A stretch of 64,000 nucleotides of DNA from Stigmatella aurantiaca (lineage in GTDB: Bacteria; Myxococcota; Myxococcia; Myxococcales; Myxococcaceae): the NCBI RefSeq assembly GCF_900109545.1, contig NZ_FOAP01000005.1, positions 124,001 through 188,000 on the forward strand, in the 5' to 3' direction. Below are positions 1 through 64,000 of the stretch, piece by piece (position 1 is the first letter of the stretch; each line of letters starts with the position of its first letter). A program made the translations under genes and the position numbers. The notes below the pieces were generated by a model. That model did not search any database and was not told the origin of the DNA. It saw only the letters and a program-made list of their open reading frames with translations.

Positions 1-1225
1 TTGCAGAAGGTTGAGGAGGGTTTCTTCCCCCATTCATGTCACAATTGAGACTTTTGGCTTGAAACAAAATACGCCCACCACCTCCGCCACCTCCAGGTAA
101 TTTTCCGGAGATAGGCTCCCCTCCACTTCCACCCCGAGCATAGAGTTTGACGCACTCAGCGTCGCCAACAACACGCACGATAATGGTACCGCCAGCTCCT
201 CCTCCCCCTCCACCGCCCCCAGAGGAGCCAGTCACACTTTGACCATCGGCAGTGATAGTGCCATTGCCCACCAGTGAACCTGCACGAATCAAAATGGCCC
301 CGCCACCTGCTCCTCCGGGCGTCCCGCCATTCCCCGCCCCTCCCCCCCCTCCCATGATTAACCGTCCGAAAACAGTACTGTAGTGATCCACCTGCATATC
401 TAAATTGGTTACAGATGCGCCCCCCATCCCTCCTGATGGAGAGCCTCCTCCTCTTCCACCGCTGCCATGGTTTCCACCCCCGCCTCCTCCACCACCCGCT
501 TCAGAACAAGCGCTCTTGCCCGCATTGGCATTATTTCCGTAAGCTGAAGGTGCTGCGGAGGCTGAGTTCAATCCTTCCCCGCGGTTCGCCGCGAAAGCCG
601 TGGTTGAACAGGCCGCGAACTCTCCGCCACGAAAGCCTGCCCATTTTGCCGATATCGTTCCTTCAACAACCAGCGTATTTTGCACGAGGAAGGCGACCAC
701 TCCTCCTTTGTTGCCGTCCCATGGCGCAGCTTCAATACGGCCGCTACTAGCAACATAGACCGCAACGTATTCAGGCACGGAAATGACCTGAGTTTTCTCC
801 ACGGCGTAAGCATGCTCAAGTGGCTTGGTCAGTATCAAGCGCCGGTTCGGGGTACTGCCTTCAATACTCTTGATTCGAGCAAACTCCCAGCGCCCTAAAG
901 CACTTCCCTCAGCACCGTCTAAATCAATCGGGGACGTCGCATTTTCATTTATAAAGTTCTTCCTCGTTTGAAGAACCATCACGAGTCTGGTCTGCTCGAA
1001 GGAAGCCTCATTCTCGGTACTAGTGGTTTCCTCGCCTACATTGATGAAGTCTTGGCCTGCTTGGATATCAGCATTAACACTTGCATACCTGTTAACAACC
1101 GCTGTCGCTTTAACGGTCTTTATTAAATCCGAGCCATCCCCTAGAAAAATCGTATCGCGCTCGGCCAGCCCTGAAGAAGCCGCCATGAGCATTGTCATGA
1201 CAAGCAGTTTCTCAAGTGTTTTCAT
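1..1225 (-). CDS. secreted glycine-rich surface protein, 3' part beyond window edge
   Basis: The reading frame starts at ATG 1225 behind a strong GGAGGTGG ribosome site and stays open for 408 codons to the window edge, so the C-terminus is missing. Residues 1-21 look like a signal peptide (MKTLEKLL, then a hydrophobic run ending in ASSGLA). Residues 22 to about 230 are an ordinary mixed domain. From about residue 240 the protein carries several poly-glycine blocks separated by short beta-strand-like segments such as GAILIRAGSLVGNGTIT and GGTIIVRVVG. This pattern is typical of myxobacterial extracellular glycine-rich beta-rich proteins, some annotated as gliding-motility or adhesin proteins; the function here is inferred only. 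Codons use A/T at third positions much more than neighbouring genes do. It lies downstream of the OmpA-like gene in the same direction with a 148-base gap, so it probably has its own promoter. Confidence 0.75.
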   Translation of the reverse strand, partial: MKTLEKLLVMTMLMAASSGLAERDTIFLGDGSDLIKTVKATAVVNRYASVNADIQAGQDFINVGEETTSTENEASFEQTRLVMVLQTRKNFINENATSPIDLDGAEGSALGRWEFARIKSIEGSTPNRRLILTKPLEHAYAVEKTQVISVPEYVAVYVASSGRIEAAPWDGNKGGVVAFLVQNTLVVEGTISAKWAGFRGGEFAACSTTAFAANRGEGLNSASAAPSAYGNNANAGKSACSEAGGGGGGGGNHGSGGRGGGSPSGGMGGASVTNLDMQVDHYSTVFGRLIMGGGGGAGNGGTPGGAGGGAILIRAGSLVGNGTITADGQSVTGSSGGGGGGGGAGGTIIVRVVGDAECVKLYARGGSGGEPISGKLPGGGGGGGRILFQAKSLNCDMNGGRNPPQPSA

Positions 1226-1373
1226 CGTCCACCTCCATGACACCTGTCCTAAGACAAACCCGGCGCCCAGATAAATTAATTGAGACGCCTGATGAACTGT
1301 CACATCACACGAGCCGTCTCGCTTGCGGCAACATTTTTTGTATCACGCAGCGAAGCCCTTGTTACCTCCGCGC

Positions 1374-3200
1374 CTACTGCTGAGACACATCCGCGCCTCC
1401 ATCACCGTCACGAATGATCTTGAAGTCCACGCGGCGGTTGTTCTCACGACCAATCGAGGTCAGGGGACTATCAATAGGCTTGTCCGGACCATAGCCCCGC
1501 GCTTCCAGCTTTTCGGCGGCCACGCCCTTGCTCAGCAAGTAGCGCCGGACTTCCTCCGCGCGATGCTGCGAGAGCTGCCGCAGTTGGTCGGGAAGTCCCC
1601 GGTCGTCCGTGTGTGCGCCCACCACGACCCGAGGAATCTCCGGATGCTCCTTCAGCACCTTGGCCACCCAATCCAGGAGCACGAAGGAGCGCTGCTGGAT
1701 GCGCCAGCCAGCCGCCTCGAAGAACACTTTGTTGCCACGTAGGTTGATCTCCTTGGCATCAATCAGAACTTGTGGCGCTTCGTGCTCCGGACACCCCAGG
1801 TTGCTCTCCGGTCCTGCCTCACGAGCACACGTGTCCGTCCGGTTGGGGACACCGTCCTTGTCCGAATCCTCTTCGGGGCATCCCTTGCGCTCGACGGGAC
1901 CGGGCTCGTTGGGACACTCGTCCTGATCATTGTCGATGCCGTCCTTGTCCCGGTCCTTGACCGGGCACCCCCGGTTCTCCACAGGGCCGGGTTCCTGGGG
2001 ACAGGTGTCATCCTCGTCCCCCACACCATCATTGTCGTCATCCCGCACGGGGCATCCCTGGCGTGCGGCGGGACCAAACTCCGTTGGACAACCGTCCAAG
2101 GAGTCCTCGATGCCATCCATGTCCGTATCCGCGCGAGGACAGCCCGCGCGAGCGGTGTCTCCGGCCAGTTCAGGGCACTTGTCATCGATGTTGAGAACGC
2201 TGTCGCCGTCGTCATCCTTGTGCGGGCACTCTTCCGGTGCGAGGGGAAGCCCCATGTCACACATGACGGAGGCCTCCCCCGGCCCTCGCCGGGGCGTCAC
2301 ATCACCGAACGAGGCCCCCGCCAGCACCCGGAACAACGGGGTTCCCAACGCAGCGCCCACCCCCATGCCGCCAAGCGCGAAGATCTCCAGCGAGGGATTC
2401 ACCAGATAGCGGAAGCCTGGCAGGAATTCCGCGGCTCCCGACTGCTTGGACAACGGGACCGTCCCCAGCACGTTGAACTCGTACCTCAAACGGCGTCCCG
2501 TCGACGTGACCGCCGCCCCGATGCGCAATTCGTTGCCCAGTTCATCCTGGAACTCCGTGGAAGAGCCCACATCACTGATACGCCCGGAAGGGCGCACCAT
2601 GAACCCCACATCCAAAGCAGCACGGAAAAAGCCGAAATGCCTTCCAACCATGAGCCGCGGCATGTAGCGCACATCGGCATCCCGTGAGAGACCATCGGGA
2701 TTGCCCACGGGCAACAACACATCCCCCCCCAACGCCAGGTCTACGCCGCCCTGCTCTTCTTGGGTGAGCAACCCTATGCGCAGCCCTGCTGTGGGGGTTC
2801 CCAGCCCAAACGACTCTGGGCGCGTCAGCCCTGTCTTGCTCGAATCTTCCCCCCGCTGCAGCGCCACCACGGGGAGCTGTACCCCGAGTTGGAGCCAGTT
2901 CCTCAGAGCATACGCGGCAACCACATGCATCGTGGCGCGGCCCCCCACGATCGGAATGTCGTCCACTCCGTCCCGGTGGACGACCAGGAGATTGTGCGAA
3001 TAGTGCCCTGCCGTAGAGAGCCGGTACTGCCCGGCCTGCAGCAGTTCGCCCGTACCGACCACCAGAGAGCCCTCTGCTCCCGGGTTCAACTCCAACCGCT
3101 CCAGCTCGAAATTCCGCAGGGCGGGCTGCGCGAGCGCCGCCATCCCTGGCAGCAACAGACAGAGCGTCAGTACGCCTTGATTGAGCATCCTTCGTCCCAT
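1374..3200 (-). CDS. OmpA-family outer membrane protein with TSP3 repeats
   Basis: The called start gives 608 residues. An ATG four codons later (3188) is an alternative; upstream in-frame sequence to 3359 is not protein-like. A signal peptide (MLNQGVLTLCLLLPGMAALAQ) is followed by a domain of about 280 residues rich in alternating beta-strand patterns, compatible with an outer-membrane barrel. Residues about 326-472 hold five calcium-binding thrombospondin type 3 repeats of the form DxDxDGxxDxxDxCP...GC. Residues about 487-600 form an OmpA/MotB peptidoglycan-binding domain with the characteristic HTDDRG and NRRVDF motifs. Known proteins of this build tether the outer membrane to peptidoglycan. 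It is divergent from the T6SS locus with a 301-base shared upstream region, so an accessory cell-wall anchoring role is possible but unproven. Confidence 0.9.
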   Translation of the reverse strand: MGRRMLNQGVLTLCLLLPGMAALAQPALRNFELERLELNPGAEGSLVVGTGELLQAGQYRLSTAGHYSHNLLVVHRDGVDDIPIVGGRATMHVVAAYALRNWLQLGVQLPVVALQRGEDSSKTGLTRPESFGLGTPTAGLRIGLLTQEEQGGVDLALGGDVLLPVGNPDGLSRDADVRYMPRLMVGRHFGFFRAALDVGFMVRPSGRISDVGSSTEFQDELGNELRIGAAVTSTGRRLRYEFNVLGTVPLSKQSGAAEFLPGFRYLVNPSLEIFALGGMGVGAALGTPLFRVLAGASFGDVTPRRGPGEASVMCDMGLPLAPEECPHKDDDGDSVLNIDDKCPELAGDTARAGCPRADTDMDGIEDSLDGCPTEFGPAARQGCPVRDDDNDGVGDEDDTCPQEPGPVENRGCPVKDRDKDGIDNDQDECPNEPGPVERKGCPEEDSDKDGVPNRTDTCAREAGPESNLGCPEHEAPQVLIDAKEINLRGNKVFFEAAGWRIQQRSFVLLDWVAKVLKEHPEIPRVVVGAHTDDRGLPDQLRQLSQHRAEEVRRYLLSKGVAAEKLEARGYGPDKPIDSPLTSIGRENNRRVDFKIIRDGDGGADVSQQ

Positions 3201-3452
3201 GGGTCCCCCGCGGCAGATGTTCCACCCTGCGAGCCCGCGCACTCTAACAGCCTTCCCGCGCGGCGTGACCTGGCATTGATCAAGACCTCCGAAAAAGAGA
3301 TCCGCCGCGGCCATCAGGCCCCATCGCTTTTCCCGGCCGCCTTCACGCAGGCACGACACTCTTAATAAGGAGCGTCCTGGCCAGACATCGCGAGTCTTCC
3401 GCGCCTTGCTCGTTCCAGCAGATCACCATCACTTGCGGTGACCTTTTTTCTC

Positions 3453-3467
3453 TGGCAGGCTGTTTGT
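3453..3467 (+). promoter_or_regulatory. possible sigma-54-type promoter before the T6SS locus
   Basis: TGGCAG, five bases, then TTGT places GG and GT exactly ten bases apart, as in -24/-12 promoters, 35 bases before the tssJ start. The -12 element has GT rather than the conserved GC, so the match is imperfect. Sigma-54 control is known for some T6SS loci. This is a weak candidate only. Confidence 0.25.
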
Positions 3468-3501
3468 CAGTGGCCCAACGGGCCCAGGGGGAATCCAACA
3501 C

Positions 3502-4134
3502 GTGACAGGGAGAAGCGCAAACGTACAGCCGCACGCGAACTTCAAGGCGTGCAGCGGCTCCAGTGTTCAGCGCAGAGGACTTCTGATCATGCTTCTCCTC
3601 GCATCCACCGGGGGAACCGCGTGCGCGAAGCGCGTGGGACCTGCGGCCTGCGAGACCCCGCCTCCCTTTCAGGTTGTCCTGGATGTGTCCGCGCAGGTCA
3701 ACCCAGATCCTCGCGGCCGCTCCCTACCCACGGTGGTGCAAATCCTCCAGTTGCAAGACAGTGTAAAACTGGATCGCGCGGGATTCAGGGATCTCTGGAG
3801 CAGTCCACAGGAATTCCTTGGTAAGGATTTACTCCAGACGGCTGAGTTCACCGTAGCCCCTGGGCAGAAGTTCCAGCGCTGGATTCAGAGGGATCCGAAA
3901 GCCCGCTTCGTGCTGGCCATGGGCCACTTCCGCCAGCCTCTGGGCTATTCCTGGCGCGCGATCGCCAAACTCGATCCAGTGCCCGAGGTTTTCTGTTCCG
4001 AGCGGCCCGCGGGCGAGCAGGACGCACCCAGACCGGGTGACTTGCAGTTGCGCTACCGGCTCCAAGGCTACCAACTCGACATTCTTCGTCGGCATGCCGT
4101 GCTGACACCGCCCGCCCCCAAGAGGAGTTCATGA
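3502..4134 (+). CDS. tssJ: T6SS outer-membrane lipoprotein TssJ
   Basis: TssJ anchors the T6SS membrane complex to the outer membrane and binds the periplasmic tail of TssM. The predicted product is 210 residues from GTG 3502, preceded by AGGGGG. A basic pair (RR, residues 24-25) precedes a short hydrophobic stretch and a lipobox-like GGTAC with Cys41 as the likely lipidated residue. The body shows the TssJ pattern of a transthyretin-like beta-sandwich: a VVLDVSAQVNPDPRGRS segment, then VVQILQLQDSVKL, and a late FRQP turn. The first 20 residues before the basic pair are unusually long for a lipoprotein leader, but no better start codon lies downstream until ATG 3589, which would remove the basic residues. 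It overlaps tssK by ATGA, so translation is probably coupled. It is the first gene of the locus. Confidence 0.88.
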   Translation: MTGRSANVQPHANFKACSGSSVQRRGLLIMLLLASTGGTACAKRVGPAACETPPPFQVVLDVSAQVNPDPRGRSLPTVVQILQLQDSVKLDRAGFRDLWSSPQEFLGKDLLQTAEFTVAPGQKFQRWIQRDPKARFVLAMGHFRQPLGYSWRAIAKLDPVPEVFCSERPAGEQDAPRPGDLQLRYRLQGYQLDILRRHAVLTPPAPKRSS

Positions 4135-5498
4135 AGAACGCTCAGCGCGTCGTCTGGTCGGAGGGGATGCTCATGAGTCCCCACCACCTGCAGCAGCTCG
4201 ACCTGTACCACGAGAACCTGCTGGACCTCCGGCTGGCGGCGGTGGAGCCCTACCCCTGGGGCGTGGTGGCACTGGAGCTGGACATGGAGGCGCTGCGCGC
4301 AGGCCGCGTCCAGTTGCGCCACTTCAGTGGCATCCTTCCCGATGGGCTGCCCATCTCCTTCCACAGCGGCGACCCCGAGGCTCCCCCGGCACGCCCCACG
4401 GAGGGATTCTTCCCTCCGGCCCAGCACATGCTGGATGTCTACCTGGGCGTTCCACGCGAGCGCAGCGGCGTGGAGAGCTATGGCGGGAGTGAGCGCGTGA
4501 GCGGAAATCCCCGCTACAGCCCCTCCAACCGGCCGGTGAGCGATCTGACCTCCTCCACGTCCATCGTTCCGGTGGCGTTCGCCCAGCGAAACGTGCGGCT
4601 GCTCTTCGGCACCGAGCCTCGAGAAGACTACGACGCCATCAAGATCGCCGAGCTGTCGCGCGACCGTTCCGGCAGCCTGACGCTCGTCGAGAACTACATC
4701 CCACCAGCCCTGCGCATCGACGCGTCGCCCTACATCATGTCCGAGCTGCGCAACCTGCTGCGGCTCATCGTCGCCAAGCAACGCCAGCTCGCGGCGCGGC
4801 GCCGGCACCGGGATGCGTCGGCGCTCGAGTTCACCGCCTCGGACGTGACGCTCTTTCTGGAGCTCAATTCGCTCAACAGCATCATTCCCCTGCTCCAGCA
4901 CGCCATCGACTCAGGCAACATGAGGCCGCACGCGCTCTACCTGGCGCTCAGCCAGTGTGCCGGGCAGCTCTGCACGTTCGTGGCGGACGCGGATCCCACC
5001 ACGCTGCCGTCGTTCCAGTTCATCCAGCTGCGCGTCACCTTCGAGGAACTCTTCCTCCGCTTCCAGACGTTGCTGCGCGCCGTGGCGCTCGAGCAGTGCC
5101 TCACCGTGCAGTTGCAAGCCGGGGATGACCGGCTCTACCGCGGAAAGATGGAGGACGAGCGCTTCGATCGCTGCGGCCAGTTCTTCCTCTCGGTGCGCAG
5201 TGAGTTGCCGGAGCGGGTCGTGGCCGAGCAGCTGCCCAAGCTCGCCAAGCTCGCCAGCTGGCTGGACATCCAGAACCTGGTGCATGCCGCCTCACCGGGC
5301 GTTCCCATCCAGGTCAACTACCGGCCCCCGCCCGAAGTCCCCATCCAGGCGGGCGTCATCTACTTCTCGCTCTTCATCTCGGACAGCTACTGGCGGAATG
5401 CGATGAGAGATCGCTCGCTCGCGCTCTACCTACCGCATCCCTTCGACACTGCCCAGACCCAGGTCGAGCTGCTCGCCGTCCCCACCGCCAGCCGCTGA
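4131..5498 (+). CDS. tssK: T6SS baseplate protein TssK
   Basis: The 455-residue product has the usual length for TssK, the trimeric baseplate component that links the baseplate wedges to the TssJLM membrane complex. The N-terminus (VVWSEGMLMSPHHLQQ) is the family signature: TssK proteins begin with a W-x-EGM-x-L-x-PQHFQ-like motif. The C-terminal region contains the expected YFSLFISDSYW segment. The start ATG overlaps the tssJ stop and is preceded by GAGGAG. A 15-base gap separates it from tssL. Nothing appears damaged. Confidence 0.95.
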   Translation: MKNAQRVVWSEGMLMSPHHLQQLDLYHENLLDLRLAAVEPYPWGVVALELDMEALRAGRVQLRHFSGILPDGLPISFHSGDPEAPPARPTEGFFPPAQHMLDVYLGVPRERSGVESYGGSERVSGNPRYSPSNRPVSDLTSSTSIVPVAFAQRNVRLLFGTEPREDYDAIKIAELSRDRSGSLTLVENYIPPALRIDASPYIMSELRNLLRLIVAKQRQLAARRRHRDASALEFTASDVTLFLELNSLNSIIPLLQHAIDSGNMRPHALYLALSQCAGQLCTFVADADPTTLPSFQFIQLRVTFEELFLRFQTLLRAVALEQCLTVQLQAGDDRLYRGKMEDERFDRCGQFFLSVRSELPERVVAEQLPKLAKLASWLDIQNLVHAASPGVPIQVNYRPPPEVPIQAGVIYFSLFISDSYWRNAMRDRSLALYLPHPFDTAQTQVELLAVPTASR

Positions 5499-5513
5499 CG
5501 AAGGCCCGATTCC

Positions 5514-6206
5514 ATGCAACGAGCCACTGAAGCCACCAAGGACTGCTTCGACGCGGCCATCCGGATCCGGAGCTCGGATGCCGCCGCGATCCCCCCTCCC
5601 GAGGTGATGCACCACCGCCTGCGCGGCGTCGTGGACGAGATGCTGCGGCGCGCGGCCGTCCTGGGCTTCAGCCATCAGGACGCCCAGGACATGGCCTACG
5701 CCCTGGTCGCCCTGCTCGACGAGGTCACCCTCAGCCGGCCCGAGCCCTACCGGTCCTTCTGGATGACCAACCAGCTACAGCTTCAGTACTTCAACGAGAA
5801 CGTCGCCGGTGACGGCTTCTTCTACCGCCTGCAGGCCATCCGGAAGGACCCGCACCGCTTCGAGGTGCTGCAGGTCTACTACCTGTGCATGCTCTTCGGC
5901 TTCCAGGGGCGCTACCGCATCCGCGGCGGCGAGCTGGAGTTGATGACGCTCATCGACTCGGTCCAGAAGGACCTGGAGCGGGCGAAGCCGTTTGACTTCG
6001 ACGTCCTGTCACCCCATGGGGAGCGGCCCACCGAGTCGCTGCTCGCGGGCAAGCGCAAGCTGTCGCCGATGGTCATCTCCTTGGGGGCCATGGTGCTCGC
6101 CCTGACCGTTTACGGCGGGCTGCAGCTCAGCATGGACAGCACCGTCAGCACCGTCATGAACGAGATCAAGCTCCACATGGCCACCCACACGGGAGAAACG
6201 CGATGA
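5514..6206 (+). CDS. tssL: T6SS inner-membrane protein TssL (DotU/IcmH)
   Basis: The 230-residue product has a cytoplasmic helical DotU domain (about residues 15-170, with the conserved ALVALLDE and FNENVAGDGFF motifs) and a single C-terminal transmembrane helix at about 188-208, followed by only about 20 residues. TssL forms the inner-membrane base of the T6SS trans-envelope complex with TssM. There is no OmpA-like peptidoglycan-binding extension, so peptidoglycan anchoring would need another protein. The stop overlaps the tssM start (ATGA). Confidence 0.95.
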   Translation: MQRATEATKDCFDAAIRIRSSDAAAIPPPEVMHHRLRGVVDEMLRRAAVLGFSHQDAQDMAYALVALLDEVTLSRPEPYRSFWMTNQLQLQYFNENVAGDGFFYRLQAIRKDPHRFEVLQVYYLCMLFGFQGRYRIRGGELELMTLIDSVQKDLERAKPFDFDVLSPHGERPTESLLAGKRKLSPMVISLGAMVLALTVYGGLQLSMDSTVSTVMNEIKLHMATHTGETR

Positions 6207-9200
6207 TGTTTTGGGCCATCGCCGTCACTTCACTGGTGGGGCTGGCATGGGGCGCCATCGCCATGCTTGGGATGCCCCCGGTCCTGACAGGGCTCGTCGC
6301 GCTGGGCGTGCTGCTGCTGCTGGCGAGCGTCCGCTGGATCGTGCGCAAGGTGCGGGCGCGCAAGGCGGCCAAGAAGCTCGAGGGCGCCCTGGAAGCCCAG
6401 GCCGAAGAGCAGCGCAAGACGGTGCGGCCCGACCTGCAGCCGGAACTCAAGGCCATGCAGGCCGAGTTCACCAAGGCGGTAGAGGCGCTCAAGACCTCCA
6501 AGTTGTCGCGAGGCCGCAAGGATGCGCTCGCCGTCCTGCCCTGGTACCTCATTGTCGGACCGCCGGGCGCCGGCAAGAGCACCGCGCTGCGCAACTCGGG
6601 GTTGAAGTTTCCCTACCTGTCCGCCAAGGGCGGTGGCGTGCGGGGTGTGGGAGGCACACGCAACTGTGACTGGTGGCTCACCAACGAGGCCGTGCTCCTC
6701 GACACCGCCGGCCGCTACCTGAGCAGCGAGGAGGATAGGCCCGAGTGGTTCGCGTTCCTCGACACGCTCTCGAAGCATCGCCCCAAGCGGCCCATCAATG
6801 GCCTCATCGTGGCGGTGAGCGTCAGCGAGCTCATGGGCGCGGATCCCCAGGCCGTCGGCGAGCTGGGCCAGAACATCCGCGAGCGGCTGGACGAAATCAC
6901 GTCCCGCCTGCGCACCCTGGTGCCCGTCTACTTGATGCTCACCAAGTGCGATCTCATCCCCGGCTTCACGGAGATGTATGCGGACCTGACCCGCTCCGAG
7001 CGCGGGCAGATCTGGGGCTTCACGGTGCCCATGGGCTCTCAAGCGGAGGCCTCCACAGACCTGCTGCTGGGGCGTTTCGACGAGCTGGTGAACGTGCTGG
7101 AGCAGCGCACCCTGAAGCGGCTGGGGCAGGAGCGCCGCCAGGATACCCGCGAGCACATCTACCAGTTCCCTCAGCGCTTCGACTCGCTGCGAAAGAATCT
7201 GGCCGAGTTCGTCCAGCCGCTCTTCCTGAACAACGTGTACCAGGACACGCCGGTGATGCGCGGGCTGTACTTCACCAGCGGCACCCAGGACCACAAGCCC
7301 GTGGAGCGGCGGGCCGGCACGTCCGCGGAGCTGTTCGGAGAGGCCCGTCCTCCCGAGCCGAGCGCGGAAGGCCGCAGCTACTTCCTGTGGGACATCTTCA
7401 CCAAGGTCATGTTCCAGGACCAGGAGATGGCTGTCCGCAGTTCCATGGAGGAGCAGCGCTACATGCGGCGCCAGCGGCTGGTGGCCGCCACGTATTTCAC
7501 CGCGGCGGCGCTGCTGCTCATCCTGCCCTTCATTTCTTTCTTCCAGAACCGCAGCATCGCGCGCGACGTGCGCGACGCCATCACCCTGGTCCAACTCGAT
7601 GACCGCGACGATCTCGCGCGCATCAAGGATCTGTCTCCCCTTCAGCAGCAGCTCCAGACGTTGACGCGGCACAAGACCGAGGGCACTCCCTTCTGGCTTC
7701 GCTTCGGTCTGTACCAGGGCGACAAGCTCTTTCCGATGGCGCAGTCGTTCTACAATTCTGCCCTGCGCCGGGTGCTGCTGGGCAAGCAGTACGAGCGCAT
7801 CGAGCAGAACCTCGATCTGTTCTCGCGCAATCAGGACTTGCCGACCTGGAAACCGGGGAGCGAGGACTATGCGCACCACTTCGATGCGCTGAAGATGTAC
7901 CTACTCATCACCTGGCCGCGCGCGCCTCGCGAGCCGATGCTCGACGATGTTCATCAGGACTGGCTCGTGAGCCAGATGGTGCGGCACTGGACCCACTTGA
8001 AGGGCGCCGGAGGGGAAGCCAATCTGCAACAGGCCATCACCCGCCACGCACGCACCTACATCCAGATGTTGGCGGCGGAGCCGGAGCAACTGGCCTTTGC
8101 CCGCAGCACCAATCTGGTGCGCGTCACCCGCCGGGCGCTCAACCGGATTCCCATCACCACGCTGGAGATGGAGCGAATCGTCGCCGAGGTGGGCCGCGAG
8201 TATCCGGATCAGACGTTGGACGACATCGCCGGGAACGTCCCCGCCATGCGGGCCTCCAAGCGTGTCCGGGGCGCATTCACCAAGGTTGCCTGGGACCAGG
8301 TCGTGCTCGCCCGGTTGGAGAATGCCTTCAAGGACAAGGAAGCTTGGGTCCTGGACAAGGATGCCCTGGAAAACGAGGCCGAATCGCGCCGGGAGCTCCG
8401 CACCCGCTACTACCAGCAGTACATCCAGGAGTGGCGGGACTTCCTGAACTCCATCAGCGTCCGGCCTCCCGACGACGTGGACCAGATGCAAGCGTTGCTG
8501 GAGAGCCTCACGAGAGGCAAGCCGCCCGCTTTCGGAAGGCTGTTCCGGGCACTCACGTACAACGTCCAACTGGAACGGCCCAAAGACGAGAACAAGAGCA
8601 CGGCCCGGAAGGTCATCGAGAAGGTCTTCCCACCCGAGCCTTCCAAAAAGGAGGACCGGAAGCTCATCGACGAGAACTCAGCCAAAGGCGAGTACGAGCT
8701 GGGTCCCCGGGACGTGGAGCGGGAGTTCGCCACGCTGATCCGGTTCAACCTGGATAAGATTCCCACTCCCGACGAAGAGGAGTTTCAAACTGCCCTGGAG
8801 TACTACCAGGAACAACTCGCCGTGGTCCAAGCCGCCCTGGTCAGTGTGAAGGAAAAGCCGTCGGAGTCCGGCGCATTGCTGGAGAAGATCAAGTCCAGCC
8901 GGGTGAGCGTGGCGCTGCACGTCAAGAAATACGAGAACGGTGGCACGCTCCTCGAGCGGCTGCTGCTTCCGCCCTTCCAGGACATGGGCACCACCGTCTT
9001 CGCCGGCGTGGCGCAGGCCAAGAGCAACGATTGGTGCGAAGCTATCACCACCCCGCTCTCGCAGATCATGGCCGACCGGTACCCCTTTGTCCGCTCGTCG
9101 ATGCGGGATGCGTCGCTGGCCGAGGTCTCGGAGTTCCTGCGGCCCTCGGGCGGCACCCTTCGGAAGTTCATCCAGCAGAAGCTGGCCGACGAGGTCATCG

Positions 9201-9856
9201 GCTCCGGCCGCAAGTGGACGTTCTCCAACCTCAACACGCGCGACATGTACCGGGAGGATCTGATCACCTTCCTGGAGAAGACCAATGCCTTGGCGACCAC
9301 CCTTTTCCCGGGTGACACCATGGACCCCCTTGTCCGCTTCCAGGTGCGCATCCGCGCGGGCACCTCACCGGACACGGCCCCTTCGGAGATTGCCTCCATC
9401 ACGCTGACGATCGATGGCACCGACGAAGTCTACCGCAACGGTCCGGACAACGTGTGGAAGCCCATGCTCTGGCCGGGCCAAGCGGGCAAGCTGGGCGCGC
9501 ACATCCATGTAGAAAACGCCTCGGGCGCCACGGCGGACATCGACGAGCCTGGAGAGTGGGGACTGTTCCGGTTGCTCGAGCGGGTGAAGCGCATCGAGCC
9601 CAGCGGAGATGGGCGCTTCTTCACCGCCTTCTGGGAGATCGAGGACATGAACGGGGCGATCATCGCCATCGACTTCCGCCCCGAGCGCACCGCCAATCCC
9701 TTCTTCGGCGTGTCGGGTAACAACACCTCCCGGCTGCTGCAGGTCTTCCGCGACCCTGGTCTCTTGCCCCCGCGAGGCATTGCCCGCCGAGGCAAGGCCT
9801 GTCTGGAGGAGGCCCCCAAGGCCATCGAGGCCGTGAGCGCGAACGGAACGCCGTGA
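6203..9856 (+). CDS. tssM: T6SS inner-membrane protein TssM (IcmF)
   Basis: The 1,217-residue product has two N-terminal transmembrane helices (about 3-22 and 28-47), a cytoplasmic NTPase-like domain with an intact Walker A motif GPPGAGKS at 119-126, a third transmembrane helix near 425-448, and a long periplasmic region that ends in a beta-rich segment expected to contact TssJ. This is the standard IcmF layout; retention of Walker A is notable because some TssM proteins lack it. The start follows GGGAGAAA. The gene overlaps tssL at its 5' end and tagF at its 3' end, which fits a single polycistronic unit. Confidence 0.96.
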   Translation: MMFWAIAVTSLVGLAWGAIAMLGMPPVLTGLVALGVLLLLASVRWIVRKVRARKAAKKLEGALEAQAEEQRKTVRPDLQPELKAMQAEFTKAVEALKTSKLSRGRKDALAVLPWYLIVGPPGAGKSTALRNSGLKFPYLSAKGGGVRGVGGTRNCDWWLTNEAVLLDTAGRYLSSEEDRPEWFAFLDTLSKHRPKRPINGLIVAVSVSELMGADPQAVGELGQNIRERLDEITSRLRTLVPVYLMLTKCDLIPGFTEMYADLTRSERGQIWGFTVPMGSQAEASTDLLLGRFDELVNVLEQRTLKRLGQERRQDTREHIYQFPQRFDSLRKNLAEFVQPLFLNNVYQDTPVMRGLYFTSGTQDHKPVERRAGTSAELFGEARPPEPSAEGRSYFLWDIFTKVMFQDQEMAVRSSMEEQRYMRRQRLVAATYFTAAALLLILPFISFFQNRSIARDVRDAITLVQLDDRDDLARIKDLSPLQQQLQTLTRHKTEGTPFWLRFGLYQGDKLFPMAQSFYNSALRRVLLGKQYERIEQNLDLFSRNQDLPTWKPGSEDYAHHFDALKMYLLITWPRAPREPMLDDVHQDWLVSQMVRHWTHLKGAGGEANLQQAITRHARTYIQMLAAEPEQLAFARSTNLVRVTRRALNRIPITTLEMERIVAEVGREYPDQTLDDIAGNVPAMRASKRVRGAFTKVAWDQVVLARLENAFKDKEAWVLDKDALENEAESRRELRTRYYQQYIQEWRDFLNSISVRPPDDVDQMQALLESLTRGKPPAFGRLFRALTYNVQLERPKDENKSTARKVIEKVFPPEPSKKEDRKLIDENSAKGEYELGPRDVEREFATLIRFNLDKIPTPDEEEFQTALEYYQEQLAVVQAALVSVKEKPSESGALLEKIKSSRVSVALHVKKYENGGTLLERLLLPPFQDMGTTVFAGVAQAKSNDWCEAITTPLSQIMADRYPFVRSSMRDASLAEVSEFLRPSGGTLRKFIQQKLADEVIGSGRKWTFSNLNTRDMYREDLITFLEKTNALATTLFPGDTMDPLVRFQVRIRAGTSPDTAPSEIASITLTIDGTDEVYRNGPDNVWKPMLWPGQAGKLGAHIHVENASGATADIDEPGEWGLFRLLERVKRIEPSGDGRFFTAFWEIEDMNGAIIAIDFRPERTANPFFGVSGNNTSRLLQVFRDPGLLPPRGIARRGKACLEEAPKAIEAVSANGTP

Positions 9857-10800
9857 TGATGCCGTCCACCCCCATCGGACTGCTGGGCAAGACTCCCCTT
9901 CACGTGGAGTTCGTCCGGCACAACGCCTCCAGCCGCTTGGCGGGATACTTCCTCCGCTGGTTGGAGGAAGGCACCGGGCGGCTGCACGGAGCCCGGAGCA
10001 CTTTGCCCACCTCGTGTGCGAACTTCGTCTTCACGGCGCCCGGCGAGGGCTCGGTGCTGGTCGGAGTTCTCACCCCCAGCACGGACAGCCTGGGCCGTGC
10101 TTTTCCCCTCACGGTTTTCCAGGAGCTGCCTGCCTCGACGGTGGCCGGGCGTTATGCCCTGCTGCCAGAGAGTTGCCAGCCGTTCCTGCGGGCCAGTGAA
10201 GCCTTGCTGGGGGAGTCCCCCCTGCTGGATGTGCCATCCTTGAAGGAGCGCGTGGCCCAGCTGCCCTCCCTGCGGCCCGGCGATGTCCGTGTGGCCGAGC
10301 GTCTGCGCGCAGCGCTGCTCTCAGAGCAGCGCTGCGCGGAGTTGCTCCAGCACGTCAACGAGGAGCAGCCTCCCGAGGGCCGTTATTACGCCCTGCATAC
10401 CTTCCTCACCGCGTGCGAAGGCGAGCGCCACCGGGAGCAAGACCTGGCGAGCGTGATGCTGGACTGCCCCTTTCCCTCGCACCTGGGACCCACGGCCTGG
10501 CTCGAGCTCGCCACACGGTTGCTGGCCTGGCCCTCCCTGCCGCCCACCTTCTTCTGGTCCGAGGGCACACAGCCCCGGCTCCTGCTCTGCCTGGGCGCGG
10601 CGCCCCCGACGATTCTGCTCCACTTGGCCCAGCCCGCGCGCTCGGGCCCCCAGCTGTGGCCGCTGCGCACCGACCGGCCTGCCGCCATGGCCCATGCGAA
10701 GCAGGCGCTCTCGCCCTCTCAGCGGCAAATCATCGACTCCTCCACGAGCACCGTCGAACAACTCCTGCAGGCGCTCACGAGGAAGGAGCGTCCCTCATGA
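9853..10800 (+). CDS. tagF: T6SS-associated protein TagF (ImpM family)
   Basis: The product is 315 residues from GTG 9853 (overlapping the tssM stop as GTGA); ATG codons at 9856 and 9859 are alternatives. The N-terminal part (IGLLGKTPLHVEFVRHN..., then GYFLRWLEEG) matches the TagF domain, whose opening is usually GxxGKLPxxGDFVxR. Known TagF proteins repress T6SS assembly post-translationally, often by binding Fha; no Fha gene is seen in this window. The C-terminal half (about 170-315) is less conserved and may be a separate small domain. The gene overlaps tssA by ATGA. Confidence 0.85.
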   Translation: MMMPSTPIGLLGKTPLHVEFVRHNASSRLAGYFLRWLEEGTGRLHGARSTLPTSCANFVFTAPGEGSVLVGVLTPSTDSLGRAFPLTVFQELPASTVAGRYALLPESCQPFLRASEALLGESPLLDVPSLKERVAQLPSLRPGDVRVAERLRAALLSEQRCAELLQHVNEEQPPEGRYYALHTFLTACEGERHREQDLASVMLDCPFPSHLGPTAWLELATRLLAWPSLPPTFFWSEGTQPRLLLCLGAAPPTILLHLAQPARSGPQLWPLRTDRPAAMAHAKQALSPSQRQIIDSSTSTVEQLLQALTRKERPS

Positions 10801-12458
10801 CGGCCTCCTCCACCGGCCCCTTTCTCGATCGCGCCCTCGCGTGGCTGGAGCCCATCTCCACCGAAGCGCCCTGTGGCGCTCCGTCCAAACACCACCCCAC
10901 CTACGAGGCCGTCTCCGCGGAGATCGCCAAGCTCGAGTCCCCCACGGGCGATACCGTGCGATGGGAAGAGGTCGTCCGCGGCGCAGGAGAGCTGCTGCGG
11001 GACACCTCCAAGGACCTGTGGCTGGCCTCCTATTTCGCTTACGGGCTGTACGCGACCGAGGGGATTCCCGGCGCCATCACGGGCACCACCCTGCTGACGG
11101 AACTCACCGAGCGCTATTGGCAAGGCCTTTTCCCGGAAGCCTCACGCCTGCGCAGCCGCAGCCTTGCCCTCACCTGGTTCGTGGAGCGCATGGGCTGGGT
11201 GCTTCCCAACGTGCAACCCCACGGTACTTCGCCCGAGCAGATCGAGGCCCTGGCCGCCGCGGTGTCCAAACTCGCGGAGGTGACTCGCGCACGCCTCGCC
11301 GCCCAGGCTCCAGCGCTCGGCCCCCTCCTCACGGGCATCGAGCGGCTGCGCGCGAACTTTCCCAACGAGGCACCGCGCCCCGCAGCAGCGCCCCAGTCCC
11401 CCCCTCCCGTCCTGGCGCCTCCTCTGCCGCCTCCCGCCTCCAGCCCAGCCGTGGAAACACCGGCCACCCCAAGTGCCCCCCTCTCAGCACCGCCTCCCGC
11501 GCCCCCTCCCGTCCTGGCCTCGCAGCTACCCATGCTTCCCAGCGGCGAGCCCACCAGCGTGGGCGCCGTCACGGACTTCCTGCGAAACATGGGCGCTTCG
11601 CTGACCAGCACCGCCGTGCTGCTGCGCCAAGCCAACCCCGCGGACCCACTCGCCTACCGCATCCTCCGCACAGGTCTGTGGTTGCATATCTCCCAGCTTC
11701 CCCCTGCCCAATCCCATGGCAGGACAGCCCTGCCGCCGCTTCCCGCGGCGCTGCGCTCAAAGCTGGAAATCCTGACAGCCAATGCCCGCTGGCTGGAATT
11801 GCTGGATGAAGCCGAATCCGCCACGGTTCAGCACCGCTTTGCATTGGAACTCCAACGCTTCAGCGTCCATGCCCTGACGTCCCTGGGTCCCACCCATGCG
11901 CCCGCACGAGAGGCGTTGCTGCTGGAATTGAGCAGCCTGCTCAAACGCTTGCCGGGGGTGGTGGATCTCGTGGCATCTGATGGCACGCCCCTTGCGGACG
12001 CAGCCACCCAGGAATGGCTGCACCGCGAGGTGCTCGCGAAACCCACCCCCGCGCCAAAGCCACGCAAGGTCCCCCCTCTGCCACGGGAAGCCAAGGTCCC
12101 TCCGCAGGAGGCGCTTCCAGCGCAAGACTCCGAAACGCTCGAAGAGCTACAAAGCCATGCAAATACTGCCTCGACAGGGCGCGCGCGATTCGTCACGCGG
12201 CTCCGGCTCGCGCGGCTGTGCGCCCAGGAAGGACACACCTCCGCGGCCCGCGCCCTTTACGAGGCGCTCGATGCCGAATGTACGGCCTCCGCGCTCGATG
12301 CATGGGAGCCCGCCCTCGCCGCCGCATGTCTGGAGGGATTCCTCGCCTGCACCACCGCCGGAAAAGATTTACCAAACGAACTGGTAGGAGACTTTTGGAT
12401 CCGCTATCGTCGTCTTGCACAGCTCGATACCGCTGCCGCCTTGCGCGTTCATCCCTGA
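10797..12458 (+). CDS. tssA: T6SS protein TssA (ImpA N-terminal and VasJ-like domains)
   Basis: The start at ATG 10797 overlaps the tagF stop and gives 553 residues. Open frame further upstream is only an alternate frame of tagF. Residues about 10-135 form the ImpA N-terminal domain (WLEPISTEAPCG, then an EEV...DLWLASYF helix region). A long proline/alanine-rich linker covers about 195-245. The C-terminal part from about 255 resembles the VasJ/EvfE-type TssA extension, with GAVTDFLRNMGASL and a run of alpha-helices. TssA proteins organise baseplate priming and sheath polymerisation. A 79-base gap separates it from tssB. Confidence 0.9.
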   Translation: MTASSTGPFLDRALAWLEPISTEAPCGAPSKHHPTYEAVSAEIAKLESPTGDTVRWEEVVRGAGELLRDTSKDLWLASYFAYGLYATEGIPGAITGTTLLTELTERYWQGLFPEASRLRSRSLALTWFVERMGWVLPNVQPHGTSPEQIEALAAAVSKLAEVTRARLAAQAPALGPLLTGIERLRANFPNEAPRPAAAPQSPPPVLAPPLPPPASSPAVETPATPSAPLSAPPPAPPPVLASQLPMLPSGEPTSVGAVTDFLRNMGASLTSTAVLLRQANPADPLAYRILRTGLWLHISQLPPAQSHGRTALPPLPAALRSKLEILTANARWLELLDEAESATVQHRFALELQRFSVHALTSLGPTHAPAREALLLELSSLLKRLPGVVDLVASDGTPLADAATQEWLHREVLAKPTPAPKPRKVPPLPREAKVPPQEALPAQDSETLEELQSHANTASTGRARFVTRLRLARLCAQEGHTSAARALYEALDAECTASALDAWEPALAAACLEGFLACTTAGKDLPNELVGDFWIRYRRLAQLDTAAALRVHP

Positions 12459-12537
12459 GACCGCGGCAGCCATCCCTGACAAGCTCCACCTGGCGACGAG
12501 TCCACGCAGCCCCCATCACGCAAGGAGATAGCCTCAG

Positions 12538-13047
12538 ATGAGCAAAGAGAGTTCCGTCGCCCCCACCGAGCGCGTCAACATCGTCTACAAGCCCGCCACG
12601 GGGAACATGCAGGAGCAGGTCGAGCTCCCCCTGAAGATGCTGATGATGGGGGACTTCACGAACCGGCAGGATGACCGCCCGGTCGAAGAGCGTGTGCCCA
12701 TCAACGTCGACAAGATGAACTTCAACGAGGTCATGGCGCAGCAGGAGCTCAAGGTCAACGTGTCCATCACGGACAAGCTGTCCAACGAGGCCGGCGCCAC
12801 GCTGTCCATGGACCTTCAGTTCAAGACCCTGTCTGACTTCGCGCCCGAAAGCATTGTCAATCAGGTGCCTGAATTGCGGAAGCTTCTGGAGTTGCGCAGC
12901 GCGCTGACCGCGCTCAAGGGCCCCCTGGGCAATGTCCCGGCCTTCCGCAAGAAGCTCCAGGCGATGCTCGCCGACGAAGAGGGCCGCAAGCGCCTCATCG
13001 ACGAGCTCGGCCTGAAGATGGATGGCAAAGGCGATCAGTCCAAGTAG
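12538..13047 (+). CDS. tssB: T6SS sheath small subunit TssB (VipA)
   Basis: The 169-residue product matches the TssB family in length and motifs: an N-terminal ERVNIVYKPATG strand, the PLKMLMMGDFT segment, and the central LSMDLQFKTLSDFAPESI motif. With TssC it forms the contractile sheath. An AAGGAG site lies ten bases before the ATG. The 79-base leader after tssA may allow separate regulation of sheath genes. TssC follows after 21 bases. Confidence 0.97.
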   Translation: MSKESSVAPTERVNIVYKPATGNMQEQVELPLKMLMMGDFTNRQDDRPVEERVPINVDKMNFNEVMAQQELKVNVSITDKLSNEAGATLSMDLQFKTLSDFAPESIVNQVPELRKLLELRSALTALKGPLGNVPAFRKKLQAMLADEEGRKRLIDELGLKMDGKGDQSK

Positions 13048-13068
13048 TCCCTTTCGAGAGCGTGAACC

Positions 13069-14556
13069 ATGAGCACTGAGACCATTTCCCAGAACCCCGC
13101 GTCTCCCGCGGCCGTCCTCCAGTCGCCCTCCCTGCTCGACGAGATCCTCTCCGAGGCGAAGATCAAGCCCAAGGATGAGGGCTACAACATTGCCCGCAAG
13201 GGCGTGGAAGCCTTCATCTCCGAGATGCTGGCCCCCCACCGCTCCGAGGAGCGCGTGGACAAGGCCCTGGTCGATGCCATGATCGCGGAGGTCGACCGGC
13301 GCCTGACCGCCCAGGTCAACGAAGTCATGCACCACCCGGAGGTCCAGAAGCTGGAGTCCTCGTGGCGCTCGCTGAAGTTCCTGGTCGACCGGGTCGACTT
13401 CCGCGAGAACATCCGCGTGGAGATGCTCAACGTCTCCAAGGAGGACCTGCTCAAGGACTTCGAGGACTCGCCCGAGGTGGTGAAGTCCGGCCTGTACCAG
13501 CTCGCCTATTCCCACGAGTATGGCGTGTTCGGTGGCAAGCCCTACGGACTGATGCTGGGTAATTACGACTTCGGTCCGGGGCCGCAGGACATCGACTTGC
13601 TGCGCAAGTGTGCGTCCGTGGCGGCCATGGCCCACGCGCCCTTCATCGCCAATGCCAGTCCGGAAATGTTCGGCGAGCAGAACTTCCTCAACCTGCCCAA
13701 CCTCAAGGACCTCAAGTCCTTGCTGGAAGGGCCCCAGTACGCGCGGTGGCATTCGTTCCGCGAGAGCGAGGACGCGCGCTACGTCGGCCTGTGCATGCCC
13801 CGGTTCCTGCTGCGCATGCCTTACGGCGAGAAGACGATTCCCGTGAAGGCCTTCAACTTCACCGAGGACGTCGTCGGCCACCATGACCGGTACTTGTGGG
13901 GCCACGCCTCCACGGCGTTCGCCACCCGCGTGGCGGACTCGTTCGCCAAGTACCGCTGGAGCCCGAACATCATCGGCCCCCAGTCGGGCGGCGCGGTGGA
14001 GATGCTGCCGCTGCACCAGTACGAGGCCATGGGAGAGATCCAGACCAAGGTGCCCACCGAGGTGATGCTCACCGAGCGTCGCGAGTACGAGCTGAGCGAG
14101 GAGGGCTTCATCGGTCTGGTGTTCCGCAAGGACGCGGACAACGCCGCCTTCTTCTCGGCCAACTCGGCGCAGAAGCCCAAGTTCTTCGGCAGCACCCCGG
14201 AGGGCAAGGCGGCGGAGACCAACTACCGGCTCGGCACGCAGCTGCCCTACATGTTCATCATGACGCGGATGGCGCACTACGTGAAAGTGCTCCAACGCGA
14301 GCAGATCGGCAGCTGGAAGGAGCGCTCCGACCTGGAGCGCGAGCTGAACCAGTGGATGAGCCAGTACATCGCCGACATGGATGACCCGGCCCCCGCCGTC
14401 CGTTCCCGCCGCCCGCTGCGCGCCGCCCGCGTGACCGTGGAAGACGTGGACGGCCAGCCGGGCTGGTACCGCTGCAATCTCCAGGTGCGCCCACACTTCA
14501 AGTACATGGGGGCGGCCTTCACGCTGTCCTTGGTGGGCAAGCTGGACAAGGAGTGA
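13069..14556 (+). CDS. tssC: T6SS sheath large subunit TssC (VipB)
   Basis: The 495-residue product has the typical TssC length and signatures: a WRSLKFLVDRVDF helix near residue 100, the DFGPGPQDIDLL segment, and the C-terminal TssB/TssC interlocking strands with GWYRCNLQVRPHFKYMG. It pairs with TssB to build the sheath that contracts to propel the Hcp tube. A strong hairpin follows 50 bases after the stop and separates it from hcp. Confidence 0.97.
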   Translation: MSTETISQNPASPAAVLQSPSLLDEILSEAKIKPKDEGYNIARKGVEAFISEMLAPHRSEERVDKALVDAMIAEVDRRLTAQVNEVMHHPEVQKLESSWRSLKFLVDRVDFRENIRVEMLNVSKEDLLKDFEDSPEVVKSGLYQLAYSHEYGVFGGKPYGLMLGNYDFGPGPQDIDLLRKCASVAAMAHAPFIANASPEMFGEQNFLNLPNLKDLKSLLEGPQYARWHSFRESEDARYVGLCMPRFLLRMPYGEKTIPVKAFNFTEDVVGHHDRYLWGHASTAFATRVADSFAKYRWSPNIIGPQSGGAVEMLPLHQYEAMGEIQTKVPTEVMLTERREYELSEEGFIGLVFRKDADNAAFFSANSAQKPKFFGSTPEGKAAETNYRLGTQLPYMFIMTRMAHYVKVLQREQIGSWKERSDLERELNQWMSQYIADMDDPAPAVRSRRPLRAARVTVEDVDGQPGWYRCNLQVRPHFKYMGAAFTLSLVGKLDKE

Positions 14557-14605
14557 GCCCGTCCCACCCGGGAATGTAGTTCCGTAGACCGCGGGCTCCG
14601 TCACC

Positions 14606-14630
14606 GCCGGGCCTCCCCAGGCCCGGCTTT
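14606..14630 (+). terminator. perfect 9-bp hairpin with T-tail between tssC and hcp
   Basis: GCCGGGCCT (14606-14614), a CCCC loop and AGGCCCGGC (14619-14627) are followed by TTT. The short T-tract suggests partial termination or an mRNA-stabilising element at the 3' end of the tssBC message or the 5' side of hcp, not a full stop for the operon. Confidence 0.6.
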
Positions 14631-14665
14631 CCGCGCCAGACATGGCGCAAACGACGAGGTGAACC

Positions 14666-15157
14666 ATGGCTGAATCAGTACATCTGTACCTGAAGGCAAA
14701 CGGCACGGACATCAAGGGTGAGAGCACGCAGACGAGCCTGGGCCGTCAGGAATCCATTGAGTGCATCGCCTTCACGCATGAGGTCATCACCGCGCGCGAG
14801 TCCGGCTCGGGCCTGGCGACGGGCCGCCGTCAGTATCCGCCCATCACCATCACCAAGCGCATCGACAAGTCCTCGCCGCTGATGATGAAGGCGCTGTGCG
14901 AGAACCAGGTCATCGACGCCACCTTCAAGTTCTTCCGTCCTAATCCGACCGGTGATGGCACGACCGAGCAGTTCTACACCATCGCCATCAAGAAGGGCCG
15001 CATCAACAGCATCAAGCAGCACGTGCCGGACAGCTTCGTGCCGACCAGCACCAACCTGCCACCGATGGAGGATGTCACCTTCGTGTTCCACACCATCGAT
15101 TGGACCATCACCAACGGTGGCGTGACGCACACCGACACCTGGGACACGCAGCGTTAG
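14666..15157 (+). CDS. hcp: T6SS inner tube protein Hcp (TssD)
   Basis: The 163-residue product matches Hcp, the hexameric ring protein that stacks into the inner tube and is secreted. Motifs include MAESVHLYLKANGTDIKGES at the N-terminus, ATGRRQYPPITITKRIDKSSP, and the C-terminal FHTIDWTITNGGVTHTDTW strand. A GAGGTG ribosome site precedes the ATG. The gene is flanked on both sides by strong hairpins, unlike the tightly packed rest of the locus, consistent with expression at a level different from its neighbours. Confidence 0.97.
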   Translation: MAESVHLYLKANGTDIKGESTQTSLGRQESIECIAFTHEVITARESGSGLATGRRQYPPITITKRIDKSSPLMMKALCENQVIDATFKFFRPNPTGDGTTEQFYTIAIKKGRINSIKQHVPDSFVPTSTNLPPMEDVTFVFHTIDWTITNGGVTHTDTWDTQR

Positions 15158-15164
15158 TCCCCTG

Positions 15165-15207
15165 TGCTTCCGGAGCGCCAGGGACGTTCCTGAGTGCTCC
15201 GGAAGCA
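15165..15207 (+). promoter_or_regulatory. 12-bp perfect inverted repeat between hcp and tssE
   Basis: TGCTTCCGGAGC (15165-15176) and GCTCCGGAAGCA (15196-15207) can form a perfect 12-bp stem around a 19-base loop. It begins seven bases after the hcp stop and ends 13 bases before the tssE ATG. There is no T-tract. It could protect the hcp message from 3' exonucleases and limit ribosome access to tssE. Confidence 0.6.
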
Positions 15208-15220
15208 GAGCCCGCGCGCC

Positions 15221-15619
15221 ATGGCCGAACGAGGACTGCTGACACGCTTGGCCTCCAGCAATCAGGGTGCGCTTGCGCCCCGGGGAAACCCGGTGGGGGG
15301 TATAGCGGAACACCTCCGGGTCCTGCTCAACACCCGAAAGGGCGAGGCGCCCTCCGCACCGAACTTCGGGATCATGGATTTCAACGACATCATCCACCTC
15401 TTCCCGGCGGCCATTCCCAGGATGCAGCAGTCCATCCGCGCGGCCATTCAGGAATTCGAGCCCCGGCTGAAGAACGTCGTGGTCCTCCAGGTGCCGGACG
15501 AGAACCAGCCCACCGCGCTGCGCTTCGACATCGTCGCACAGCTCAACCTCAAGGACGCGCGCGGCACCGTCCACTTCCACACCGAGTTTCATCCCGGCGG
15601 CCGCGTGGACCTCTGGTGA
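15221..15619 (+). CDS. tssE: T6SS baseplate protein TssE (gp25-like)
   Basis: The start at ATG 15221 gives 132 residues; an in-frame GTG at 15194 would add nine residues but lies in the hairpin loop. The product begins MAERGLLTRL, the usual TssE opening, and carries a LRVLLNTRKGEAPS segment and a YG-like GIMDFNDI motif, both diagnostic of the gp25/TssE lysozyme-like baseplate fold. TssE links baseplate to sheath. The gene ends ten bases before tssF. Confidence 0.92.
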   Translation: MAERGLLTRLASSNQGALAPRGNPVGGIAEHLRVLLNTRKGEAPSAPNFGIMDFNDIIHLFPAAIPRMQQSIRAAIQEFEPRLKNVVVLQVPDENQPTALRFDIVAQLNLKDARGTVHFHTEFHPGGRVDLW

Positions 15620-15629
15620 AAGGGCGAGG

Positions 15630-17378
15630 ATGTTCAGCAAGTATTACCTGAGCGAACTCAGTTACCTCCGGGAGATGGGCCGCGCCTTTGGCCTGGCCAA
15701 CCCGAGCGTTGCCGGCCTGCTGGTGGAGCGCGGTGCGGATCCAGACGTGGAGCGGCTGCTGGAGGGCTTTGCATTCCTCACCGCACGCATCCGGGAGCGG
15801 GTGGATGACGATGTCCCCGAGATGGTGCAGGGCCTGACGGAGCTGCTGCTGCCGCACTACCTGCGCCCGGTGCCCGCCTGCTCCATCATGGAGTTCACCC
15901 CTCAAGTCCGCGCCCTGCGGGGCCGTTCCCGCATCGCCGCTGGCGCCGAGGTGGCCTCGCAGCCGATCGATGGCACCAGCTGCGTCTTCCGGACCACGAG
16001 CGACGTGGACCTGCTGCCCCTCACCGTGCAAGACGCGGTGCTGGATCGCTCCTCCGTCTCTTCGCCAGTGCTGCGCCTCTTCTTCCAGACAACGGAGCAG
16101 GGCCTCGAGGAACTGCAGCGGCCCCAAGGGCTGCGCCTCTTCATCCATGGGGAGTTGTCCGCCAGTACCCTCATCCTGCTGTGGTTGCTTCGCTACTGTC
16201 GGCAGGTGCGGGTGCGCGGGGCCTCGGGTGGAGAGGGCGTCGTGCTCCAGCCCACGTGCATCCGCCCCGTGGGGCTCGACCGCGACTTTCCGCTGCTGCC
16301 CTGGCCCCGGGCCTTCAACGGCTACCGGCTGCTCCAGGAGTACTTCACGCTTCCGGAGAAGTTCCTCTTCTTCAAGATCCAGGGCCTGGAGGCGGCCGCA
16401 TCGGTCCTGGAGGAGCGCTTCGAGATCGCCTTCCACCTGGAGCGCCCACCGCCCCTGGATGCCCGCATCACCCGGGAGATGTTCCGCCTTCATTGCACCC
16501 CTGCCATCAACCTCTTCCAGACGCCCGCGGATCCGCTCGTACACCATGCCCTGGGCAGCGAGCATCTGGTGCGGGCCTCGGAGCTGTCTCCTTCGCATGC
16601 CGAGGTGTACTCCGTGGACTCGGTCACAGGGTTGGCCGCGGGGCGCAGCGAGCGGCGCACCTACCAGCCCTTCCACGAGTTCGAGCACACGGTAGGCGAA
16701 GAAGCCGAGCCGACCTTCTATCGCCTGCGGCGCATCCAATCTCCCGTCGATGACGGCATCGACACCTACCTCACCCTGGAGACGCCGCGGGATGTCGCGC
16801 CCGTCCTGGGGGCAGAGGAGGTGCTGTCCATCGATCTCACCTGCACGAACCGGTCACTGCCCGCCCGCTTGCAGGTGGGGGACATCTGCCTGCCCACGTC
16901 GGCCTCGCCCACCAACGCGAAATTCAAGAACATCTCTCCGGTCAGCCGGCCCGCCCGCGCCCCCCTGGGTACGGAACTCCACTGGCGGCTGCTCTCGCAC
17001 CTGGCGATCAACCAGCACGCCATCGCGGATGCCTCCGCGCTCCGGCGCTTGCTGGACCTGTACAACTTCCAAGCCTTGGCGGACAACCTCGCCGCCCGCG
17101 CCAGCCGCCTGCGCATCAACGCCGTCCGCACCGTGGAGACCCGGCCCCTCACCCGCTTCCTTGAGGGCACGCCCGTGCGCGGCAATCACTCCCTAGTCGA
17201 GCTCGACGAGACGAACTTCATGGGCGTGGGAGACGCCTTCCTCTTCGGCTGTATCCTGGATGAGTTGCTGGCCGCCCACGTCACCCTCAATTCCTTCAAC
17301 GAGCTGGCCATCCGGCTCCAGCCCTCGCAGAGCGAGTTCGCATGGCTTCCGAGGAACGGCTCCCTGACGCTTTTGTAG
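15630..17378 (+). CDS. tssF: T6SS baseplate protein TssF (VasA/ImpG)
   Basis: The 582-residue product matches TssF in length and in motifs: YYLSELSYLREMGRAF at the N-terminus, then a DPDVERLLEGFAFLTARIRERVDDD segment near residue 45, a DLTCTNRSLP segment near residue 400, and a C-terminal FEGTPVRG-like FLEGTPVRG. TssF and TssG form the baseplate wedge. The start is preceded by AAGGGCGAGG. The 3' end overlaps tssG by 37 bases. Confidence 0.96.
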   Translation: MFSKYYLSELSYLREMGRAFGLANPSVAGLLVERGADPDVERLLEGFAFLTARIRERVDDDVPEMVQGLTELLLPHYLRPVPACSIMEFTPQVRALRGRSRIAAGAEVASQPIDGTSCVFRTTSDVDLLPLTVQDAVLDRSSVSSPVLRLFFQTTEQGLEELQRPQGLRLFIHGELSASTLILLWLLRYCRQVRVRGASGGEGVVLQPTCIRPVGLDRDFPLLPWPRAFNGYRLLQEYFTLPEKFLFFKIQGLEAAASVLEERFEIAFHLERPPPLDARITREMFRLHCTPAINLFQTPADPLVHHALGSEHLVRASELSPSHAEVYSVDSVTGLAAGRSERRTYQPFHEFEHTVGEEAEPTFYRLRRIQSPVDDGIDTYLTLETPRDVAPVLGAEEVLSIDLTCTNRSLPARLQVGDICLPTSASPTNAKFKNISPVSRPARAPLGTELHWRLLSHLAINQHAIADASALRRLLDLYNFQALADNLAARASRLRINAVRTVETRPLTRFLEGTPVRGNHSLVELDETNFMGVGDAFLFGCILDELLAAHVTLNSFNELAIRLQPSQSEFAWLPRNGSLTLL

Positions 17379-18385
17379 AACCCGCCCGCCACCTGGCCGA
17401 GGAAGCCCCGCACGTGGGCTTCTTCCAGCTCGTGTCCTACCTGGAGCGGCTGACGGCCTCCGGGGCCGCCCGCGTCGGCAGTATCGGCCCGGTGAACGAG
17501 GAGATGATCCGCTTCCGGCATGATCCCTCCCTGGGATTCTCGTCGGGGGACGTCAGCGGCGTGACGCTGCGGCAAGTGCCGGTCCGCGCGGAGGACCCTT
17601 TCTCGCGGCGCCCCCTGTTCGAGGTGGTCACCCATTTCCTTGGACTCACGGGCTCCGTGAGCCCCTTGCCGCTGTACATCGCCGAGGAGATTGCGCAGGA
17701 GGATCCGGATCACGCCGTTCGCCGGGAGTTCCTGGACCTCTTCCATCACCGGCTGCTATCCCTGCTCTACCGCATCGAGTCCAAGTACCGCATCACCAGT
17801 GAGGCCAATTCCGACAACACCGATCAGTGGTCGCGGCGGCTGCTGGCACTGGCGGGCTTCGACACGTACGAGGGGGGCCACACGGGCAAGCTCTCCACCC
17901 GGCGGCTTCTGCGAATCGTGCCGCTGTTGGCCTCCCGTGCGCGGACGGCCGACAAGCTGGAGGCGGCGCTGGAGGATGTGCTGGGCAAGGAGCTGGAGGG
18001 GGCACGGGTCCGGGTGGAGCAGTTCGTCGGCCGCTGGGTGGACATCGATGCCCGGCTGCAACTTGGCCGCCGCAACCATATGCTCGGGAAGAACACCGTG
18101 CTGGGGGGCAAGGCTTATGACCGGATGGGGAAGATCAAGATTCACATCGAGCCCCTTCCCACCACCGTGTACCGGCGGATGCTCCCCGGAGGGGACCTGT
18201 TGCCTCAGGCCCGGGAGGTGGTGAAACTATTCTTGAAGGATCCCCTGGAGTACGAGTTCGAGCTGGGGCTGACAGAGGGCGTCACGCAGACGTTCCACCT
18301 CTTGACCCTCCAAGCCGCGCAACTGGGGCGGGACACCTGGCTCGGAAAAGGCAAGCAAGTGCGCCTCTCGATTCCCGTCACCTGA
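17342..18385 (+). CDS. tssG: T6SS baseplate protein TssG (ImpH/VasB)
   Basis: The 347-residue product begins inside the end of tssF. It carries the family signatures GFFQLVSYLERL near residue 25, the IRFRHDPSLGFSSGDV segment near 60, the FLGLTGSVSPLPLYI motif near 100, and a C-terminal LGRDTWLG motif. TssG joins two TssF copies in each baseplate wedge. The long overlap with tssF suggests coupled translation in the expected 2:1 complex. The next gene, clpV, begins after about 55-85 bases depending on its start. Confidence 0.95.
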   Translation: MASEERLPDAFVEPARHLAEEAPHVGFFQLVSYLERLTASGAARVGSIGPVNEEMIRFRHDPSLGFSSGDVSGVTLRQVPVRAEDPFSRRPLFEVVTHFLGLTGSVSPLPLYIAEEIAQEDPDHAVRREFLDLFHHRLLSLLYRIESKYRITSEANSDNTDQWSRRLLALAGFDTYEGGHTGKLSTRRLLRIVPLLASRARTADKLEAALEDVLGKELEGARVRVEQFVGRWVDIDARLQLGRRNHMLGKNTVLGGKAYDRMGKIKIHIEPLPTTVYRRMLPGGDLLPQAREVVKLFLKDPLEYEFELGLTEGVTQTFHLLTLQAAQLGRDTWLGKGKQVRLSIPVT

Positions 18386-18439
18386 AGCATCACCTCGGAG
18401 GCGCCAGCAACCGACGGCGTTGGCGCGCCCCGTTAGAGC

Positions 18440-21109
18440 TTGTGCCGTCCCCTATTGGAGGGTGCCCCCATTCAAGTCGAACCGAAAGCCCTCGTCCGCC
18501 GTCTCACGCCCACCGCCACCCGCACGCTGGAGGCCGCGGTCGCACGCGCCAGCAATGGGCACTCCTATGAAATCGTGGCCGAGCACATGCTCGCGCAGAT
18601 GCTCGAGGCCGATGACTCGGACGTCGCCCGTCTACTGCACCACTTTCAAGTGGATCGCCGCCGCTTGGCCGCCACCACGGAGCGGGCCCTTCAGGGACTG
18701 CGTTCCGGCAACGCGGGCCGGCCCGTCTTCTCGGAGACCCTCTTTCAGTGGTTCGAGGATGCCTGGCTGGTGGCCTCCGTCGAGCAGGGGGCGACGCGCC
18801 TGCGCTCCGGAGCGCTCTTTGCTCAGTTCGTAATACGCCGGGACCGGTACACCGCCGAGTCCTTTCCTGAGCTGGACGGCATCTCCCGGGACGAGCTCCT
18901 GGCCGCCCTGGAGCCTGTGCTGAAGCCCTCGCCCGAGACGCTGGAAGTGACAGACGAGCGGGCTCCGTCCGGCCCGGGGGCGGCCCCCGGGGGCGCCGCG
19001 CCTGGCGCCGCGGGAGGCGAGGCCCTCCGCCGCTTCGCCACCTCCTTCACGGGCCGGGCGCGCGAGGGCAAGATCGATCTCGTCTTTGGCCGCCACCGGG
19101 AGATCCGCCAGATGGTGGACATCCTCTCGCGGCGCCGGAAGAACAACCCCATCCTGGTGGGCGAGCCAGGCGTGGGCAAGACGGCGCTCGTGGAAGGCCT
19201 TGCCTGGGCCATCGTGAAGGGCGAAGTGCCTGACGCGCTGAAGAACGTGGAGCTTCTGGGGTTGGATCTCGGGCTGCTCCAAGCGGGCGCGGGGGTGCGC
19301 GGCGAGTTCGAAAACCGCCTCAAATCCGTCATCTCCGAGGTGAAGGCGTCTCCCACTCCTATCGTCCTCTTCATCGACGAGGCCCATACGCTCATCGGCT
19401 CCGGGACGGGGACTGGAGGCAGCGACGGCGCCAACCTGCTCAAGCCCGCGCTCGCTCGCGGGGAACTGCGCACCATCGCCGCAACCACCTGGGGCGAGTA
19501 CAAGAAGTATTTTGAGAAGGACGCCGCGCTCGAACGGCGATTCCAGCCCGTCAAGGTGGATGAGCCCACCCTTCCGGAAGCCGAGCTGATGCTCCGTGGG
19601 TTGAAGCCTACCTATGAGGCGGCGCATGGCATCACCATCCGGGACGAGGCGGTTTCCGCGGCGGTACGTCTGTCCAGCCGGTACATCTCGGGCCGCCAGC
19701 TCCCCGACAAGGCGGTGGACCTGCTCGACACGGCCGCAGCCCGCGTGAAGATCGAGCTGTCCACGAAGCCCGATGAGCTGGTGGCGCTCCATCAGGAGAT
19801 TGCCGCCCTGGAGCGTGAGCGAGATGCCAAGAAGCGGGATCTCTCCGAGGGATATCCCGGAGACACCGGGGCCGTGGTGAAGCTGGAGGACAAGCTGGCC
19901 GCCCTGCGTGACGCCCTCGTCTCCCTGCAGTCCCGGTGGGAAACGGAGCGCGACGCGGTGAGCAAGCTGATGACCGCGCGCCAGAACCTGAGTTCCGCTC
20001 CCGCCGAGGCCGACAAAGCGGTCCTGAGCACGCTGGCCGAGGAGGCTTCGGCAGCGCTGGCCCTGGTGCGTGGCGAGGAGCCGCTCGTCCACGCCGAGGT
20101 GGATGAGGACATCGTAGCGCGCGTGGTGGCGAGTTGGACGGGCATTCCCGTGGGCAAGATGCGGAGCGATCTGCTTTCGGCGGTGCTGAACCTCGAGACC
20201 AAGCTGACCGAGCGGGTTCGCGGCCAGGAGACCGCACTGCGCAAGGTGGCGGAAATCATCCGCATCTCCCAGGCGGGCATCCGCAATCCGGACGCGCCCA
20301 TTGGCGTGATGCTCTTCGTGGGCCCCAGCGGTGTGGGCAAGACGGAAACAGCCCTGGCGCTGGCCGACAGCCTCTATGGCGGCGAGCGCTTCATGACCAC
20401 GCTCAATATGAGCGAGTTCCAGGAGAAGCACACGGTTTCGCGCCTCATTGGCTCTCCCCCCGGCTATGTGGGCTATGGCGAGGGCGGTCTCCTGACCGAA
20501 GCCGTGCGGCAGCGGCCCTACTCGGTCGTCCTGCTAGATGAATGCGAGAAGGCGGACCTGGAGGTGATGAACCTCTTCTACCAGGTGTTCGACAAGGGAG
20601 TGCTCAACGACAGCGAGGGCCGCGCCGTCGACTTCCGCAACACCATCATCATCCTCACCAGCAACCTGGGCTCGGACATCCTCATGCGGATACACGAGCA
20701 AGGCGCCACCCCCACCGCCGACGAGATGATCGCCAAGGTACGCCCCACCCTCAGCAAGCACTTCAAGCCAGCGCTGCTCGCACGCATGACCATCGTTCCG
20801 TACGCCCCCGTGAGCACCTCCATCATGCGGGAGATCGTCGCGATGAAGCTTGACAAGGTGGTGGGGCGGCTCCGGACAGCCCATGGGGTGGAGACGGTAC
20901 TCGCCCCTGATTTGCTCGATGAACTGGCGCGCCGCTGCACGGAGGCGGAGACGGGGGCACGCAACGCAGAGCACATCTTGCAGGACTCGCTGATGCCTGC
21001 GCTCTCCCGGGAACTGCTCCAGCGCATGGCTGGCGGCAAGCTCCCCCGCCAACTGAACATCTCCCTTTCGCCTCAGGGGGGTTGGGATATTCGCTTTACC
21101 GAGGCATAG
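18440..21109 (+). CDS. clpV: T6SS sheath-recycling AAA+ ATPase ClpV (TssH)
   Basis: The product is up to 889 residues. It has a Clp N domain (about 15-160), an Ala/Gly/Pro-rich linker near 175-195, a first AAA+ module with Walker A GEPGVGKT (241-248) and Walker B FIDEAH, a middle coiled-coil domain, and a second AAA+ module with Walker A GPSGVGKT (about 628-635) and LLDECEKA. ClpV disassembles contracted TssBC sheaths. The start is unresolved. TTG codons at 18440 and 18455 lack good ribosome sites; GGAGGG at 18457-18462 is ideally placed for the ATT codon at 18470, exactly where homology would be expected to begin (IQVEPKALVRRL). The outermost start is given here. Confidence 0.93.
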   Translation: MCRPLLEGAPIQVEPKALVRRLTPTATRTLEAAVARASNGHSYEIVAEHMLAQMLEADDSDVARLLHHFQVDRRRLAATTERALQGLRSGNAGRPVFSETLFQWFEDAWLVASVEQGATRLRSGALFAQFVIRRDRYTAESFPELDGISRDELLAALEPVLKPSPETLEVTDERAPSGPGAAPGGAAPGAAGGEALRRFATSFTGRAREGKIDLVFGRHREIRQMVDILSRRRKNNPILVGEPGVGKTALVEGLAWAIVKGEVPDALKNVELLGLDLGLLQAGAGVRGEFENRLKSVISEVKASPTPIVLFIDEAHTLIGSGTGTGGSDGANLLKPALARGELRTIAATTWGEYKKYFEKDAALERRFQPVKVDEPTLPEAELMLRGLKPTYEAAHGITIRDEAVSAAVRLSSRYISGRQLPDKAVDLLDTAAARVKIELSTKPDELVALHQEIAALERERDAKKRDLSEGYPGDTGAVVKLEDKLAALRDALVSLQSRWETERDAVSKLMTARQNLSSAPAEADKAVLSTLAEEASAALALVRGEEPLVHAEVDEDIVARVVASWTGIPVGKMRSDLLSAVLNLETKLTERVRGQETALRKVAEIIRISQAGIRNPDAPIGVMLFVGPSGVGKTETALALADSLYGGERFMTTLNMSEFQEKHTVSRLIGSPPGYVGYGEGGLLTEAVRQRPYSVVLLDECEKADLEVMNLFYQVFDKGVLNDSEGRAVDFRNTIIILTSNLGSDILMRIHEQGATPTADEMIAKVRPTLSKHFKPALLARMTIVPYAPVSTSIMREIVAMKLDKVVGRLRTAHGVETVLAPDLLDELARRCTEAETGARNAEHILQDSLMPALSRELLQRMAGGKLPRQLNISLSPQGGWDIRFTEA

Positions 21110-21130
21110 GTACCAGCCCCAGGAAGACCC

Positions 21131-22123
21131 GTGGACCCATCAAACCAAAGACTCCTGGCCGTAGCGTGCGCCGTTTCCTCTCTCCTGACGGGCTGTGCCA
21201 CCGTTCGCAGTCCCCAGGTCTGCAGGACCGAGGTCACGCCTCAAGAACGCTCCTTCGCCACGCCGAACACGTGGTTCTCGCTGCTGCTGCATGGCTTCAA
21301 TGAGGAACGGGGGACCGTGCCCCGTCCCCCCATGGACTGCTCGGGCGCCCCCGTCGCGTGGGAGGAGCCCTCCGCAGACGAGTGCCGGGCGCCAGGTCTC
21401 CAGCCCACGCCGCTTCCCCCCAAGGAACGGCTGACCGAGGAGGACCTCATCATGGAGACCATCCAGGCCAATGAGCGTCTGGTGTGGGTCATCACGCGGC
21501 GGTTCAACAACGGGGAGGGACTGGGCCCCGTTGCGTTGGTAGAGACGACCCCTAAGGGCTTCATCGTCCGGGGCTTGGGTTCCCTGCGCGGAATGACTCA
21601 GAACGTCCGGCTCAGGATCGAGCATGTGGGCGCCACGGACGTGCTGGTAGCCGAAGGCGACTCCTGTACAGACGAAGCGCCCCAGGTGTGCCGCAGGGCC
21701 GCACGCATTCTGCCGCTCCGCAATGGGCGCTTCTTCTCGGAGGCCGTGTCCGACTCCGAGGGAGCATGCCTGGGCGCGGCCTGGTTCCCGCTCAGCCGCG
21801 AACAGTTCTTCGAGTTGCCCAACGGACTGCGCCGGAAGTTCGAGCTGACGTCGACCCTCACCTTCAAGGCCGATTCCATCTCCGTCCAGGAGCAGGTGGC
21901 CGTCAGCGATTCGGACCCTCGTCAGCCCATCGTCCCCGAGCGCCTGTACCGCCGCGCCCAGCATGAGCGGCAGTTGAAGGTGGAGGACAATGTGCTGGTC
22001 GGCAGCGCGCCGTCCCTGTGGGTGCGGATGGTTGAGCAGCAGGAACTCGCGGGCGCCAAGCCCCTGCCCGACAAGCCCACTGCCGCTCCCCCTGCGCCGA
22101 TGGAGGCCCGAAGCATCCCCTGA
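21131..22123 (+). CDS. predicted lipoprotein, last gene of the T6SS locus
   Basis: The product is 330 residues from GTG 21131, 21 bases after the clpV stop and in the same direction. A hydrophobic leader ends in SSLLTGC, a clear lipobox with the lipidated Cys at about residue 22. The rest is a soluble, probably periplasmic or surface domain with several Cys residues (VCRTEV, MDCSG, DECRAP, SCTDEAPQVCRRA). I recognise no family. Its position suggests a T6SS accessory or immunity/self-protection role, but this is inference from location only. Confidence 0.8.
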   Translation: MDPSNQRLLAVACAVSSLLTGCATVRSPQVCRTEVTPQERSFATPNTWFSLLLHGFNEERGTVPRPPMDCSGAPVAWEEPSADECRAPGLQPTPLPPKERLTEEDLIMETIQANERLVWVITRRFNNGEGLGPVALVETTPKGFIVRGLGSLRGMTQNVRLRIEHVGATDVLVAEGDSCTDEAPQVCRRAARILPLRNGRFFSEAVSDSEGACLGAAWFPLSREQFFELPNGLRRKFELTSTLTFKADSISVQEQVAVSDSDPRQPIVPERLYRRAQHERQLKVEDNVLVGSAPSLWVRMVEQQELAGAKPLPDKPTAAPPAPMEARSIP

Positions 22124-22135
22124 GGGCCCGCAGGC

Positions 22136-22819
22136 TCAAAGGCCCGCGGAGAGCCCCTTGCGGAAGGCTTGCGCGGACGGCATCGGGGAGGACGGATCGA
22201 TCGAGACCTTCCCGATGCCGCCTTCCAGCGCGGCTGCCATCTGGCGTCCCCGGGCGAACTTCACCTGGGAAATCCGCCGGATGCCCTCCAGGCCGTTCTG
22301 CTCCTTTCCCATGAGGCGCAACGCGTGCGCCGTGACGTTCAGCGCATCCTCCAGCGCACGCCGCCCAGGCTCCGTGTCGAGCTCGACCCAGTCCACCTCA
22401 AAGCTCATGGGCTTGCCTCCAAGCTGCGACTGAGAGGGCCAGAACTGCTCGGCGAGCTCCCGGGCCAAACGCTCCGCATGCTTCAGCAAATCCTCCCGGC
22501 TCAGGGCGGGCCGGACGAGGAAAGGCACTTGGTTGAGCACGCTGGGGGACTCCACCGTCACCGCGACAACGGAGGAAAACGCCACGTACGTCACCGTCTC
22601 GTTCCGGGACAGCACCCCGTCTCTCGTGCTCGCCAGGAGAATCGCCTCCCGTGGGAGGTAGTCCAGAAGCACGCCCGATAGCCGGACGCCTTGGGCCAAG
22701 TGCAAGCTGAGGTTGATGGTGGGGACCTCTTCCCCCATGCGCCCACGAACCGCCACGGCGGCAAGCGCATCCAGCATCTTCTCCACACTCCGTGCCACCA
22801 GCCGCTGTACACCTTCCAT
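22136..22819 (-). CDS. hypothetical protein, convergent with the T6SS locus
   Basis: The product is 227 residues from ATG 22819, which has GAGGGG eight bases upstream; a GTG at 22828 is too close to that site. The sequence contains no signal peptide or transmembrane helix. The first half is rich in beta-strand-like segments (INLSLHLAQGVRLSGVLLDY, VTYVAFSSVVAVTVES); the second half is alpha-helical with many Arg/Glu. The predicted cytosolic protein matches no family I recognise. It is convergent with the preceding lipoprotein gene with only 12 bases between the stops. Confidence 0.75.
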   Translation of the reverse strand: MEGVQRLVARSVEKMLDALAAVAVRGRMGEEVPTINLSLHLAQGVRLSGVLLDYLPREAILLASTRDGVLSRNETVTYVAFSSVVAVTVESPSVLNQVPFLVRPALSREDLLKHAERLARELAEQFWPSQSQLGGKPMSFEVDWVELDTEPGRRALEDALNVTAHALRLMGKEQNGLEGIRRISQVKFARGRQMAAALEGGIGKVSIDPSSPMPSAQAFRKGLSAGL

Positions 22820-22916
22820 GCCTGCCACCCCTCGAAATCCAGGAACTTGAAAGAGTCAACGCCCGCTCTGGCCTCACAGCCTCCTGCGTACCGAAGGCCG
22901 TGCCAATGCCACCGGC

Positions 22917-24146
22917 TCAGGTGCTCTGGATGACGCGCTCGATGATGTCGCAGGCCTCGTTCATCTGAGACTCGGTAATCACCAGCGGCGGCGCGAAGCG
23001 GATCTTGTTTCCCTGCGTGGGCTTGGCGAGCAGGCCCCGCTCCTTCAGCTTCAAACACAGCTCCCAGGCCGCGCCGCTCGCCTCCGTGTCGTCGATGACC
23101 ATGGCGTTGAGCAAGCCCTTGCCGCGCACCAGCGTCACCCTCCCGCCCTTCTGCACCAGCGCATTCACCCGCTGACGGAACAGCTGGCCCATCCGCTCGG
23201 CGTTCTCGGCGAGCTTCTCCTCGCGCAGCACGTTCAGGGCCGCCACCGTCACGGCACACGCCAGTGGGTTGCCGCCATACGTGCTGCCGTGCTCGCCCGG
23301 CTTGATGGTGAGCATGATGGCGTCATCCGCCAGCACGCAGGAGACCGGGTACGTGCCGCCCGAGAGCGCCTTGCCCAGCACCAGGAGATCCGGCTTCACC
23401 GCCTCATGGTCACACGCGAGCCGCTTGCCCGTGCGCCCCAGGCCCGTCTGCACCTCGTCGGCGATGAACAGCACGTTGTACTTCGTGCACAGCTCGCGGA
23501 CGCCCTTCAGGTACCCCGCATCCGGGACGACCACGCCCGCCTCGCCCTGGATGGGCTCCACCATGAAGCCGGCAATCGTGGGATCCGCGGCGAAGGTGCG
23601 CTCCAGCGCGGCCAAGTCGTTGTACGGGATGATGAGGTAGCCCGGCAGGAAGGGGCCGTAGTCGCGCGTGCTCTCCGGGTCCGTGGAGGCGGAGATGGCC
23701 GCTAGGGTGCGGCCCCAGAAGTTCCCCGCCGCGTAGACCGTCTTCGCCTGGTTGGCGGGCACGCCTTTGACTTTGTACGCCCACTTCCGGGTCAGCTTCA
23801 GGGCGGTCTCCCCGCCCTCCACGCCCGTGTTCATCATCAGGGCCTTGTCGTACCCAAAGTACTCCGCCAGGTACTTCTCGCACTCCCCGAGCCGGTCGGA
23901 GTGGAACGCCCGGGAGGTGAGCGTCAGCTGGCGCGCCTGCGCCGTCAGGGCGGCGATGATGCGCGGATGGCAGTGGCCCTGGTTGACGGCGGAGTAGGCC
24001 GAGAGGAAGTCCAGGTACCGGGTGCCCTCCACGTCCCAGACGTGGACGCCCTCGCCGCGGGTCAACACCACGGGCAGAGGATGGTAGTTGTGTGCTCCGT
24101 ATCGCTCTTCGAGGGCGATCGCCCGCTGCGTGAGGGTCTCTGACAT
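22917..24146 (-). CDS. rocD: ornithine--oxo-acid aminotransferase
   Basis: The 409-residue product is a class III PLP-dependent aminotransferase. It opens with [18 protein letters not shown], the ornithine aminotransferase signature, and has the [11 protein letters not shown] and [15 protein letters not shown] motifs and the PLP-binding Lys259 in [10 protein letters not shown]. The enzyme moves the delta-amino group of ornithine to 2-oxoglutarate, producing glutamate semialdehyde and linking arginine catabolism to proline and glutamate. The ATG at 24146 stands alone, with about 100 bases to the divergent TonB receptor gene. Confidence 0.95.
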
Positions 24147-24249
24147 GGCGCCTTTCTACCAAGGGCGCCCGCGCCAGGCACCTGTCCACCACCTGCCACA
24201 TCCGAACTCTGCCGTGGTGAGCCGCTTGCCTGGCTGAGAACCTCCCGCC

Positions 24250-26325
24250 GTGCCGATGACGCCCCTCTGCCTCGTGCTGCTCTGGATGGGCAGCACGGAC
24301 GCCCCTGCCCCCGAGCCTTCGCCCATCCCCCCCGCAGAGCCCCCCACGGCGCAGGGCACCGTCGTCACCGCCACGCGCTTGCCGAGGCCGCTGAGGGATG
24401 TGCCCGCCACCGTTATCGTCCTGCCCCGGGCGGAGATCGACCGGAGCCCCTCGCTGACCCAGGACGGGCTGCTGCGCACCGTGCCCTCCGTGGCCACGTT
24501 CCGCCGCACCTCGAGCCTCGTGTCGGACCCCACCGCCCAGGGGCTCAACCTGAGGGGTCTCGCCCCCTCGGGCGTCTCCCGCAGCCTGGTGCTGGTGGAT
24601 GGCGTGCCCGCGAATGATCCGTTCGGGGGCTGGGTGTACTGGCGCGCCCTGCCCCGGCTGGGCCTGGACCGGGTGGAGATTGTCCCCAGCGGCGGCTCGG
24701 CCCTCTACGGGAGCGCGGCGCTGGGCGGCGTGGTGCAGCTCTTCTCCCGCCCCCTCACCGGCCCGCTCCTCGAGGGGGACGTGGCCTATGGGATGCTGAA
24801 CACCGGCCAGCTGTCCGCGCGCGGGGCCCACCGCTGGGGAAGCGTGGGCGCGGCGCTGGAGACCGAGCTGCTCACCACCGGGGGCCACCCCGTCGTGGCC
24901 GCCTCCCAGCGGGGCGCCATCGACCAGGACACCCCGGGCAACCACGTCACCCTCAACGGCCGGGTGGAGGCCGAGGTGAGCCCCGCGTTGCGGCTCGACG
25001 CGCGCCTGAGCCTCTTCCGCGAGAACCAGAACGGGGGCACCACCTACACCACGGCCCGCGCGGAGTCTGGCCTCGCCAGCGCGGGGGCCCAGCTCACCCC
25101 GCCCGGCGCGGGCCAGTTCGCGCTGCAGCTCTTCGGGCGCCTGCAACACTTCGAGCAGCGCCGGGCGCGCGTGGCCGCGGACCGCTCCTCCGAGGCGCTC
25201 TCCGCCCGCCAGGACGTTCCCGCCAACGAGCAGGGCGCCTCGCTCACGTGGACGGGCCCCACCTGGACGCTGGGCGGAGCGCACGTGCTGACGGCGGGCG
25301 CGGACGTGCGCCGGGTGGAGGGCACCTCCGACGAGCAGCTCTTCGTGCCCAACCCCTCGCCCACCACGCCCGCGCTGCGCAGCGCGGGAGGGGAGCAACG
25401 CTTCGCGGGCCTGTTCCTGCAGGAGCTCTACACGGTGACGCCCGCGCTGGAGTTCACCGCCGCGCTGCGCTGGGACACCTGGCGCAACGTGAACGGCGAG
25501 CGCCGGGTGGAGCAGGTGGGCGGCGGCGTGGAGACCGAGGCCTTCGCGGACCGGGGCGAGCACCAGCTCAGCCCCCGGCTCGGCGCCCGGCTGCGCCCCC
25601 TGGAGCGGCTCACCCTGCGCGCCTCGGGCTACCGCTCCTTCCGCGCCCCCACGCTCAACGAGCTGTACCGCCCCTTCCAGGTGGGCACCGTGCTCACCGC
25701 CGCCAACGCGCGCCTGGGCGCCGAGCGCCTCACGGGCGGGGAAGCCGGGGCCGAGGTGCAGGGCCCCCGGGGCCTCACCGCGCGCCTCACCGGCTTCTGG
25801 AACGAGCTGGAGGACCCCATCATCAATGCCACCCTGGCCACGCCCCTGCCCGACGGCACCTCGCGCCAGCGCCAGAACCTGGGCCGCGCCCGGGTCCGAG
25901 GCCTCGAGGCGGGCCTGGACTGGCGCGTGGCGCGTGCGTGGACGGTCCTGCTCGCCTACACCTTCGTGGACTCGGAGGTCCGCGACGCGCCCGGCAACCC
26001 GGAGCTCGTGGGCAAGCAGCTCGCGCAGGACCCGCAGCACCGGGGCACGGCGCTCGTCACCTTCGATGCGCCGGCGCTCTTCACCGCCATGGTGCAGCTT
26101 CGCGTCACCGGTCCCCAGTTCGAGGACGACCTCAACACGCGGCGGATGGGCGGCTATGCCGTGGTGGACGCGTCCGTGAGCCGCCGCCTGGTGGGTGGAC
26201 TGGAGGTGTTCGCCGCCGCGGAGAACCTGTTCGACCGGGAGTATCTGGTGGGGCGGGCGGGGGTGGATACCATTGGCCAGCCCTTCCTGGCGCGCCTCGG
26301 CCTGCGGTTGCGCGAAAGACCGTGA
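24250..26325 (+). CDS. TonB-dependent outer membrane receptor
   Basis: The product is 691 residues from GTG 24250 (ATG 24256 is an alternative). A short leader is followed by a TonB-box-like TVVTATR and an N-terminal plug domain (about 40-160, with LNLRGLAPSGVSRSLVLVDGVP and the ALYGSAALGGVVQL motif). The remainder is a 22-strand-type beta-barrel with the late NLFDREYLVG motif. Such receptors import siderophores, cobalamin or other large ligands using TonB energy. No siderophore, TonB or ABC transporter gene is adjacent, so the substrate is unknown. It ends three bases before the stop of a convergent gene. The C-terminus ends in LRLRERP and lacks the usual terminal aromatic residue. Confidence 0.93.
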   Translation: MPMTPLCLVLLWMGSTDAPAPEPSPIPPAEPPTAQGTVVTATRLPRPLRDVPATVIVLPRAEIDRSPSLTQDGLLRTVPSVATFRRTSSLVSDPTAQGLNLRGLAPSGVSRSLVLVDGVPANDPFGGWVYWRALPRLGLDRVEIVPSGGSALYGSAALGGVVQLFSRPLTGPLLEGDVAYGMLNTGQLSARGAHRWGSVGAALETELLTTGGHPVVAASQRGAIDQDTPGNHVTLNGRVEAEVSPALRLDARLSLFRENQNGGTTYTTARAESGLASAGAQLTPPGAGQFALQLFGRLQHFEQRRARVAADRSSEALSARQDVPANEQGASLTWTGPTWTLGGAHVLTAGADVRRVEGTSDEQLFVPNPSPTTPALRSAGGEQRFAGLFLQELYTVTPALEFTAALRWDTWRNVNGERRVEQVGGGVETEAFADRGEHQLSPRLGARLRPLERLTLRASGYRSFRAPTLNELYRPFQVGTVLTAANARLGAERLTGGEAGAEVQGPRGLTARLTGFWNELEDPIINATLATPLPDGTSRQRQNLGRARVRGLEAGLDWRVARAWTVLLAYTFVDSEVRDAPGNPELVGKQLAQDPQHRGTALVTFDAPALFTAMVQLRVTGPQFEDDLNTRRMGGYAVVDASVSRRLVGGLEVFAAAENLFDREYLVGRAGVDTIGQPFLARLGLRLRERP

Positions 26326-26328
26326 GGC

Positions 26329-26949
26329 TCACCCCGCCTGGGCGGACGGCTCGGCCAGGGCACGGCTCGCGGGGGACGCCGCGAGCCGGCGCGCTGCGCG
26401 GCCCACGAGGGCGAACCGGCGCTGAATCTCCTCGGTGTCCGAGAGCGACCCCAGCGACGCGAAGCCCGTCTGGCCCTTCTCCACGAAGGCCACCCCCCCG
26501 GCGCCGAGCAGGCCGCGCAGGGCCTCCTTCACCTCGGCATCCTGGAGGAACGCCTGCCCCTGGGCCTTCATATCGCTCTGGAAGACGTACATCTCGTCGA
26601 GCGCGGGATCTCCCGAGGGGAAGAGGTTGCTGGCCAGCAGCCGGTTCACCCCCGAGGTCCACCGGCGCGGGGCAGCCACGAACCCGGGCGGAAGCGGCCC
26701 CGGCACCTTCGCGCGCACCACGCAGAAGTGGCCCAGGCCCTGGGAGCCCTCCGCGTGCCACTCCATGCCCATGCGGACGGAGAGGCCCTCGTGCTCGCCG
26801 CGCACCTCGCCGCCCTGGAGCTTGCCGCCCAGCGCTTCGGCCACGCCCCCCCAGCGCGCCTCGCGCTCCCGGACGTGCCGCAGCGGTCCGAACACGAGGA
26901 AGGCCACGGCCACGGCGGCGACGATGAGAATGACCAGGGAGACATCCAT
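26329..26949 (-). CDS. hypothetical membrane-anchored protein
   Basis: The start at ATG 26949 gives 206 residues. Residues 4-22 form an N-terminal transmembrane anchor (VSLVILIVAAVAVAFLVFGP), followed by a basic stop-transfer region and a soluble domain of about 180 residues. Upstream open frame belongs to the helicase gene in another frame. No family is recognised. It lies 11 bases downstream of the DinG-like gene in the same direction, so it is probably co-transcribed with it. Confidence 0.7.
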   Translation of the reverse strand: MDVSLVILIVAAVAVAFLVFGPLRHVREREARWGGVAEALGGKLQGGEVRGEHEGLSVRMGMEWHAEGSQGLGHFCVVRAKVPGPLPPGFVAAPRRWTSGVNRLLASNLFPSGDPALDEMYVFQSDMKAQGQAFLQDAEVKEALRGLLGAGGVAFVEKGQTGFASLGSLSDTEEIQRRFALVGRAARRLAASPASRALAEPSAQAG

Positions 26950-26960
26950 GGGCGAGCCTC

Positions 26961-28925
26961 CTAGCCCTCCGAGAACCAGTCCCGCAAGCCGTCCAGGTCC
27001 CTCACCCGGTGCGCGTCCGGCAAGCTTTCCAGGAATGCCCGGCCATAGGGCTTCGTCACGATGCGGCGATCCAGGAGCGCCACCGCGCCCCGGTCGCTCT
27101 GCGTGCGGATAAGCCGCCCGAAGCCCTGGCGCAGCGCGAGCGTCGCCTGGGGGAGCTGGTACTGCTCGAAGGCGCCCTCCCCGCGTGCCTCGATTTGACG
27201 GATGCGCGCGGCCACCAGCGGGTCCCCCGGCGAGGCGAACGGCAGCCGGTCGATGATGAGCAGGCTCAGCGCGTCGCCCGGCACGTCCACCCCCTCCCAG
27301 AAGCTGTGCGCGGCGAAGAGCACGCTGGGCAGCTCGCGGAAGGACTCCAGGAGCTGCTGCTTCGGCCGGTCCCCCTGGCGGAGCACCTGGTACGGCAACC
27401 GGGCCTTGGTCAGCTCGTACGCGCGCTCCATGTTGCGCAGCGAGGTGAAGAGCACGAAGGCCCGGCCGCCGGACACCTCGCACAGCTGGACGATTTCCTC
27501 CGCCGCGGCCTCGATGAAGCCCGGGGCCGCGGGGTCCGGCAGGTGCGTGGGCAGGTAGAGCGCCGACTGCTGCGCGTAGTCGAAGGGGCTGGGCACCGCG
27601 AGCGTGCGCACCTCGGCCACCGGGGCCCCATCCTCGTCGTACAGCCCCATGCGCTTGGCGAAGAAGTCAAACCGGCCCCCCGCCGCCAGCGTCGCCGAGG
27701 TGAACACCACCGTGTCCACGGCGTCATAGAGACGCACGCGCAGCTCACGCGCCACGTCGATGGGGCTGGCGCGCAGGAACACGCCGCGCCCGCGCGCCTC
27801 GGCCCAGTACACGTGGTCCGCGGACTCCACCTTCTCTAGGAAGCTCAGCTCCTCGGTCAGCTCGGCGGCCCGGCGCGTGAGGGCGGCCAGCTCCGGCTCG
27901 CGCGCGCTCGAGGCGAAGGCCCCCAGCGCCGCCAGGCCGTGACGCACCTGCTCCAGAGGGCCCCCCAGGAGCGCCATGCGGTCGGGCTTCAGCGCCACCC
28001 CGCCCTCGCTGCCCAAGAGTCCCAGCACCCGGGGCGCCTGGGTGAAGAGCACCTCCGCGTGCGTGCGCACCCGCGCCGCCAGGGCCCGCAGCGTGGGGAA
28101 GCGCGCGTCCGTCTCCGGCAGCGCCGCCACCGCGTCGCGCGCCAGCTCCTCCAGCCGGTGGTTGGACACCCCGCAGCCAAAGTACCCGCTCGCCGCGTCC
28201 TCCAGCGCATGGGCCTCGTCGAGGATGACGGCCTCGTAGAGTGGCAGCACGCCCTCGCCCCGCCGCCCCGCGCCGCGCAGGGAGAGGTCCGCGACGAAGA
28301 GGTGGTGGTTCACCACGAGCAGGTCCGCCTGTTCCGCCTCGCGCCGCATGCGCGTCACGTGGCACTGCTCATACAGCGGGCACTGCGAGCCCAGGCACGT
28401 CTCCGCCGAGGAGGACAGCCGGGGCCAGGCGCTGAAGTTCTCGGGCAGCTCCAGCTCGGCCCGGTCCCCCGTCTCCGTGCGCGCGGCCCACGACTGGATG
28501 TGCGGCCACTGGCGCGCCTCCTCACGGGTGCCGAACGTGGGGTCCTTCGTGAAGCTGTTGTACCGGTGCAGGCACAGGTAGTTGCCCCGGCCCTTGAGGT
28601 ACGCGGCCTCGAACTCCAGCCCCATCTGCTCCTTCAGGAGCGGCAGGTCCTTGAAGAAGATCTGCTCCTGCAGGGTTTTGGTCGCCGTGGACACCACCAC
28701 CCGCCGCCCGGAGAGCAGCGCGGGGACCAGGTAGGCGAGCGTCTTGCCCGTGCCCGTGCCGGCCTCGGCCAGGAGGTAGCTGCGGTCGGAAAAGGCGCGC
28801 TCCACGGCACGCGCCATCTGGAGCTGCTCGGGACGGTGCTCGTAGGCGGGCAGGGCCGCCTGGAGTGCCCCTCCAGGACCGAGCAGGGCATCGACGTTGG
28901 AGGTGCGGACGAGGGAGAGCGCCAT
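26961..28925 (-). CDS. dinG: DinG/XPD-like ATP-dependent DNA helicase
   Basis: The start at ATG 28925 gives 654 residues. Walker A GTGTGKT is at 56-62, the DEAH box at 236-239, and the four cysteines of an XPD-type iron-sulfur cluster at 118, 177, 182 and 188. C-terminal motif VI is GFGRLIRTQSDRG. Members are superfamily 2 helicases that unwind forked DNA, R-loops and related structures with 5'-3' polarity. No exonuclease domain is fused, so YoaA-like function is also possible. Another open frame further upstream reaches 29369 but overlaps the response regulator and is not used. Confidence 0.93.
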   Translation of the reverse strand: MALSLVRTSNVDALLGPGGALQAALPAYEHRPEQLQMARAVERAFSDRSYLLAEAGTGTGKTLAYLVPALLSGRRVVVSTATKTLQEQIFFKDLPLLKEQMGLEFEAAYLKGRGNYLCLHRYNSFTKDPTFGTREEARQWPHIQSWAARTETGDRAELELPENFSAWPRLSSSAETCLGSQCPLYEQCHVTRMRREAEQADLLVVNHHLFVADLSLRGAGRRGEGVLPLYEAVILDEAHALEDAASGYFGCGVSNHRLEELARDAVAALPETDARFPTLRALAARVRTHAEVLFTQAPRVLGLLGSEGGVALKPDRMALLGGPLEQVRHGLAALGAFASSAREPELAALTRRAAELTEELSFLEKVESADHVYWAEARGRGVFLRASPIDVARELRVRLYDAVDTVVFTSATLAAGGRFDFFAKRMGLYDEDGAPVAEVRTLAVPSPFDYAQQSALYLPTHLPDPAAPGFIEAAAEEIVQLCEVSGGRAFVLFTSLRNMERAYELTKARLPYQVLRQGDRPKQQLLESFRELPSVLFAAHSFWEGVDVPGDALSLLIIDRLPFASPGDPLVAARIRQIEARGEGAFEQYQLPQATLALRQGFGRLIRTQSDRGAVALLDRRIVTKPYGRAFLESLPDAHRVRDLDGLRDWFSEG

Positions 28926-29046
28926 GCGGGACAGGGAGAATAACAGCCCCCGGCCGCCAGGTCCGTTGCACCCACCGTCCCTTTCAGGGCCCCAGGTCCC
29001 GCTTGACTGGACGGGCACCAGGCAGGGCCCTTCCGGGGCGGGGGGC

Positions 29047-29604
29047 TTACTGCGAGGGGGGGTGCTTCTGGAGCTTGCGCTGGAGCGAGCGCCGGTGGAG
29101 CCCCAGCCGGCGCGCCGCCTCGGAGATGTTGCCCTCGCAGTCGGCCAGCACGCGCTGGATGTGCTCCCACTCGGCGCGGGCCAGGGAGGGGGCCTGGAAG
29201 GCCTCCGCCACCGGGGGGCTGGGCTCGCCCAGGCCCCGGGCCAGCGCCGCCAGCAGGTCATCCACGTCGGCGGGCTTGGGAATGTAGTTGAGCGCGCCCA
29301 GCCGCACCGCCTCCACGGCGGTGGCGATGCTGCCGTAGCCGGTGAGGACGATGATGCGCGTGGAGGCATCCAGCGCCCTCAGCTCGCGCACCAGCTCCAG
29401 CCCGCCCCGCCCCGGCATCCGCAGGTCCACCACCGCCAGCTCCGGGGACTCCTGCTGGGCCGCCGCGAGCCCCTCTTCCATGGAGCCCGCGGTGGCCACC
29501 TCGAAGCCGCGCTCGCGGAAGGCCCGCGCCAGGCGCTCGCGGAACACGCCGTCGTCATCCACCAGCAGCAGCGAAGGGGCATCGGAAGCGCGAGGAGAGG
29601 CCAT
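29047..29604 (-). CDS. regA: RegA/PrrA/ActR-type response regulator
   Basis: The 185-residue product is almost the exact length of RegA proteins. A receiver domain covers about 11-125 with the phospho-acceptor Asp60 (VVDLRMPG) and conserved Lys in IPKPAD. A Fis-type DNA-binding helix-turn-helix sits at the C-terminus (NISEAARRLGLHRRSLQRKL), as in RegA. RegA homologues control respiration, carbon and nitrogen fixation genes in response to redox state. The gene starts 14 bases after the sensor-kinase stop, so the pair is co-transcribed. Confidence 0.9.
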   Translation of the reverse strand: MASPRASDAPSLLLVDDDGVFRERLARAFRERGFEVATAGSMEEGLAAAQQESPELAVVDLRMPGRGGLELVRELRALDASTRIIVLTGYGSIATAVEAVRLGALNYIPKPADVDDLLAALARGLGEPSPPVAEAFQAPSLARAEWEHIQRVLADCEGNISEAARRLGLHRRSLQRKLQKHPPSQ

Positions 29605-29618
29605 GGGGACACCCGGCG

Positions 29619-30935
29619 TCAGGCGCCCGGTTCCAGCAGGCTCGCCCCGGACGGCCCGGAGGACAACGGGTCAAATTGTCGCAGGGCGCGCGCGGGCCAC
29701 GTCAGCGCCACCTGGGTGCCCTGGCCCGGCACCGAGCGGACCTCCAGCGTGCCCCCAAGCTGGTCCAGCAGGGCACGCGCCAGGAACAGCCCCAGGCCCA
29801 TGCCCTCGCCCTGCGGCTTCGTGGTGAAGAAGGGCTCGCCCGCGCGGGCCAGCACCCCGGCGGCCATGCCCGCGCCCGTGTCCTCCACGCGCAGCTGCCA
29901 GCCGGCCTCCTGGCGCAGGAGCACCACCTGCACGGGCGCGCCCTCGGGCGAGGCCTGGAGGGCGTTCTTCACCACCCCCCGGATGGCGTGCGTGAGGGCC
30001 CGGGCGGGCACGGACATCGGCTCGTCCGAGGGGCCCTGGAGGGCCACCCGCACCCGCTCGCGCCCCTTGAGCCCCTCCAGCACCCCGTCCAGCAGCATCC
30101 CGGGCGCCAGGGGCACGAAGGCCTCGCCGTGGCTCGCCCCCGCGTCGGCCGCCATCTGCACGAGGATGTCCCGGCAGCGCGACACCTGCTGGCGGATGAG
30201 CTGCGCGTCCTCGCGGCAGGCGGGGGGCAGCTCCCCGCGGCGCTCCAGCTCCCGGGCCACCACGGCGATGGTGGACAGGGGCGTGGACAGCTCGTGCGCG
30301 GCCCCGGCGGCCAGCGTGGCCAGGGCGGCCAGCTTCTCGTTGCGCGCCGTCACCGCGCGCGCTGCCTCCAGCTCCGCCTCGCGCTCGGCCAGCGCCCGGG
30401 TGACGCGCTGGACGAAGTAGACGATGACGGCCGCGGCCAGCCCGAAGGCGGCCCACATGCCCTCCAGGTGCAGGCGCACCGCGTCCATGTGGTGGTGCGC
30501 GGCGTGCGCGTCCGCGCCCGGCATCCACAGGTGGCGCACGAAGAGCGCGCCGAAACACCCCAGCCCCAGCGCCACCAGCGTCCACGTCCACCGGGCCCGG
30601 AGCACCACCGCCGCCAGGGCGATGTGCACCAGGTACAGCGTGCTGAAGGGGTTGAAGGGCCCACCGCTGAAGGCCAGCAGCACGGTGAGCAGCACCACGT
30701 CGAGCGCCATCACCCCCCACAGCAGCCACTCGTGCACGGCCCGGGGGCGCCGGCTCCACACGCCCAGCGCCGCGTTGCTCAGCACCGCCACGCCGATGGT
30801 GGTGAACAGCGGCACGAGCGGCAGCGGCATCTCCAGCACGAAGTGCGCGCCGAGGATGAGCACCGCCTGGGCCACCACCGCGCCCCAGCGCAGGCGCAGG
30901 AGCCACGAGAGGTTGATGGCGTGCGCGTCGCGCAC
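29619..30935 (-). CDS. regB: RegB/PrrB-type redox-sensing histidine kinase
   Basis: The product is 438 residues from GTG 30935. Six hydrophobic segments occupy about 10-175. Residues 91-97 read GGPFNPF, matching the quinone-binding heptapeptide GGxxNPF of RegB. The kinase core has phospho-acceptor His214 in HELSTPL, followed 40 residues later by Cys254 in SRCRDIL. This is the same His-to-Cys spacing as His225-Cys265 of Rhodobacter capsulatus RegB, where the cysteine is redox-active. An ATP-binding domain with GxGxG motifs (DTGAGMAAG, GEGMGLGLF) closes the protein. RegB relays electron-transport state to RegA. The gene lies one base after the zinc-ribbon gene stop. Confidence 0.92.
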   Translation of the reverse strand: MRDAHAINLSWLLRLRWGAVVAQAVLILGAHFVLEMPLPLVPLFTTIGVAVLSNAALGVWSRRPRAVHEWLLWGVMALDVVLLTVLLAFSGGPFNPFSTLYLVHIALAAVVLRARWTWTLVALGLGCFGALFVRHLWMPGADAHAAHHHMDAVRLHLEGMWAAFGLAAAVIVYFVQRVTRALAEREAELEAARAVTARNEKLAALATLAAGAAHELSTPLSTIAVVARELERRGELPPACREDAQLIRQQVSRCRDILVQMAADAGASHGEAFVPLAPGMLLDGVLEGLKGRERVRVALQGPSDEPMSVPARALTHAIRGVVKNALQASPEGAPVQVVLLRQEAGWQLRVEDTGAGMAAGVLARAGEPFFTTKPQGEGMGLGLFLARALLDQLGGTLEVRSVPGQGTQVALTWPARALRQFDPLSSGPSGASLLEPGA

Positions 30936-30936
30936 C

Positions 30937-31671
30937 TCACGGCCTCCCGAACATCAGCCGGAACTGCCGGAAGATGAGCAGCGCCGACACCAGCAGGAAC
31001 AGGAACAGGAGGATGGCCGCCACGAGCTGCGTCCTCGAGGACAGGCCGCCCTGCGCCTTGGGCGCGAACCCCACCGGCGAGGCCGAGGCCAGGCGCACCA
31101 CCTCGTCCCGCCCGCGCTGGGCGTACAAGTCCTCGGGGGCCTGGGCCAGGCGGATGCGGTACAGGCGCCCGGCCATGGCCAGCTCCCCGCGCCCCACCGC
31201 CAGGGACAAGAGCCGGTCGTGCGCGTCGCGGTCGTCCCACCGGCCCAGCACGGCCAGCCACGCGGCCTGCAGGGCCTCCGAGGGGCGCTGCTCCTCGGGG
31301 ATGAAGTTGGCGTAGACCAGGCCGCAGGAGGCACAGGACTCCGCCCCCTCCCGGCGCGCCGCGATGCACTTGGGGCAGAAGCCCGGGGGCACGGCGAAGG
31401 GGTCCTCCGAGCGCGCCACGGCGGCCGCCCCCCGCACCTGCTCGTCCGAGGGCCGCAGGGCCACCACCTTCAGCACCGGCACCGGGGTGAGCCGCTGCTG
31501 GAGCGGGGGCACGGGCTCCTGCGCCTGGGTGACCGCCCCCTGGAGCGCCTCCTCGGGCCGCGCGCGGCTCTCGTTGCCGCAGCGCGCGCACGTCATCACC
31601 AGCACCCCCAGCTCCACCCGGAAGGAGGCCGGCGGCGCGAGCCGCTCACACACATCACACAGGTACCTCAT
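30937..31671 (-). CDS. zinc-ribbon, single-TM protein in the redox operon
   Basis: The start at ATG 31671 overlaps the upstream protease stop by four bases and gives 244 residues. Two CxxC pairs open the protein (CDVC at 5-8, CARC near 30) and another two pairs lie near 100-120 (CPKC, CASC), both likely zinc ribbons. A helical region follows, then a C-terminal transmembrane helix at about 211-232 (LVAAILLFLFLLVSALLIF). No catalytic motif is visible. It is translated between an M50 protease and the RegB-like kinase, so it may couple them, but this is inferred from position. Confidence 0.8.
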   Translation of the reverse strand: MRYLCDVCERLAPPASFRVELGVLVMTCARCGNESRARPEEALQGAVTQAQEPVPPLQQRLTPVPVLKVVALRPSDEQVRGAAAVARSEDPFAVPPGFCPKCIAARREGAESCASCGLVYANFIPEEQRPSEALQAAWLAVLGRWDDRDAHDRLLSLAVGRGELAMAGRLYRIRLAQAPEDLYAQRGRDEVVRLASASPVGFAPKAQGGLSSRTQLVAAILLFLFLLVSALLIFRQFRLMFGRP

Positions 31672-32657
31672 GACAACACCTGCCGCAGGGGAATGGGCAT
31701 GGCACATCCGGCCAACGCCAGGAAACACAGCGCGCACAGCCACTGGCGCCCCCGGCTCAGCGGCAGCCCCGGCTCTATCACCTCCGGATGGCCGAAGCCC
31801 ACCAGCTTCACCGTCACCAGCAGCCACACGCCCCAGGAGGCCGAGGCGAAGAGCGTGAGCAGGAACAGCCCCAGCGCCACGGCGCGCCCCAGCCACTGCG
31901 CGCGCCGGCCCCACAGGGCGAAGGACAGGTGGCCCCCATCCAATTGCCCCACGGGCATCAGGTTCAACATGGTGACGAGCAGGCCGAACCAGCCGGCCAC
32001 CACCACCGGGTGCTCATAGAGCTGCTTGCCCGGGGGCAACGGCCCCACCGCCAACCAGCGCAACCCCTGCATCAGCAGGCTGTCGCCGAAGAGCACCTGC
32101 CAGACGGCCTCCGCGTCCAGCTCGGGCGGGGCGGGCGCGTGGGTGAGCTGCAGCATGACCCAGCCAAACAGCCGCTGCGCCAGCACCCACAGGGAGCCAT
32201 CCCCCAGCAGCCCTGCCTCCAGCGGGGGTGCATCCACGATGGGCGAGTGCGCCAGCCCCCAGAGCAGCACGGGCACCGCCACCGCCAGCCCCGCGAGCGG
32301 CCCCGCGGCGCCAATGTCCACCAGGGCATTGCGGTGCGGAATGCGCCCGCGGATGACGATGACGGCCCCCAGCGTTCCCACCAGGCTCAGCAGGGGCAGG
32401 GGGATGAAGTAGGGCAGCGACGTGTCCACGCCGTGGCGGCGCGCCAGCACGTAGTGGCCCATCTCGTGGGCCCCCAGGATGGCCAGCAGCGCCAGGGCGA
32501 AGGACAGCGAGCCGCCCACCCACCCGGGCAGGCCCAGCTCCTCGCCCTGGCCTCCCAGAAAAAAAGCAAATGAGACAAACGCCGAGGCCAGCGTCACCAC
32601 CAGCAGCAGGAGGTGAAACCAGGGCCGGGCGGTGGGGCGGACGAAAGCGGTCTCCAT
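31668..32657 (-). CDS. M50-family (site-2-type) intramembrane metalloprotease
   Basis: The 329-residue product has about seven hydrophobic segments. The catalytic zinc motif HEMGH (64-68) lies in the second, and the third zinc ligand is in NLMPVGQLDGGH near residue 240, the standard site-2 protease pair. Such enzymes cut transmembrane anchors of regulatory proteins or process membrane proteins. No PDZ domain is visible. The 3' end overlaps the zinc-ribbon gene by ATGA, so protease, zinc-ribbon protein, RegB and RegA homologues form one transcription unit. Confidence 0.92.
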   Translation of the reverse strand: METAFVRPTARPWFHLLLLVVTLASAFVSFAFFLGGQGEELGLPGWVGGSLSFALALLAILGAHEMGHYVLARRHGVDTSLPYFIPLPLLSLVGTLGAVIVIRGRIPHRNALVDIGAAGPLAGLAVAVPVLLWGLAHSPIVDAPPLEAGLLGDGSLWVLAQRLFGWVMLQLTHAPAPPELDAEAVWQVLFGDSLLMQGLRWLAVGPLPPGKQLYEHPVVVAGWFGLLVTMLNLMPVGQLDGGHLSFALWGRRAQWLGRAVALGLFLLTLFASASWGVWLLVTVKLVGFGHPEVIEPGLPLSRGRQWLCALCFLALAGCAMPIPLRQVLS

Positions 32658-32749
32658 GGGGGGCGCCAGCGGTGGCTACCAAGGGGCCCCCGGCTTTGCA
32701 ATGCGCCCCCCCGGCCTGTGGAGACCCGTCAACCCTGCCCGAAGCGCCC

Positions 32750-32777
32750 TTGACACACACCAAGCTTCTGCTACGAA
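32750..32777 (+). promoter_or_regulatory. sigma-70-type promoter with extended -10
   Basis: TTGACA (32750-32755) is separated by 16 bases from TACGAA (32772-32777), and TG at 32769-32770 forms an extended -10. It lies about 90 bases upstream of the small lipoprotein gene at 32868, with no other gene between. The -35 match is perfect, the -10 moderate. Confidence 0.55.
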
Positions 32778-32867
32778 CGCCGCGCGCTTGGGGGTACCAC
32801 TCAAGCGGGGAATCGCTGGTTTGCCTCCCCGTCATCCGCTCAAGCCATCCATTCGGGAGGGAACACA

Positions 32868-33218
32868 ATGAAGAAGGCCATTCTGTCCGCCGTCGCAGCC
32901 AGCAGCCTCGTAGCGTGCACCAGCGTGGAGAGCGCCGTGGTTTCGGGCACCGAGTTCTCCGCCACCGGCGGTGAGGCGATCGCGGTCATCCAGGCCAAGG
33001 CCCTGGGCCTGACGGCCATCTTCCACATCGTCGACCTGGTCCAGAGCGACCTCGACACCGTGGTGAACAAGCTCCTGGTGGCCGAGGCCAAGGCCATGGG
33101 CGCCTCCAAGGTCGACCTGAAGAACGCGGGCACCACGCCCCGCCACGGCATCTTCGCCCTGGCCGGCACCATCATCGGCGTGACCAGCTCGTCCGCCGTG
33201 GGCGTCGCCGTCAAGTAA
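32868..33218 (+). CDS. small lipoprotein of unknown function
   Basis: The 116-residue product begins MKKAILSAVAASSLVAC, a signal peptide with a lipobox LVAC and Cys17. The mature part is short and mixed alpha/beta, with a long amphipathic helix around LDTVVNKLLVAEAKAMGASKVDL. A GGAGG site precedes the ATG. The gene is monocistronic: it has its own promoter at 32750 and is closed by a strong terminator at 33251. The terminator and promoter quality suggest it is well expressed. No family is assigned. Confidence 0.8.
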   Translation: MKKAILSAVAASSLVACTSVESAVVSGTEFSATGGEAIAVIQAKALGLTAIFHIVDLVQSDLDTVVNKLLVAEAKAMGASKVDLKNAGTTPRHGIFALAGTIIGVTSSSAVGVAVK

Positions 33219-33222
33219 GTCC

Positions 33223-33242
33223 CTGGAAGCCTCGGCTTCCAG
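33223..33242 (+). other. 9-bp hairpin directly after the small lipoprotein gene
   Basis: CTGGAAGCC (33223-33231), a two-base TC spacer and GGCTTCCAG (33234-33242) make a perfect inverted repeat five bases after the stop. Together with the downstream terminator it may protect the message 3' end. Confidence 0.5.
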
Positions 33243-33250
33243 CGCTGTGC

Positions 33251-33285
33251 AAGGCCCCCCTGGTGACAGTGGGGCCTTTTCTTTT
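33251..33285 (+). terminator. intrinsic terminator
   Basis: AAGGCCCC (33251-33258) pairs with GGGGCCTT (33271-33278), followed by TTCTTTT. It closes the small lipoprotein transcript; the next gene starts 25 bases later. Confidence 0.8.
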
Positions 33286-33309
33286 GTCCCCTGCCCTCCC
33301 TGCCCTCCC

Positions 33310-34092
33310 ATGCGCCTTCTGCTCCCGTGCCTCCTGCTGCTCGCCCTGGCCCGCTGCTCCAAGCCGGCAGAGCCTTCCCCGGCGCTGCTCACGGAGGTGC
33401 GGCGGCGCTTGGCCGAGCGTGACGCGCGGCTGGGCAGCTACCGCCTGGAGGGGCAGACGCGGGAGGGAGAGGCCCCCCCGGTGGCCTACGCGTTCGCCTA
33501 CCGGGCCCCCCAGCGGCTGCGAGCCTGGCTGGGCGCCCCGCTCTCGCGCACCTTCTCCTGGGATGGGGAGCGGCTCTTCGAGCAGAGCGACGCGGACAAG
33601 CGCTTCACCACCTTCGCGATGGAGCTGTCCCCGGAGCGCCAGGCGGGGTTTCTCACCGAGGTGTTCTCCCCCTTGATGCCCGAGGGGCTCCGCGCCCCGC
33701 TGCTGCCCGGCACCCTGAGCGCGAAGCGCGTCTCGCACACGCGCGCGCCCGAGGCGGTGGAGCTCTCCGCGGGGGTGGACACCGCGGGCACCCCGGGGCT
33801 GCGCGTGACGTACACGCTGCGCTGGCCCCACCTGGACTTCCTCTCCCGGAGTACCCAGCAGGCCGATGGCACCACGCTGGAGGTGCGCATGGAGGAAGAA
33901 CAGTGTGAGGAGGTGCTCCAGCTGTGCGTGCCCAAGCGCCTCACCCGCTGGGTGGCAGGCCAACAGGTGGGCGAAATGACTCTGTCGCGCATCGAGCTGA
34001 ACCCCGTGCTGCCCAAGGACACCTTCACCCTGGTTGCCCCCGAGGGCTATGCGGTGGAATCCCGGACGCTGGTGAATTCCGAGGCAAAGTAG
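33310..34092 (+). CDS. predicted lipoprotein, possibly LolA-like fold
   Basis: The start at ATG 33310 gives 260 residues; sequence upstream is the terminator of the previous gene. The leader MRLLLPCLLLLALARC ends in a lipobox with the lipidated Cys at 16. The mature domain has repeated amphipathic beta-strands (GSYRLEGQTREG, LRAWLGAPLSRTFSWDGERLFEQ) in the style of LolA/outer-membrane-lipoprotein carrier folds, and ends with a KDTFTL VAPEG strand like those proteins. The fold assignment is a guess from pattern; substrate and role are unknown. A HAD hydrolase gene follows after 56 bases. Confidence 0.75.
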   Translation: MRLLLPCLLLLALARCSKPAEPSPALLTEVRRRLAERDARLGSYRLEGQTREGEAPPVAYAFAYRAPQRLRAWLGAPLSRTFSWDGERLFEQSDADKRFTTFAMELSPERQAGFLTEVFSPLMPEGLRAPLLPGTLSAKRVSHTRAPEAVELSAGVDTAGTPGLRVTYTLRWPHLDFLSRSTQQADGTTLEVRMEEEQCEEVLQLCVPKRLTRWVAGQQVGEMTLSRIELNPVLPKDTFTLVAPEGYAVESRTLVNSEAK

Positions 34093-34148
34093 CCTCCCAC
34101 CTTGTCATTGAGGAAAAGCGTCCCCACCTTCCCGCCGGGGAGGTGCAG

Positions 34149-34868
34149 ATGATGGTGGAGAACATCATCTTCGACGTGGATGGGACGTTGGTGGACTCGG
34201 TGGATGAACACGCCGAGGCGTGGCGGCGCTCGTTCCTGGAATTTGGCCGGGACGTGCCCTTTGCCCACGTGCGAAGCCAGATCGGCAAGGGCGCCGATCA
34301 GCTGCTGCCCGTCTTCTTCACGGACGAAGAGCTGGAGCGCTTCGGCAAGGACCTGGAGGAGTACCGCTCCAAGCTCTTCCTGAAGGACTTCTTGCCCAAG
34401 GTGCGGGCCTTCCCGAAGGTGCGGGAGCTCTTCGAGCGGCTGCGCGAGGGCGGCGTGCGCATCGCCCTGGCCTCCAGCGCCAAGGGCGACGAGCTGAAGC
34501 ACTACGTGAAGCTGTGCCGAATCGACGGCCTGTTCGAGGCCGCCACGTCCAAGGACGACGCGGACAAGAGCAAGCCCCACCCGGACATCTTCGAGGCGGC
34601 GCTGGGGCGGCTGGGCCGTCCCGATGTCAGCACCACCGCGGTGGTGGGGGACACGCCCTATGACGCCATCGCCGCCGGCAAGCTGCGCCTGCCCACGGTG
34701 GGGGTGCTGTGCGGAGGCTTCGCCGCGAGGGACCTGGAGGCCGCGGGCTGCCGCGTGCTGATGAAGGACCCGGCGGAGCTGCTGGAGCGCTACGAGGCCT
34801 CGCCGCGCACCTGGCCCTGGGGCGAGGCGGGCCTCAACGCGGCGCCCGAGGACGAAGAGCCCCGCTGA
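34149..34868 (+). CDS. HAD-superfamily hydrolase (phosphatase/phosphoglucomutase-like)
   Basis: The start at ATG 34149 (or 34152) follows a GGGGAGG site and gives 239 residues. Motif I FDVDGTLVD places nucleophile Asp9 and acid/base Asp11. The alpha-helical cap follows at about 16-85, then motif II LASSAKGD and motif III/IV KPHPDIFEAAL...VVGDTPYDAIA. This is the HAD-IA subgroup that includes phosphoglycolate phosphatase, haloacid dehalogenase and beta-phosphoglucomutase; the exact substrate cannot be read from sequence. A perfect 10-bp hairpin 20 bases downstream probably ends the transcript. Confidence 0.88.
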   Translation: MMVENIIFDVDGTLVDSVDEHAEAWRRSFLEFGRDVPFAHVRSQIGKGADQLLPVFFTDEELERFGKDLEEYRSKLFLKDFLPKVRAFPKVRELFERLREGGVRIALASSAKGDELKHYVKLCRIDGLFEAATSKDDADKSKPHPDIFEAALGRLGRPDVSTTAVVGDTPYDAIAAGKLRLPTVGVLCGGFAARDLEAAGCRVLMKDPAELLERYEASPRTWPWGEAGLNAAPEDEEPR

Positions 34869-34887
34869 GCGGGACCCGCCATCCCCT

Positions 34888-34916
34888 GAGGCCCTCTTCC
34901 CCAGGGAGAGGGCCTC
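34888..34916 (+). terminator. hairpin after the HAD gene
   Basis: GAGGCCCTCT (34888-34897) and AGAGGGCCTC (34907-34916) form a perfect 10-bp stem with a nine-base loop; there is no T-tract. It likely closes the HAD transcript and may also act on the opposite strand. Confidence 0.5.
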
Positions 34917-34924
34917 CTGCGGCC

Positions 34925-35470
34925 GCACGGCCTTGCGCGCCACGTCGTTGAGGGAGCCGCGGTGCAAGGCGCGCGGCGCCGCGCGAGCAGTTTACCCTTC
35001 GGCTCGCGCTTCAGCCCTTGCTCCAGCGCCGTCTTGTCCCCCACGAGGAAGCCGCCGGCGAACGGGCGGAGACGTGAGGCATCATCGTTGGCCGCCGCCG
35101 AGGCCGGAAACCAGACCTGTACAGCGCGGGGTCAGCGGACCAGTTCCTCGTGGCGCCCAGGACGACGGCGGCCACGCCCGTGGCCGGCTTGCCGGTGCCA
35201 AACAGGGTGATGGCTCCGTTCGAGGCGTTCTTGTTCACGGAGGCATCGTCACAGTCGAGGTTGCCGATCACCGTGCCCCGCTCCAGGCACGTGCGCACCC
35301 CGGGCCCGCCGATGCGCTTCTGGGAGTGCGCCACGGGCCGGCGGGCAGCGGCGAGGACACGGTTTGCATCACCAGTGTGCCCAGCGAAACGCCGATGAAC
35401 AGTGTGCTGAGCGGCGAGCGGCGCCAGGTGATTCCCTCACTCGAAGATGCCCTGGGCCGCCCCCTCCAGG
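34925..35470 (-). pseudogene. decayed gene remnant with at least two frame breaks
   Basis: Between the HAD and GalE genes no intact gene is present, but the minus strand holds protein-like segments in different frames, in the expected order. These are STLFIGVSLGTLVMQTVSS (about 35420-35360), then CLERGTVIGNLDCDDASVNK continuing through GKPATGVAAVVLGATRNW (about 35295-35145), then WFPASAAANDDASRLRPFAG and GDKTALEQGLKREPKGKLLA (about 35120-34985), and possibly SLNDVARKAVRPQEAL near 34930. Third-position G/C bias is strong in each segment. This looks like a once-functional gene broken by small indels, or alternatively sequencing errors. The family is not recognised. Confidence 0.4.
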
Positions 35471-35566
35471 AGCGTGAGAGATTGCTGGACAGCAGGCCCG
35501 CGGCGGAGCACAGGCCCACGGCCGGCGGTGGACGCACGCGATGCGAGTACTGTGGAGGAGTTGGCG

Positions 35567-36541
35567 ATGAGGGTCATGGTGACGGGCGGTGCAGGCTATA
35601 TCGGGAGCGTGGTGACGGAGGAGTTGCTGAAGGGCGGTGACGAGGCCGTCGTCTACGACAGCCTCTACAAGGGCCACCGGGAGGCGGTGGTGGAGGGCGC
35701 CACCTTCGTGAAGGGCGACCTGCTGGACACCGCCTTCCTGCGCGACACGCTCGTGAAGCACCGCATCGAGGCGGTGGTGCACATGGCGGCCGACTCGCTG
35801 GTGGGCGAGTCGGTGAAGGAGCCGGCGAAGTACTTCCGCAACAACGTCCTGGGCGGCTTGAGCCTGCTGGATGCCATGCGCGAGGCGAAGGTGTCCTCGC
35901 TCGTCTTCTCCTCCACCGCGGCGGTGTACGGGGAGCCCGCCAAGCAGCCCATCGAGGAGAGCGACCCCACCGAGCCGACCAACCCCTACGGCGAGACGAA
36001 GCTCGCCTTCGAGCGGGCGCTGCGCTGGTACGAGGGGGCTTACGGGGTGCGGTTCGTGAGCCTGCGCTACTTCAACGCGGCGGGCGCCACGGAGCGCTGC
36101 GGGGAGCGCCACCACCCGGAGACCCACCTCATCCCGCTCGTGCTCCAAGCGGCAGCGGGTGAGCGGCCGGACATCACCGTCTTCGGGGAGGACTACGCCA
36201 CGCCGGATGGCACGTGCGTGCGCGACTACATCCACGTGGTGGACCTGGCCCAGGCGCATGTGCTCGCCCTGCACGCGCTCGCCAAGGGGCACCCGAGCGC
36301 CATCTACAACCTGGGCTGCGGGGGCGAGGGCTACAGCGTGAAGCAGGTCATCGACTGCGCCCGCCGCGTCACCCAGCGGGACATTCCGGTGCGCGTGGGT
36401 GCCCGGCGCCCGGGAGACCCAGCGGTGCTCATCGCCAGCTCCTCGCGCATCATGCGCGAGCTGGGCTGGCGGCCCCAGCAGCAGCAGCTGGAGGCCATCG
36501 TGGCTTCCGCGTGGCGCTGGATGCAGCGCCCGCGCGCCTGA
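35567..36541 (+). CDS. galE: UDP-glucose 4-epimerase
   Basis: The start at ATG 35567 has GGAGGAG six bases upstream and gives 324 residues. It is an extended short-chain dehydrogenase: NAD-binding TGGAGYIGS at 6-14, catalytic Ser/Thr in SSTAAVYG (115-122) and the YxxxK pair Tyr141/Lys145 (YGETK). The RYFNAAGA and DGTCVRDYIHVVDLA motifs are those of GalE. It interconverts UDP-glucose and UDP-galactose for exopolysaccharide or LPS synthesis. The gene stands alone and is closed by a terminator at 36567; the next gene encodes a glycoside hydrolase. Confidence 0.94.
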   Translation: MRVMVTGGAGYIGSVVTEELLKGGDEAVVYDSLYKGHREAVVEGATFVKGDLLDTAFLRDTLVKHRIEAVVHMAADSLVGESVKEPAKYFRNNVLGGLSLLDAMREAKVSSLVFSSTAAVYGEPAKQPIEESDPTEPTNPYGETKLAFERALRWYEGAYGVRFVSLRYFNAAGATERCGERHHPETHLIPLVLQAAAGERPDITVFGEDYATPDGTCVRDYIHVVDLAQAHVLALHALAKGHPSAIYNLGCGGEGYSVKQVIDCARRVTQRDIPVRVGARRPGDPAVLIASSSRIMRELGWRPQQQQLEAIVASAWRWMQRPRA

Positions 36542-36566
36542 GCCGGCGCCCACCGCTTCCTCCGAG

Positions 36567-36604
36567 AAGCCCAGCCACTCCGAAAGGAGTGCTGGGCTTT
36601 TTGC
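36567..36604 (+). terminator. intrinsic terminator after galE
   Basis: AAGCCCAGCCACTCC and GGAGTGCTGGGCTT form a long stem with one bulged base around a GAAA tetraloop, followed by a run of Ts at 36598-36602. It begins 26 bases after the galE stop. Confidence 0.8.
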
Positions 36605-36789
36605 TGCCGTCCGTGTGACGTGGCCCATGCCTGCCGTGCGGGCTTCTGTCCGGTTTCTGGCGCTCTCCCACTCCGTGTGAGGCCATGCGAAGCCGGTGGG
36701 CTTCGTCGTGGACATCCGGCTCATTTGCCGTCAAAACTTTCCGCGCCTTACCCCCCCAGACACCTCACGCACGTTCACGAAGGGACGCC

Positions 36790-39700
36790 ATGTCACGCCC
36801 TGCGCGTAGATTTCATCCCCTGCTGCTGCTGTTACTCACGTCGGTTCTGATCCATCCCCTGAGCGGCTGTTCGGGCGACGACAAGGACGATCCGACGCCG
36901 GATTCAGGCACCCCGGATTCAGGCACCCCGGACTCGGGGACGCCCGACTCGGGAACACCCGAGGTGGTGCATGGCCTCAAGGGCGAGTACTTCCAGATGT
37001 CGGCGCAAGACGCCCGGGACTTCGCCGTGCTGGGCGGCGTCGTGCTGGAGCCGAACATCCACTTCACGGACCTGACGGGCGTGTTCGCGTCGCTGAACGG
37101 CCGCACCGAGCACACCACGGCGCGCTGGACGGGGCGGATCACCGCGCCGGAGACCGGCGATTACACGTTCCACGCCATCGGCGACAACGGCTTCCGTCTG
37201 TTCATCGACAACACGCCGGTGATCGACCACTGGGTGGGCGACTGGGACGTTGAGCAGACGAGCGCCCCGGTGCGGCTCGTCGCGGGCGAGGCGCACGAGT
37301 TCCGGATGGAGCTGTTCCAGGACTTCGGCGGCGCAAACATGTACCTGCGGTGGTCCTCCGCGACGATCGCCAAGCAGATCGTCCCCACCACGGCGTTCAC
37401 CCCGCCAGCGGACTTCGAGGTCTACCCGGCCCACTTCACCGTCGGGGAGGATGGGCTCCGGGTGGCGATGGACTTCCCGGGGCCGGTCACCGCCCTGGGC
37501 GACCTGGCGAAGACCCTGGAGATCGCCGCCGACACCACGCCGATGCCGCAGGCCTCGGCCGTCCTCGACGCGAATGATCCGTCCGTGGTGGTGGTCACCC
37601 TCTCCGCGAAGGTCCAGCGTAACCAGCGCGTCCGCGTCTCCTACGATGGCGCGGGCGGCCTGAGCGTGGACGGGGAGGCCGTGCCACAGCTCATCCGCGA
37701 GGCCACCAACCTGTCCACCCACCGGCTGCTCACCGAGTGGGGCGAGCAGCTCGACCGGGCCAACCCGCTGCCCGAGTACCCGCGGCCGCAGCAGGTCCGC
37801 GAGCGGTGGCTCAACCTCAACGGCCCGTGGGAGTTCGCCGCCGCGGCCGCCAACGAGCAGCCGGTGCCCGGCAAGACGCTGGCCGAGCGCATCCTCGTGC
37901 CGTTCCCGCCGGAGTCCCTGCTGTCCGGGGTGGAGCGCCACGAGGACCACATGTTCTACCGCAGGCGCTTCACCGTGCCCGCGGACTGGCAGATCGGCTC
38001 CGGGCAGCGGCTGCTGCTGCACTTTGGCGCGGTGGACTACCGCGCGCGGGTGTGGGTCAACGGCCAGCAGGTCGCCGAACACACCGGCGGCTACACCGCC
38101 TTCAGCGCGGACATCACCAGCGCCCTGAGCGGCACGGGCGAGCAGGAGCTCATCGTCGCGGTCACCGACACCACCGGCTCCAACCAGCCCGTGGGCAAGC
38201 AGTCGCCCCGTCCGAGCGGCATCTTCTACACGCCCACCTCGGGCATCTGGCAGACCGTGTGGCTGGAGCCGGTGCCCACCGTGGCCATCGACAGCCTGGT
38301 GCTGACGCCGGACCTCGCGGCGGGCACGCTCTCCGTCACCGTCCGCGCCTCGCCGGTTACCGCCAGCGCCACCGTCACCGTCGAGGCCCGCACGGCCGAG
38401 GGCCAGGTGGTGGGCTCCATCTCCGGTCCCGCCAACACCGCGCTCACGCTGCCGGTGCCGCAGCCGCGCCCGTGGACGCCGGAGGATCCGTACCTCTACC
38501 GCCTCAGCGCCACCCTCACCGCCAGCCCGAGCACCGACACCGTCGGCAGCTACTTCGGCATGCGCTCGATGCGCATCCAGAACGTCGGCGGCTACCAGAA
38601 GCTGGTGCTCAACGGGAAGCCGGTCTTCTCGCTCTCCATGCTGGACCAGGGCTTCTGGCCCGACGGCCTCTACACCGCGCCCAGCGACGCGGCGCTGCGA
38701 TGGGACCTTCAGGCGCAGAAGGACCTGGGGTTCAACGCCGTGCGCAAGCACATCAAGGTGGAGCCGGCGCGCTGGTTCTACCACGCCGACCAGATCGGCC
38801 TGATGGTGTGGCAGGACTTCGTCTCCGGGCGCTTCCCGGACGTGTCCGGGCAGGAGGCGTTCCGCACCCAGGGCTTCCGGATGATGGAGCAGTTCCACAA
38901 CGCGCCGTCCATCGTGGGCTGGATCGTCTTCAACGAGGGCTGGGGTGAGTGGAACCGGGAAGCGACCGGCGTGCTCGCCGAAGAAGTCAAAGCCGCCGAC
39001 CCCTCGCGGTGGGTCAACGCCCACAGCGGCGTGAACTGCTGCGACTCCAAGGGCGACTCCGGCAAGGGGGACGTCATCGACCACCACGACTACGGCAACA
39101 ACAGCCCGCCCTTCCCGGACGCCCGGCGCGCGGCGATGGACGGCGAGCACGGCGGCTTCACCCTGCGCACGCCGGGCCACATGTGGCCGGGGCCCCCCAC
39201 CGTCATCTACAGCGGCGTGGCGGACAAGGCGGCGCTGACCGCGAAGTACGTGGACAACACCCGGACCTTCTACCTGGCCGCGGCCCGGGCGGAGCTGTCC
39301 GGCTCGGTCTACACGCAGGTCACCGACCTGGAGAACGAGCTCAACGGCCTCTACACGTACGACCGGCGGGTGATCAAGGTCGACCCGGCGCCGGTGAAGG
39401 AGATCAACCGGCAGGTCATCGCCGCGGGCGCCGCCGCGGGCGAGGGCATCGCCTATCCCGGCCTCGGGCGCTGGCCGCTCAACGAGGGCAGTGGCACGGT
39501 GAGCAGCGACACCGCGGGGACCAGCCACCTGACGCTGCACGGCAATACCCAATGGACGGCCGGCGCCCTCCAGTCAGCGCTGCGCTTCGATGGCGATGGG
39601 GACTTCGCCGAGACCACCGCTCCGGTGTTGAACACCCAGGGCGACTATTCGATCTCGGCGTGGGTGACGCTCGACAAGCTGCCGGGCAACTACGCCACGG

Positions 39701-40068
39701 CGGTCAGCCAGGACGGCCGCCAGACGGCCAATCCGTTCTACCTCCAGTACGGGCAGGGCGCGTTCGCGTTCAGCACGCCGGGCGATCGCCGCGCCCGGCA
39801 CGCCGTGACGCCGCAGCTCGGCCGCTGGTACCACCTGGTGGGCGTGCGGGCCGGCAACGAGCTTCGCCTGTACGTGGACGGCCAACGGGTGGCGGCCGCC
39901 ACGGCCACCGCGGGCACGGTGAGCACGGGGCCGCTGGCCATCGGCCGCGCGAAGTACAACGGCAGCAACACCGACTATTGGGCCGGCTCCGTCGATGAGG
40001 TGCAGGCCTTCGGCCGCGCGCTCAGCGACAGCGAGGTGAGCGCCCTGTACAGCTCGGTGCCGCAGTAA
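36790..40068 (+). CDS. secreted GH2-type glycoside hydrolase lipoprotein with PA14 and LamG domains
   Basis: The start at ATG 36790 gives 1,092 residues. A signal peptide ends in the lipobox LSGC (Cys27), followed by four TPDSG linker repeats. A PA14 domain at about 58-190 (LKGEYFQ..., GDYTFHAIGDNGFRLFIDN) is a carbohydrate-binding beta-barrel. Next come glycoside hydrolase family 2 domains: a sugar-binding jelly roll (about 330-480), an immunoglobulin-like domain, and a TIM barrel with the NEGWGE acid/base motif and a GEHGG segment that may hold the nucleophile. A LamG-like concanavalin domain forms the C-terminus (about 905-1090). The enzyme is probably an outer-membrane beta-galactosidase, glucuronidase or mannosidase; the substrate is unknown. 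It is close to galE but separated by a terminator. Confidence 0.9.
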   Translation: MSRPARRFHPLLLLLLTSVLIHPLSGCSGDDKDDPTPDSGTPDSGTPDSGTPDSGTPEVVHGLKGEYFQMSAQDARDFAVLGGVVLEPNIHFTDLTGVFASLNGRTEHTTARWTGRITAPETGDYTFHAIGDNGFRLFIDNTPVIDHWVGDWDVEQTSAPVRLVAGEAHEFRMELFQDFGGANMYLRWSSATIAKQIVPTTAFTPPADFEVYPAHFTVGEDGLRVAMDFPGPVTALGDLAKTLEIAADTTPMPQASAVLDANDPSVVVVTLSAKVQRNQRVRVSYDGAGGLSVDGEAVPQLIREATNLSTHRLLTEWGEQLDRANPLPEYPRPQQVRERWLNLNGPWEFAAAAANEQPVPGKTLAERILVPFPPESLLSGVERHEDHMFYRRRFTVPADWQIGSGQRLLLHFGAVDYRARVWVNGQQVAEHTGGYTAFSADITSALSGTGEQELIVAVTDTTGSNQPVGKQSPRPSGIFYTPTSGIWQTVWLEPVPTVAIDSLVLTPDLAAGTLSVTVRASPVTASATVTVEARTAEGQVVGSISGPANTALTLPVPQPRPWTPEDPYLYRLSATLTASPSTDTVGSYFGMRSMRIQNVGGYQKLVLNGKPVFSLSMLDQGFWPDGLYTAPSDAALRWDLQAQKDLGFNAVRKHIKVEPARWFYHADQIGLMVWQDFVSGRFPDVSGQEAFRTQGFRMMEQFHNAPSIVGWIVFNEGWGEWNREATGVLAEEVKAADPSRWVNAHSGVNCCDSKGDSGKGDVIDHHDYGNNSPPFPDARRAAMDGEHGGFTLRTPGHMWPGPPTVIYSGVADKAALTAKYVDNTRTFYLAAARAELSGSVYTQVTDLENELNGLYTYDRRVIKVDPAPVKEINRQVIAAGAAAGEGIAYPGLGRWPLNEGSGTVSSDTAGTSHLTLHGNTQWTAGALQSALRFDGDGDFAETTAPVLNTQGDYSISAWVTLDKLPGNYATAVSQDGRQTANPFYLQYGQGAFAFSTPGDRRARHAVTPQLGRWYHLVGVRAGNELRLYVDGQRVAAATATAGTVSTGPLAIGRAKYNGSNTDYWAGSVDEVQAFGRALSDSEVSALYSSVPQ
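36901..36960 (+). repeat. four tandem 15-bp repeats encoding the TPDSG linker
   Basis: GATTCAGGCACCCCG occurs twice exactly, then two diverged copies (GACTCGGGGACGCCC, GACTCGGGAACACCC). They encode the flexible linker between the lipid anchor and the PA14 domain. The two identical copies at the start suggest recent duplication; copy number may vary between strains. Confidence 0.8.
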
Positions 40069-40070
40069 GG

Positions 40071-40114
40071 CTCAGCCGGGGGGCCGGTGCGGAGGCACGC
40101 ACCGGCCCCCTGAG
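40071..40114. terminator. bidirectional hairpin between convergent genes
   Basis: GGGGGCCGGTGC (40079-40090) and GCACCGGCCCCC (40099-40110) form a perfect 12-bp stem, extended by CTCAG/CTGAG arms at 40071-40075 and 40110-40114. It lies between the GH2 gene stop and the stop of the convergent lipoprotein gene. There is no clear T-tract on either strand. Confidence 0.6.
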
Positions 40115-40117
40115 GCC

Positions 40118-40747
40118 TCAGTTGGCGCAGCCCGCGCACTGCACCAGGCCACTGGTGATGTCGACACAAGCGCCCGCGGGCCCGGTCGCGGCCAGGCAGG
40201 AGCCCGAACAATCCGCGGTGGGGCAAATGAAGGTCGTGCCACATCCCAGGCCGAAGGACTGAACCGTCAACAGGCTCGCCAGATCGCCGGCCGCGTAGCC
40301 GCAGTTGATCGCCAACCGGAGCGTCCAGCCCGCGCAGCCCAGGGTGTCATAGAAGACGCACTGGGAGGTGGTGTCCGCCGCGGATACGTCCGAGGTGGCG
40401 CAGTGCTTGTTCTGGTTCGCCACGTAGGCATCGAACTCTTCCGAGGTCCGGTAGGCCCGGGCCACGCCTGTCTTGAGGCTCTCCTCATCAACGATGACGG
40501 AGAGGGGGCCCTTGGCGCCAGACAGCGAGCCCATCGTCTGGACCTTTCCATCCAGCAGCACGGACATCTGCTCCAACTTGAAGTCAGGCAGGTGAGAAGG
40601 CCGTGCTTCGGCCACCTTCACCTCCACCTTGGCGGGCTGCGCCTGAAGCGTGTCCGCCGCCTGCGGTCCATTGGCCCCGCAGCCCGACAGGACCGCCAGG
40701 CCCATGACCACGGAAAACAGTCGCATCCCATTCTTCTTGCCGTTCAT
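40118..40747 (-). CDS. cysteine-rich lipoprotein
   Basis: The start at ATG 40747 gives 209 residues. A basic leader (MNGKKNGMRLFSVVMGLAVLSGC) ends in a clear lipobox. The middle holds a helix-rich segment with a SEEFDAYVANQNKHC motif. The C-terminal 100 residues contain eleven cysteines (for example SQCVFYDTLGC, FICPTADCSGSC, VQCAGCAN), suggesting a disulfide-stabilised surface domain. No known family is recognised. The gene is convergent with the GH2 gene, with a hairpin between them. Confidence 0.75.
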   Translation of the reverse strand: MNGKKNGMRLFSVVMGLAVLSGCGANGPQAADTLQAQPAKVEVKVAEARPSHLPDFKLEQMSVLLDGKVQTMGSLSGAKGPLSVIVDEESLKTGVARAYRTSEEFDAYVANQNKHCATSDVSAADTTSQCVFYDTLGCAGWTLRLAINCGYAAGDLASLLTVQSFGLGCGTTFICPTADCSGSCLAATGPAGACVDITSGLVQCAGCAN

Positions 40748-41334
40748 TGGTAACCCCCAGGTCTCTGCGTTGTGTTGGTCCACGGGGAGCGCGGCCGCAA
40801 AGCTCCCCGGTGCCACCTAAGTGGAGGGCCTGGCCCAGCCTCACCTCCGCGAGTCCGGACAGGCGCTCCACTCGACAAGGCATGAGCCCGCAGGGCGGAA
40901 AACCATGCAAAGAATCTGGGGCGGCTGCGTTTTTTTCTGGGGAACCGTGTGTGCCCTCCGCGCACGTCTTCCGGAAATGGGCGCCGGGAGCGCTCTCTTT
41001 CGCATCGGCAGCCGGGCAGCCCCCGCCCGCTCCGCCAGCTTCGAGGACGGCCCCCGTGGAGGGTCTTGGGTTCTCTGCAACCTCATGACCAGCTACAACA
41101 CGTTCAAGGCTCCCAAGCCCGCGCGTGAGACGGCTCCGTAAAGGATTCACGGTTTGGAATGAGTCTGTCTTCAGCCACGCCCGCTCAAATCTGGCTTTTT
41201 TAGGCGTCTGAACGAAACGGGCCGCGAATATTCCCGGAGAATCTGCTCACGGCGATTGTCTTCGAAACCAGTTGACGGCGTGGCGTGCTTGACCAAACAT
41301 GAATTCAGGGCCGGCTCACTTTGAGAGACATTCC
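40748..41334. other. 587-base region without a recognised gene
   Basis: It lies between two divergent lipoprotein genes, so it must hold both promoters. Base composition is lower in G+C toward 41150-41330 than in the genes. The open frames here lack coding bias and ribosome sites. I see no repeat, RNA gene or clear promoter. Confidence 0.5.
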
Positions 41335-42051
41335 ATGAAGCGTTTGCGCGTCTTCGCCCCTGAATCCCGTTCACTCCCCTCCCTCTGGAAAGCAGGCGCC
41401 CTGCTGCTCCTCGCCGCGCAGGTGACGGCCTGCGAGCCTGAACCGGCCCCTACCCCAGAGCCGCTTCCCAACCCGCTCCCGGTCACCGCCACCGTGACCC
41501 TCACCGCCGTGAGCCCGGAGGCGGAGACGGGCCCGGACTCGCCACCGGACAGCCGGGTGTACTGCGAAGAGCTCAACGCCCAGTCAGCCCTGGGCGTCCT
41601 CGACTTCCGGTACGACGCCTACGTGGTCACCGCGCAGGCCTCGCAACTGGTGAAGATCCGGTCCGATGTACACGCCTCCGCTAACACCAGCTACCCGTAT
41701 GGGTACGGGTATCCGCTGAGCCTGACGGACATCCGGGAGGACCGCACCCTCGCGCACGTCATGAACGAGAGCTACCAGAACGCGCTCGATACCGGGACGG
41801 CGATCGCCGGGTACTGGGTCCAGCAAGGCCAGCAGTACATCCTGGTGTACAAGACGTTCAACCGGTTCACGCCCCTCACCTACTGCCTGACGCTGCCCGC
41901 CGCGCTGACCCTCGAGGGCCGGATCGACATCCCGCTCGAGCCGATCCTCTTCCCCGAGCAGCAGGAGGGGCCCATCACCCTGCAGAACCCGCGTCCGGAC
42001 GTGTTGAGCACGTTCGTGCCCTGGCTGGATGAGCGGGTGAAGAACCAGTAG
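41335..42051 (+). CDS. predicted lipoprotein of unknown function
   Basis: The start at ATG 41335 gives 238 residues; an ATG 12 codons upstream (41299) has no ribosome site. The leader is long and basic before a hydrophobic core LWKAGALLLLAAQVTAC, whose lipobox places the lipidated Cys near residue 33. A Pro/Thr linker (EPEPAPTPEPLPNPLP) follows, then a beta-rich domain with a Tyr/Gly patch (SYPYGYGYPLS). No catalytic motif is visible. The predicted location is the cell surface or periplasm. Confidence 0.75.
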   Translation: MKRLRVFAPESRSLPSLWKAGALLLLAAQVTACEPEPAPTPEPLPNPLPVTATVTLTAVSPEAETGPDSPPDSRVYCEELNAQSALGVLDFRYDAYVVTAQASQLVKIRSDVHASANTSYPYGYGYPLSLTDIREDRTLAHVMNESYQNALDTGTAIAGYWVQQGQQYILVYKTFNRFTPLTYCLTLPAALTLEGRIDIPLEPILFPEQQEGPITLQNPRPDVLSTFVPWLDERVKNQ

Positions 42052-42206
42052 GGCGGCGGAGCCCACCAGGCACTGGCCCGGCGTTCAGCCTTCCCCGTCT
42101 CCTCCCTTTCCCTACCTGGGTGCGGGACGGCGTTCGGTGCGTCCCCCCTTCTCCTCCGGTGTGGCCGTGCGCACATTCCATCGCCGGAAAGAAGGAGGGT
42201 CTCACC

Positions 42207-43193
42207 CTGGAAACGGCTCTCATTGCTCCCCCACAGCGGCGTGCGCTCGACGAAGGGCCCGCCGTGCTGGTGGTGAACACGAAGTCGCGCTCGGGGCAGG
42301 AGGCCTTCGAGGCAGCCCGCCAAGCGCTCACCGCCCAAGGCGTGGAGCTGATGGACTGCCATGCCCTCACCCAGCCACGCCGTATGCCGCAGGTGCTGAG
42401 CGAGGCCGTGCAGCGCGGCGCCCGGCGCATCCTCGTGGGCGGAGGCGACGGCACGATGAGCTGTGTCATCAAGCCCCTGCTCGGCCAGAACGTGACGCTG
42501 GGCGTGTTGCCGCTCGGCACGGGCAATGACTTCGCGCGCTCCCTGGGCATTCCGGCCACCATCGAGGCCGCCTGTGAGGTCATCGCCCAGGGCTACTCGG
42601 CCCGGGTGGACGTGGGGCTCGCCAACGGCCGGCCCTTCCTGAACGCGGCGAGCCTGGGGCTGGCCACCGCCATCGCCAAGCGGCTCAACAAGCGGCTCAA
42701 GCAGCGTATCGGCAAGCTGGCCTACCCGGTCGCCGCCGCCGCCGAGGTCTGGGAGCACCAGCCCTTCCACGTCCGGCTGAAAACCAGTACGCAGGAGCTG
42801 GAGCTGGATGTGCTGCAGCTCGTGGTGGGCAATGGCCGCTACCACGGCGCCGGCAACATGGTGGCGCCCGACGCGACGCTCGATGACCGCGTGCTGCACG
42901 TGTACGCCATCACCGCGCCATCGGTGGACGCGGGCCGGGAGGGCACGGGGCTGGGCCACCTCCAGGACTTGTCCACCCTGGCGCGCGTGGCATTCTCGCT
43001 GCGCAACGGCGAGCACGTGGAGCACCCGTCCGTCACCACCCTGCAGACCGCCCGGCTGCTCGTGGAGGCCGAGCCCTCGCAGGAGGTGAACGCGGACGGA
43101 GAGCTGATCGGCAAGACGCCCATGCGCTTCGAGCTGATGCCCTCCGCGCTGCGCGTCTTCGTGCCGGCCCCGGCGCCCGCCCCTCCGAACTGA
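42207..43193 (+). CDS. diacylglycerol/lipid kinase of the YegS/DagK type
   Basis: The ideal ribosome site AAGGAGG (42192-42198) is followed eight bases later by a CTG codon, not ATG or GTG; starting there gives 328 residues. GTG codons at 42120 and 42159 are in frame but have no ribosome site and non-coding-like sequence after them. The kinase signature GGGDGT (79-84) and the GTGNDFARSLGIP motif near 108 identify the DAGK catalytic fold, with the expected VNADGE near the C-terminus. Homologues phosphorylate diacylglycerol or other lipids at the membrane. The gene follows the preceding lipoprotein gene by 155 bases. Confidence 0.88.
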   Translation: METALIAPPQRRALDEGPAVLVVNTKSRSGQEAFEAARQALTAQGVELMDCHALTQPRRMPQVLSEAVQRGARRILVGGGDGTMSCVIKPLLGQNVTLGVLPLGTGNDFARSLGIPATIEAACEVIAQGYSARVDVGLANGRPFLNAASLGLATAIAKRLNKRLKQRIGKLAYPVAAAAEVWEHQPFHVRLKTSTQELELDVLQLVVGNGRYHGAGNMVAPDATLDDRVLHVYAITAPSVDAGREGTGLGHLQDLSTLARVAFSLRNGEHVEHPSVTTLQTARLLVEAEPSQEVNADGELIGKTPMRFELMPSALRVFVPAPAPAPPN

Positions 43194-43222
43194 CGGACCC
43201 CGGTCCGGGGTACGCTGCCCCG

Positions 43223-44197
43223 GTGGCTGCCCCCTTCCCATCGCTCGTGCGTGCCGTGGACAAGGCGTTGCTCCAGGCACCCGTCCGGGGAGCCGCCCGC
43301 GCCCTTGGGGCCGCCCAGCGCCTGTTGGACCTGCACAGCCCCGCCCTGGGCCCCCTGGGAGGCCCCACGCGGGCGCTCGGCACCCGGCTCCTGGATGCCA
43401 CGCTGACGCTGGTGGATGTCACCACCGGCCTCATCCGGGATGTGTACCGCACCCTCCTGGAAGCCCCGCTGCTGCTGCTTCGAGGCGCCTGGGAGGCGCT
43501 CCGGCTGGCGGCCCAGGGCCACGGGCGCCACGCGGGGCGCCGGCTCGTCCACGGGGTGCTGGGGGCGAACCTCCGGCTGGCCGGGGGCGCCGTGGACCTC
43601 TTCCTCCGCGCCCTCCAGGGCACCGCCAACGCCGTGCTCACCCTCACCTTCCTGGAGCGCCCCTCGCGCGCGCTCACCCCCGCCGAGCGCGCGCTGCTCG
43701 CGCACATCTTCGGGGACTCGCTGGATGCCACGGTGGTGCGCCTCAAGCGGGGGGGGGCCACGGACTGGACACGCCTGGCCCCCCACGTGGTGGGCAACAC
43801 GATGTACCTGCCCGAACACTGGGGCGGCGCCCTCTTCCACCCGGATGGAACCCTCACCGAGGCCTGCCGGGACACGCTCATCCACGAGGCCGCCCACGTC
43901 TGGCAGAACCAGAACGGCGGTGGGGGCTTCGTCCACCGCGCGCTGCTGGCCCAATTCCTCGCCACCCTCCGCACGGGCTCCCGCGGTGGGGCCTATGCGT
44001 GGCGTGAGGGCTTTGCCCAGGGCCGCGCCTTCCGCGAGCTCAACCCCGAGCAACAGGCCTGTCTGCTCGAAGACATCGGGGCATGTCTGAAGCACACCCC
44101 CCGGGTGGCCGCGGCCTCCTGGCGGCCGCCGCTGAGCCCCGCCGAGCTGCACTACGTGAACGAGGCCTGGGAGCGCGTGAAGCGCGGCGAGGAATGA
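43223..44197 (+). CDS. hypothetical protein with an HExxH metal-binding motif
   Basis: The product is 324 residues from GTG 43223, 29 bases after the lipid kinase gene and probably in the same unit. The N-terminal half is hydrophobic-rich with several helices (LIRDVYRTLLEAPLLLL), possibly membrane-associated. Residues 221-225 form HEAAH, a zinc-protease-like HExxH motif, in a TLIHEAAHVWQNQNGG segment reminiscent of DUF4157-type proteins. No third ligand can be assigned with confidence. Function unknown. Confidence 0.7.
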   Translation: MAAPFPSLVRAVDKALLQAPVRGAARALGAAQRLLDLHSPALGPLGGPTRALGTRLLDATLTLVDVTTGLIRDVYRTLLEAPLLLLRGAWEALRLAAQGHGRHAGRRLVHGVLGANLRLAGGAVDLFLRALQGTANAVLTLTFLERPSRALTPAERALLAHIFGDSLDATVVRLKRGGATDWTRLAPHVVGNTMYLPEHWGGALFHPDGTLTEACRDTLIHEAAHVWQNQNGGGGFVHRALLAQFLATLRTGSRGGAYAWREGFAQGRAFRELNPEQQACLLEDIGACLKHTPRVAAASWRPPLSPAELHYVNEAWERVKRGEE

Positions 44198-44325
44198 CCC
44201 ACCGGGCGGTACGATTGCCTCCAGCAGCAACGTCCAGTTCTACGTCAACGACGCACCCGGGGCGGACCTGCACGAACGCCTATTGCTACCTGGAGCCCAA
44301 CCCGGCCGGCGTCCCCATGTACATG

Positions 44326-45363
44326 CTAGTCCTGCCCCAGCACGCGCGAGAGCACCTGCGCGGTGAAGTTCACCAGGGGGATGACGCGCTGGTAGTTCAT
44401 GCGCGTGGGCCCAATCACCCCCACCGTGCCGAGCACCTGCTCGCGGCTGCCGTAGGGGCTGGCGATGACGGTGACTTCGCCGGCGGCGGAGAACTCGCTC
44501 TCGGCGCCGATGAAGATCTGCATCTCCCGGGCGCGCTGCACCCGGTCGAGCAGCTGCAAGAGCTTGTGCTTCTCGTCCAGCATCTTGAAGAGCGCGCGCA
44601 TGCGCTCCACGTCGGCGAACTCGGGCTGCTCCAGGAACGAGTTGGTGCCTTCGATGCGCACGCGCTCGGACTCCGGGGTGTCCAGGTCCGTGGCGGCCGC
44701 CCCCAGCTTGAGCGCCTTGGACGTCAGCGCGTTGTAGAGCGCCTGCTCCTGGTCCATCTCCTGGCGGATGCGCTCGCGCGCCTCCTCCAGGGACACCTCG
44801 CGCAAGAGCTCGGACAGGAAGTTGGAGGCCTTGAGCAGCTCGTCCGAGGTGACGGGGAAGTCGACGGTGATGACCTTGTTCTGCACCTGCCCGCCGTTGC
44901 CCACGAGCACCGCCAGCACCCGGTCCTCGCGCAGCCGGACGAACTCGATGCGGTGGAACACCGCGGCGCCCGGGCGGGGGGTGATGACGACGCTGGCGTG
45001 GCGGGTGAGCGAGTGCAGGACGCGGCTCGCCTCGGAGAGCATGTCCACGACGTTCTTCTCCTGGCCGAGCCCCGCGTGGATGAGCTCCCGGTCGCGGGGG
45101 GCCGGCTCCTTGAGCCGCACCAGCGTGTCCACGTAGAAGCGGTAGCCCTGGTCGGTGGGCACCCGCCCCGCGGAGGTGTGGGGCTTCTCCAGGAAGCCCA
45201 GCTCCTCGAGGTCCGCCAGCACGTTGCGCAGCGTGGCCGAGGAGACATCGAACCCCGGCTTGCGGCTGAGCTGCTGACTGCCCACCGGCCCGCCCGTGGT
45301 GATGTACTCCTGCACGACGGCCCGGAGGACTTCCTTCTCGCGATCGCCAATCTCGTCCGACAT
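44326..45363 (-). CDS. hrcA: heat-inducible transcription repressor HrcA
   Basis: The start at ATG 45363 gives 345 residues. The N-terminal winged-helix region (GDREKEVLRAVVQEYI, then GPVGSQQL and FDVSSATLRNVLADLEELGFLEKPHTSAGRVPTD) is the HrcA DNA-binding signature, followed by the GAF-like inducer domain. HrcA represses chaperone operons by binding CIRCE elements; no CIRCE sequence is visible in this window, so its targets lie elsewhere. The gene is alone, divergent from the dioxygenase-like gene, with 212 bases between the starts. Downstream is a short remnant-like stretch (44198-44325) between convergent genes. Confidence 0.95.
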   Translation of the reverse strand: MSDEIGDREKEVLRAVVQEYITTGGPVGSQQLSRKPGFDVSSATLRNVLADLEELGFLEKPHTSAGRVPTDQGYRFYVDTLVRLKEPAPRDRELIHAGLGQEKNVVDMLSEASRVLHSLTRHASVVITPRPGAAVFHRIEFVRLREDRVLAVLVGNGGQVQNKVITVDFPVTSDELLKASNFLSELLREVSLEEARERIRQEMDQEQALYNALTSKALKLGAAATDLDTPESERVRIEGTNSFLEQPEFADVERMRALFKMLDEKHKLLQLLDRVQRAREMQIFIGAESEFSAAGEVTVIASPYGSREQVLGTVGVIGPTRMNYQRVIPLVNFTAQVLSRVLGQD

Positions 45364-45575
45364 CCCGCTCACAGTCCCGGCTGCCCGTGCCACTCGCCGG
45401 CCAGGAGGGCCGCAAGGACGACGAGAGTCCGAAGTGTAAGAAGGTCCCGGGAACGGTTCAATCCCAGCCCAGCACCAGGCAATCAGGCGACGGCTCCTGG
45501 GGGCGCTCCCCACCCTCGGGAAACGCCACGTCCACCCTTGAAGCGGGGGGGCGGAACGGCCTCAGATGGCGGGCC

Positions 45576-46052
45576 ATGTACGATGACCCCCTGGAAGCAC
45601 ACCAGACCGCCGCCTCGCTGCTGTACCGGTATGCCACCAGCCTGGACGATGGGCCCCTGGCGCACTGGCCCCGCTGCTTCACCGAGGACGGGCACTACCG
45701 GCTCATCCCCCGGGAGAACTTCCTCCAGGGGGTGCCCGTGGCGCTCCTGCACTGCACCTCCCGGGGCGCCATGGAGGAGCGCGTGAAGGCCCTGTACCGG
45801 GTGCAGGCCACGGTGCCGTACGCCTGCCGCCACCTCTACACCAACGTGCTGGTGGAGCCGGGCAGCCCGGGGCGCGTGCTGCTGCGCGCCAACTACGCCG
45901 TGTACCACACGGTGGACGAGGGCGAGGTGGACCTGCTGAGCGTGGGCCGGCTGGAGGCCCAGGTGCTGCTGCGCCCCGAGGCCCTCTTCGAGCGCATGGA
46001 CGTCATCTTCGAGATGTGCCGGCTCTCGGGCACGCGCGTCTACCCGCTCTGA
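45576..46052 (+). CDS. aromatic-ring-hydroxylating dioxygenase beta-subunit-like protein
   Basis: The start at ATG 45576 gives 158 residues. The sequence fits the ring-hydroxylase beta/SnoaL-like cone fold: an N-terminal helix (AASLLYRYATSLDDGPLAHWPRCFTEDG), then HYRLIPREN, then RQALYRVQATVPY-like VKALYRVQATVPYACRH. Beta subunits normally pair with a Rieske alpha subunit; none is nearby, so this may be a stand-alone SnoaL-type protein. Its start lies 212 bases from the divergent hrcA start. The YedA-like exporter gene follows after 78 bases. Confidence 0.7.
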   Translation: MYDDPLEAHQTAASLLYRYATSLDDGPLAHWPRCFTEDGHYRLIPRENFLQGVPVALLHCTSRGAMEERVKALYRVQATVPYACRHLYTNVLVEPGSPGRVLLRANYAVYHTVDEGEVDLLSVGRLEAQVLLRPEALFERMDVIFEMCRLSGTRVYPL

Positions 46053-46130
46053 GCGGCCCTGGGACTTCAGGACACTGGCGCACATCGCACCCCTTCCGGG
46101 GACGCGTTAGAACACCGCGCCTTGTCCACC

Positions 46131-47105
46131 ATGCCCGCCCCCGCCGTCGCCGCGCTGTCCCCTGAATCCGCCGCCCCGGCCCCCCGCCGGGAGTGGCTCT
46201 ACTTCTGCCTGTTCGCCCTGTACGTCATCTGGGGCTCGACCTACCTGGGCATGCGCTTCGCGCTCATGGGCGGCTTTCCACCGCTGATGCTGGGGGGCTG
46301 CCGCTTCCTGCTGGCGGGCACGTGCCTGTACGTGCTGCTGCGCCTGAAGGGGGCGCCCCGGCCGGGCAGGCGCCAGTGGGCCGCCAGCGCCTTCACCGGG
46401 CTGCTGCTGCTCGTCATCGGCAACGGGGGCATCGCCATCGCCCAGCAGTGGGTGCCCTCGGGGGTGGCGGCGCTGGTGGCCGGCAGCATGCCGCTGTGGG
46501 CGGCGCTCTTCGGGGGCCTCACCGCGGGGCAGTGGCCGGGCACCTCCGAGCGGTGGGGGCTGGCGCTGGGCTTCGTGGGCATCGCCCTGCTCAACCGGGG
46601 CGGGGCCATGGGCGAGCACTGGCTGCCCATGGTGGGCCTGGTGCTGGCGCCCGTCGCCTGGGCCTTCGGCTCCATGTGGAGCAAGCGCCACCCGCACATG
46701 GCCCCGGGGCTCATGGCCACCGCCACGCAGATGCTGTGCGCGGGCGTCATGCTGCTGGGGCTGAGCCAGCTCTGGGGCGAGCGCATGGTGGCGATGCCCA
46801 CCCCGCGCGCCCTGCTCGCCTTCTTCTACCTCGTGGGCTTCGGCTCGCTCGTGGCCTTCAGCGCCTACGGCTACCTGCTGACGCACGCGCGGCCCGCGCT
46901 CGCCACCAGCTATGCCTACGTCAACCCGATGGTGGCGGTGCTGCTGGGGTGGCTGCTGGCCGGGGAGACGCCGGGCCCCTCCACGCTGGGCGCCATGGCG
47001 GCCATCCTCGTGGCCGTCATGCTCATCACCCGCAACAAGGCGTCCTCCGCGCCGCCCCCCCCGCCGTCGCGCGAGCCTACCGCTCCTGGGGGATTCGCAC
47101 GCTGA
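46131..47105 (+). CDS. EamA/DMT-family exporter, YedA-like
   Basis: The product is 324 residues from ATG 46131 (TTG 46122 also in frame). Ten transmembrane helices in two EamA halves (about 22-150 and 165-300) are visible. The motifs WGSTYLGMRFAL at the N-terminus and the GNGGIAIAQQWVPSGVAAL region resemble E. coli YedA, a drug/metabolite exporter. The substrate is unknown. A proline-rich C-terminal tail overlaps the convergent kinase gene by 29 bases. Confidence 0.9.
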   Translation: MPAPAVAALSPESAAPAPRREWLYFCLFALYVIWGSTYLGMRFALMGGFPPLMLGGCRFLLAGTCLYVLLRLKGAPRPGRRQWAASAFTGLLLLVIGNGGIAIAQQWVPSGVAALVAGSMPLWAALFGGLTAGQWPGTSERWGLALGFVGIALLNRGGAMGEHWLPMVGLVLAPVAWAFGSMWSKRHPHMAPGLMATATQMLCAGVMLLGLSQLWGERMVAMPTPRALLAFFYLVGFGSLVAFSAYGYLLTHARPALATSYAYVNPMVAVLLGWLLAGETPGPSTLGAMAAILVAVMLITRNKASSAPPPPPSREPTAPGGFAR

Positions 47106-50013
47106 AGGTGGTGCCCTGGCCGGGCGCGCTGTCCACCTGGATGTGGCCCCCGTGGGCCTCCACCACCTGGCGGGCAATCCACAACCCCAGCCCCAGCCCT
47201 CCGTAGTTGCGGCCGGGCACCGCGCGCTCGAAGCGCTCGAAGATGCGGGCCTGGTCCTCCGGGAGAATGCCGATGCCCTGGTCGGCCACCGTCAGCCGCG
47301 AGAAGCCCGCTTCGCTCCACGCGCGCACCCGGAGGGGCCTGCCCTGGCCGTACTTGAGCGCGTTGTCGAGCAGGTTGCGCACCACCTTCTCGAAGCGGGC
47401 CCGGTCGTACCGCCCCACCAGGGGCCGCTCCACCTCCAGCGTCAGGGTGTAGCCGGCGCGCTCCAGGACATCCCGGAGCTGCGCCACCGTGTCGCCCACC
47501 ACCTCCGCCAGGTCCACCTCCTCCAGTTGGAGCCGCAGCCGCCCCAGCGACAGCTGGGACACCTCCAGCAGCGTCTCCACCAGGCTGTGCAGGCGCTGCA
47601 CCTGCCGGCCCGCGGAGGCCAGGCGCGGGGCCAGGCGCTGCCGGGGCTCGGGCCCCAGGTCGCGCTCGAGCAGCTCCAGTTGGAGCCGGAAGGCCATCAG
47701 GGGCGTCTTCAGCTCGTGGCTGGCCACGGACAGGAACTCATCGCGCACCAGCACCGCGCGCCGGAGCGCCTCCGCGCGCATCTCCTGGAGGCCCGCCTCG
47801 CGGCGCATGCGCGACAGCTCCAGCGTGGAGCGCACCCGGGCCACCAGCTCCCGGGCGCTGAAGGGCTTCACCAGGTAGTCATCCGCGCCCGCCTCCAGCC
47901 CCTCCACCGCGGCCTCCTCGCCCGCGCGCGCCGACAACATCACCACGGGCACCGTGCGCGTGAGGGGCTCCTGCCGCAGCGCCCGCAGCAGGCCAAAGCC
48001 GTCCAGGCGCGGCATCATCACATCGGTGAGGAGGAGGTCCGGCACGCGCGCCCGCGCCGCCTCCAGCGCGGCCTGCCCGTCCGCCACCGCCTCCACCTCG
48101 AAGGAGGAGGACAGCACGCGCCGGATGTAGTCGCGCATGTCGGCATTGTCGTCCGCCAGCAACAGGCGCCCCAGGAGGGGCCTCGGGGCCTCCACGGCCC
48201 CGGCGGGCGCCGGCCCGGGCGCCTCGGAAGGCCCCTTCGCGGGGTCCTCCAGCCACCCCCAGGCCTCCGAGAGGAACGCCTCCGGGCCCGTGGCGGTGGA
48301 GGCGAGCTGCCGGGGGGTGCGGAGCTGCTCCGGGGCCAGGTGCGCCCGGCCTCCGGGGAGGCCGACGGTGAAGCAGCTCCCCACTCCCGCCTCGCTCTGG
48401 ACGCGGACGGTGCCCCCGTGCAGCCGCACCAGGTCCTGCACGAGCGCCAGGCCAATGCCGGTGCCCTCGTGGGTGCGGCCCTGGGCGCCCTTCACCCGGT
48501 AGAAGCGCTCGAAGAGGTGGGGCAGGTCTTCCGGGGGAATGCCCGTGCCGGTGTCCTGTACCTCCAGGAGTGCCTGCCCGCCCTGCTCGCGCAGGCGCAC
48601 GGTGATGGTGCCCTGGAGGGTGAACTTGAAGGCGTTGGACAGGAGGTTGAGGACAACCTTCTCCCACATCTCCCGGTCCACGTAGAAGGGCTCGGGCAGC
48701 GCGGGGCAGTCCACCGTCAAGGTGAGCCCCGCGCGCTCGGCCACCGAGCGGAAGCCGCTGGCCAGCTCCGCGGTGTACGCGGCCAGGTCCACCGGCTCGA
48801 AGCTCGCCTCCAGCCGGCCCGCCTCCAGCCGGCTGAAGTCCAGCAGCGTGTTCACCAGGCGCAGCAGCCGCGAGGCGTTGCGGTGGACGACTTCCAGCTC
48901 CTGCGCCGCGGCCTTCGGCAGCACGCCCGCGCCGAGCAGGTCCTCCAGCGGCCCCAGCATCAGCGTGAGGGGCGTGCGGAACTCGTGGGAGACGTTGCTG
49001 AAGAAGGCCGTCTTGGCGCGGTCCAGCTCCGCGAGCTGCTCGGCCCGCCGGCGCTCCTCCTCGGAGGCCCGGGCATTGCGCAGCGCCACGGACACCTGGC
49101 TGGCCATCAGCTCGTAGAACGACGCATAGCCCTCGTCGAGCGCGCGGTTGGGGCTCAGCCCCACCACGAGCACGCCCAGCGGGGCCGCCTGGCCGGAGGA
49201 GGCCAGGGGCATGAGCAGCGCCGAGCCCACGGGGTCTCCCCAGGGCCCGCCGTGCACCGCCAGGTGCCGCGCCACATCGTCCACGCGCACCGTCTCCCCG
49301 GCCAGCGCCCGCTCCAGCGGCCAGGGGCAGGCGGCCTCCGTCCAGTCCACCCCCACGGCGCCGGCGAACGCCAGCGGGCCGTCCTCCCGCTCGCGCAGGT
49401 AGAGCAGCGCGAAGGGCACATCGAGCGGCGAGGCGGACAGCGCGGTGAGCACCTGCTGGCTCGTCTTGCGCACCTCGCGGCTCTCGCCCGCGTGGGCGCT
49501 CAAGTCCCGCAGCAGCCGCACGCGCCGGTCCCCCAGCACCTGCTGGGTCACCTCGCTGCACACCGCGAGCATGCCCACGATGCGGCCCGCGTCGTCCTCC
49601 GCGGGCGCGTGCGAGACGCTGAAGTAGGCCTCCTCGCGGTAGCCGCCACGCTCCATCAGCAGCATGAGGGCGGGCGTCCAGTTGGCGGCGCCCGTGGCCA
49701 TCACCTCGTGAATCATGGGCCCCAGGGTGTCCCAGGACTCGGCCATGGTGACGCGGATGTCCTCGCCCAGCCCCGAGGGGTGCTTGTCGCCGATGAGCTT
49801 GGAGTAGGCGTCGTTGTAGAACTGGATGAAGCGCGGCCCCCAGGTGAGCACCATGGGGTAGCGCGAGGACAGCAGGGTGCGGATCAGCGCCCGGAGGCTG
49901 GGCGGCCACCCGCTGGGAGGCCCCAAGGGGGTGGAGGCCCAGTCGTGCGCGTTCACACGCGCATGCATCTCACTGGGGCCCGGAAAGCCCGCGGACTTCG
50001 CCACGTCAGACAC
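47077..50013 (-). CDS. hybrid histidine kinase with two kinase cores around a receiver domain
   Basis: The 978-residue product is soluble. A PAS domain at about 25-165 (WGPRFIQFYNDAYSKLIG) is followed by a GAF domain at about 175-320. The first HisKA/HATPase pair has His343 (SHEFRTPLTL). A receiver domain near 615-735 carries Asp664 (LLLTDVMMP). A second HisKA/HATPase pair follows with His766 (SHELKTPLMAF) and GGLGLGLWIA at the end. The PAS-GAF-HK-REC-HK order is uncommon. The gene starts three bases after the stop of the preceding kinase gene, so both are in one operon, and its 3' end overlaps the convergent exporter gene. Confidence 0.93.
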   Translation of the reverse strand: MSDVAKSAGFPGPSEMHARVNAHDWASTPLGPPSGWPPSLRALIRTLLSSRYPMVLTWGPRFIQFYNDAYSKLIGDKHPSGLGEDIRVTMAESWDTLGPMIHEVMATGAANWTPALMLLMERGGYREEAYFSVSHAPAEDDAGRIVGMLAVCSEVTQQVLGDRRVRLLRDLSAHAGESREVRKTSQQVLTALSASPLDVPFALLYLREREDGPLAFAGAVGVDWTEAACPWPLERALAGETVRVDDVARHLAVHGGPWGDPVGSALLMPLASSGQAAPLGVLVVGLSPNRALDEGYASFYELMASQVSVALRNARASEEERRRAEQLAELDRAKTAFFSNVSHEFRTPLTLMLGPLEDLLGAGVLPKAAAQELEVVHRNASRLLRLVNTLLDFSRLEAGRLEASFEPVDLAAYTAELASGFRSVAERAGLTLTVDCPALPEPFYVDREMWEKVVLNLLSNAFKFTLQGTITVRLREQGGQALLEVQDTGTGIPPEDLPHLFERFYRVKGAQGRTHEGTGIGLALVQDLVRLHGGTVRVQSEAGVGSCFTVGLPGGRAHLAPEQLRTPRQLASTATGPEAFLSEAWGWLEDPAKGPSEAPGPAPAGAVEAPRPLLGRLLLADDNADMRDYIRRVLSSSFEVEAVADGQAALEAARARVPDLLLTDVMMPRLDGFGLLRALRQEPLTRTVPVVMLSARAGEEAAVEGLEAGADDYLVKPFSARELVARVRSTLELSRMRREAGLQEMRAEALRRAVLVRDEFLSVASHELKTPLMAFRLQLELLERDLGPEPRQRLAPRLASAGRQVQRLHSLVETLLEVSQLSLGRLRLQLEEVDLAEVVGDTVAQLRDVLERAGYTLTLEVERPLVGRYDRARFEKVVRNLLDNALKYGQGRPLRVRAWSEAGFSRLTVADQGIGILPEDQARIFERFERAVPGRNYGGLGLGLWIARQVVEAHGGHIQVDSAPGQGTTFSVRIPQER

Positions 50014-50016
50014 CGT

Positions 50017-52050
50017 CTAGACCACCGAGGCCTGGGGGCGCTCCCCGGAGGACGCCGGGGGCGGCTCCGAGCGCGGGGCAGGGCCCGGGGCGGCGCCCGC
50101 CTCTGGGTTGGCCTCCACAGCGGCCGGGGCCGCCTCGCGAGGCAGCCAGACGTGGAAGGTGGAGCCCTCGCCCGTGCAGCCCTGGGAGTCCACCCAGATG
50201 CGGCCGCCGTGCTGCTCGACGATGCCCTGGCTGATGGTCAGCCCCAACCCCAGCCCGCCGTACTTCGAGCCGTGCGCGCGGCCAAAGCGCTCGAAGATGA
50301 GCGCCTGCTTCTCGGGGGGAATCCCCACCCCACAATCCTTCACGGACAGTTGAATGCCCTCCCCATCGGCCGCCGCCTTCACCACCACCTCGCCGCCCTC
50401 GGGGGAGTAGCGGATGGCGTTGGACAAAAGGTTCGTCAGCACCTGATCCAGGCGCCCCCGGTCCCAGAGCCCCTCCAGGTGCTCCTGGACGTCGATGCGC
50501 AGCGGGTGCTGCTGCGAGAGCACCCCCATGCGGTCACACGTCTCGTGCACCAGCCCGCCCAAATCGAAGCGCTCCAGCTCCAGCGAGAGCCGGCCCGCCT
50601 GGAGCCGGCTGATGTCGAGCAGATCCTCCACCAGCTTCGTCATCCGGTCGATCTGCCGGTTGATGATCTTCAGGGACTTGCCCGTGCCACTCTCCCCCTC
50701 GCCGCCCAGCTTGAGCAGGGCCAGGTGGGCATGGCCCTTGGCGGCGGCCAGCGGGGTGCGCAGCTCGTGGCTCGCGGCGGCCAGGAACGCGTCCTTCGCC
50801 TCGCTGGCCAGCAGCAGGGCCGCCTCGGCCCGCTTGCGCTCGGTGATGTCCCGCGCCACGCACACGAAGCGGCCCGGGCCCCCGCCCGCCGCCACGTACT
50901 GGAGCACGGCCTCCACCGGAATCTCGCGCCCATCCTTGCGCCGGTACACCGTGGAGTAGGTGTGGCTGGGCTGCTCGCCGCTCTGCAGCGGCGCCAGGAG
51001 CTTGCGGAAGCCCTCCTCATCGAAGGTGCCCTCCACCTGGAGCATGGGCATGCCCACGAGCTGCTCGCGCTCCAGGCCGAGCTGCTTGGTGGCGCCCACG
51101 TTGGCGTAAGTGAGCGTGAGGCGCTCGGGCTCGAACATGAGCACGCAGTCGAGCGTGGCATCCAGCGTGGCCTTGAAGCGCTCCAGCGTGGCCTCGGCCC
51201 GCTTCTTGTCGTCGATGTCCGTGGCCACGGCGATGAAGCCCACGAGCTTGCCCGTGCCATCGCGCTCGGGCACCGCGCGCCCCAGGTGCCAGCGCCAGGT
51301 GCCGTCATGGCGCCGCATGCGGAACTCGTGCTCCATGCGCGACACGGTGCGCACCGCCTCGTTCCACTCCCGGCGCATCATGTCCCGGTCCGCGGGGTGC
51401 ACCGACTTCAGGAAGAACTCCAGCGAGGGCGCCTCCTCCTTCAGGCCGGTGTAGTCGCCCCAGACCTGGTTGGCGTAGTTGAGCGTCCCGTCGGCGCTGG
51501 CGGCCCACATGGGCTCGGGCAGCGCGTTGAGCAGCCGCCGGTAGCGCAGCTCGCTCTCGCGCTCCAGCGCCTCGCGCTCCTTCTGCCGCAGGAGCGCCGC
51601 CTGGCGCTGGAGCTGCTGCTCCTTGAGCGACAGGTCCACGAAGACGCCGACCTTGGAGCGCAGGATCTCCGGATCGAACGGCTTGAGCAGGTAGTCCACC
51701 GCGCCGTGCTCGTAGCCCTTGAAGATGTGGGCCGCGTCCCGGCTGAGCGCGGTGAGGAAGATGATGGGGATGGTGCGCGTGCGCTCGCGCTGCTTGATGA
51801 GCGCCGCGGTCTGGAAGCCGTCCATGCCCGGCATCTGCACGTCCATGAGGATGACGGCGAACTCGCGCTGGAGCAGGAACTTGAGCGCCTCCTCCCCGCT
51901 GGTGGCCTTGACGAGCTCCTGGCCCAAGGGCTCCAGGATGGCCTCGAGCGCCAGCAGGTTGGAGGGGTGATCATCCACCATCAGAATGCTGGCCCGGGAG
52001 CGGGGAGCGCTCTCGGGGCTGCGATCAGGGGTGGTATCGGTGGGAATCAT
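50017..52050 (-). CDS. hybrid histidine kinase REC-PAS-PAS-HK
   Basis: The product is 677 residues from ATG 52050 (a TTG at 52059 is in frame). An N-terminal receiver domain holds Asp70 (LMDVQMPGMDGF). A coiled coil (about 140-170) leads to two PAS domains (about 175-285 and 300-410), each ending with a PAC-like segment. The kinase core has His428 ([14 protein letters not shown]) and an ATP-binding domain with GLGLGLTIS. No transmembrane helix is present. A C-terminal Pro/Ala/Glu tail of about 40 residues follows. It is four bases from the next kinase gene and 97 bases downstream of the giant kinase gene. Confidence 0.94.
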   Translation of the reverse strand: MIPTDTTPDRSPESAPRSRASILMVDDHPSNLLALEAILEPLGQELVKATSGEEALKFLLQREFAVILMDVQMPGMDGFQTAALIKQRERTRTIPIIFLTALSRDAAHIFKGYEHGAVDYLLKPFDPEILRSKVGVFVDLSLKEQQLQRQAALLRQKEREALERESELRYRRLLNALPEPMWAASADGTLNYANQVWGDYTGLKEEAPSLEFFLKSVHPADRDMMRREWNEAVRTVSRMEHEFRMRRHDGTWRWHLGRAVPERDGTGKLVGFIAVATDIDDKKRAEATLERFKATLDATLDCVLMFEPERLTLTYANVGATKQLGLEREQLVGMPMLQVEGTFDEEGFRKLLAPLQSGEQPSHTYSTVYRRKDGREIPVEAVLQYVAAGGGPGRFVCVARDITERKRAEAALLLASEAKDAFLAAASHELRTPLAAAKGHAHLALLKLGGEGESGTGKSLKIINRQIDRMTKLVEDLLDISRLQAGRLSLELERFDLGGLVHETCDRMGVLSQQHPLRIDVQEHLEGLWDRGRLDQVLTNLLSNAIRYSPEGGEVVVKAAADGEGIQLSVKDCGVGIPPEKQALIFERFGRAHGSKYGGLGLGLTISQGIVEQHGGRIWVDSQGCTGEGSTFHVWLPREAAPAAVEANPEAGAAPGPAPRSEPPPASSGERPQASVV

Positions 52051-52147
52051 GCTGAGCAAGCGGGGGCCCTGGAGGATGACAGGCGAACGCTAGGCATGCC
52101 TCGGGGCCGGGCAAAAGGCCCCAAAGGCAAGCCGTGTGCTATCCAAC

Positions 52148-55100
52148 TCAGGCGTTCACCCACATGCGGATGAGTTCAATGAGCTTGTCGGTGTCCACCG
52201 GCTTGGGCAGGTAGTCGCTGGCGCCCGCGGCCATGCACTTCTCGCGGTCGTCCTTCAGGGCCTTGGCGGTGATGGCGATGATGGGCAGCCGGGCGTACTG
52301 GAGGTTCTGGCGGATGGCCTGCATCGTCTCATAGCCATCCATTTCCGGCATCATGATGTCCATCAGCACGACATCCACGTCGCGGTTCTTCTCCAGCATC
52401 TCGATGGCCGCACGGCCGTTCTCAGCGAAGATGACCTGGAGTCCCTGGTTTTCCAGCACGCTGGTGAGCGCGAAGATGTTGCGCATGTCGTCATCGACGA
52501 CGAGCACCTTCTTGCCCGTCAGGTCCCCGCCCGTGTCGCTGCTGCGCTCGGCCAGCGCCTGCTTCGTGCGCGACGAGAGGTTCTGCTCCAGCCGGTGCAG
52601 GAACAGGGCCGTGTCGCCCAGGAGCTGGTCGGGGCTCTTGGGCTCGCTCTTGAGGATGACGCTGCCGGTGTAGCGGCGCAGCCGGCTCTCGTCCTTGGCG
52701 GTGAGCTCCTTGCCCGTGTAGACGACGATGGGCAGATCCCGGAAGCGCGGCTGGGTCTTCACCTCCTCCACCAGCTTGGTGCCGTCCATGTCCGGCAACA
52801 GCAGGTCGATGACGAGGCAGTCGTACTCGGCCTCCTCCAGCTTGTGCAGGGCCTCCTCGCCGGTGGCCACCCCTGTCACCTCCACGTCACTGCCCTCGCT
52901 CAAGAGCTTCACGAGGCTGTCGCGCTGCACGTCATCGTCCTCGATGAGGAGGAGCCGCCGCTCCTTGCGCTCCAGGAAGTGGGCCAGCTGGGAGAAGACG
53001 CGCTCCAGGCCCTCCTTGCTAACGGGCTTGGTGAGGTAGCCGAAGGCACCGTGGGTGTTGCCCAGGTGCTTGTCCATGACGCTGATGACGTGCACGGGGA
53101 TGTGGCGCGTGCGCCCGTTGCGCTTGAGGCGCTCCAGCACGCTCCAGCCGTCCACCACGGGCAGTTGGATGTCCAGGGTGATGGCGTGGGGCAGGTACTC
53201 GTTGGCCATGGCCAGGCCGCTGTCGCCGCGGCTGGCCACCAGCACCTTGAAGCCCTTCTCGCGCGCCATCTGCGCCATGATGCGGGCGAACTTCAGGTCG
53301 TCCTCGATGATGAGCAGGACGCGGTCGCCCTCGCGGATGTGCTCCCGGTCATCCTCCACCGCGAGCGGGGCGAGCAGCGAGTCCGAGGGCGGCGGCAGCG
53401 CGGCATCCAGCACGTGCGAGCTGGGAATGGCCGCCGGCGCCGGGGGCGTCTGCATCGCGGGCACCGGGGGCAGCGTCTCGGCCAGGCGCTGCGAGGCCAG
53501 CGTGGGGATCGGCGCCAGGAACTGCGTGGGGCTCTGCTGCACCTCGTCCTCGGGCGCCACGTACTCGGGGGGCAGGTAGAGCGTGAAGGTGCTGCCCTTG
53601 CCCAGCGCGCTCTCCACGTGGATTTCGCCGCCCAGCAGCTTGGCGATTTCCCGCGAGATGGACAGGCCCAGGCCCGTGCCGCCGTACTTGCGCGCGGTGG
53701 AGCCGTCGGCCTGCTGGAAGGCCTCGAAGATGAGCTTCTGCTTGTCCTTGGCGATGCCGATGCCGGTGTCCGTCACCACGAAGGCGATGACGCGCTTGGC
53801 GCGCTTGAGCACCTCGTGCTCGAAGCGCACGCCCTTGTCGGCCTGCTTCACCACGAGTTGCACGCTGCCCTCGTCGGTGAACTTGAAGGCGTTGGACAGC
53901 AGGTTCTTGAGCACCTGCTGGAGCCGCTGCGGGTCGGTGCGGATCTGCCGCGGTGCGTTCGGCAGCAGCTCCACGTCGAACGACAGGTTCTTCTGCTCGG
54001 CCACCGGGCGGAACGAGCGGTCCACGAACTGGTTGAGTTCCGTGAGGACGATGTCCCGGGGCTCCACCTGCATCTTGCCCGCCTCCACCTTGGACAGGTC
54101 GAGGATTTCATTGATGAGGCTGAGCAGGTCCCCGCCGCTCGCGTAGATGGTGTTGGCGTACTCCACCTGCTTGCCGCTGAGGTTGCCGTCCTTGTTGTCG
54201 GCCAGCAGCTTGGCGAGGATGAGCAGCGAGTTGAGCGGGGTGCGCAGCTCGTGGCTCATGTTGGCCAGGAACTCGCTCTTGTACTTGGAGATGAGGCTGA
54301 GCTGGGCGGCCTTCTCCTCCAAGGAGGAGCGCGCCAGCTCCACTTCCGCGTTCTTCTCCTCCACGCGGGTGTTCTGCTCCTCGAGCTGCTTGGCCTTCTC
54401 CTCCAGCTCGAGCGCCTGCGCCTCCAGCTCGGTGTTGGTGCGCTTGAGCTCCTCCTGCTGCTGGGTGAGCTCGCGCGACTGGCTCTGCAGCTCCTGGGTG
54501 AGCCCCTGCGACTGGAGCAGCAGCTGCTCGGTGCGCATGTTGGCGATGATCATGTTCAGCACCACGCCGATGCTCTCGGTGAGCTGATCCAGGAAGATCT
54601 GGTGGATGGCGCTGAACGGGTGGAACGAGGCCAGCTCGATGATGGCCTTCACCTCGCCCTCGAAGAGCACCGGCAGGACGATGATGTTGAGCGGCGTGGA
54701 CTCGCCCAGGCCGGACGAGATGGTGATGTAGTCGGCCGGGACCTTCGTCAGGAGGATGGTCTTCTTCTCCAGGGCGCACTGCCCCACCAGGCTCTCGCCC
54801 AGGCGGAAGCGGTTGGCCAGGCTCTTGCGCTCACGGTACGCGTAGGTGCTGGTGAGCTTGAGCACCGGCAGGCTGCCGTCCTGCTCCATCAGGAAGAAGG
54901 CGCCGTGGTGCGCGCCCACCAGGGGCGTCAGCTCGCTCATGATGAGGCGGCTGACGGCCTCCAGGTTCTTCTGGCCCTGCATCATGCCGCTGAACTTCGC
55001 CAGGTTCGTCTTCAGCCAGTCCTGTTCCTGGTTCTTCTGCGTCGTCTCACGCAGGTTGAAGATCATCTGGTTGATGTTGTCCTTCAGCGCGGCCACTTCG

Positions 55101-58100
55101 CCCTCGGCGCTGACGGTGATGCTCCGGGTCAGGTCACCCTTGGTCACCGCGGTGGCCACGTCCGAGATGGCGCGCAGCTGCGAGGTGAGGGTGCCTGCCA
55201 GCTGGTTCACGTTGTCGGTGAGCTGCCGCCACGTGCCGCGCGCGCCGGGCACGCGGGCCTGGCCGCCCAGCTTTCCTTCGATACCCACCTCGCGGGCCAC
55301 CGTGGAGACCTGCTCGGCGAAGGTGCCCAGCGTGTCCGTCATGCTGTTGATGGTCTCGGCGAGCGCCGCCACCTCGCCCTTCGCGTCCACGATGAGCTTC
55401 TGGGACAGGTCACCATCGGCCACCGCCGTCACCACCTTGACGATGCCGCGCACCTGGGTGGTGAGGTTGGACGCCATGAAGTTCACGTTGTCCGTGAGGT
55501 CCTTCCACGTACCCGCGACACCGGGCACCCGGGCCTGGCCACCCAGCTTCCCCTCGACGCCCACCTCGCGGGCCACCGTGGAGACCTGCTCGGCGAAGGT
55601 GCCCAGCGTGTCCGTCATGCTGTTGATGGTGTCCGCGAGCGCGGCCACCTCGCCCTTGGCGTCCACCACGAGCTTCTGGCGCAGGTCGCCATTGGCGACC
55701 GCCGTCACCACGCGGACGATGCCTCGCACCTGGGTGGTGAGGTTGCGGGCCATGGAGTTCACGTTGTCGGTCAGGTCCTTCCAGGTGCCGGACACTCCCG
55801 CCACCACGGCCTGGCCGCCCAGCTTGCCTTCCGTACCCACCTCGCGTGCGACGCGCGTCACCTCGGCGGCGAAGGAGTTGAGCTGATCCACCATCGTGTT
55901 GATGGTGTTCTTCAGCTCCAGCATCTCGCCCTTCACATCCACCGTGATTTTCTTGGACAGGTCGCCGTTGGCCACCGCCGTCGTCACCAGGGCGATGTTT
56001 CGCACCTGGGCGGTGAGGTTGCTGGCCATGGAGTTCACGTTGTCCGTGAGGTTCTTCCACGTGCCGGCCACTCCCGGCACCTCGGCCTGGCCGCCCAGCT
56101 TTCCTTCCGTACCCACTTCCTTGGCGACGCGGGTGACTTCCGAGGCGAACGCGCGGAGCTGGTCCACCATCGTGTTGATGGTGTTCTTCAGCTCGAGGAT
56201 TTCACCGCGGGCCTCGACGGAGATCTTCTGCGACAGGTCGCCGTTGGCCACCGCGGTGGTGACCTTGGCGATGTTGCGCACCTGGTCCGTGAGGTTTCCG
56301 GCCAGCACGTTCACGTTGTCGGTCAGGTCCTTCCAGACGCCCGACACGCCCTTCACGTCCGCCTGGCCACCCAGCTTGCCCTCGGTGCCCACTTCCTTAG
56401 CGACGCGAGTCACTTCGGAGGCGAACGCGCGGAGCTGGTCCACCATCGTGTTGATGGTGTTCTTCAGCTCCAGCACCTCACCCTTCACGCTGACGGTGAT
56501 CTTCTGGGACAGGTCGCCGTTGGCCACCGCGGTGGTGACCTTGGCGATGTTGCGCACCTGGTCGGTCAGGTTGCCGGTCAGGGCGTTCACGTTGTCGGTG
56601 AGGTCCTTCCAGACGCCCGACACGCCCTTCACGTCGGCCTGGCCACCCAGCTTGCCCTCGGTACCGACTTCCTTGGCGACGCGGGTGACTTCCGAGGCGA
56701 AGCCGCGGAGCTGGTCCACCATGGTGTTGATGGTGTCCTTGAGCTGGAGCACCTCGCCCTTGGCGTCCACCGTGATCTTACGGGACAGGTCGCCATTGGC
56801 CACCGCGGTGGAGACCTCCGCGATGTTTCGCACCTGGGCCGTGAGGTTGTTGGCCAGCAGGTTCACGTTGTTGGTGAGGTCCTTCCACGTGCCGGCGACG
56901 CCCGGCACCTCGGCCTGAGCGCCCAGCTTGCCCTCCACGCCCACCGTGCGCGCCACATCCGTCACCTGCTGCGCGAAGATGGAGAGCGTCTGCGTCATCG
57001 CGTTGATGGTGTCCGCGAGCGCGGCGATTTCACCCTTCGCCTCGACGATGAGCTTCTGGGACAGGTCGCCGTTGGCGACCGCCGTCACCACCTTCACGAT
57101 GCCACGCACCTGGGTGGTGAGGTTGGTGGCCATGAAGTTCACGTTGTCCGTGAGGTCCTTCCACACGCCGGACACCCCGGGCACCAGCGCCTGGCCACCC
57201 AGCTTGCCTTCGGTGCCCACTTCCTTCGCGACGCGCGTCACTTCGGAGGCGAAGCCGCGGAGCTGATCCACCATCGTGTTGATGGTGTTCTTCAGCTCCA
57301 TCACCTCACCCTTCGCGTCCACCGTGATTTTGCGGGACAGGTCGCCCCGGGCCACCGCCGTGGTCACCTCCGCGATGTTCCGGACCTGGTCGGTCAGGTT
57401 GTTCGCAAGGAGGTTCACGTTGTTGGTGAGGTCCTTCCACGTGCCGGCCACCCCGGGCACCACCGCCTGGGCGCCCAGCTTGCCCTCCACGCCCACCGTG
57501 CGCGCCACGTCCGTCACCTGCTGCGCGAAGATGGAGAGCGTCTCCGTCATCGCGTTGATGGTGTCGGCCAGCTCCGCCACCTCGCCCTTGGCGTCCACCT
57601 TCAGGCGCTGGTTCAGGTCGCCGTTGGCCACCGCCGTCACCACCTTGGCGATGCCGCGCACCTGGGTGGTGAGGTTGCTGGCCATGATGTTGACGTTGTC
57701 CGTGAGGTCCTTCCACGTGCCGGCGACACCCTTCACCTCGGCCTGGCCGCCCAGCTTGCCGTGCGTACCCACCTCACGGGCGACGCGGGTCACTTCGGCG
57801 GCGAAGGAGTTGAGCTGGTCCACCATGGTGTTGATGGTGTTCTTCAGCTCCAGCATCTCGCCGCGCGCATCCACGGAGATCTTCTTCGAGAGGTCTCCCT
57901 TGGCCACCGCCGTCGTCACCAGGGCGATGTTTCGCACCTGGGTGGTGAGGTTGCTGGCCATGATGTTCACGTTGTCGGTGAGGTCCTTCCACGTGCCGGC
58001 AACGCCCTTCACCTCGGCCTGACCGCCCAGCTTGCCGTCGGTGCCGACTTCGCGGGCGACGCGCGTCACTTCGGCGGCGAACGAGTTGAGCTGATCCACC

Positions 58101-59644
58101 ATCGTGTTGATGGTGTTCTTCAGCTCGAGCACCTCGCCCTTCACGTCCACGGTGATTTTCTTGGACAGGTCGCCCTTGGCGACGGACGTCGTCACTTCGG
58201 CGATGTTGCGCACCTGGGCCGTGAGGTTGTTGGCCATCAGGTTCACGTTGTCCGTGAGGTCCTTCCACGTGCCGGCGGCGCCGGGCACCTGGGCCTGGGC
58301 GCCCAGCTTGCCCTCCACGCCCACCGTGCGCGCCACGCTCGTCACCTGCTGGGCGAACACGTTCAGCGTGTCCGTCATGTTGTTGAGCGTCTCGCCGAGC
58401 GCGGCGATCTCACCCTGCGATGGCACCTGGAGCTTCTGGGACAGGTCCCCGTTGGCGACCGCCGTCACCACCTTCACGATGCCGCGCACCTGGGTGGTGA
58501 GGTTACTGGCCATGAAGTTCACGTTGTCCGTGAGGTCCTTCCACACGCCGGACACGCCCTTCACCTCGGCCTGGCCGCCGAGCTTTCCTTCCGTACCCAC
58601 TTCCTTCGCGACGCGCGTCACTTCCGCGGAGAAGGAGTTGAGCTGGTCCACCATCGTGTTGAAGGTGTCCTTCAGCTGGAGCATCTCCCCCTTGGCGTCC
58701 ACGGTGATTTTCCGGGACAGGTCGCCCCGGGCCACCGCCGTGGAGACCTCGGCGATGTTGCGCACCTGGGTGGTGAGGTTGCTGGCCATGATGTTGACGT
58801 TGTCCGTGAGATCCTTCCACGTGCCGGCAACGCCCTTCACATCCGCCTGGCCTCCCAGCTTGCCGTCGCTGCCCACTTCCTTGGCGACGCGGGTCACCTC
58901 GGCGGCGAACGCGCGGAGCTGATCCACCATGGCGTTCACCGTGGTGCCGATGCGCAGGAACTCGCCCTTCACCGACTGGCCGTCGATCTCCAGGGCCATC
59001 TTCTGCGTCAAGTCGCCTTCGGCCACCGCGACGAGCACGCGGGCCACTTCCGTGGTGGGCAGCACCAGGTCGCCGATCAGCGCGTTGATGGAGTGCACGC
59101 TGGCGGCCCAGCCGCCGCGGACCTCGCCGAGCGACACGCGCTCGCCCATGCGGCCCTCGCGGCCCACCACCCGCTCCACGCGGACGATTTCATTGGCGAG
59201 CGCGGCGTTGCGGACCATCAGGGCGTTGAAGGCATCGGAGATGTCCTCCAGCACCTCGTCGGACTGGGTGTGGGGCAGCCGGACGCTGAAGTCCCCGGAC
59301 TCCGCGGCATGCAGCGCGGCGAGCAGCTCCAGGAGCGGCTGAGCGCCCCGGCCCGGACGCGCGGCGGTCCGTCCCCGGACGCCCTCCCCCGCGGGCAGCT
59401 TGCCGGGGCCATTCCCGTTGCGTCTGGCCGGGGGCGCAGGGGCCGCCGCTTCGCCGGGAACCTCTCCCTCCAGCCGGGACTTCAGGCGGTTCACAGGACG
59501 GGAGGCGGGCACGCTCTCCGTGCCCTGCCCCTTGTCCTTCCGCCGGGGGCTGCGCTTCTTGTCAGGCGAAGAGTCGTTGTCGTTCGCGTTCACGAGATGG
59601 AACCTCTGCGAGGATGAGGAACGCGCCGCCTCGAAGGGGCGCAT
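52148..59644 (-). CDS. giant soluble poly-HAMP hybrid histidine kinase
   Basis: The product is 2,498 residues from ATG 59644; TTG 59707 and GTG 59593 are alternatives. Residues 1-100 are basic and disordered-looking. A diverged HAMP pair occupies about 110-199. A 92-residue double-HAMP unit (GDLSxKI...NTMVDQL...[10 protein letters not shown]...GKLGGQ...[10 protein letters not shown]) is repeated 14 times from 200 to 1493, then a half unit to about 1540. A GAF domain (1560-1700), coiled coil, HisKA with His1798 ([10 protein letters not shown]) and HATPase follow. Three receiver domains (about 2105-2225, 2232-2350, 2377-2498) end the protein. No membrane helix exists. The build resembles fungal group III (Nik1/Os-1) osmosensing kinases; the stimulus is unknown. 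The unit lies upstream of two further kinases. Confidence 0.92.
55166..58753 (-). repeat. thirteen tandem 276-bp repeats encoding HAMP units
   Basis: Units 2-14 of the giant kinase are each exactly 92 codons with no indel between copies. Unit 1, immediately upstream on the minus strand (to 59047), is six residues longer. Many stretches, such as those coding for GKLGGQ and [10 protein letters not shown], are near-identical at the DNA level, so recombination between copies is expected. Confidence 0.9.
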
Positions 59645-59796
59645 GTCCGGGATGCTGACATTCTGAGGAGTGGGGCGTCTTGTCGACTCTTGAGCGGAGG
59701 CGCGCAAGAGAACGGTTCAAAAATCAACCCCATTCGTTTTTGCTCTTCGACCGGCGTGGACATCCGCTGGGACTGGACATGTCCCCTCATAACGCC

Positions 59797-60681
59797 TCAG
59801 GGCGGGGGCGCAGTACAGGGAAGCCCCTCACACCCCTGGACGTAGAGCGCCCGGCCGAGGAGCAGACGGGCGGGGAGGTGGGAGGGCCGGGGCGCCGGGG
59901 CCCGCTCCCCCGTCCTGGGCTCGACGGTGAAAGCCCCTCCTGCCCCGGCCGCACACACCAGCAGGAGGCGCCCGGAGTCCGCCAGCCACCCGGCCCCCTC
60001 GACGGCACAGGGGGCGTGGAGCTGCAGGGGCGCCAGGGTGCTCGCCTCGAAGACCCAGGGCACACCGTCCACCACGGCCGCCGCCAGCGTCCCACCCGGC
60101 CCCACCGAGAGCGTGCCCCCCGGGGGAAGCAGCACCTGGGCCTGGACCTCTCCGCCTGGGGAGATGGAGGCCAGGTGCCCCTCGCCATCCAGCACCAGCA
60201 CCCCCCCGGCGTGTCCCGCCAGGGCCACCGCCCCCAGGTCCCCGAGGACCCGGAGCTGGCCGTCCTCCTCGCGCAAGAGCTGCTCCCGGGTGGCCGCCCA
60301 GAGCCGTCCTGCCCCATCGAACGTCAGGGCCGTCACCCCGGGCCGAGCACTCACCGTGGGGCGCCCCGAGGGGCCACACAGGGCCACGCCCCGCGCGTCG
60401 AACAGGGCCGCGCGCGTGCCATCCGGCGATACCGCCCACCCCAGCCGCGGGCCCCGGAGGGCCCCGGTGAGGCAGTGGTTGAGCGCCCCGAAGTGGGGGT
60501 CTGTGGTGGGAGAGGACACCAGGTAGGGCAGGCTGGCCGTCGCCACCGCCAGGAGCAGCCCCAGCCCCGCGGCGATGACGAGCGTGAGGGCCCAGGAGCG
60601 GGCGTTCACGCCCTGGGCGGAGCGTCCCGGCCACCGGGCAGCCTTCCTGCTGGCGACTCCCACACCCTCACGGTCTCGCAC
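59797..60681 (-). CDS. hypothetical membrane-anchored protein
   Basis: The product is 294 residues from GTG 60681. A transmembrane helix at about 31-50 (WALTLVIAAGLGLLLAVATA) follows a basic N-terminus. The extracytoplasmic part has repeated short beta-strand motifs ending in G-x-LW/VL (GRLWAATREQLL, GGVLVLDGEGHLASISPGG, GGTLAAAVVDGVPWVF), like a beta-propeller. No catalytic motif is seen. The gene lies downstream of a divergent pair of promoters shared with the histidine kinase gene at 61047 and 152 bases before the giant kinase start on the same strand. Confidence 0.7.
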   Translation of the reverse strand: MRDREGVGVASRKAARWPGRSAQGVNARSWALTLVIAAGLGLLLAVATASLPYLVSSPTTDPHFGALNHCLTGALRGPRLGWAVSPDGTRAALFDARGVALCGPSGRPTVSARPGVTALTFDGAGRLWAATREQLLREEDGQLRVLGDLGAVALAGHAGGVLVLDGEGHLASISPGGEVQAQVLLPPGGTLSVGPGGTLAAAVVDGVPWVFEASTLAPLQLHAPCAVEGAGWLADSGRLLLVCAAGAGGAFTVEPRTGERAPAPRPSHLPARLLLGRALYVQGCEGLPCTAPPP

Positions 60682-61046
60682 GTGTCCCCCGTGCTAGCGG
60701 AATCCGGGCGTCCGCGCACCCTCTTCACGCCCTCCCGCGAGCGCCTGCCTACCCGGCAGGTCTCTCCGCCTTGCACCCCGGTGCCATCCCGTGGGCTCCC
60801 CGTCACTTGGGCGCGGCCTGTGCCCCGTTTTGGACAACTTGCAAGGTAGCCTCTTCTGCGGAAACAAGGTAAACCGATTATCCTTGAAGGACCTCACGCA
60901 AAAGACCGGACGAGTGGGGAGCGCACGCGGGGCAGGTGCGCACGGGGGAGGCCGGCCATTTGATGATGAAGACCGAAGCGGGACACCCGTGGGAGGTTGT
61001 GCCCTTCTCCGGGCCCCCCCGTGACAGCAGAGAGCTGCGCCCGCGC
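60682..61046. other. 365-base divergent intergenic region
   Basis: It separates the hypothetical membrane protein (leftward) from a membrane histidine kinase (rightward). It should hold both promoters. The part 60830-60900 is less G+C-rich than its surroundings, but I find no convincing -35/-10 pair, operator or RNA structure. Confidence 0.4.
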
Positions 61047-62897
61047 ATGAACCTCCGTCACAAGTTCCTGCTCCTGCTCGCCCTCACCGCCGCGGCCCCC
61101 GCCCTGATGACGGGGCTGCTCATCCGGCGGGAGATGGAGGATCAGCTCGCGCAAGCGCTCACCGAGCAGCACCAGCGCACGGCGCACGGGGAGGCGCAGC
61201 ACGTGGCCCTCTACGTGCGCGCGGTGGCCGAGCGGCTCGCCGAACCCCTCTCCATGCCGGACACCCTGCCGCGCGAGGCCCCCGAGGCGGAGGCGTGGCT
61301 CACCGCGCGCTACGCGAGCCAGGAGCGCCTCCGGCGGGTGGGGCTGTTCGACGCCCGGGGCCAGATGACCGCCGCCATCTCCACCGGCTCGCGCGAGGCC
61401 CCCGGCGGTGGGCGCGCCCTGCTCACGCCCCAGGAGGCGGAAGACTTCCAGCGCCGGACGCAGGCGCTGCTGGCGGGCGCCCCCACGGGCCGCCCGTACC
61501 TCTTCTCCGAGCCCTACCTGAGCGCCGTCCACCTGCGGCCCACCGTGCTCGTGGCCGGACGGGCGCCGTCCGGCCAGGGGCCGAGCCTCGTGGCCGAGCT
61601 GAGCCTGGAGGAGCTGTCCCACCGCCTCTCCACCACGAGCCAGGCCGGCAGCCGCCTGTTCCTCCTGGATGGCGCGGGCCGACTCCTGCTCGACGGGAGC
61701 ACCGGCGCCGGCGGCCCCCCGGTGCCCTTCCAGGCCACGGCCTTCACGCGCCAGGCGGGCACCTTCCACTACGAGGAGGGCGGCCGCCCGTGGCTCGCGG
61801 CCTTCAGCCCGGTGCCGGAGCTGGGGTGGATGGCCGTGGCGGCCCGGCCCCACGAGGCCTCCTTCGCCTCGCTGGGCGGGCTGAGCCCCGCCACCCCGTG
61901 GCTCGTCGCGCTGGTGGTGACGGGCGGCCTGGCGCTGGCGCTGTTCACCTTCCGCTCCATGGGCCAGTCCCTGGCGCAGCTCGCCCAGGGCGCGCGGCAG
62001 CTCGCCCAGGGCAACCTCCAGCACCGCATCGCCCTGGGGCGCAAGGACGAGCTGGGAGACCTGGCGGACGCCTTCAACGAGATGGGCCGCAGCCTGGAGA
62101 ACGCCCACCGCGAGCTGGTGCACGTCAACGGCAAGCTCCTGGAGCAGGTGGAGGAGCAGACGCGGGACCTGAAGCAGACGCAGGAGCAGCTGCTGCGCAG
62201 CCAGCGCCTGGTGGCCGTGGGAGACCTGGCGGCCGGCATGGCGCACGAGATGAACACGCCGCTGTCGGTCATCACCGCCAACCTCCAGTTGCTGCTCGCC
62301 GAGTCGCCCGAGGACGCCCCGGAGCGGCCCATGCTCTCCGCGGCGCACCGGCAGGCGCTGCGCATGGCGGAAATCATCCGCGAGCTGCGCGCCCTGGAGG
62401 CCCGGCAGCGCGGGGAGATGGCGCCCGTGGACTTACACCCCGTGGTGGAGCGGGCCGTGGAGGCGCGCATCCAGGAGCTGGACACGGCGGGCGTCCACGT
62501 GGTGTGCCGCTTCCACGCGGGCCAGGCCCTGGTGCTGGGGGATGGCAAGGCGCTGGACGATGTCTTCCACCGGCTGCTCGGCAACGCGCTGAGCGCCATG
62601 GAGGGGCGCCCGGAGCGGCGCATCACCCTGGCCACGTACGTCATCGGCCGGCAGGCGGTGCGCGTGGAGCTGAGCGACACGGGGCGCGGCATCCCCCGCG
62701 AGCACCTCGACCGGCTCTTCAACCCCTTCTTCACCACCAAGCAGCAGTGGTCCGACAAGGGGCTGTCGCTGGCCGTGTGCCACCGGGTCATCGAGGTCCA
62801 CGGCGGGAAGATTTCCATCCAGAGCGACGAGGGCGTCGGGACGACCGTCACCATCGAGCTGCCCATGGCCCCCGCGGCCCAGCGCACCGCGGGGTGA
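61047..62897 (+). CDS. membrane-bound sensor histidine kinase
   Basis: The start at ATG 61047 gives 616 residues beginning MNLRHKFLLLLAL. In-frame ATG codons at 60963 and 60966 lie behind a GGGGGAGG site but would put a polar 28-residue extension before the membrane helix. Transmembrane helix 1 (about 6-25) and helix 2 (about 284-306) enclose a periplasmic sensor domain of about 255 residues. HAMP follows (about 306-360), then a coiled coil, HisKA with His400 (GMAHEMNTPLSV) and HATPase to the end. No response regulator is adjacent. The MEMNTPL-type H-box resembles NtrB/AtoS-like kinases. Confidence 0.9.
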   Translation: MNLRHKFLLLLALTAAAPALMTGLLIRREMEDQLAQALTEQHQRTAHGEAQHVALYVRAVAERLAEPLSMPDTLPREAPEAEAWLTARYASQERLRRVGLFDARGQMTAAISTGSREAPGGGRALLTPQEAEDFQRRTQALLAGAPTGRPYLFSEPYLSAVHLRPTVLVAGRAPSGQGPSLVAELSLEELSHRLSTTSQAGSRLFLLDGAGRLLLDGSTGAGGPPVPFQATAFTRQAGTFHYEEGGRPWLAAFSPVPELGWMAVAARPHEASFASLGGLSPATPWLVALVVTGGLALALFTFRSMGQSLAQLAQGARQLAQGNLQHRIALGRKDELGDLADAFNEMGRSLENAHRELVHVNGKLLEQVEEQTRDLKQTQEQLLRSQRLVAVGDLAAGMAHEMNTPLSVITANLQLLLAESPEDAPERPMLSAAHRQALRMAEIIRELRALEARQRGEMAPVDLHPVVERAVEARIQELDTAGVHVVCRFHAGQALVLGDGKALDDVFHRLLGNALSAMEGRPERRITLATYVIGRQAVRVELSDTGRGIPREHLDRLFNPFFTTKQQWSDKGLSLAVCHRVIEVHGGKISIQSDEGVGTTVTIELPMAPAAQRTAG

Positions 62898-62907
62898 GCG
62901 CCCCCGC

Positions 62908-63129
62908 TCAGGGCTTGCGCTTCGGGCCCGTCTGGCGCTGGAGCGCCTCCAGGAAGCTGGACTTGGCGGGCACGGGCGGAAGCGCCCCGCGCCGCTGCGC
63001 CCTCACCGACTCGGCCAGGGCACTCGCCGGGTCGCCCTCCTGCGCCTCCTTCTCGTAGCGGTCCTGCCCACTGAGCACCCGGCCGATGGGGCGGGAGGCG
63101 ATGGTGCGGCGGTTCTTGTCCGTGGCCAC
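62908..63129 (-). CDS. small basic protein of unknown function
   Basis: The start at GTG 63129 has AGGAGGAA five bases upstream, an unusually good ribosome site, and gives 73 residues. Upstream in-frame sequence is not supported. The protein is polar, has no signal peptide or membrane helix, and is rich in Arg/Lys/Gln (SVRAQRRGALPPVP, FLEALQRQTGPKRKP). No family is recognised. It ends ten bases after the convergent histidine kinase gene. Confidence 0.65.
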   Translation of the reverse strand: MATDKNRRTIASRPIGRVLSGQDRYEKEAQEGDPASALAESVRAQRRGALPPVPAKSSFLEALQRQTGPKRKP

Positions 63130-63208
63130 GGCAGTTCCTCCTGGCTGACCCACGCCTCACTGTAGCGCACCGCGCCGCCCTTTCGCAGCGGGGGGCCGTC
63201 AAAGGGGG

Positions 63209-63239
63209 TTGACCCTCACGCGGCGTGAGGCCCTATCTG
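63209..63239 (+). promoter_or_regulatory. MerR-type promoter/operator with 19-bp spacer
   Basis: TTGACC (63209-63214) and TATCTG (63234-63239) are separated by 19 bases, the over-long spacing characteristic of MerR-regulated promoters. A perfect inverted repeat CCTCACG-CGG-CGTGAGG (63214-63230) fills the spacer. The MerR-family gene starts 20 bases downstream, suggesting autoregulation. Confidence 0.7.
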
Positions 63240-63259
63240 TTCTCGCGGAGGTGAGGACG

Positions 63260-64000
63260 ATGGCCCTGACGGTGAGCCAGGTGGCCCGGCTGGCGAGGAT
63301 CAGCATCCGGACGTTGCACCACTACGACGAGCTGGGGCTGCTCAAGCCCTCCGGGCGGAGCGAGGCGGGCTACCGGCTCTATGAAGCGGAGGATCTGCGG
63401 CGGCTCCAGCAGGTGCTCTTCTACAAGGAGCTGGGCTTCCCGCTGGAGGAGATCCTCCGCGTCCTGAATGACCCGGACTTCGACGTGCGGGCCGCGCTGC
63501 ACACCCAGCGGCGGCTGCTGCTCGAGAAGGCTGGCCACCTCCAGGCGCTCGTCCGCGCGGTGGACGCGGCGCTCGACACCCTGGAGCGAGGAACACCCAT
63601 GTCACAGGAAGAGCAGGCGAAGATGTTCGGAGACTTCGAGCCCTCGAAGTACGAGGAGGAGGTGCGCGAGCGCTGGGGCCACACGGAGGCCTACCGGGAG
63701 TCCGCGAAGCGGACCTCGCGCTACACCCGCGAGGACTGGGAGCGGCTCAAGGCCGAGGGGGACACCCTGCTGCGGCAGTTGGCCTCCCAGCTGGAGGCGG
63801 GCACGCCCCCCACGGACGAGGGGCCGATGGAGCTCGCGGAGCAGCACCGCCAGTACATCTCGCGGTGGTTCTACCCCTGCTCCCACGCACTGCACCGGGG
63901 GCTGGGCGAGCTCTACGTGAACGACGCCCGGTTCACGGCGAGCCTCGACGGGGTGCGCCCGGGGCTCGCGCGCTACGCGCACGAGGCCTTCCAGGCGAAC
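63260..64000 (+). CDS. MerR-family regulator with TipAS ligand-binding domain, cut by window edge
   Basis: The frame runs from ATG 63260 (GAGGTGAGG upstream) for 247 codons to the window edge without a stop. The N-terminal MerR helix-turn-helix (VSQVARLARISIRTLHHYDELGLLKPSGR, residues 4-33) and GYRLY motif are followed by a long dimerisation helix to about 112. From about 115 the sequence matches the TipAS domain (EEQAKMFGDFEPSKYEEEV, then RWGHTEAYRESAKRTSRYT), which in Streptomyces TipA binds thiopeptide antibiotics. It likely activates its own promoter at 63209. Its regulated partners may lie beyond the window. Confidence 0.9.
   Translation, partial: MALTVSQVARLARISIRTLHHYDELGLLKPSGRSEAGYRLYEAEDLRRLQQVLFYKELGFPLEEILRVLNDPDFDVRAALHTQRRLLLEKAGHLQALVRAVDAALDTLERGTPMSQEEQAKMFGDFEPSKYEEEVRERWGHTEAYRESAKRTSRYTREDWERLKAEGDTLLRQLASQLEAGTPPTDEGPMELAEQHRQYISRWFYPCSHALHRGLGELYVNDARFTASLDGVRPGLARYAHEAFQAN

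Follow-up and report, generated by a model that had tools for sequence, protein, structure and literature searches.

The locus described here lies in a 64,000-nucleotide stretch of DNA, called the window below. It encodes a membrane sensor histidine kinase resembling RegB and, 14 bases downstream, a response regulator resembling RegA (Table 1). The initial annotation had given the kinase ORF, its GGPFNPF heptapeptide at residues 91-97, and Cys254 at 40 residues after the phospho-acceptor His, all of which lie where it placed them, the His being residue 214; the partner gene was missed. The top NCBIfam match of the kinase is NF033792 (ActS/PrrB/RegB), which covers residues 4-418 with 273.3 bits and falls below the equivalog cut-off of 350 bits. 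Pfam recognizes HisKA and HATPase_c domains, and the protein has three cysteines (127, 240, and 254), the first of which lies in predicted helix 5 and is variable across the family. An AlphaFold2 model (mean pLDDT 90.0, pTM 0.71) places helices at residues 4-32, 40-61, 69-90, 96-111, 114-133, and 146-232, the last of which continues into the DHp helix after the five before it. The model thus suggests the RegB-type layout, in which six membrane-spanning helices precede the HisKA and HATPase domains, and the Arg-rich loop at residues 62-65 suggests that the turn at 91-97 faces the periplasm. Among the 50 of 560 Foldseek matches to the PDB that were listed, none is a solved relative of the membrane domain; these alignments span at most 285 columns, and their titles name cytoplasmic kinase parts or soluble kinases. 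A His-rich stretch, HLWMPGADAHAAHHH, occupies residues 135-149 between helices 5 and 6 and is a possible metal or proton site.

Table 1. Features of the kinase-regulator locus, in window coordinates
Feature	Position	Strand	Basis
M50-family peptidase, next upstream of the Cys-rich gene	31668..32657	-	PF02163, E 8e-20
Cys-rich protein, zinc-ribbon-like by eye, 244 aa, directly upstream of the kinase	30937..31671	-	ORF
Membrane-bound RegB-like sensor histidine kinase of 438 aa with a GTG start codon	29619..30935	-	ORF and NCBIfam match
GGPFNPF heptapeptide (residues 91-97) in the turn that joins predicted helices 3 and 4	30645..30665	-	pattern match G000:C5:154645-154665
His214, expected phospho-acceptor, H-box AAHELSTPL	30294..30296	-	HisKA match 205-260; H in 156/156 aligned kinases
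Cys254, RegB redox-box cysteine position (RCRDIL)	30174..30176	-	C in 151/156; predicted helix 238-270
RegA-like response regulator of 185 aa, with receiver Asp60 and a lone cysteine, Cys156, ahead of the Fis-type HTH	29047..29604	-	Response_reg and HTH_8 (Pfam), NF033791

For the regulator, NF033791 (ActR/PrrA/RegA) is the best of 111 NCBIfam families, with a score of 195.2 bits that does not reach the equivalog cut-off of 250 bits. The features of the RegA type are present, namely the receiver Asp60, an HTH_8 domain, and Cys156 ahead of the HTH. A PDB search returned the full-length response regulator 3rqi (E 2.6e-40) as well as entry 1umq ("photosynthetic apparatus regulatory protein"), which matches residues 121-183 (E 1.6e-11) and which we take to be the DNA-binding domain of PrrA. 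Cys156 (window 29137-29139), the sole cysteine of the protein, occupies the position of the RegA cysteine for which disulfide formation has been reported and is a possible third redox input. In Rhodobacter, that cysteine forms a disulfide with copper and oxygen, as described in a section of PMC9147068. Judged from the alignment, the residue is not family-wide: column 156 is Cys in 98 of 152 aligned regulators, including 59 of 69 from Myxococcota genomes and, among the contig rows, 15 of 23 from Myxococcota and 7 of 36 from Pseudomonadota.

The immediate neighbors of the pair encode the M50 peptidase, the Cys-rich protein, and a helicase. The M50 gene overlaps the Cys-rich gene by 4 bases, and a single base separates the latter from the kinase gene; the Cys-rich protein matches no Pfam family at E <= 0.01. 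Linkage to senC, given in part of PMC9147068 as a feature of Group 1 RegBA loci, is absent from these immediate neighbors, and no respiratory gene occurs among the flanking genes examined. Six of 15 hand-chosen wider loci, all from family f1, share the order M50, Cys-rich, kinase, regulator, with the match to the Cys-rich protein covering only part of its length in four of the six. In the other nine, four of which are also from f1, no more than the pair was found.

Of 179 Myxococcota genomes, 118 have a RegB-model match at E <= 1e-40, as do 107 of the 149 that are of good quality, and genus g18 carries two copies in each of the 27 genomes listed. The kinase reaches the NF033792 cut-off in none of the 179. 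By these counts, the presence of a RegB-like kinase in a myxobacterium, which had been singled out at first, is ordinary for the phylum. Conservation was assessed in an alignment of 156 kinases including the window's own (155 distinct), made up of 69 from Myxococcota genomes, 7 from plasmid records, and 80 from contig loci; duplicates (L033, L044) and paralogues (L002-L008) were left out. The model used to collect the 69 itself includes the tested features. The 80 come from a GTDB contig scan with one H-box pattern, in which the H-box was the sole criterion of entry but ranking was by comparison with the window protein; they are the top-ranked 80 among 564 confirmed relatives and include Acidobacteriota, Planctomycetota, Verrucomicrobiota, and Pseudomonadota records. 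The plasmid comparators (six alpha- and one gammaproteobacterial) were drawn from 1704 records matched.

With contig loci represented by these best 80 of 564, the exact GGxxNPF motif occurs in 150 of the 156 kinases, Cys at column 254 in 151, and a same-strand RegA-like regulator within 260 bp in 148. By phylum, the motif and Cys254 are found, respectively, in 89 and 88 of 92 Myxococcota, 41 and 42 of 43 Pseudomonadota (a count that takes in the doubtfully named records L087, L089, and L101), 5 and 5 of 5 Acidobacteriota, 10 and 11 of 11 Planctomycetota, 2 and 2 of 2 Verrucomicrobiota, and 3 and 3 of 3 unnamed rows; the one Planctomycetota row without the motif is missing that region. No regulator was found near four kinases, all from Planctomycetota, and in four further cases (L059, L068, L124, and L128) the pair is arranged otherwise or broken. 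Kinase and regulator distances correlate across 147 pairs with r of 0.89, a value inflated by shared ancestry, versus 0.10 or less in 500 permutations. L068 (1938-3218, minus strand) is a second RegB-like copy of genome G051, with GHDARVF as its heptapeptide, the Cys kept, and the regulator on the opposite strand. L059 (genome G092) has a kinase frame of ~322 aa, Gly in place of the redox Cys, and an overlapping regulator match, and is either a broken gene or an assembly error. The putative redox cysteine of the initial annotation is strongly conserved. The exact 40-residue His-Cys spacing is not, ranging from 38 to 49 in the aligned kinases, and was discarded as a signature. The suggestion that Cys240 adds to redox control also failed, since the residue is Ser or Gly in the congeners compared and any Cys in this loop occurs in 8 of the 156 rows, the window's own included (four Myxococcota, four Planctomycetota).

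Genes of quinone biosynthesis were searched in 34 genomes, comprising 26 Myxococcota and 8 others reached through the loci, with UbiG as the sole ubiquinone gene searched. UbiG exceeded its cut-off in three of the 34 (Bradyrhizobium, Nitrosomonas, and Massilia) and in none of the 26 Myxococcota or the five Acidobacteriota, Planctomycetota, and Verrucomicrobiota genomes; weak matches below the cut-off occur in all 34. MenD passed in 18 of the 34, all Myxococcota, among them the genome of the window (479 bits, without UbiG over the cut-off). MqnC passed in six, four of them Myxococcota. MenD or MqnC was thus found in 22 of the 26 Myxococcota genomes, and all three genes fell below cut-off in the remaining four (G012, G048, G167, and G175). 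Ubiquinone is apparently not made in Myxococcota. Part of PMC13386864 describes it as confined to Pseudomonadota and one class of Desulfobacterota, with two further genomes being likely annotation errors. Because none of the 26 Myxococcota genomes has UbiG over the cut-off and 22 have MenD or MqnC, the ligand, if the kinase site binds a quinone, is probably of the menaquinone type rather than ubiquinone. Polyhydroxylated menaquinone variants, the myxoquinones, are reported in a portion of PMC8955186 only from Cystobacterineae, where they possibly replace menaquinone.

The relationship to the studied RegB proteins was examined in a quick IQ-TREE phylogeny of 90 rows, with 32 of 87 inner branches starred and long-branch warnings for L039 and L082. 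The 85 RegB-like rows are separated from the five other kinases included from this genome (support 100, starred). A Pseudomonadota set of 22 rows (support 94, not starred) holds the annotated alphaproteobacterial L079 and L081. The window protein lies outside it, in a set of 60 rows (94) where L089 and three unnamed rows join Myxococcota, Acidobacteriota, Planctomycetota, and Verrucomicrobiota. Neither set includes three of the Myxococcota rows (L039, L052, and L053), so that the copies of the phylum do not form one clade in this tree. The window kinase thus appears to be related to the studied RegB and not nested in it. Together, its near full-length family match, the adjoining RegA-type regulator, the tree, and the conserved residues argue that the kinase was correctly called RegB-like. 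Recent acquisition of a RegBA pair by a myxobacterium from a proteobacterium would have nothing beyond resemblance in its favor, and we consider it highly improbable given the separation of the two sets, even with L089 inside the larger one, and the breadth of the kinase's occurrence in Myxococcota; recent transfer from Proteobacteria is not favored by the quick tree. L089, named Alphaproteobacteria bacterium, lies among Myxococcota in the kinase tree and represents a misnamed bin or a transfer. L101 and L087, named Comamonas sp. KCTC 72670, look myxobacterial, and the kinase core of L101 is identical to that of L024 (G114, f1).

The remaining alternatives concern what the two conserved features do, and they were weighed against other kinases of the same genome. 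The control comprised 27 other loci, 26 with a kinase match and 25 readable (L174 has no match, and L008 is misaligned). In a membrane-domain alignment of seven other kinases of the genome, Gly91 and Pro96 are present in all seven, Gly92 in five, and Ser at position 95 in six. All seven have a G(G/A)xx(N/S)P(F/Y/M) turn at the same place, and they and the window kinase seem to share one fold. One of them, L193, is PilS-type and alone passes the PF25323 cut-off; the other six have no match to that family at E <= 0.01. The heptapeptide therefore appears to be a specialized version of a turn common in membrane kinases and, because of this shared turn, is by itself no proof of quinone sensing. As evidence of quinone sensing it is weakened by the common turn and also because ubiquinone, the studied ligand, is apparently not made in Myxococcota. 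These observations would suit a RegB-lineage kinase in which GGxxNPF is a structural turn and the signal is something else, such as a periplasmic metal or proton sensed through the His-rich residues 135-149, or the state of the membrane, the quinone reading of the motif failing outside ubiquinone makers. His makes up 8.0% of columns 134-146, as compared to 2.4% of the whole protein, in the 69 Myxococcota rows. However, this enrichment is moderate, with any His in 39 of the 69 rows and three or more in one, and a purely structural turn does not easily account for Asn95 in 154 of 155 and Asp79 in 155 of 155 RegB-lineage rows bearing a letter there, versus one and two of the seven other kinases. 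We regard this alternative as unlikely. Slightly less probable still is that Cys254 owes its conservation to packing or catalysis within the DHp bundle, with no redox role. Two of the 25 other kinases (L180 and L186) do have Cys at this column, yet the family has it in 151 of 156, and the five family exceptions carry Ala (3), Gly (1), or Phe (1). In L184 and L191 a Cys lies nearby, a few columns away, and RC(K/R)xI cysteines also occur in unrelated kinases, e.g., L180. The exact heptapeptide is found in one of the seven kinases, L173 (GGPSNPF), which lacks Cys254. Motif and cysteine are more than chance features of the family because they occur in 150 and 151 of 156 kinases, as compared to 1/7 and 2/25 in the controls. 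As a DNA pattern, GGxxNPF has seven sites in the genome versus one for the reversed control; two of the seven lie in kinases and one in L174, which has no kinase match. By eye, no regulator is seen in the ORFs neighboring L173 (G000:C36:42275-43606).

These data allow us to propose a mechanism for the pair. The two proteins very probably work like RegB/RegA, with a redox input, His-Asp transfer, and a transcriptional output. That they form a combined quinone-pool and thiol redox switch with a menaquinone-type ligand is, in our view, likely. Counted in favor of this reading are the RegB and RegA families as best NCBIfam matches, the linked pair, the conserved residues, the tree, and MenD without UbiG; counted against it are the scores below cut-off, a turn that is not unique, RC(K/R)xI elsewhere, the lack of a flanking respiratory gene, and a Cys156 that is not family-wide. 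The membrane sensor would report the state of the quinone pool via the turn that connects helix 3 to helix 4. The ligand is proposed to be of the menaquinone type because the organism has genes for menaquinone-type and not ubiquinone-type quinones; it would be menaquinone or, if the organism belongs to Cystobacterineae, hydroxylated myxoquinones. Cys254 in the second DHp helix would act as a separate thiol switch whose oxidation lowers kinase activity, by analogy with Rhodobacter RegB, for which the mechanism outlined in part of PMC9147068 served as the model. His214 would phosphorylate Asp60 of the adjacent regulator, which would bind DNA through its Fis-type HTH and carries a cysteine of its own, Cys156.

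Existing descriptions of RegB/RegA make it a Pseudomonadota sensor that works through ubiquinone and a thiol, and its near-invariant residues are also present in phyla apparently without ubiquinone. This raises the question of whether GGxxNPF serves as a site for quinones in the first place; if it does, a second question is what determines which quinone it accepts and where its redox set point lies. Tentatively, the RegB site may be a general quinone-pool site that uses low-potential naphthoquinones across several phyla, with ubiquinone sensing in Pseudomonadota derived and a polyhydroxylated myxoquinone as the ligand in Cystobacterineae; we hold this broader idea to be possible but doubtful. 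Natural variants separate the two proposed inputs, with the motif decayed and the Cys kept in L068, and the Cys lost and the motif kept in L039, L042, and L043.

Among known systems, RegB has been described in alpha-, beta-, and gammaproteobacteria and in Acidithiobacillus (in parts of PMC8191878 and PMC5506826), which fits the initial statement that it has been studied mainly in alpha- and gammaproteobacteria once the beta class is added. A published account of RegB in Myxococcota was not found in a search confined in part to top-ranked papers, and a term search of the main text of a myxobacterial two-component survey (PMC4603909) gave no RegB, redox, or quinone. PilS-type L193 resembles the window kinase in having a turn, GGADSPF, at the same place, but it has Ser for Asn95 and, by eye, no Cys in the matching stretch. 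The window kinase itself matches PF25323 (6TM_PilS) weakly, at 21.6 bits, under the gathering cut-off of 27, and is not assigned to PilS. One close counterpart in plan is RegB/RegA of Rhodobacter capsulatus (PrrB/PrrA, ActS/ActR, RegS/RegR), whose kinase has six membrane helices, GGxxNPF, an H-box, and a redox-box Cys, and whose regulator has a Fis-type HTH preceded by one Cys, as set out in sections of PMC9147068 and PMC8191878; the heptapeptide is called a defining feature of RegB in the latter. In contrast to these systems, the window pair scores below the curated cut-offs, has no adjoining senC, and belongs to an organism that appears to make menaquinone-type quinones. Annotated ActS L079, which scores 602.3 bits against NF033792, is 28% identical to the window kinase, and the His-Cys spacing of 40 is shared by the window kinase, L079, and RegB-family L081. 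Pairs from the alphaproteobacteria Azospirillum, Sphingomonas, and Palleronia (L080, L083, and L085) have the same plan, GGxxNPF, and Cys, and L080 is also under the RegB cut-off (231 bits). Unlike the window pair, they group with Pseudomonadota and are linked to cyo genes; in each, cyoBCD, a SURF1-family gene, the kinase, and the regulator follow one another in that order, the last two annotated as an ATP-binding protein and a response regulator.
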